IMG/VR virus record: IMGVR_UViG_3300030333_003949
Coordinates: 1 to 20,792 of that record
Direction: 5' to 3' (one strand)
Length of the DNA stretch: 20,792 nucleotides
Source: a virus
A program made the position numbers and the translations under genes. The notes beneath the pieces were generated by a model that was given only the letters and a program-made list of their open reading frames with translations, did not search any database and was not told the DNA's origin. This document shows positions 1 through 20,792 of the stretch, piece by piece. Numbering within the stretch: the stretch's first letter is position 1; the number at the start of each line of letters is the position of its first letter.

Positions 1-599
1 GCAGTCGTGCTCTCGCACTAGGCACGGAGTTTGTTGGAGTTCTCAACCAAACCAACACTTTTACACTAACTTCAGTGTGCTAGTAGTAGAACTACCATAA
101 GAACGGCTACTACCCTCAAGTAAATGCGAGCATAAGTTAGTGGGGCGAAGGAGTTTACAGAGCCGTGTCGCTGGACAATTCAAAGTAGCTTTAGCGAAAC
201 GAATGTAATGACCAATAGCGGGCCGTGCGTATAGAGAACTCCATCGCTAACTGCGAGGTATATAGAGGGGCAGTTAGCATTTATAACAAAAATAGGAGTA
301 AGAAAGCGAAAGAATAAGGTGTGAGCAGTTTTTCGTAAACATAAGAACCAATGCCTACTCACCTTTCGCATCTTAATCGTTAGAGGCGGCAGCGTATAAG
401 TCCTTAATTAAAGTTCCAGCCTAGCGAGGTCCCACGCCTGAAGTTGAAGTAGGGAGAGTAGGGTTAATCCACGATTAAGATTAAAAGCAGATAAGTCTTT
501 CCGCACGTAAGCACTGCACATTGGGAATATATGCGTAAATACCAATGAAAGTATAAAACCTATCGTTTTTCAACCGAGCGCAAGTCGCTCGGTTTTTTT
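1..599 (+). ncRNA. candidate large structured noncoding RNA (5' end outside window)
   Basis: No convincing gene lies in the first 718 bases. Instead I find several long perfect complements: 35-44 with 234-243 (10 bp), 64-72 with 134-142 (9 bp), 246-254 with 270-278 (9 bp), 372-380 with 471-479 (9 bp), 83-89 with 107-113, 306-312 with 363-369, and 519-524 with 542-547. Local hairpins include 6-10/22-26 and 29-33/48-52. The 35-44 segment lies in the loop of the 29-52 hairpin, so its pairing with 234-243 would be a pseudoknot or kissing interaction. The stretch ends in a strong rightward terminator at 572-599, so the transcript is on the + strand. I see no group I intron, tmRNA or RNase P signature. 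Known phage-borne giant RNAs (GOLLD, ROOL) are possible relatives, but I cannot confirm a family. Confidence 0.6.
572..599 (+). terminator. intrinsic terminator of the structured RNA
   Basis: A perfect 9-bp stem (AACCGAGCG, 572-580, with CGCTCGGTT, 586-594) closes a 5-base loop, and the T tract runs from 593 to 599. It separates the upstream RNA from the promoter at 650-678. Confidence 0.93.
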
Positions 600-649
600 C
601 TTCCCACCAAATTCACATCAGAATTTCCAACCTAAACTTAAAATAGTTC

Positions 650-678
650 TTGACAATTCCTTAAAGGCGTGATATAAT
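650..678 (+). promoter_or_regulatory. sigma70-type promoter of the first operon
   Basis: TTGACA at 650-655, 17-bp spacer, TATAAT at 673-678, preceded by AAAATAGTTC. Start of transcription is expected near 685, giving a leader of about 34 bases with an AGGAGG ribosome site at 708-713. One of ten near-identical promoters in the window. Confidence 0.9.
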
Positions 679-718
679 ATATGTATATTAAAATTTTGAA
701 GTCAAATAGGAGGAAACA

Positions 719-961
719 ATGGCACAAGTAGATAAGTTATATTTAGAAATTATGCAAATGGATAATGTTGATTTACTCAACAGAAGCCAAGAGCAAACAC
801 ACGAAGGCAAATTGATTCGCAAAGAAATTACACGCAGAAAAAACTGTGGCAATATCTGGATAGGCCCGCACATCAAGTGGACTATAGGCGATGAAGTTAT
901 TGAAACCCCTAGCACTGTAGGCACAGTCCGTATAGTAAAGGGAGGCACAAGTGTCAGATAA
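719..961 (+). CDS. hypothetical protein, first gene of the operon
   Basis: 80-residue protein of unknown function, started by ATG with an ideal AGGAGG at 708-713. The N-terminal half looks helical and charged (KEITRRK), the C-terminal half has beta-like stretches (IKWTIGDEVIE, VGTVRIVKGG). No signal peptide or membrane segment. It is the promoter-proximal gene, so it is probably made early and strongly. Its end overlaps the next gene by 11 bases. I do not recognise the family. Confidence 0.75.
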   Translation: MAQVDKLYLEIMQMDNVDLLNRSQEQTHEGKLIRKEITRRKNCGNIWIGPHIKWTIGDEVIETPSTVGTVRIVKGGTSVR

Positions 962-1349
962 GCATAACAAAGGACAACCTAGCATAGCAGATAGCCTATT
1001 TGACACATTACGACACCAGAGCAAGCTATCTATAGACGAGCAAATGCGTGATGCGCATAAGCTTGATGAAGATGATGGCTTGCTCTTTTTTCATACGCAT
1101 AGTGTATGGGAAGCGATTAGCAAGTTAGAGAAATTTTACGAGTGCAAAATCTATGGCGTTCTTGAAATGCAAGACATAGTAGAAAATCTACGCTGGTTAC
1201 AAGAAGATGAAAACAAAGTAGATAATCTAAGCAAACAACACTTGCTAGACGCAATGGAACACGCGTATGAGTTTATAGATGATAGCCATACATATGAAGA
1301 ATATGTAGACGCTATAGATGATTTCTTAAAGGAGCACAATGCACTTTAA
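951..1349 (+). CDS. hypothetical acidic protein
   Basis: 132 residues from a GTG start at 951, chosen because GGAGG sits at 941-945. The protein is rich in Asp/Glu and Leu and looks mostly helical, with an acidic C-terminus (YEEYVDAIDDFLKE). No catalytic motif, signal peptide or membrane segment is visible. Acidic early phage proteins often bind or mimic nucleic-acid-binding partners, but nothing in this sequence proves that. Confidence 0.75.
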   Translation: MSDKHNKGQPSIADSLFDTLRHQSKLSIDEQMRDAHKLDEDDGLLFFHTHSVWEAISKLEKFYECKIYGVLEMQDIVENLRWLQEDENKVDNLSKQHLLDAMEHAYEFIDDSHTYEEYVDAIDDFLKEHNAL

Positions 1350-1509
1350 GTCAGCAAAAGAAAAATGGGCATACTTTTTGGAATGGGTAAAGTCCACTGG
1401 CGCTACAACAAAACATTTGAAGTTGCTAGTAAAGGCTTACCCAAACCATAAGTATATTAAACAAATAAAAGCAGAATTAGAAAGGAGGGAAAATGCCAGC
1501 AAAGTTTAA
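1339..1509 (+). CDS. small basic hypothetical protein
   Basis: 56 residues. AGGAG at 1330-1334 precedes the ATG, and the gene overlaps both neighbours (11 and 17 bases). It is basic and helical (KSAKEKWAYFLEWVK, KQIKAELERRE). Translation coupling within the operon supports it as real. Function unknown. Confidence 0.6.
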   Translation: MHFKSAKEKWAYFLEWVKSTGATTKHLKLLVKAYPNHKYIKQIKAELERRENASKV

Positions 1510-1819
1510 ACCAAGTGAAAGAGTGTATAATAGAAGCCATTTCGGTCAGAGAATGTCAACTTCCTCGCAAAAGAACAGGAAGTGGAAACACTATTGGCTA
1601 AAATGCACAAGCACTGAAGAATTAATAGACGCTATCAATAGTGATAGAACGAAGCCAAAACACAAACAGAAGTTCAGAAATGAGCTTGTGCGTAGAGGCG
1701 TGCATTTAGTATGGGTGATGCCAGATGGCACACAAATAGAAAAAGACAGAAAGCTATTAGTAGAATGGTATAGCAAAAATCCACAATCGCTAGTAGAAAA
1801 ACTACAGGGGCTAAACTAA
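1493..1819 (+). CDS. basic hypothetical phage protein
   Basis: 108 residues, ATG preceded by AAAGGAGG at 1481-1488. Strongly basic, with the pattern STEELIDAIN, then KPKHKQKFRNELVRRG, which resembles a short conserved protein I associate with marine T4-type phages (from memory). The Lys/Arg-rich centre suggests nucleic-acid binding, as inference only. It ends in TAATG, shared with the next gene. Confidence 0.7.
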   Translation: MPAKFKPSERVYNRSHFGQRMSTSSQKNRKWKHYWLKCTSTEELIDAINSDRTKPKHKQKFRNELVRRGVHLVWVMPDGTQIEKDRKLLVEWYSKNPQSLVEKLQGLN

Positions 1820-2007
1820 TGGGAATATTTACACACTTAATTCCGCAGAACGAATTTAGACAGTTCCTAAGGCGAGTAGACTTTCTAAAAACTAAAGGCA
1901 TTACCATTGATTATCAGGCGTCACAACGCAATAAGAGAATGGTAAAGATAATCATGCATAAAGCGTATGATTGGGAAGAACTAGATAGAATATGCGAGGA
2001 GATGTAA
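1819..2007 (+). CDS. hypothetical protein
   Basis: 62 residues starting in the TAATG overlap with the previous gene and ending in TAATG with the next. Mixed charge, one likely helix (NEFRQFLRRVDFLKTKG) and a short beta segment (VKIIMH). No known motif. Supported by operon continuity rather than by homology. Confidence 0.6.
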   Translation: MGIFTHLIPQNEFRQFLRRVDFLKTKGITIDYQASQRNKRMVKIIMHKAYDWEELDRICEEM

Positions 2008-2093
2008 TGGATTTTACAGTAATTTTATTAGTAGCAATGTTCCTAGTTTTTATATATTTTAACGATAGAAACGATAGAGGAGGCTTTTCGTGA
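2007..2093 (+). CDS. tiny single-pass membrane protein
   Basis: 28 residues from ATG in a TAATG overlap. One hydrophobic segment (about residues 4-18, VILLVAMFLVFIYF) is followed by a polar charged tail (NDRNDRGG). It is the first of three consecutive overlapping tiny membrane genes. Very short, so real only if translated; the exact stop/start overlaps on both sides argue for it. Confidence 0.5.
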   Translation: MDFTVILLVAMFLVFIYFNDRNDRGGFS

Positions 2094-2203
2094 AAAAAGT
2101 AATGGAAGCAATATGGGGCGACTATGAGCGTGGCCTAGATACAGTATTATTGATTGTAGGCTATAGCTTATTAGTAGCAATTCTATGGGCAGGAGTAGCA
2201 TAG
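2090..2203 (+). CDS. tiny single-pass membrane protein
   Basis: 37 residues from GTG at 2090, overlapping the previous stop (GTGA), with a GGAGG-type site at 2079-2083. Polar N-terminus (KKVMEAIWGDYERG) then one hydrophobic segment (about residues 19-36). Second of three small membrane genes in a row. Function unknown. Confidence 0.5.
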   Translation: MKKVMEAIWGDYERGLDTVLLIVGYSLLVAILWAGVA

Positions 2204-2307
2204 TGGAAAATCTATTTGTAGAAATTTATACAGGATTTTTAGTATTCCTGTGCGTAAGCACATTTGTAATAGTGCTTATTGAGCACATTTTAGATGGATT
2301 GTTTTAA
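2203..2307 (+). CDS. tiny single-pass membrane protein
   Basis: 34 residues from GTG at 2203, overlapping the previous TAG. One hydrophobic segment (about residues 9-26, including FLVFLCVSTFVIVLI). Ends in TAATG with the next gene. Start choice is uncertain but the frame fills the gap exactly. Confidence 0.45.
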   Translation: MENLFVEIYTGFLVFLCVSTFVIVLIEHILDGLF

Positions 2308-2537
2308 TGGGTAAAATAATAAAGTTTCCTACTCATTTGCGTAGAGTAGGAAATAAATATAAGCAAGAAGAAATTGAACGCATAACAGAGATGCTTCGTT
2401 TATGTGATAGCGATATGTCTACAATGGTATATCAAATAGAGCAACTAAACGAGGAGTTAAAAGGGCTATCAGTAGAGTATGAAGCACTTTTAGCAAGATT
2501 ACAAAAATTATTAGAGGAAGACGATGGCAAAAATTGA
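2307..2537 (+). CDS. coiled-coil hypothetical protein
   Basis: 76 residues. The N-terminus MGKIIKFPTHLRR carries the I-x-FP pattern also seen at the start of the gene at 5314-5547. The remainder is a long amphipathic helix with coiled-coil character (residues 20-72; MVYQIEQLNEELKG). Likely a small oligomeric protein. It overlaps the MazG-like gene by 14 bases, so the two are translationally coupled. Confidence 0.7.
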   Translation: MGKIIKFPTHLRRVGNKYKQEEIERITEMLRLCDSDMSTMVYQIEQLNEELKGLSVEYEALLARLQKLLEEDDGKN

Positions 2538-2919
2538 TGAATATGCAAAGTTTGTAGACCACACTACAAGCACAGAAAGTAAAGATATGTCTGCGTTAGG
2601 ACATAAATTGTGGGAATTAGACGATGCGGCCAATTGGCCTCGCTTACTTACTGCCGTTATTGGCATGCAAAGTGAGACAGGCGAATTTGCCGAGATAGTG
2701 AAAAAGATAACTTTTCAAGGTAAAGAGTATAATGATGAAGTAAAATTTCATCTCATGCGAGAACTTGGCGATATATTATGGTATTGGGCTCAAGGTTGCA
2801 TGAGTCTTGGCTACGAACCTAGTGAGGTTATTGAGGAAAACATCAGAAAACTTGAGGAAAGGTATCCTGATGGCTTTGAAATAATGAGAAGTGAACATAG
2901 AAAAGAGGGGGATATATAA
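2524..2919 (+). CDS. mazG: MazG-like nucleotide pyrophosphohydrolase
   Basis: 131 residues, single-domain all-helical MazG type. The metal-binding signature is present: E51-x2-E54 in QSETGEFAEIVKK and E80-x2-D83 in RELGDILWYWAQ, followed by the typical SLGY and EENIRKLEERYPDGF C-terminal segment. The family hydrolyses (d)NTPs to monophosphates and pyrophosphate. Phage MazG proteins are thought to clean nucleotide pools or alter host alarmone signalling, though that role is debated. AGGAAG at 2514-2519 is the ribosome site. The fold and active site are clear; substrate is not. Confidence 0.88.
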   Translation: MAKIDEYAKFVDHTTSTESKDMSALGHKLWELDDAANWPRLLTAVIGMQSETGEFAEIVKKITFQGKEYNDEVKFHLMRELGDILWYWAQGCMSLGYEPSEVIEENIRKLEERYPDGFEIMRSEHRKEGDI

Positions 2920-3545
2920 TGGCAAATCATGTTTATTTTAATATACAGTTAAGCCTAGACGATGGTGAGACTGCATTAGTGCAAAAACTAAGTAAAAAAG
3001 TGGAATATATGGAAGGTAGTGGTGATTTCAAGTATAAAAGCTATGATTTATCTTTACTTCCTATATACCCAACACCATACGAAGAAGATAATTGGTATGC
3101 TTGGGGTTGCGACAATATGGGGGCTAAGTGGGTAAACTGCGAAGAATTTGAAGATACCTATATTACAGGTTATTCAGCGTGGAGTCCGCCTATACCATTA
3201 GTAGAAAATCTAGTGCAATACATATACGACCAAGTAGGTGGTAAAGTAAGTGCAGAAATGACATATGAAGATGAGTTCAGAAACTTCATAGGTAAGGGAG
3301 AATTTTGGATAGAAGCTGGTAATGTTTATCACGATATTGATGAGTGTGAAGGCGAAGACCTTAATCAACTTATGCTAGAAGCATATGGTAAAGATGATGA
3401 TTGGTTTCAGTCAGATGAGTTTGATTGGTGGGAAGAATATCCTGTCGTAAAAGGAAGTCTAAAAGGAGAAAACATGGAAGCACAAACATATGTTGACGAG
3501 CTAGTATACGATTTCTTTGATAAAGGGAGATTGGAACTATTATGA
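2919..3545 (+). CDS. YubB/Api92-like ferredoxin-fold protein
   Basis: 208 residues starting MANHVYFNIQL. The central pattern DNMGAKWVNCEEF followed by YSAWSPPIPLVENL resembles the YubB/Api92 (DUF1281-like) proteins common on phages and plasmids, which carry a WGTKW-type motif and a ferredoxin-like fold. The C-terminal third is unusually rich in Asp, Glu and Trp (DEFDWWEEYP). Function of the family is unknown. Assignment is from motif memory, so moderate confidence in the name but high that it is a gene. Confidence 0.75.
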   Translation: MANHVYFNIQLSLDDGETALVQKLSKKVEYMEGSGDFKYKSYDLSLLPIYPTPYEEDNWYAWGCDNMGAKWVNCEEFEDTYITGYSAWSPPIPLVENLVQYIYDQVGGKVSAEMTYEDEFRNFIGKGEFWIEAGNVYHDIDECEGEDLNQLMLEAYGKDDDWFQSDEFDWWEEYPVVKGSLKGENMEAQTYVDELVYDFFDKGRLELL

Positions 3546-3808
3546 CGCAGTATGAAAAAGAAGTAGAACTTCAAAGAATGAAGTTAGCTGCTGAGGAGTG
3601 GAGAAAAGGTGTAAGAAGTATTCATATCCACAAACTTAAAAGTATGTGGTATGAAACAAGACCACAAGATACTGATGAACATAATGTAACAGATGTGCAT
3701 TATAATGATGATTCTATTATCAGAACACTTTATGACGGCACTAAGATAATTTTACAAGATGGAGTTGAAGGCAAAGAACTCCTTGACAGATTTATGAGGT
3801 ATAACTAA
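3542..3808 (+). CDS. hypothetical protein
   Basis: 88 residues, ATGA overlap with the previous gene. Helical, charged N-terminus (YEKEVELQRMKLAAEEWRKG) followed by a region with alternating hydrophobics (SIIRTLYDGTKIILQDG) that looks like a beta hairpin. No known motif. Confidence 0.7.
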   Translation: MTQYEKEVELQRMKLAAEEWRKGVRSIHIHKLKSMWYETRPQDTDEHNVTDVHYNDDSIIRTLYDGTKIILQDGVEGKELLDRFMRYN

Positions 3809-4011
3809 TGATTGGTAAGTATATAATTACACAAGTAGAAGATGACTTTGAGCATTATATGTATGTGAAAGATATGTCGCAGACAGATGCTAAAAAGGAA
3901 TTATGTAGAGAGTGGGGATTTACTCCACAAGAAATGAATGATATTATCAACAACTACTGGAAAAAACAAGATAATATTGATGAAACAGGAGATTTAGGAG
4001 AAATTATATGA
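3808..4011 (+). CDS. hypothetical protein
   Basis: 67 residues in a TAATG overlap. Contains QTDAKKELCREWGFTPQEMNDII, which could be a small helix-turn-helix-like helical pair, and an acidic C-terminus. Next to a SANT-like DNA-binding gene. Function not recognised. Confidence 0.65.
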   Translation: MIGKYIITQVEDDFEHYMYVKDMSQTDAKKELCREWGFTPQEMNDIINNYWKKQDNIDETGDLGEII

Positions 4012-4340
4012 GTGTAAACTACACTAGCGAACAGGTGGCGATGATGACTAAAGCCTATACTGAAAATCCATGTCGCGAAACAGTAGAAAAACTATCGGAA
4101 GATTTAGATAAAAGTATAAAATCTATCATAGGAAAACTGAGTCGCGAAGGGGTCTATAAGAAAACAGTATATAAAACAAAAACAGGAGAAGACCCAGAAA
4201 CTAAAAAAGAAATAGTAGCAAATCTAGCAGATATATTGGAGATTGACTTCGGGGTTATAGCGGGGTTGGAGAAGTCTCCAAAGGCAGATTTAAAACTTTT
4301 GAGAAGTGCTGTTCAGAAACAGCTAGGGTTGATGGAATGA
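4008..4340 (+). CDS. SANT/Myb-like DNA-binding phage protein (paralogue 1)
   Basis: 110 residues. Residues 1-50 form a helical SANT/HTH-like unit: YTSEQVAMMTKAYTEN, then VEKLSEDLDKSIKSIIGKL and SREGVYKKT. This aligns with the protein at 13699 (YTAEEPTPEN, IADQLEESPNGVRMILTKAG, VYVRKT). The C-terminal part (IAGLEKSPKADLKLLRSAV) also parallels its ISKLTGKAANYFANII tail, so the two are full-length paralogues. Related units occur in the genes at 5540 and 18279. The pattern predicts DNA binding; a nucleoid-like or regulatory role is inference. ATGA overlaps on both sides. Confidence 0.78.
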   Translation: MSVNYTSEQVAMMTKAYTENPCRETVEKLSEDLDKSIKSIIGKLSREGVYKKTVYKTKTGEDPETKKEIVANLADILEIDFGVIAGLEKSPKADLKLLRSAVQKQLGLME

Positions 4341-4561
4341 CTGCTTGGAAAAATAGAATAGTAGAACTTCTACCAACTAACAGTAAAACTAGGGAAGTTA
4401 TTGAAAAACGAGGAAAGTATTATCTAGTAGAGAAAGAAGCAAGACTTCACCCAGAAATGGGCATGATAATAACTTTATATAACCCCGATGATGACTATAG
4501 GTTTACTACCTCTGTGAGAAACATTCGTTTTCCACAACCAGATGAGTTTGAAGGACTATAG
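4337..4561 (+). CDS. hypothetical protein, last gene of the operon
   Basis: 74 residues, ATGA overlap with the preceding gene. Mixed beta-like composition (GKYYLVEKEARLHPEMGMII, DYRFTTSVRNIRFPQPDEF) suggests a small all-beta fold. Function unknown. It is followed by 531 bases without a gene. Confidence 0.65.
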   Translation: MTAWKNRIVELLPTNSKTREVIEKRGKYYLVEKEARLHPEMGMIITLYNPDDDYRFTTSVRNIRFPQPDEFEGL

Positions 4562-4741
4562 CGGGGTCAAATACTCTGCTATGGTTCTTGCAGACCATTA
4601 CATCTTTTTATAATCTAGGGATAATTTGCATATAAGGCGTATTAATTTTACATAGTTTTATTATGTATATTGGTTATTATAGGTAAAAAATAACGGACGA
4701 ATTAGACGCAATTGTAGGAACTTGGAGTGTTGAGTGAATTT

Positions 4742-4786
4742 AGTAAGAATTATGTGCAGTTCGATACGAACCTTCTTACTTTTTTA
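4742..4786 (+). terminator. two-tier rightward terminator
   Basis: Outer stem AGTAAGAA (4742-4749) with TTCTTACT (4773-4780), inner stem GTTCG (4759-4763) with CGAAC (4767-4771), then a T tract at 4780-4786. On the opposite strand there is no U tract after the stem, so it works rightward. It lies 180 bases after the last gene, leaving room for an unannotated transcript. Confidence 0.75.
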
Positions 4787-4823
4787 TAGATTTATAAATG
4801 ATTGATATGACTTCCTCATAATC

Positions 4824-4911
4824 ACATCGCTAAATAATTAAAATTACAAGGTAAGCTCTTTCGCTTTGGCTACAGAGCTCTCTTGAAATGTAATTTCATT
4901 ATAAGCGATGT
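4824..4911. ncRNA. candidate structured RNA, long nested hairpin
   Basis: Three nested perfect pairings: ACATCGCT (4824-4831) with AGCGATGT (4904-4911); AAATTACA (4841-4848) with TGTAATTT (4889-4896), extended by CAAG with CTTG around a 3-base bulge; and AGCTCT (4854-4859) with AGAGCT (4874-4879). Together they form an 88-base arm. Strand is ambiguous because it is symmetric; a TGnTATAAT element on the minus strand (4968-4976) would start a leftward transcript just before it. Confidence 0.5.
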
Positions 4912-5092
4912 TGCGTGAAATATGAGAATTATTTGGTTTATCTAAATCATTTATTAATTATGATATTATTATACCACAATTTTACCAAAAATGCAAGAAG
5001 TATTTTTTGGTGGGGTATGATTTTGCGGATTGGAATAGTATGAAGTCATGATAAAATATTTTATTTTTTGAATGTGGAGTAGTAATTTGAGG

Positions 5093-5326
5093 TTATCGAA
5101 ACCATCGTTGCTCTCGAGCTCTCCTCTCAAACTCGGCTTTTTCTTTAGCAATTGCTCGGTCTTTTCGTCTAATCGCTTCTTGCTTTACTCGCCTTCTCTT
5201 TGCGTTTGGCTTTTCATACCACTCTCGTTTGCGAACTTCATCTTTTATACCAGCGTTGTCGCACTTCTTTCGAAAAATTCGAAGTGCTTTTTCAAAGGAC
5301 ATATTTTTAGCATTTACTCTTGGCAT
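5093..5326 (-). CDS. rpsU: phage-encoded ribosomal protein bS21
   Basis: 77 residues with the bS21 pattern: SFEKALRIFRKKCDNAGI, then VRKREWYEKPNAKRRRVKQE, matching the E. coli protein (FDVALRRFKRSCEKAGV, VRRREFYEKPTTERKRAK). Length equals the cellular family. bS21 sits on the 30S platform next to the anti-Shine-Dalgarno end of 16S rRNA and helps initiation on structured or natural mRNAs. A phage copy could exchange into host ribosomes to favour phage transcripts; that effect is inference, though phage bS21 genes are known in marine phages. AGAGGG precedes the ATG. The gene overlaps its upstream neighbour by 13 bases and ends the leftward operon. Confidence 0.95.
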   Translation of the reverse strand: MPRVNAKNMSFEKALRIFRKKCDNAGIKDEVRKREWYEKPNAKRRRVKQEAIRRKDRAIAKEKAEFERRAREQRWFR

Positions 5327-5547
5327 ATACCCTCTGCTCGTGTTAGGCGATAGAGGTCGTTTGCAATATTGTTTTGATTGTCACAGGTTGCTTGTATAAA
5401 TCTTTGAACCCATGCCATATCATAGCAGAAATCGGGATCCGCTATATTGATACCTAACTTACTACATTCAGTAATAAGTTTATCCATTAGTATTAAAACT
5501 TGTTTTTCCGAATCTGTTTTTCTCGGAAATTGTATTACATTATTCAT
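5314..5547 (-). CDS. conserved-looking hypothetical phage protein
   Basis: 77 residues beginning MNNVIQFPRK. Predicted helical, with DPDFCYDMAWVQRFIQATCDNQNN in its centre, a pattern (yD-AWV-F--A--DNQ) I associate with small proteins of T4-type marine phages, without known function. Sits between a SANT-like gene and bS21 and overlaps both by 8 and 13 bases, so the three are co-translated. Confidence 0.75.
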   Translation of the reverse strand: MNNVIQFPRKTDSEKQVLILMDKLITECSKLGINIADPDFCYDMAWVQRFIQATCDNQNNIANDLYRLTRAEGICQE

Positions 5548-5740
5548 CTCTTATCCTTTTAAATGTCCACCCACGCTTTCGCAGGTAGTTTACTTGTGAA
5601 GTTATAGAACTGCGTGTTCTATTAAGTTTACTTTCTAAATCAGCTATGGGAATTACATTGTAGTATTCCTTTAGCGTTGCTTTCTCAGTATCAGACCAAT
5701 GCCCTCTGCGAGTAGCTAATTTAGTTTCAGTTAATTTCAT
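5540..5740 (-). CDS. SANT/Myb-like DNA-binding protein (paralogue 2)
   Basis: 66 residues. RGHWSDTEKATLKEYYNV, IADLESKLNRTRSSITSQV and YLRKRGW match the SANT/HTH unit of the proteins at 4008, 13699 and 18279 (W-x-D/E-E...; I-x2-L-x-R/K-T/S-x2-S-I/V; L...G). It has a single unit and a basic tail (RKRGWTFKRIRDE). The ATG sits exactly 7 bases after the -10 box of its promoter, so the mRNA is predicted to be leaderless. First gene of the bS21 operon; it may regulate or package DNA, as inference. Confidence 0.75.
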   Translation of the reverse strand: MKLTETKLATRRGHWSDTEKATLKEYYNVIPIADLESKLNRTRSSITSQVNYLRKRGWTFKRIRDE

Positions 5741-5746
5741 ATTTAT

Positions 5747-5775
5747 ATTATACTAAATTTGAAAGGAATTGTCAA
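5747..5775 (-). promoter_or_regulatory. sigma70-type promoter of the bS21 operon
   Basis: On the minus strand TTGACA (5775-5770), 17-bp spacer, TATAAT (5752-5747), preceded by AAAAATAGTTC. The A of the ATG at 5740 is the predicted +1. The TAG stop of the upstream oxygenase gene lies inside the upstream A-rich block of this promoter. Confidence 0.9.
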
Positions 5776-5778
5776 GAA

Positions 5779-6279
5779 CTATTTTTGGGTTGCTGGACGA
5801 AAGAACACGGAAAGTGTAAATCGATAGCTGGGAGCTATAAAAGAAGCAGGTCGAATGGAATGAGGGTGATGACCATCAAAGATAACTGCTCGATTTGGTT
5901 TATAACTAACTACTCTATCATCTTCGCCTCTGTCTCCATAAAAAATAGTTTCGCCATACCATTCTTCTTGCCATATAGGATTTAAGTAATAACAAAGCAC
6001 TTTGCTATCACCATGAGTATGTCGAAAATTCACAGAAGAAGGAGTAGTAAGATTAATAACTGCTTTTTCTAAAGTGGTATTCTGGAGTTCATCTACAGTA
6101 AAGTAGTGTTTAAATTGAGTTAATTCCTGTAAATCAACTGATGAATGAAGACATGGATACTGTCTGTTCTCAATAGTAGAGGTATCGTCCCAACCAATTT
6201 CATAATTAGCTGTAACTGACATAGTATATAAGTCAGTCATATCATCTTCAGTCATAAAATTATCGTAAATTTTTATCAT
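5779..6279 (-). CDS. 2OG-Fe(II) oxygenase
   Basis: 166 residues from the ATG at 6279; a longer frame reaching 6330 is rejected because its first 17 codons overlap the promoter. The double-stranded beta-helix core shows the iron triad: H89-x-D91 (FRHTHGDSKVLCYYLNP) and a distal His in GHHPHSIRP (138 or 140), with R153 (YRFTLSVFFRP) placed to bind 2-oxoglutarate. The family couples 2-oxoglutarate decarboxylation to hydroxylation or demethylation; the substrate here is unknown. Such oxygenases are common in marine T4-type phages. Monocistronic, leftward, with its stop overlapping the next promoter. Confidence 0.85.
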   Translation of the reverse strand: MIKIYDNFMTEDDMTDLYTMSVTANYEIGWDDTSTIENRQYPCLHSSVDLQELTQFKHYFTVDELQNTTLEKAVINLTTPSSVNFRHTHGDSKVLCYYLNPIWQEEWYGETIFYGDRGEDDRVVSYKPNRAVIFDGHHPHSIRPASFIAPSYRFTLSVFFRPATQK

Positions 6280-6285
6280 TTGTAT

Positions 6286-6314
6286 ATTATAGCAAATATG
6301 TGAGCATAAGTCAA
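6286..6314 (-). promoter_or_regulatory. leftward sigma70-type promoter of the oxygenase gene
   Basis: Minus strand TTGACT (6314-6309), 17-bp spacer, TATAAT (6291-6286), with AAAAATAATTC upstream. The ATG at 6279 coincides with predicted +1. It is divergent from the promoter at 6346-6374; the two -35 boxes are about 31 bases apart. Confidence 0.85.
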
Positions 6315-6345
6315 GAATTATTTTTGACATAGTTATAAAAACTTC

Positions 6346-6374
6346 TTGACAAGAGGTGTTATTTTTGATATAAT
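6346..6374 (+). promoter_or_regulatory. rightward sigma70-type promoter
   Basis: TTGACA 6346-6351, 17-bp spacer, TATAAT 6369-6374, preceded by AAAAACTTC. Start expected near 6381, followed by GGAG (6384-6387) for the gene at 6395. Confidence 0.88.
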
Positions 6375-6394
6375 ATTACAAATGGAGAATTTTT

Positions 6395-6532
6395 ATGAAT
6401 GACATTGATTTAGCATATTTAATCCTACTAGCTGTAGCGACAGGTTGTAGTTATTGGAGTGGCAAAAAAGAAGGCATTTCCGTGACTCTGGATTTTATGC
6501 GTGATAACGGACACATTGACTTTGAGGATTGA
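6395..6532 (+). CDS. small membrane-associated phage protein
   Basis: 45 residues, ATG at 6395 with GGAG seven bases upstream. Hydrophobic N-terminal segment (about residues 6-17, LAYLILLAVATG) then CSYWSGKKEG and an amphipathic tail (VTLDFMRDNGHIDFED). The GCxYWSGKKEG pattern recalls a short protein frequent in marine T4-type phages (from memory). Its own promoter at 6346 and the hsp20 promoter right after it make it a single-gene unit. Confidence 0.7.
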   Translation: MNDIDLAYLILLAVATGCSYWSGKKEGISVTLDFMRDNGHIDFED

Positions 6533-6550
6533 ACACTCAAAAAATAATTC

Positions 6551-6579
6551 TTGACAATAGCTCTCTTTTTTGGTATAAT
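6551..6579 (+). promoter_or_regulatory. sigma70-type promoter of hsp20
   Basis: TTGACA 6551-6556, 17-bp spacer, TATAAT 6574-6579, preceded by AAAAAATAATTC. Start expected near 6586, leaving an unusually long leader of about 93 bases before hsp20. Confidence 0.88.
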
Positions 6580-6586
6580 GTATATT

Positions 6587-6670
6587 AAGAATATGGAAAG
6601 GCTTCATATTCGCTTAACCCGTTTTGACCGAGAGGCAAAACAATTATTACCGAAAAGGGATATTGGAGGA
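6587..6670 (+). promoter_or_regulatory. structured 5' leader of hsp20
   Basis: The leader has hairpin GAATATG (6589-6595) with CATATTC (6605-6611) and a second, GTTTTG (6621-6626) with CAAAAC (6636-6641). The second can be replaced by CCC/TTTT (6618-6625) pairing with AAAAGGG (about 6654-6660), just before the GGAGG ribosome site at 6665-6669. A folding switch in front of a heat-shock gene suggests possible temperature control; I do not see a clear ROSE or fourU motif. Confidence 0.4.
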
Positions 6671-6678
6671 AAAATAAA

Positions 6679-7059
6679 ATGAGTATAGATTTAAGTAAAT
6701 TTTGGCTTGGACTAGATATGCCTACTATGCCGCATTATACGGAAAGTGCATATCCTAGATACAACATAATCGAATGTAATGGTGATTATCGTATAGAGAT
6801 CGCTTTGCCAGGTTGGAGTAAAGAAGAACTTGAAGTTATCGCTGATGGCGAAGAGCTTCATGTTAAAGGAAAAAAGGAACGCAAGTTAAATGATGGCGAA
6901 CGATTCGTTCATCAGGGACTTAGTTTAAAATCTTTTGAACGAAGATTTATTCTAAATTCTGAATTACAAGTAGATGATGTTAACAAATCGAATGGTTTAT
7001 TAACAATCTCTCTGTCTAGGACGCCTAATTCTAAAAGACAGATTTTAGACATTAATTAG
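6679..7059 (+). CDS. Hsp20 small heat-shock protein
   Basis: 126 residues. The alpha-crystallin domain spans about residues 26-115: YPRYNIIECNGDYRIEIALP, GWSKEELEVIADGEELHVKG, FERRFILNSELQ, VDDVNKSNGLLTISLSR. Short N-terminal arm, little C-terminal extension. Family members are ATP-independent holdases that keep unfolded proteins soluble; phage copies are known in marine T4-type phages and may assist virion protein folding (inference). GGAGG lies at 6665-6669. It has its own promoter and long structured leader, and is followed by a small membrane gene. Confidence 0.93.
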   Translation: MSIDLSKFWLGLDMPTMPHYTESAYPRYNIIECNGDYRIEIALPGWSKEELEVIADGEELHVKGKKERKLNDGERFVHQGLSLKSFERRFILNSELQVDDVNKSNGLLTISLSRTPNSKRQILDIN

Positions 7060-7103
7060 GGGTTCGCACTCCAATTTCCAGCATAGGTATGTTGGAGATA
7101 AAA

Positions 7104-7244
7104 ATGGAAGTAGTAAAAAAACTATTTAAGAAGGACAGAGCACATAACGCAGATATTGGTAAGACTATAGATACATTGGCACAAATCGCAATATTATCTT
7201 TAGTAGCATCAGTTTTGATTAACACTTACTTATATTTGTATTAG
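7104..7244 (+). CDS. small single-pass membrane protein
   Basis: 46 residues, ATG at 7104 with GGAG at 7094-7097. Basic N-terminus (VVKKLFKKDRAH) then one hydrophobic segment (about residues 24-46, AQIAILSLVASVLINTYLYL). The ribosome site lies in a short hairpin (CCAGCA with TGTTGG, 7079-7096), so translation could be modulated. Next to the endolysin, so an accessory lysis role is conceivable but unproven. Confidence 0.6.
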   Translation: MEVVKKLFKKDRAHNADIGKTIDTLAQIAILSLVASVLINTYLYLY

Positions 7245-7263
7245 TGTCTTGTCAAACAAACTT

Positions 7264-7295
7264 GAGTGCCTCCTCGAACGAGGCACTCTCTTTCT
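7264..7295 (+). terminator. intrinsic terminator between hsp20 unit and endolysin
   Basis: Perfect 9-bp stem GAGTGCCTC (7264-7272) with GAGGCACTC (7280-7288), 7-base loop, then TCTTTCT. The pyrimidine tract is interrupted, so termination may be partial. It precedes the endolysin start by under 10 bases, which would lower endolysin expression from the hsp20 promoter. Confidence 0.7.
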
Positions 7296-7303
7296 GGAGA
7301 ACT

Positions 7304-7747
7304 ATGAAAATATCACAAGAGGGAATATCCCTTATTAAAAAATTTGAAGGTTGTAAGTTAACAGCCTACCAGTGTTCGGCAGGTGTCTGGACTATTGGAT
7401 ATGGTCATACAAAAGGTGTGACAGAAGATACTAAAATAACACAAGAGGAAGCAGAAGAAATGTTAGTTGAAGAACTACATGAGTATGAAAGTTATATCAA
7501 CGACTTTGTAACTGCTCCACTTTCACAAAATCAATTTGATGCCCTAGTTTCTTGGGTATACAATCTCGGACCAGCTAATCTAAAAAGTTCTACTTTATTA
7601 AGAGTTTTAAATGAGGGTAAGTATAATGAAGTACCTGCTCAAATTAGAAGATGGAATAAAGCAGGCGGAGAAGTATTACAAGGACTTATAAGAAGGCGCG
7701 AAGCCGAAGCATTATTATTTTTAGATAAAGAATGGTATGAAATTTAA
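7304..7747 (+). CDS. GH24 lysozyme-type endolysin
   Basis: 147 residues; the ATG at 7304 is preceded by TGGAGA. A longer frame from a GTG at 7244 is rejected because it runs through the terminator hairpin. The catalytic triad spacing E15-x8-C24-x5-T30 (KKFEGCKLTAYQCSAGVWT, then IGYGHT) is that of the lambdoid R21/P22-type muramidases, with Cys in the middle position as in many relatives. No signal peptide, so it needs a holin. It cleaves the MurNAc-GlcNAc bond of peptidoglycan. The spanin genes follow about 600 bases downstream. Confidence 0.93.
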   Translation: MKISQEGISLIKKFEGCKLTAYQCSAGVWTIGYGHTKGVTEDTKITQEEAEEMLVEELHEYESYINDFVTAPLSQNQFDALVSWVYNLGPANLKSSTLLRVLNEGKYNEVPAQIRRWNKAGGEVLQGLIRRREAEALLFLDKEWYEI

Positions 7748-7916
7748 AATCCCTGAAGAACTCCTTGTTGAAGCAGGTAGACACGCTGCTGAAAGAGGAA
7801 TGACTTTGGAAGAATATATTGCCGAGTTTATAGGTATGGTAAAAGATGAACAAGATAAAGAACTTAATAAAAAACATAAAGAATTGGCTAATCAGTCTAT
7901 TCAGGACAAGGTATAA
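7737..7916 (+). CDS. small hypothetical protein overlapping its neighbours
   Basis: 59 residues from ATG at 7737, overlapping the endolysin end by 11 bases. Begins MKFKIPEELLVEAGRHAAERG and continues MTLEEYIAEFIGMVKD, resembling the short helix pair of ribbon-helix-helix proteins, which could bind DNA. Its last 71 bases overlap the next gene in another frame. Confidence 0.5.
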   Translation: MKFKIPEELLVEAGRHAAERGMTLEEYIAEFIGMVKDEQDKELNKKHKELANQSIQDKV

Positions 7917-8085
7917 ATTAACTGTTAGTTATAATGCTACATGGGGCGATAGTGACGACCAAGTTTATACTGTTCGTAAGTTCATGACAAAAAAAGAAAA
8001 GTATTTAAAGTTTCAAACTGATGATAAAGAAATAGTAGAAATACGAGGAGCGGAAGGACTCAATTATAGGATAGAAGAAATATGA
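7846..8085 (+). CDS. conserved-looking hypothetical phage protein
   Basis: 79 residues. Basic amphipathic N-terminus (KIKNLIKNIKNWLISLFR) then a beta-rich part: RYKLTVSYNATWGDSDDQVY, KKEKYLKFQTDDKEIVEIRG, AEGLNYRIEE. I recall this domain in marine T4-type phages without a known function. The N-terminal 24 codons overlap the preceding frame, so the true start could lie slightly later. Ends ATGA with the ACP gene. Confidence 0.7.
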   Translation: MNKIKNLIKNIKNWLISLFRTRYKLTVSYNATWGDSDDQVYTVRKFMTKKEKYLKFQTDDKEIVEIRGAEGLNYRIEEI

Positions 8086-8309
8086 AGTATCAAATAAAGC
8101 ATATAATAGCAGAACATCTTGATTTAGATATAGATTCAATATCAAGTGATAAACATATCATGAATGATTTAGGGGCAGACTCCCTAGATACAGTAGAAAT
8201 AGTAATGCAACTAGAGGAAGAATTCGATATAGATATTCCTGATGCAGACGCTGAAACCCTTGAAACAGTAGGACATATAGAACAATACATAGGGAGACTA
8301 GAAAAATGA
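8082..8309 (+). CDS. acpP: acyl carrier protein
   Basis: 75 residues, the length of cellular ACP. It keeps the phosphopantetheine attachment motif DSLD with S34 (NDLGADSLDTVEIVMQLEEE), followed by the acidic helix II and FDIDIPDADAETLETVGHIE, the usual C-terminal half. ACP carries acyl chains in fatty-acid, lipoyl and lipid A synthesis and also interacts with IscS/IscU-type Fe-S proteins and SpoT. A functional phage copy would need host AcpS for activation. An IscU-type gene lies 1.3 kb downstream in the same operon. ATGA overlaps on both sides. Confidence 0.94.
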   Translation: MKYQIKHIIAEHLDLDIDSISSDKHIMNDLGADSLDTVEIVMQLEEEFDIDIPDADAETLETVGHIEQYIGRLEK

Positions 8310-8713
8310 ATCAATTTTTCTTTGGAATAATAGTCATTCTCTCACTAGGTTGCTGGTGGTTATGGCAAGAGAATGAAACATTAAAAGCAAATAATGTAGC
8401 ACTAGAAGGTGCAGTAGCCGTGCAAGAAGAAACAATAGCAACACTACAAACGGACTTTGCAAAACAAGGACAAAGTCTTAACGAATTAACAATGAGAAAT
8501 AATGAGATAGAAATGGAAATGAATCGCTATCTTGATATTTTTAAAAGACACAACTTAACTAAACTTGCTTTTGCTAAGCCTGGCTTAATTGAAACAAGAG
8601 CAAACAACGCAACGAAGGAGGTATTCGATGGAATTGAAGCAGACAGCCGTAGTCTTGATGAGCTTGATAATGGTATCCAGCTGCAGTCTACTACCCAAAA
8701 CCCAAAAGATTGA
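8306..8713 (+). CDS. inner-membrane spanin (Rz-like)
   Basis: 135 residues. One N-terminal hydrophobic anchor (about residues 4-20, FFFGIIVILSLGCWWLW) followed by a long periplasmic coiled coil (ENETLKANNVALEGAVAVQE and onward to about residue 80). This type II topology is that of i-spanins. The o-spanin-like lipoprotein gene starts inside its 3' end in another frame, the classic Rz/Rz1 arrangement. Together they would fuse inner and outer membranes at lysis. Confidence 0.8.
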   Translation: MNQFFFGIIVILSLGCWWLWQENETLKANNVALEGAVAVQEETIATLQTDFAKQGQSLNELTMRNNEIEMEMNRYLDIFKRHNLTKLAFAKPGLIETRANNATKEVFDGIEADSRSLDELDNGIQLQSTTQNPKD

Positions 8714-8996
8714 AGTTAGTAGTAAAGCAATAGACAGACAAATAATTCAACCCGTTATGCCTCGGGAGATAGACTTAAAAGAACCTCAATGGTATGTAGT
8801 ATCTAGTAAAAATTTAGATGAGTTCATAGCAAGAGTAGAGAAAGACCAAGGTCAAGTAGTATTCTTCGCTATGTCAGTACCAGATTATGAGTTAATGGCA
8901 TATAACATGCAAGAATTAAAAAGATATATTAGGGAAGTACAAGAGGTAGTAGTCTATTATAGAAAGGTAACTACCGATGATACAGAAACTAATTAA
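8628..8996 (+). CDS. outer-membrane lipoprotein spanin (Rz1-like)
   Basis: 122 residues from ATG at 8628, chosen because AAGGAGG stands at 8615-8621; an earlier in-frame ATG at 8589 lacks a ribosome site. Signal peptide MELKQTAVVLMSLIMVSSC with lipobox VSSC gives a lipid-modified Cys at 19. The mature part contains PVMPREIDLKEPQWYVVSSK and a mixed alpha/beta domain, longer than lambda Rz1. Overlaps the i-spanin by 86 bases out of phase. Such o-spanins sit in the outer membrane and bind the i-spanin across the periplasm. Confidence 0.82.
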   Translation: MELKQTAVVLMSLIMVSSCSLLPKTQKIEVSSKAIDRQIIQPVMPREIDLKEPQWYVVSSKNLDEFIARVEKDQGQVVFFAMSVPDYELMAYNMQELKRYIREVQEVVVYYRKVTTDDTETN

Positions 8997-9240
8997 TTTA
9001 TTTCGGGCTAAACGAAGTATGCAAAGCACTTCTGATTTATTAGAAGAACACCCAGCACTTCAAGCAAGATTAGAAATGATTGAAGATTGGCTAGAAGAAC
9101 AAGATGAGTTCATAGCAGAATTAGGACAGAGATTAACTCCTGTCGAAGATATGGCACACCCAAAATGTGGCATAGAAGGATTTGATGGCTACCAGCCATT
9201 AGTAGAAAGAATAAAAGCATTAGAAGAAAAACATGATTGA
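8977..9240 (+). CDS. hypothetical helical protein
   Basis: 87 residues, starting inside the end of the o-spanin gene (20-base overlap). Basic start (MIQKLINLFRAKRS), then an acidic coiled-coil-like helix (LQARLEMIEDWLEEQDEFIA) and a C-terminal helix (LVERIKALEEKHD). No known family. Confidence 0.7.
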   Translation: MIQKLINLFRAKRSMQSTSDLLEEHPALQARLEMIEDWLEEQDEFIAELGQRLTPVEDMAHPKCGIEGFDGYQPLVERIKALEEKHD

Positions 9241-9478
9241 CGGAGAAAAATTAAGAGAAGTATTAAAAGAGGGTATTGTTGAAATATCCTTTATTAGTTT
9301 AAAAAGTGGACAAACTAGATGTAGGGAATATACTTTGAACGATACTTTTATGGGTATACCGAATCATGTTAATAAACAAAGTGGAGATAAAATACTTTGT
9401 TATGATGTAGAATTTAAAAGATGGGAAGACATTCAAGTTGATACCATCGAAAGTTATAAACCTTTGGAGAAACTATAA
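9233..9478 (+). CDS. small SH3-like (DUF2693-type) protein
   Basis: 81 residues, overlapping the previous gene by 8 bases. The pattern VEISFISLKSGQTRCREYTL, then GDKILCYDVEFKRWEDIQVD, fits the phage family with K-x-G-x2-R-x-x-xxTL and a W-x2-I/F-x-VD-I ending, called SH3-like or DUF2693. Function unknown. Family call from memory of the pattern. Confidence 0.7.
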   Translation: MIDGEKLREVLKEGIVEISFISLKSGQTRCREYTLNDTFMGIPNHVNKQSGDKILCYDVEFKRWEDIQVDTIESYKPLEKL

Positions 9479-9606
9479 TGTGGGAAATATTTAATTTACC
9501 AACTTACTTTTTTATGTTTATTTTTAATTTGTCTGTATGGGCAGGGTTAATATATGGATTATGGAAAGCAGGAGAAAAACTGTCGGAAATACTTCATTGG
9601 AGATAA
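9478..9606 (+). CDS. small membrane protein
   Basis: 42 residues in a TAATG overlap with the preceding gene, ending directly before the IscU start. One or two hydrophobic segments (residues 7-29, LPTYFFMFIFNLSVWAGLIY). Function unknown. Confidence 0.6.
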   Translation: MWEIFNLPTYFFMFIFNLSVWAGLIYGLWKAGEKLSEILHWR

Positions 9607-10029
9607 ATGGCATATAGTAAACAAGTAGTAGAACGCTTTGAAAATGTTCTAAACAACCCAGACAAATATTCAGTAGGGCGTTTCGACCCTAACGACCCGA
9701 ATGTAGCGACAGGTCAAGTAGGCGCACCAGCGTGTGGAGATGTAATGAGATTGCAACTTAAGCTTGACGCAGGCACCGAACGCATAACAGATGTAAAGTT
9801 TAAAACTTACGGATGCGGAAGTGCAATTGCTTCTTCAACTACATTCGTGGAATTTTTAAAAGGAAAGACACTAGAAGAAGCAAAACAAGTAAAAGACAAA
9901 GATATTGCCGAGATTTTAGAACTTCCACCTATAAAACTGCATTGTTCAGTTTTAGCAGAAGGAAGTATAAAAAAAGCAATCGAAGATTGGGAAGCTAAAA
10001 CAGCTTATAGAAAACACAATCAACGATAG
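9607..10029 (+). CDS. iscU: IscU-type iron-sulfur cluster scaffold
   Basis: 140 residues with every IscU landmark: GAPACGDVMRLQ (C43, D45), TYGCGSAIASS (C70), the HscA chaperone-binding motif LPPIK (106-110) and KLHCSVLAEGSIKKAI (C113). All three cluster-ligating Cys are kept, and length is near the cellular 128. IscU assembles 2Fe-2S clusters with IscS and passes them on through HscA/HscB. No IscS or chaperone is seen here, so it would have to use host partners. It sits in the operon with ACP, a known partner of the cysteine desulfurase complex in other systems, and upstream of glutaredoxin. Very likely functional. Confidence 0.95.
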   Translation: MAYSKQVVERFENVLNNPDKYSVGRFDPNDPNVATGQVGAPACGDVMRLQLKLDAGTERITDVKFKTYGCGSAIASSTTFVEFLKGKTLEEAKQVKDKDIAEILELPPIKLHCSVLAEGSIKKAIEDWEAKTAYRKHNQR

Positions 10030-10062
10030 CAAAGCCACAGAAATGTGGAATAGGAGAGGAGA

Positions 10063-10239
10063 ATGTTAGAATTCTTTCAATGGGTTATAGCATGGATTCA
10101 AGTAATCCCTTGGCTAGTGATGGGAGCTTCACTTATAGCGGCTTTAACTCCAACACCTGTAGATGATGGTTGGGTCAAGAAAATCTACACAATCATGGAT
10201 TGGGTAGCACTCAATGTAGGAAAAGCAAAGGATAAATAA
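10063..10239 (+). CDS. small membrane protein, holin-like
   Basis: 58 residues, ATG at 10063 after AGGAGAGGAG. One hydrophobic stretch (about residues 5-29, FQWVIAWIQVIPWLVMGASL) followed by TPTPVDDGWVKKIYTIMDWV and a short basic tail (GKAKDK). I recall similar proteins next to phage lysis genes. Overlaps the next, larger membrane gene by TAATG. Confidence 0.65.
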   Translation: MLEFFQWVIAWIQVIPWLVMGASLIAALTPTPVDDGWVKKIYTIMDWVALNVGKAKDK

Positions 10240-10616
10240 TGTCCCAAGCTGTAGATAACGACCGCAACGAAGTCGAAATTGACCTTGACAAGTATATGTC
10301 CCTTATCGAAAAACTCGATACTGCGGAAGATACTATCAAGGAAATGCAACTCGAGGCTGCAGAAGCCAAGAAAAGACTCGCTCCGCCAAAGAGAAAATTT
10401 ATTGATTTATTTTTAGATGATAATGATATAAACGAGAAAGCGATAATTGGATTTATTTCTTTCTTCTTTATGGCTGTCTTTGCCATATGTGATTTAGTTA
10501 CTGCGTTCTGGGGACAAGATTTATTAATTTCTGATACAATCTATACCTCTTTAGTAGTGGTAACCTTAGGAGCATTTGGTATCTCAGAAGCTGGTAAAGC
10601 CTTTGGTGGCAAATAA
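10239..10616 (+). CDS. holin-like protein with coiled-coil and two membrane segments
   Basis: 125 residues. N-terminal coiled coil (15-48), a basic patch (LAPPKRKF), then two hydrophobic segments (about 68-90 and 100-117) separated by WGQDLLISD, ending GAFGISEAGKAFGGK. The topology fits a class II-like holin or holin partner. With the endolysin and spanins in the same operon, a lysis role is the best guess; no experiment-level marker can be seen. Confidence 0.65.
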   Translation: MSQAVDNDRNEVEIDLDKYMSLIEKLDTAEDTIKEMQLEAAEAKKRLAPPKRKFIDLFLDDNDINEKAIIGFISFFFMAVFAICDLVTAFWGQDLLISDTIYTSLVVVTLGAFGISEAGKAFGGK

Positions 10617-10625
10617 AAACAGTTC

Positions 10626-10654
10626 TTGACAAATGGTTTTATTTATAGTATAAT
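10626..10654 (+). promoter_or_regulatory. sigma70-type promoter
   Basis: TTGACA 10626-10631, 17-bp spacer, TATAAT 10649-10654, preceded by AAAAACAGTTC. The ATG at 10664 is about +4, so the first gene is nearly leaderless. Confidence 0.88.
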
Positions 10655-10663
10655 ATATACTAT

Positions 10664-10831
10664 ATGAAAAAATCAGAGAACAAAAACGAAATGGCAATTG
10701 ACGACACCTCTAATGAGCGTGAAGACGATTGCCATTTTTCTTTAGAAAAAGACCAAGAGTATTGTAATTTCTGTCAAGAAACTTACACTTGGTCAGCTGG
10801 CGCTTATCACTATAAATGCTGGATTAGATGA
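10664..10831 (+). CDS. small zinc-ribbon-like protein
   Basis: 55 residues. Polar N-terminus, then EYCNFCQETYTW and HYKCW, a C-x2-C ... H-x2-C arrangement that could bind zinc. The mRNA is nearly leaderless, with no Shine-Dalgarno possible. Codons 9-25 contain a long hairpin followed by T residues (10688-10743), so the region may act as an attenuator as well. Ends ATGA with the next gene. Confidence 0.55.
   Translation: MKKSENKNEMAIDDTSNEREDDCHFSLEKDQEYCNFCQETYTWSAGAYHYKCWIR
10688..10743 (+). terminator. terminator-like hairpin inside a coding region
   Basis: Stem AAATGGCAAT (10689-10698) with ATTGCCATTT (10728-10737), extended inward by T-G and G-C, capped by a small inner hairpin CTC/GAG, then TTTTTCTTT. 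It starts only about 28 bases after the predicted transcription start, where an attenuator would be expected. Confidence 0.45.
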
Positions 10832-11400
10832 ACATATTTATATTAGACAATGATATAGAAAAATGTGCACAGTACCATTGTGATAAGCATTTAATTAAAA
10901 TGATATTAGAGTCGGCACAGTTATTGTGTACGGCACATTGGATTGATAAGTATGTCGGATATACACCGAGAAAACTCACAGGAGAAGAATGGGAACAAAT
11001 CAGAGTTCACAAAACAGATGAACCTCGTCCCTTCCCTTATCTTCCTACTATGTATAACCACCCTTGTAGCATCTGGGTTCGCGAGTCATTGGACAATTAT
11101 GAATGGCTATGGCAACTTGCTGACGCACTCAACGAGGAATATGGTTTCAGATACAGAGGCAAATCTCATAAGTCGATGCATGATGTTATCGCAAAACTAC
11201 CCGACATCGCCCTACCACGGGTTGGACTTACACAATATGCACTCGCTATGCCAGATGAGTGCAAAACGGATAATGCAGTCAAGAGCTATCGAGACTTCTA
11301 CCACAAAGACAAAGCAACCTTTGCAAACTGGACAAGACGAGGAAAACCAGATTGGTGGAAAGATGAAGAAGCCTGGACTAAAAGGAGAATAACAGCATGA
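10828..11400 (+). CDS. conserved phage protein, unassigned
   Basis: 190 residues beginning MNIFILDNDIEKCAQYHCDK, then HLIKMILESAQLLCTAHW and, later, YNHPCSIWVRESLDNYEWL and SYRDFYHKDKATFANWTRRG. The His/Cys-rich, helical pattern is familiar from T4-type marine phages and may be what is labelled a pyrimidine-dimer glycosylase-like (Pyr_excise) protein in some annotations; I am unsure. No clear catalytic motif. ATGA overlaps on both sides. Confidence 0.75.
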   Translation: MNIFILDNDIEKCAQYHCDKHLIKMILESAQLLCTAHWIDKYVGYTPRKLTGEEWEQIRVHKTDEPRPFPYLPTMYNHPCSIWVRESLDNYEWLWQLADALNEEYGFRYRGKSHKSMHDVIAKLPDIALPRVGLTQYALAMPDECKTDNAVKSYRDFYHKDKATFANWTRRGKPDWWKDEEAWTKRRITA

Positions 11401-11540
11401 TAGATTGGTTACAAGTATTAAATACATTTTTAGGAATATTCCTAGTACTAGGCTCAGGATTTTTTGCGTATATGAGCTGTCATATAGTGGCAGAACAAAA
11501 ACTGCAAAAAAGAATAAAGCTACCTTGGGAGAAGCAATGA
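11397..11540 (+). CDS. small membrane protein
   Basis: 47 residues, ATGA overlap with the preceding gene. Hydrophobic segment about residues 9-26 (NTFLGIFLVLGSGFFAYM), followed by a basic tail (KLQKRIKLPWEK). Ends ATGA with the glutaredoxin gene. Confidence 0.6.
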   Translation: MIDWLQVLNTFLGIFLVLGSGFFAYMSCHIVAEQKLQKRIKLPWEKQ

Positions 11541-11782
11541 AAATTGAAATTTACGGAAAAGACAATTGCGCATACTGTGATAGAGCTGTTGCACTAGCTC
11601 AACAAATAGTGCAAGAATCAGAGCATAAGTACGAATACTTTAAACATGGAAGAGATTTCGACACACATGATTTGTTGAGAGAATTTCCAAATGCTAGAAC
11701 ATTCCCACAAATAAGAATTGATGGGGAAAATATTGGTGGATATAACGAATTTTACGAGGTAATAAGAGGTAGTGGAATATAA
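11537..11782 (+). CDS. glutaredoxin
   Basis: 81 residues from ATG at 11537, chosen by GGAGAAG upstream and the ATGA overlap. Dithiol active site C11-A-Y-C14 (GKDNCAYCDRAV), cis-proline motif TFPQI (55-59) and GGYNEF (67-72). It reduces disulfides, typically to regenerate ribonucleotide reductase, using host glutathione. Phage T4 carries the similar NrdC. A role in Fe-S transfer is less likely with a CxxC site. No ribonucleotide reductase gene is in this window. Confidence 0.92.
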   Translation: MKIEIYGKDNCAYCDRAVALAQQIVQESEHKYEYFKHGRDFDTHDLLREFPNARTFPQIRIDGENIGGYNEFYEVIRGSGI

Positions 11783-12083
11783 ATTTAACGAAGATAAAAT
11801 AATAAAACATCTTCAAAAGTACATAGACAAAACATATGAACTTCACTATGGTAAAGGTAAAATTCAATCTACAGAATTTATTTTTGATTCTGAGCATGGA
11901 GAAGGTTTCTGTATTGGTAATATTTTAAAATATGCTCAAAGATATGGAAAAAAGAATGGTAGAGATACAAGTGATTTATATAAAATAATTCACTATGCCA
12001 TAATACTTTTAGGAAAATTAGAAGAAGAAAAACGGAAAGAATACAACAATTATATAGACGAAATACAAAAGGATAGCGACTAA
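11772..12083 (+). CDS. DUF3310-like phage protein
   Basis: 103 residues from a GTG at 11772. The segment HGEGFCIGNILKYAQRYGKK followed by DTSDLYKIIHYAII matches the DUF3310 (SaV-like) pattern, G-x2-F-C-x-GN-x-x-KY-x-x-R-x2-KKN. Its role is unknown, though some such proteins are annotated as nucleotide-kinase-like. Overlaps the glutaredoxin end by 11 bases. Confidence 0.75.
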   Translation: MEYKFNEDKIIKHLQKYIDKTYELHYGKGKIQSTEFIFDSEHGEGFCIGNILKYAQRYGKKNGRDTSDLYKIIHYAIILLGKLEEEKRKEYNNYIDEIQKDSD

Positions 12084-12812
12084 GTGGCAATTAAAAGTAA
12101 ATCATACGAAAAATTAGATTTTGACAACATAGAAAGAGTAATAGGATTTCTTACTCAAGATAACCCTATAACTAAAAAAGAAGCATGTGAGATTCTGAAT
12201 ATTAGGTATAACACGACCAGACTTCAGAGAATCATAGACGAGCACAACGACCTTAAACATTATCGTGATACACGAAGAAATCAAAATAAAGGTAAGAGAG
12301 CTTCAAAAGACGAAATTAAGTCTGTCGTACAAAGTTATTTAGAGGGTGATAATATATCTGAAATAGCTGCAAGTAACTATCGTTCAAACGCATTTGTAAA
12401 AGGAATTATACAAAGAGTGGGTGTTCCTGAAAAATTAAGTAAAGAAGCACACTCAAAAGTTTATAGACATAAATATCAAATGCTCCCAGAAGAATGCGTT
12501 AGAGAGGAATTTGAAGTAGGTGAACTTGTATGGTCTGTAAAAGACAACGGGATTGCAAAAATACTCCGAGAATTAACAGTAGAGTACATGGATTCATGTG
12601 CAGGGTATAAAAAACCAGTTGTGAATTATGAAACAAAATACGGAGCAAAAGGCTACCATATATGGGCATATGACCCAGTACCTCAAGATGTAATAGATAA
12701 GAGTTACTTTCCTTACCTTGATGGTAGGAAATGTGGATATTACTCTTTTTCTCTAGCTTATGACTTAGGAAGTTTAAGACATTTGGAAGAGATTGGAGTC
12801 AAGATATATTAA
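12084..12812 (+). CDS. HTH-containing phage protein
   Basis: 242 residues from a GTG at 12084, abutting the previous stop. N-terminal helices with TKKEACEILNIRYNTTRLQR look like a helix-turn-helix, and a second one may lie at KSVVQSYLEGDNISEIAASN. A linker follows (VGVPEKLSKEAHSKVYRHKY), then a C-terminal beta-rich domain (VWSVKDNGIAKILRELTVE, KYGAKGYHIWAYD). DNA binding is likely; target and role unknown. Confidence 0.75.
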   Translation: MAIKSKSYEKLDFDNIERVIGFLTQDNPITKKEACEILNIRYNTTRLQRIIDEHNDLKHYRDTRRNQNKGKRASKDEIKSVVQSYLEGDNISEIAASNYRSNAFVKGIIQRVGVPEKLSKEAHSKVYRHKYQMLPEECVREEFEVGELVWSVKDNGIAKILRELTVEYMDSCAGYKKPVVNYETKYGAKGYHIWAYDPVPQDVIDKSYFPYLDGRKCGYYSFSLAYDLGSLRHLEEIGVKIY

Positions 12813-12851
12813 ACCTTAGACACTTAAAAGAGTATATAAGGAAAAAGAAAA

Positions 12852-13115
12852 ATGGAGTATATAATTGCATTTTATTTTGCAGGAGTGCTGCTTGCTATGT
12901 TTAAAATCTGGTTACCAAGTTATAAACTTATAAAACTTGTAGACCCAGATAATCCTTTAATTGCCTCACCAGTAATGTCAACATTAGTAGTATTACTAAT
13001 ATTTACATTGTTTTTTCCATTTATGATATTAACTTTATTATTTGATAATCAAGCAATTAAATTTATAGAACACTTTACTAGAGGAGCAATAGGAGATTAT
13101 GACAAAAAACGTTAA
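12852..13115 (+). CDS. two-pass membrane protein
   Basis: 87 residues, preceded by a TAAGGA site. Two hydrophobic segments: about residues 2-20 and 40-65 (MSTLVVLLIFTLFFPFMILT). Polar loop with DPDNPLIASP. Overlaps the next gene by 17 bases. Function unknown. Confidence 0.7.
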   Translation: MEYIIAFYFAGVLLAMFKIWLPSYKLIKLVDPDNPLIASPVMSTLVVLLIFTLFFPFMILTLLFDNQAIKFIEHFTRGAIGDYDKKR

Positions 13116-13341
13116 ACGAACAACAACATTTAAACACTTAGATGATGTAATTCTAAAGCAAGTATATTCAACTTATGTAAAAGGAGACTTACGAGCCGAT
13201 ACTATTAGAGTAAACGGGGATTGGGGTTGTGACTTTTATGAAGCTAATCGCCTTAGAAAAACAGAAGTATATAAAGGACATAGCGAGTACTATGCAGAAG
13301 ATGCAGCCGAAAACTATGTAGAAGGAATCAAAAGAATATGA
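13099..13341 (+). CDS. hypothetical protein
   Basis: 80 residues, ATG after GGAG at 13089-13092. Basic N-terminus, then VKGDLRADTIRVNGDWGCDF and an acidic helical tail (YYAEDAAENYVEGIKRI). No known motif. ATGA overlap with the next gene. Confidence 0.65.
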   Translation: MTKNVKRTTTFKHLDDVILKQVYSTYVKGDLRADTIRVNGDWGCDFYEANRLRKTEVYKGHSEYYAEDAAENYVEGIKRI

Positions 13342-13538
13342 ATTATTTACTAGAAGCGCTAGTGAAAAAACTTGAAGGAGAAATCCAAGTAGCAAAAGCT
13401 AATATAATGACTTACCAACGCAATCCAGTTGGGATAGGCGAGCACCCTGAAATCATTGAAGCGATTGAAACACAAGTTGAAAAAATGGCACAAGCGCAGG
13501 AAAAGATAGAAATTTTAAACGAACATTTTCCAAATTAA
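13338..13538 (+). CDS. hypothetical helical protein
   Basis: 66 residues, ATGA overlap. Two helices with coiled-coil tendency (LLEALVKKLEGEIQVAKAN, EAIETQVEKMAQAQEKIEIL) around a short loop with GIGEHPE. Last gene before a promoter. Function unknown. Confidence 0.65.
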   Translation: MNYLLEALVKKLEGEIQVAKANIMTYQRNPVGIGEHPEIIEAIETQVEKMAQAQEKIEILNEHFPN

Positions 13539-13573
13539 TTTAAGTATTCCTATGAGGAATTCAAAAATAGTTC

Positions 13574-13602
13574 TTGACAACATCTTAATATTATTATATA
13601 AT
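13574..13602 (+). promoter_or_regulatory. sigma70-type promoter
   Basis: TTGACA 13574-13579, 17-bp spacer, TATAAT 13597-13602, preceded by AAAAATAGTTC and the palindrome ATTCCT/AGGAAT (13546-13560). Predicted start about 13609, three bases before an ATG at 13612. Confidence 0.9.
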
Positions 13603-13698
13603 ATAATATAAATGAGTGATAGATTTTATTTTCAGATGAGGCAAGCGACAGGGTGGGCACCCGGTTTGCCAGAATCTTACAAAAACAGGAGAAGAAAA

Positions 13699-14052
13699 AT
13701 GGCTTGGACTGATGAGAAAAAGCAAGAAGCAGTTGAAATGTATACTGCAGAAGAACCTACTCCAGAAAATAGTATGGAGATAGTAAAAGACATCGCTGAC
13801 CAATTGGAAGAGTCGCCAAATGGAGTAAGAATGATTCTTACAAAAGCAGGAGTATATGTTAGAAAAACACCTGCTCCAAAAAGTGGCGGATCCTCTGGTG
13901 GTGGTGGTAGAGTGAGTGTCGCAGATGCACAAGATGCAGTGACCTCAGCTATCGGCGATGCAGGGCAAGAAGTTGACGCAGCAATCATTAGTAAACTAAC
14001 TGGTAAAGCGGCTAACTACTTTGCAAACATAATAAACAACTTAAACAATTAA
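13699..14052 (+). CDS. SANT/Myb-like DNA-binding protein (paralogue 3)
   Basis: 117 residues from the ATG at 13699, which has AGGAG upstream (13688-13692). An in-frame ATG at 13612, almost at the predicted transcription start, would add 29 residues. Residues 1-55: AWTDEKKQEAVEMYTAEEPT, then VKDIADQLEESPNGVRMILT and KAGVYVRKT, a SANT-like unit. A Gly/Ser linker (SGGSSGGGG) connects to a tail (IISKLTGKAANYFANIIN) shared with the protein at 4008. A single-gene unit with its own promoter and strong terminator, so probably abundant. DNA packaging or regulation is inference. Confidence 0.82.
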   Translation: MAWTDEKKQEAVEMYTAEEPTPENSMEIVKDIADQLEESPNGVRMILTKAGVYVRKTPAPKSGGSSGGGGRVSVADAQDAVTSAIGDAGQEVDAAIISKLTGKAANYFANIINNLNN

Positions 14053-14067
14053 TTAAGTTAATTTTAG

Positions 14068-14098
14068 CTAGGGCGTCAAACGATGCCCTAGATTTTTT
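14068..14098 (+). terminator. intrinsic terminator after paralogue 3
   Basis: 10-bp stem CTAGGGCGTC (14068-14077) with GATGCCCTAG (14082-14091), one G-U pair, loop AAAC, T tract 14093-14098. Preceded by TTTAG, so the block TTTAGCTAGGG recurs at the terminator at 19009. Confidence 0.93.
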
Positions 14099-14166
14099 CG
14101 TTTCAAAACATTAACCAAAAATTTTACAATTCAAATGATCATTTGTTAGATAAAATTGGAGGAACA

Positions 14167-14442
14167 ATGACAAAAGACGAATTTAAAGCAAAATTAGAAG
14201 AAGCAGGTGATGCCGTAATCACCTATAGAAGTAAAAACTCGAGACGATTAAAATATAACATTTGTACTACGGATTTTTCTACACCTTATATTAAGGAGAA
14301 GAAAAACCGTGCCAAAGAAGCAAATGATACAGTCCTACTCTTTTGTTGGGACACTGATTCTTACAGACTATTAATGCCTAAGAATGTTACTAGCATAGTA
14401 CCAATGAATAGGATAATAAAAAATGAGGATCCGTATGATTGA
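14167..14442 (+). CDS. conserved-looking hypothetical phage protein
   Basis: 91 residues from ATG at 14167, with GGAGGA immediately upstream. DAVITYRSKNSRRLKYNICT, then NDTVLLFCWDTDSYRLL and MPKNVTSIVPMN resemble a short beta-rich family common in marine T4-type phages. No catalytic motif. Overlaps the next gene by a few bases. Confidence 0.75.
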   Translation: MTKDEFKAKLEEAGDAVITYRSKNSRRLKYNICTTDFSTPYIKEKKNRAKEANDTVLLFCWDTDSYRLLMPKNVTSIVPMNRIIKNEDPYD

Positions 14443-14731
14443 TTTAACATCACCAACAGTATATGAAAGAGTAATTCGCGAAGGAGACACGGAGCAAGTC
14501 CGTCTAGTAATCAATACATTTAGAGATATTGAATACATTTCTCTCCGTAAATACTACCTAGATTTCGATGAAGAATGGCTTCCATCAAAGGAAGGTATAA
14601 CCATGCCTCTAGACTTAGATAATAGTCGTGAACTATTTGTAGGTTTAGTTGAGATTCTTTCTCTAGCAGAAAGTAAAAACATACTTGAAGAGGAGTTCAA
14701 AGAAATTTTAGATGAAATTTACCTAAACTAA
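14435..14731 (+). CDS. PC4-like (coactivator p15 fold) candidate
   Basis: 98 residues from the ATG at 14435 (AGGA upstream; an in-frame ATG at 14423 is an alternative). RLVINTFRDIEYISLRKYYL, then DFDEEWLPSKEGITMPLD matches the PC4 signature (R-x-YY-x-D-x-x-x-x-W-P-x-x-GI-S/T-x-x). PC4-like proteins bind single-stranded DNA and sometimes regulate transcription. The C-terminal half is helical (FVGLVEILSLAESKN). Resemblance is partial. Confidence 0.65.
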   Translation: MIDLTSPTVYERVIREGDTEQVRLVINTFRDIEYISLRKYYLDFDEEWLPSKEGITMPLDLDNSRELFVGLVEILSLAESKNILEEEFKEILDEIYLN

Positions 14732-14740
14732 AAATAAATC

Positions 14741-14769
14741 TTGACAAACCCTTAAAATTCCTGTATAAT
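14741..14769 (+). promoter_or_regulatory. sigma70-type promoter of the tRNA/ORF unit
   Basis: TTGACA 14741-14746, 17-bp spacer, TATAAT 14764-14769, preceded by AAAAATAAATC. The ATG at 14777 is at about +2. Confidence 0.88.
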
Positions 14770-14776
14770 ATATATT

Positions 14777-15091
14777 ATGATTATAAAAGGAAGTTTAAAT
14801 TACGACCAACATGGTCGAAGAAGAAAAAGAACAATTACTAGACGCAGGAAAGTGTCTAGTCCACCTATTAATAAAGGGGCTGTAGCTCAGATGGGAGAGC
14901 GTCGCACTTGCACTGCGAAGGTCGCTGGTTCGACCCCAGTCAGCTCCACCAGTAAAGGTAGAGGTCAAGGAACCAAAGTAGATAATAGTTGGAAAATAGA
15001 AATTAGTAAACAATATACAATTGCTCCTGCATATAATAAAGGAGCATATCAAGTAATACCTAGAAAAGAGGTTAAGGATATAGGAAAATGA
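14777..15091 (+). CDS. small basic protein whose frame contains a tRNA gene
   Basis: 104-codon frame from an ATG almost at the predicted transcription start. Codons 1-33 (MIIKGSLNYDQHGRRRKRTI and TRRRK) and codons 60-104 (WKIEISKQYTIAPAYNKGAY, then QVIPRKEVKDIGK) look like genuine protein. Codons 34-59 are a tRNA-Ala read in frame. The C-terminal part has no ATG, GTG or TTG start of its own downstream of the tRNA, so it is either translated through the tRNA sequence, or disabled by tRNA insertion. Cleavage by RNase P would cut the mRNA. Function unknown; the basic N-terminus suggests nucleic-acid binding. Confidence 0.5.
   Translation: MIIKGSLNYDQHGRRRKRTITRRRKVSSPPINKGAVAQMGERRTCTAKVAGSTPVSSTSKGRGQGTKVDNSWKIEISKQYTIAPAYNKGAYQVIPRKEVKDIGK
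14876..14951 (+). tRNA. tRNA-Ala (UGC anticodon), CCA encoded
   Basis: 76 bases with all arms. Acceptor GGGGCTG/CAGCTCC includes the G3-U70 pair that marks alanine tRNAs; D arm GCTC/GAGC; anticodon stem TCGCA/TGCGA with loop CTTGCAC (anticodon TGC); T arm GCTGG/CCAGT with loop TTCGACC; discriminator A and encoded CCA at 14949-14951. It lies wholly inside an open reading frame. It decodes GCN Ala codons. Confidence 0.97.
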
Positions 15092-15519
15092 AAAAGAAAG
15101 CAATTATAGTAGACATAGACGGAACGATAGCAACGCACTATGATGCGAATGGAAAACTTATGCGCGAACATCACGACTATTCATTAGTTTATAAAGATAG
15201 ACCTATTCCTGAAATAATAGAATTAGTAAAGTTCTACCACAAAGCAGGATATCATATCCTAATTACATCTGGTAGAATGGATCATTGTCGAGCCGACACC
15301 ACAAATTGGTTAGTTCTTCATAGAGTGCCATATCAACGAGTAATTATGCGAAAGTTTAAAGATTTTAGACCCGATGATGAAGTTAAGCTAGACTTATACG
15401 AAGAATTTATCGAGCCAGACTACGAAGTACGCTTAGTGATAGATGACAGACAAAGAGTAGTTGATATGTGGAGGCGCATAGGTCTTAGATGTCTGCAAGT
15501 TGATGTTGGAGACTTTTGA
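15088..15519 (+). CDS. HAD-type polynucleotide 3'-phosphatase (PNK C-terminal-like)
   Basis: 143 residues with the phosphatase-domain signature of T4 PNK. D9-x-D11-G-T (VDIDGTIATHYD) supplies nucleophile and acid, TSGRMDHCRADTTNWL contains the motif II Ser and the T-x-x-WL segment, RKFKDFRPDDEVK and IDDRQRVVDMWRRIGLRCLQ carry motifs III/IV. No kinase P-loop domain is present, so it is a stand-alone 3'-phosphatase, restoring 3'-OH ends for ligation. It lies right before the ligase gene. Substrate (DNA or RNA) is not visible in the sequence. Confidence 0.9.
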   Translation: MKKKAIIVDIDGTIATHYDANGKLMREHHDYSLVYKDRPIPEIIELVKFYHKAGYHILITSGRMDHCRADTTNWLVLHRVPYQRVIMRKFKDFRPDDEVKLDLYEEFIEPDYEVRLVIDDRQRVVDMWRRIGLRCLQVDVGDF

Positions 15520-15540
15520 TGAAGCATCAAAAAATAGTTC

Positions 15541-15569
15541 TTGACAAATGGTTAAAAAATTAGTATAAT
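15541..15569 (+). promoter_or_regulatory. sigma70-type promoter of the ligase N-half
   Basis: TTGACA 15541-15546, 17-bp spacer, TATAAT 15564-15569, preceded by AAAAAATAGTTC. The ATG of the ligase gene (15576) is at predicted +1. The hairpin TTTTGATG/CATCAAAA (15514-15532) precedes it. Confidence 0.9.
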
Positions 15570-15575
15570 ATAAAA

Positions 15576-16517
15576 ATGTTAGAAAATCTTATAAAGCGAG
15601 CAGCAATGGCATATTACAATGGTCAACCCATTATGTCAGATGAGGTTTTCGATCACCTAGTAACATTGGCAACCGAAGAAAGTATCGGTTATAAAAGCTC
15701 ATACGAGCGCAGATACAAGCATATGTTTCCTTTGTTCTCCCTCCAAAAAGTGATAGATGGTGTAGACAGTGCTCCTGATTGGGGCACTGCCGCCACGATT
15801 GTTACTCCCAAATTAGATGGAGCAGCGATTAGTATACTGTATGGTGGAGGAGAGTTTCAAAAAGCTCTTACAAGAGGTGATGGTGTAGAAGGATTGGATA
15901 TTACTCATTTAATCAAAGGTAATTTAGTTCCTAAAAATATTGATTATGATGGAGTAATACAGATAAGTGGAGAAGTAGTAGCCCCTAAAGATATACCCAA
16001 TGCAAGAAATTATGCAGCAGGTGCTTTAAATCTAAAAGATAGTAAAGAGTTTTTAGAAAGAGAACTACATTTTATAGCACATGGAGTGCAACCCTACTTA
16101 ACTGAAGATTTTGCAGATGATATGAAAATGATTTCTGATTTAGGAATACCAACTTGCATAGATGGAGACTATAGTATGTTTCCTCACGATGGTTCAGTAT
16201 TTAGAATAGCGAAGAACGAGCTATTCGATAAACAAGGATACACTAGCCATCATCCAAGAGGCGCATTTGCTTTAAAGTTTCAAGAAAAAGGAGTAGTATC
16301 TACTCTATTAGATGTAATATGGCAAGTAGGAAAATCAGGTGCAGTATCACCAGTAGCAATTCTAGAGCCAATAGATATAGAAGGAGCAACAGTTTCAAGA
16401 GCTACTTTACACAACAAGTCGATAATCGAAGCCCTAGATTTAGAGATAGGGTGTAAAGTAGAAGTAATTAGGGCAGGGAAGATAATTCCCCAAGTTTTGA
16501 GAAAAGTAAATGAGTAA
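15576..16517 (+). CDS. ligA: NAD+-dependent DNA ligase, N-terminal half (split LigA)
   Basis: 313 residues. Short Ia-type region (AAMAYYNGQPIMSDEVFDHL) for NAD+ binding, then the nucleotidyltransferase domain with KLDG, catalytic K79, RGDGVEG, SGEVV (Ser where Arg is usual), ARNYAAGALNL and FALKF, and an OB fold (VGKSGAVSPVAILEPIDIEG, ATVSRATLHN, VEVIRAGKIIPQ). It ends where cellular LigA goes on to the zinc finger; that part is encoded separately at 17500. Leaderless start. The halves would have to associate. A two-subunit NAD+ ligase is known from phage T5 (from memory). Confidence 0.93.
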   Translation: MLENLIKRAAMAYYNGQPIMSDEVFDHLVTLATEESIGYKSSYERRYKHMFPLFSLQKVIDGVDSAPDWGTAATIVTPKLDGAAISILYGGGEFQKALTRGDGVEGLDITHLIKGNLVPKNIDYDGVIQISGEVVAPKDIPNARNYAAGALNLKDSKEFLERELHFIAHGVQPYLTEDFADDMKMISDLGIPTCIDGDYSMFPHDGSVFRIAKNELFDKQGYTSHHPRGAFALKFQEKGVVSTLLDVIWQVGKSGAVSPVAILEPIDIEGATVSRATLHNKSIIEALDLEIGCKVEVIRAGKIIPQVLRKVNE

Positions 16518-16719
16518 ACACCCCATAGACCAACTATTAATGGGTTGGGAAGAAGATGGAAAGCCTTGTGGTTATTATTATGACAAACAAGGACATAGAT
16601 ATTATACAAGTAAGTATTCAATAGAAGAACACAAGTGGAAGGGTTGGTACTGGCTTAATGAGAAACAGGGTTTCATGAGATGGAATGATATGATGGATTA
16701 TTATGCTGGACAAAAATAA
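16510..16719 (+). CDS. hypothetical Trp/Tyr-rich protein
   Basis: 69 residues, overlapping the ligase end by 8 bases. Rich in Trp, Tyr and Gly (GKPCGYYYDKQGHRYYTSKY, WKGWYWLNEKQGFMRWNDMM), which suggests a compact beta-rich fold. Unknown function. First of four genes between the ligase halves. Confidence 0.65.
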   Translation: MSKHPIDQLLMGWEEDGKPCGYYYDKQGHRYYTSKYSIEEHKWKGWYWLNEKQGFMRWNDMMDYYAGQK

Positions 16720-16834
16720 AGAAAACGAAGTATTAAAACAACACATTGCAGAACTACAAACACAACTGTATGATGCATATAAACGAATAGAAGAATTAAA
16801 TGAACAAATACGCAAAGGAAGAAGTAGAGAATAG
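16703..16834 (+). CDS. small coiled-coil protein
   Basis: 43 residues from ATG at 16703, overlapping both neighbours (17 and 35 bases) in another frame. ENEVLKQHIAELQTQLYDAY is a coiled-coil segment, followed by KRIEELNEQIRKG. The L-x2-Q-L-x-x-A-Y-x-R-I-x-EL-NE pattern is familiar from marine phages (from memory). Confidence 0.55.
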   Translation: MLDKNKENEVLKQHIAELQTQLYDAYKRIEELNEQIRKGRSRE

Positions 16835-17105
16835 TAAAAGAATTTATAAATCCGCAACCCCTAAACAGACGCCAGATTGGTATGTTAAGTGGGCGGCTTC
16901 GATTACCTTGTTAGTAGCTATGGTTATAAGAGCTAGTGGAACTAACCCCTTTGTAGATACCTGCATCTCTTTTATAGGTTGTGCAGGTTGGTTATATGTT
17001 TCTATCGCTTGGAAAGATAGAGCATTAATCATGTTAAATACAGTAGCCTGTTTTATTCTATTAACAGGCATATTAACCCAGACAGCTAATGCCTGGGGTC
17101 TATAA
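16800..17105 (+). CDS. three-pass membrane protein
   Basis: 101 residues, overlapping the previous gene. Polar N-terminus, then hydrophobic segments at about 27-45, 50-71 and 75-98 with little loop between. Resembles small membrane proteins of T4-type marine phages. Function unknown. Overlaps the GIY-YIG gene by 17 bases. Confidence 0.72.
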   Translation: MNKYAKEEVENSKRIYKSATPKQTPDWYVKWAASITLLVAMVIRASGTNPFVDTCISFIGCAGWLYVSIAWKDRALIMLNTVACFILLTGILTQTANAWGL

Positions 17106-17454
17106 TCAAACCTATTTTGATAACCGTCCTGAAGAAAAAGAAAAGGAAGGCGTTCTCTATGGAGTTATATTAGTAAATAAAGTAACTTTTGAAAGAGAAT
17201 GTATTAAAGTAGGAATCGCTGGTGGAAAAGACTGGCGTCATGTAATCAAACGAAGTAGAGGGTTTAAAGGATACGATTTACGAATCCAGAGAACCTACCA
17301 CGATACAATTTATAATTGTTGGAAGTTAGAACAAGAACTACATGAGAAATTTAAGCACGACAAGTATAAACCTAAAGTTAAATTTGGTGGACATACTGAG
17401 TGTTTCAAAATTTCATCTCTCATTTTACGGGAGTTTCCGAAAAATAGTTCTTGA
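17089..17454 (+). CDS. GIY-YIG nuclease-fold protein
   Basis: 121 residues. The GIY-YIG module is recognisable: GVLYGVILVN (21-30) for the GIY strand, CIKVGIAGG (38-46) for YIG, R50 or R54 as the motif-3 Arg, E81 or E83 in KLEQELHEKF as the metal ligand, and GGHTECFK (100-107) near the end. It is a single domain without a clear DNA-binding appendage, like the T5orf172/Mug113-type proteins. The stop codon is the TGA of the next promoter's TTGACA. It lies between the ligase halves, where homing-type nucleases often sit. Confidence 0.8.
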   Translation: MPGVYNQTYFDNRPEEKEKEGVLYGVILVNKVTFERECIKVGIAGGKDWRHVIKRSRGFKGYDLRIQRTYHDTIYNCWKLEQELHEKFKHDKYKPKVKFGGHTECFKISSLILREFPKNSS

Positions 17455-17479
17455 CAAATGGTTATCCGTTTGATATAAT
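17451..17479 (+). promoter_or_regulatory. sigma70-type promoter of the ligase C-half
   Basis: TTGACA 17451-17456, 17-bp spacer, TATAAT 17474-17479, preceded by AAAAATAGTTC. Predicted start about 17486, 14 bases before the GTG at 17500. The upstream gene runs into the -35 box and stops there. Confidence 0.9.
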
Positions 17480-17499
17480 ATACATATAAAATAAAAAGA

Positions 17500-18273
17500 G
17501 TGAAGAAAACATTGAATCAAATAGAAATCCCAACGCACTGCCCAGTATGCAGTTCAGAACTGGAAACAGTCAAGGATCAGCTATTTTGTAGAAATGACAC
17601 TTGTCCCGCAAAAGTTTCAAAACGAGTCGAACACTTCGCAAAAACTTTAAAGATTAAAGGAATGGGAGCTGCGACGATTGAGAAACTGATGTTGGAAGAT
17701 TATCACGATATTTACTCCCTAACCAGAGAAGATATAATAGAGTATCTTCAATCGGAGAAGCTAGGAGAGAAGTTGTTTACAGAGATAGAAAAGTCTAGAA
17801 GTGTAGACCTAACAACTCTCCTTCCAGCTTTTTCGATACCGCTGATAGGTCGAAGCGCTTCTAAGAAGTTAACGAGTCGAATCTCGAACATATATGAGAT
17901 AACCTATCAAAAAAGTATAGATAGTGGTCTTGGGCCTAAAGCGGCGTCGAACCTGATTGATTGGTTAGAAGGAGTATTTATTGATATGCAATATGACAAG
18001 TTACCTTTCTCTTTTGAAAGTAAGGTTACACCAGTAGTCGACGACACACCAAGTAAAGGAGTCGTTTGTATAACAGGTAAACTTAAGAGCTATAAAACAA
18101 AAAGTATGGCACAAGAAGTTTTACATAAGTATGGATATGAGACAAAGGATAATCTTACTAAGGCAGTCACTATATTACTTAATGAAAGTGGTATAGAGAG
18201 TGCAAAAACTAAGAAGGCTCAGGAAATGGGCATAACAATTTATAACAACATTAAACAAATTTTAGAGGAATAA
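17500..18273 (+). CDS. ligA: NAD+-dependent DNA ligase, C-terminal half (split LigA)
   Basis: 257 residues from a GTG at 17500. Cys4 zinc finger at C14, C17, C30 and C35 (THCPVCSSE, FCRNDTCPAK), helix-hairpin-helix domain (KIKGMGAATIEKLM to about residue 160, with IPLIGRSASKKLTS), and a BRCT domain from about residue 188 (GVVCITGKLKSYKTKSMAQE, YGYETKDNLTKAVTILL). This is exactly the part missing from the gene at 15576. It has its own promoter, so the two halves can be made separately; they must assemble to give an active ligase. No catalytic Lys here. Confidence 0.92.
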   Translation: MKKTLNQIEIPTHCPVCSSELETVKDQLFCRNDTCPAKVSKRVEHFAKTLKIKGMGAATIEKLMLEDYHDIYSLTREDIIEYLQSEKLGEKLFTEIEKSRSVDLTTLLPAFSIPLIGRSASKKLTSRISNIYEITYQKSIDSGLGPKAASNLIDWLEGVFIDMQYDKLPFSFESKVTPVVDDTPSKGVVCITGKLKSYKTKSMAQEVLHKYGYETKDNLTKAVTILLNESGIESAKTKKAQEMGITIYNNIKQILEE

Positions 18274-18278
18274 GAAAT

Positions 18279-18992
18279 ATGGCATTACCAAAATGGACAG
18301 ATGAAAGAACTCAAAGTTTAGTAGACTTTGTGGGCGAAGGCCCAGTTTCTCAAGCTACTGTTGCTGAAGCTGCTGATGAATTAGAAACATCAACAAGATC
18401 AGTATCTAGCAAATTGAGAAAAATGGGTTACGATGTTGAACTAGCTTCAGCATCTGCTTCTAAATCATTTTCTGATGAGCAAGAAGCAACTCTAAGTGCA
18501 TTTGTTACTGATAACTCAGGCAATTACACTTACGCTGAGATAGCAAACCACTTTGAAGGTGGAAGCTTCTCCGCAAAATCAATTCAAGGAAAAATACTTT
18601 CTATGGAACTTACAGAGCATGTTAAACCTGCTCCTAAAGTTGAAAGTGTTAGAACTTACACTCCTGAAGAAGAAGAAACATTTATCTCTATGGTTAATGA
18701 TGGCGCTTTCGTTGAAGCTATTGCAGAACAGCTTGGCAAAAGTGTTAACTCAATCAGAGGTAAAGCACTTTCTCTACTTAGAAGTGGCGACATTAACGCT
18801 ATTCCTAAGCAGGAACACACAAAAGGCTCATCTAAAGCTGACGTTTTAGCTGACCTTGACATTTCTGGAATGACTGTTCAAGAAATTGCTGATGAAATCG
18901 GCAAAACAGTAAGAGGCGTCAAAACAATGTTAACCAGAAGAGGTTTACAATGTGCTGATTACAACGGAGCAGCTAGAAAAGAAATAGGCTAA
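18279..18992 (+). CDS. SANT/Myb-like DNA-binding protein with four repeats (paralogue 4)
   Basis: 237 residues. Four SANT/HTH-like units: KWTDERTQSLVDFVGEGP with ADELETSTRSVSSKL; SFSDEQEATLSAFVTDNS with FSAKSIQGKI; TYTPEEEETFISMVNDGA with IAEQLGKSVNSIRGKAL; and a fourth, VLADLDISGMTVQEIADEIG with KTVRGVKTML. Each has the pattern found in the proteins at 4008, 5540 and 13699. The codon mix is more GC-rich and Ala/Ser-rich than its neighbours, as in highly expressed phage proteins. A strong terminator follows. Likely a multivalent DNA-binding protein; the role is inference. Confidence 0.82.
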   Translation: MALPKWTDERTQSLVDFVGEGPVSQATVAEAADELETSTRSVSSKLRKMGYDVELASASASKSFSDEQEATLSAFVTDNSGNYTYAEIANHFEGGSFSAKSIQGKILSMELTEHVKPAPKVESVRTYTPEEEETFISMVNDGAFVEAIAEQLGKSVNSIRGKALSLLRSGDINAIPKQEHTKGSSKADVLADLDISGMTVQEIADEIGKTVRGVKTMLTRRGLQCADYNGAARKEIG

Positions 18993-19008
18993 CCGCAATA
19001 TTTAGCTA

Positions 19009-19032
19009 GGGGGTCGCACAGACCCCCTTTTT
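19009..19032 (+). terminator. intrinsic terminator after paralogue 4
   Basis: Stem GGGGGTC (19009-19015) with GACCCCC (19021-19027), loop GCACA, T tract 19028-19032. The leading TTTAGCTAGGG equals that of the terminator at 14068. No promoter is visible between it and the helicase, so helicase transcription must read through it or come from elsewhere. Confidence 0.92.
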
Positions 19033-19043
19033 GAGAGAGAGTT

Positions 19044-20405
19044 ATGAATATTGCATCTGCATTACTAAAACAATTAGTTCACCAACAAGACTTAGACACT
19101 TGGTCTCAGCTTAAGGATATTTATCTTCCAAGCGAGTACCGAGGGATTTTTGCCGTCTTGGAAAAGCATGTAGATAATTATCAAACTCTCCCTACTTTTG
19201 AAGAACTTCATTATGAAGTTCGAGACAAAAACCTCAAAGAAAAACTAACCGCAATCGAATCAATGGAAGTAGATGTCGACGCAGACATGCTACTGGACTA
19301 TCTCAAAAATGAATTTGCACAAACAGAAATATTAGATGAACTTGATAAGTATGTCGAGAAAACTGTTACGATTGCGTCAGCTGAGGAAAATATAGAACAA
19401 CTACAAGAGATAGTTTTAGATGTGAGTGATAAAGTAGATGTCACTCCACCTTCAGAAAGTATGCAAACTATAACACTTTTTGAAGACGATACAGAATTAG
19501 CGAAGTATCTACCACTTGGATTAAATAGTGAGTATGATTCTTCGGTTAAGTTTTCTCCCAAAGATTTGGTGTTAGTGGGAGGACGACGCGGAGCAGGTAA
19601 GTCTTTGACTTCCTGTAATTTAGCTGTAAATGTTTATGAGCAAGGAAGAACTGCTATTTATTTCACTATTGAGATGGATAGTAGGTCTATTCTTCAAAGA
19701 ATGTGCTCCATCTCTACTAGGATTCCATTTACAAAGATTCGTGATAAAAACATGAATACAGAGGAATGGAACTTAGTTGCAGGTTGGTGGGCAGGAAGAT
19801 TTGAAGGTGGTCACGAATTTCTTCGTGAGTACGAATTAAATCGAGATTTTGACGAATTTCATAGAAAACTCACAAAGCAGGAACTTAATGAGGAAAAACA
19901 GTTAGATGTAATATACGACCCAGCCCTCACTCTCTCAAAAATTCAAAGCGAACTCGATAAGAGGGTTAGTCGTACAGACGTTGGGATAGTCATTGTTGAT
20001 TATCTCAACCAAGTCCGCAGGCATAATGCACCAAGTCGCAATAGTCAATATGATTGGCAAGAACAAATCGAGATTAGTAAGAAAATGAAAACTTTTGCAC
20101 AAGACTATGAAACATTAGTATTTGCTCCTTATCAGACAGATAATACAGGAGAAGCTAGATTTGCAAAAGGTATTTTAGATGCAGCGGATGCTGCTTATTC
20201 ACTTGAAACTTGGTCACCAGAAGATAAATGTATGACATTTAATTGTACCAAGATGAGAAACAATGAAGTTAAAGGATTTTCAAGTGAAGTAGATTGGAAG
20301 AGTTTAAAAATCGGACCAGGCTCTGCTCTTACTCCAGATGAAAAAGCAAAAATGCGAGAAGAGATGAGTGCTGGCTCCCCAGACGAAGAGGCACAAGACC
20401 TATGA
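19044..20405 (+). CDS. dnaB: DnaB/gp41-type replicative helicase
   Basis: 453 residues. N-terminal helical domain (1-150) then a RecA-type ATPase: Walker A GGRRGAGKS (179-187), TIEM (208-211), Walker B IVIVDYLNQV (315-324), the Q364 sensor in APYQTDN, and TKMRNNEVKGF (402-412) for the arginine-finger region. The order fits the DnaB family, including T4 gp41. It would form a hexamer that unwinds the lagging-strand template at the fork, perhaps with a primase encoded elsewhere. AGAGAG precedes the ATG. Length is near gp41 (475). Confidence 0.9.
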   Translation: MNIASALLKQLVHQQDLDTWSQLKDIYLPSEYRGIFAVLEKHVDNYQTLPTFEELHYEVRDKNLKEKLTAIESMEVDVDADMLLDYLKNEFAQTEILDELDKYVEKTVTIASAEENIEQLQEIVLDVSDKVDVTPPSESMQTITLFEDDTELAKYLPLGLNSEYDSSVKFSPKDLVLVGGRRGAGKSLTSCNLAVNVYEQGRTAIYFTIEMDSRSILQRMCSISTRIPFTKIRDKNMNTEEWNLVAGWWAGRFEGGHEFLREYELNRDFDEFHRKLTKQELNEEKQLDVIYDPALTLSKIQSELDKRVSRTDVGIVIVDYLNQVRRHNAPSRNSQYDWQEQIEISKKMKTFAQDYETLVFAPYQTDNTGEARFAKGILDAADAAYSLETWSPEDKCMTFNCTKMRNNEVKGFSSEVDWKSLKIGPGSALTPDEKAKMREEMSAGSPDEEAQDL

Positions 20406-20563
20406 TATTATATACAGAAAAACAACTAATAAGTGCATATACTTCATTAGTAGCAAAACTAGAGATATCAGGACATACAGAATTAATTCCTGATGTAGAA
20501 GAATTTAGAGAAATTTATGAAGCGGAATGGGAACTTTATTATAGTGACGAGGAACTACACTGA
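20402..20563 (+). CDS. small hypothetical phage protein
   Basis: 53 residues, ATGA-type overlap with the helicase end. MILYTEKQLISAYTSLVAKL, then PDVEEFREIYEAEWELYY, resemble a short protein common beside replication genes of marine T4-type phages (from memory). Acidic, helical, unknown role. Ends in TGATG shared with the deformylase. Confidence 0.65.
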   Translation: MILYTEKQLISAYTSLVAKLEISGHTELIPDVEEFREIYEAEWELYYSDEELH

Positions 20564-20792
20564 TGAGCAGTAATCCCGTTAATACAATAGAGCCTCCGCA
20601 GATAGTAACTGACTTAAAGATTTTGAGAAAACGCTCAAAGGAATGGTCAGGGACACAAGAAGAATTAGATAAGCTATTGCTAGATATGAAAATGGCAATG
20701 ATAGAAAACGAAGGAGTAGGAATATCCGCAATACAAATTGGAAAACCCTACAAAGTGTTTATAGCAAGTAATATTGCTTTTATAAACCCAAG
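20563..20792 (+). CDS. def: peptide deformylase, N-terminal part (cut by window end)
   Basis: 76 residues are visible. LKILRKRSKEW, then ENEGVGISAIQIGKPYKVFI gives motif 1 of peptide deformylase (G-x-G-x-A/S-A-x-Q-I-G); the EGCLS and HExxH motifs should lie beyond the end. The enzyme removes the N-formyl group from nascent proteins and acts at the ribosome; phage copies are known in marine phages. Together with bS21 and tRNA-Ala it makes a translation-directed set. TGATG overlap with the preceding gene. Confidence 0.9.
   Translation, partial: MSSNPVNTIEPPQIVTDLKILRKRSKEWSGTQEELDKLLLDMKMAMIENEGVGISAIQIGKPYKVFIASNIAFINP

Follow-up and report, generated by a model that had tools for sequence, protein, structure and literature searches.

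The first 599 nucleotides of the window, the 20,792-nt (20.8-kb) stretch of virus record IMGVR_UViG_3300030333_003949 analysed here, very probably belong to a real, large, structured non-coding RNA. Since the contig begins inside this RNA, positions 1-599 hold its 3' part only. The missing 5' part, including the promoter, is estimated at about 430-540 nt from the relatives L007 and L064, in which the motif found at 26-58 of the window lies 459 and 564 nt from the start of the RNA, and the full RNA is about twice the length visible here. With moderate confidence, the segment is read as the 3' half of a non-coding RNA that is independent, measures about 1.0-1.1 kb and works as a structural RNA in the manner of GOLLD and ROOL. 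Judged by the comparison of related loci, it is a conserved, independent transcription unit that is non-coding, structured and modular. By the same comparison, interchangeable hairpins are mounted on a scaffold whose conserved joints are a D domain in the 5' half, which includes a small pseudoknot, the motif at 26-58, M9 and the core.

A preliminary description of the window had pictured a gene-free block of about 600 bases with an excess of perfect complements, ending in a 9-bp terminator with a T tract, and all of this was borne out. No credible gene was found in 1-599. Five maximal perfect complements of at least 9 bp lie within this block, against 0.62 +/- 0.78 in its dinucleotide shuffles (n = 60), none of which reached five. 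The overall folding energy of the block is ordinary (z -0.7); energy was treated as weak evidence, and the conclusions were not built on it. The parts recognised in the block and just downstream are as follows.

1-599, plus strand: 3' part of the giant RNA, by homology to L007, L032/L064, L003, L009 and others and by synteny
26-58, plus strand: conserved hairpin with a pseudoknot-like complement (HMM matches in 17 RNAs)
29-33/48-52, plus strand: putative helix 1 of the 26-58 motif, nearly invariant
34-36/53-55, plus strand: helix 2 of the 26-58 motif, covarying
64-142, plus strand: M9 joint module with conserved CAGTGTGCTAG...CTCAAGTAAATGCGAGCATA, outer helix 64-72/134-142 (9-bp perfect complement) and a variable hairpin at the tip
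83-113, plus strand: M1 plug-in hairpin, stem 83-89/107-113, loop AACTACCATAAGAACGG, found at other sites in other phages
143-164, plus strand: core strand 1 (GGGCGAAGGAGTTTACAGAGCC), contributing to helix 150-155/237-242
173-213, plus strand: M4 plug-in hairpin with AGUA/GAA at insert site 1, also in L007 and L032/L064
227-258, plus strand: core strand 2 (GCGTATAGAGAACTCCATCGCTAACTGCGAGG)
246-278, plus strand: core helix 246-254/270-278 (9-bp perfect complement; z -4.6) with insert site 2 at its tip
316-366, plus strand: 3' domain hairpin with GTAAACATAAGAAC, also in L004 and L009
370-481, plus strand: 3' domain with closing helix 370-380/471-481 (11-bp perfect complement)
430-464, plus strand: M7 module (TCCCACGC...GAGAGTAGGG; HMM matches in 9 RNAs)
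572-599, plus strand: rho-independent terminator with T tract, hairpin 572-594 (9-bp perfect complement 572-580/586-594; -14 kcal/mol, z -5.1)
650-678, plus strand: 12/12 consensus promoter of the next gene (719-961), standing between the RNA and that gene

The individual complements fared differently. Those at 64-72/134-142 and 246-254/270-278 covary, and 572-580/586-594 is the terminator. The remaining 10-bp complement, 35-44/234-243, had been proposed as a pairing with a hairpin loop, and this was contradicted because 237-242 has another covarying partner, 150-155. In L009, the change of 237-242 to AGATAC is accompanied by GTATCT at 150-155, and GGAGTTCTC of 36-44 is unchanged. The pairing was rejected on these grounds, and the complement appears to be accidental, arising from two elements that are similar in sequence. 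In the 3' domain, L009 carries an unrelated helix, recognised by eye only, where the window has 370-380/471-481. Elsewhere in the window, convincing genes are also lacking over about 530 bp at 4562-5092; this second stretch separates the plus-strand genes from a short minus-strand cluster (5093-5740).

The helicase, split NAD ligase and D5-like regulator encoded in the window place it near the T5-like phages, which are its nearest cultured relatives by the helicase (about 30% identity). Relatives of the locus were sought by the downstream proteins, by conserved DNA patterns and finally by alignment of a small upstream D5-like (mini-D5) gene, and at least 188 related loci were found in viral contigs. 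The best 80 of them were fetched, of which 76 extend far enough to be judged (61 non-redundant). All 76 share one layout, in which the mini-D5 gene is followed by a consensus promoter, the gene-free block and the next consensus promoter. The block measures about 0.65-1.6 kb (roughly 650-1,590 nt), mostly 0.9-1.3 kb. Among the non-redundant loci, the -35 box is perfect (TTGACA) in 55 of 61 and the -10 box (TATAAT) in 60 of 61; a terminator-like hairpin lies within the last 160 nt in 44 of 61, compared with 0 in shuffled or internal controls. One contig (L102/L141) has, unlike the other loci, a 139-aa open reading frame between the mini-D5 gene and the RNA promoter; in L102, the RNA block follows this extra frame, at the next promoter. 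A tRNA-Glu gene lies no more than about 0.3 kb from the RNA block in L004, L022, L036 and L038, and tRNA genes occur some kilobases off in L012, L040, L043 and L044; most loci have no tRNA nearby. A member genome of 105 kb carries terminase, portal, tape measure, DNA polymerase and ribonucleotide reductase genes, and the detected modules occur in it only once, at the RNA. The carriers are uncultured, distantly T5-like phages, dozens of which hold the RNA at the same genome position. Their genes and relatives suggest a marine source.

Covariation in these loci supports 64-72/134-142, 150-155/237-242, 246-254/270-278 and the M1 stem. In helix alignments trimmed by hand of variable inserts, the M9 joint 64-72/134-142 has double changes in 8 of 9 pairs (38 double-changed cells), the core helices 150-155/237-242 and 246-254/270-278 have five double-changed pairs together (3 + 2), and helix 34-36/53-55 has two-sided changes in 3/3 pairs. 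The 5' D domain was found in 36 of 69 RNAs. Its hairpin is 100% paired in the alignment, and its 3-bp pseudoknot combines CGU, GGU or AGU with ACG, ACC or ACU, as read from an imperfect alignment. For M9, the core, 34-36/53-55 and the D domain, the observed covariation score was reached in 0 of 500 shuffles, and the counts collapse when the partners are slid. All five counted pairs of the M1 stem covary below a near-invariant loop. Whole-length alignments of four clades gave 75, 68, 61 and 44 double-changed pairs, against 14-26, 23-32, 19-28 and 4-13 in their column-shuffled versions. The fifth, more diverged clade (c3) gave 7, not above its shuffles, and its energy is better than that of the shuffles. 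The clade alignments fold about equally well in sense and antisense. As energy does not discriminate the strand, its assignment rests on the promoters, the terminators and the G-U pairs present in covarying helices (M9 joint and D domain). Synteny, promoters, terminators and covariation in relatives support the earlier picture, in which a large, structured phage RNA stops at a terminator.

No conserved protein frame runs through the region on either strand, according to open reading frame and codon-periodicity tests. Sense frames in the RNA blocks have a median length of 50 aa, which does not exceed that of shuffled sequence (51 aa). Antisense substitutions fall on the three codon positions at 623/588/660, which is no periodicity, and most indels break the frame; in the neighbouring mini-D5 gene, the counts are 1196/770/2748 and all indels are in-frame. 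A protein-coding gene, sense or antisense, was rejected on the basis of frame lengths and missing periodicity. Long frames in the RNA blocks are strongly skewed to the antisense strand (105 vs 22 sense), which probably reflects the abundance of loops with UAG or UAA in the sense RNA.

Hairpins of the same kind occupy different scaffold sites in different phages. M1 is an example: the window and L036 have it at the M9 tip, L005, L009 and L022 in core insert 1, L003 and L034 in insert 2, and L004 and L012 at other places. It occurs at most once per record, and the sequence of its 5-bp stem is almost wholly replaced between phages. M2 is found in M9 (L013, L034) or insert 2 (L032, L048) and is restricted to the slot in every locus with a flank long enough. 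M5 lies in insert 1 (L008, L026) or insert 2 (L007, L017), M7 inside a core insert in L005 and L009, and M8 in M9 (L043, L049) or in the 5' part. A kissing interaction between the M1 and M8 loops was considered and dropped, because the complementary bases are already paired within M8.

M8 (GATAACAAACCAATTTCTTGGTAGCAAC) also occurs alone, in the 5' leader of an Hsp20 gene carried by T4-like phages, as in L138 (4241-4265) and likewise in L137, L139, L140, L142-L145, L148 and L149. Where a promoter was found, the leader copy lies 46-75 nt past it, and the stems differ and covary. In L146, M8 precedes a gene other than Hsp20. The leader copies have no Rfam match and are possibly an unreported cis-regulatory or mRNA-stabilising motif.

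The covariance models of Rfam, including those of GOLLD, ROOL, OLE, HEARO and tmRNA, returned no match to a known large RNA. In the window, Rfam gave nothing except a tRNA located elsewhere; in positions 1-720 at E<=5, the single match was Yfr10 at 281-336 (E 3.2), which was taken as chance. Six full-length loci had no relevant match at E<=1, and about 30 loci (11 + 20) gave only tRNAs at gathering scores. The GOLLD and ROOL models matched neither the window nor the six full-length loci nor the larger set, and tmRNA (ARAGORN and covariance model), OLE and HEARO were likewise without a match. Matches to mir-87 in L013 (611-684 and 1240-1311, minus strand), below the cut-off and outside the RNA, were also taken as chance; the inverted repeats there are probably a phage hairpin repeat that mir-87 fits by accident. 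By DNA, there was no relative among 50,697 phage records. A tblastn search of cultured phages with the mini-D5 protein found nothing, and a 24-base pattern had no relative in GTDB genomes. Two Methanothrix matches proved to be an unrelated inverted repeat. No published description of the RNA was found in the open literature; an unnamed mention in large viral RNA surveys is possible. Of the two identities suggested in the preliminary description, membership of a GOLLD or ROOL type is therefore not supported for lack of a covariance-model match, and a new phage RNA is supported.

GOLLD and ROOL have recently been shown to form RNA-only cages, the purpose of which is not known. Phages and prophages carry GOLLD, a giant ornate non-coding RNA that often exceeds 800 nt and lies near tRNA genes, and ROOL is a large phage RNA with several pseudoknots that is sometimes very abundant (PMC12286853). 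The RNA described here resembles GOLLD in being a giant ornate non-coding phage RNA. Unlike GOLLD, it has other sequence and modules, no covariance-model match, interchangeable hairpins and a fixed slot after the mini-D5 gene in distantly T5-like phages, and it is longer (to 1.6 kb). It shares with ROOL large size and a pseudoknot, but no covariance-model match links the two, and the solved ROOL structure has 659 nt compared with about 650-1,590 nt here.

The cultured phages closest to the window by helicase likewise have a large RNA, RNAX of T5, a 719-nt "stable RNA with unknown functions" downstream of promoter P16-17 (AY543070 annotation). No shared module and no alignable sequence was found between RNAX and the new RNA; unlike the latter, RNAX is flanked by tRNA-Arg and contains a tRNA match, and the gene beside it is not recognisably mini-D5 (by eye). 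Homology was rejected for want of sequence or module support. In the T5 genome (L136), RNAX spans 40848-41566 and is followed by tRNA-Arg. Rfam places the tRNA match at 41432-41503, close to the 5' end of RNAX, and its large-RNA families do not match RNAX.

Several other explanations of the block were weighed. That it is a long 5' leader or riboswitch of the downstream gene 719-961 is extremely improbable: a homologue of that gene follows the RNA in the relatives examined for it, but the terminator at 572-594 and the separate 12/12 promoter at 650-678 intervene, as their counterparts do in relatives. It is very improbable, and already disfavoured, that the RNA is a divergent member of GOLLD or ROOL. 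In its favour, the RNA is phage-borne, large, ornate, non-coding and pseudoknotted, and tRNA genes lie near some copies; against it, the Rfam searches described above detected neither family. Little more can be said for a cis-acting DNA or RNA element, such as a replication origin or a packaging or transfer signal, in place of a trans-acting RNA. In the 105-kb relative there is just one copy, at a fixed position close to where the plus-strand gene region begins, which would suit this improbable reading; a promoter and terminator of its own in the RNA orientation, the G-U pairs in covarying helices, and the length and complexity of the structure argue against it.

A decoy or scaffold RNA is more serious and, although unlikely in itself, ranks close behind assembly into a particle. 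Its plug-in hairpins would bind host or phage proteins or RNAs, titrating or co-localising them, and no homo-oligomeric particle would be formed. Near-invariant loops on freely changing, covarying stems fit recognition elements, as do the swapping of hairpins between sites, the solitary M8 in the Hsp20 leader of T4-like phages, and the AGUA/GAA sequences of M4 and M13, which we take, by sequence, to be sarcin-ricin-like. Nevertheless, the elaborate conserved scaffold exceeds the needs of a string of binding sites, and the binding partners are only putative.

In the assembly reading, the RNA would be transcribed from its own consensus sigma70-type promoter, seen in relatives, and would stop at the intrinsic terminator. 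Transcription itself is presumed, and it is probably strong because the promoter is near-consensus. The RNA would then accumulate in lytic infection and act in trans as a structural RNA. It would fold compactly at the tertiary level, and the plugged hairpins may serve as tertiary contact or binding elements. Folded or oligomerised into a large particle or RNP, the RNA might hold or organise phage or host components; assembly of this kind, by analogy with what has been proposed for GOLLD and ROOL, is advanced tentatively.

As it combines a lack of any catalogued family match with a conserved frame bearing interchangeable hairpins, the RNA looks like a new class within the giant ornate phage RNA kind, distinguished by site-swapping hairpins. 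The fuller proposal, an undescribed class of giant RNAs up to the size of 16S rRNA, whose plug-in hairpins recombine between sites and phages and which forms an RNA or RNP particle during infection, is possible but somewhat doubtful. To our knowledge, only a handful of RNAs this large and complex are known from bacteria and phages. A larger class in one slot of widespread uncultured phages would be a natural experiment on the requirements of such RNAs, and the swapping of hairpins on a covarying scaffold would supply ready constructs for structure work. Moreover, invariant loops on changing stems, with M8 also present in an mRNA leader, may offer definable binding elements and would make the question of function testable.
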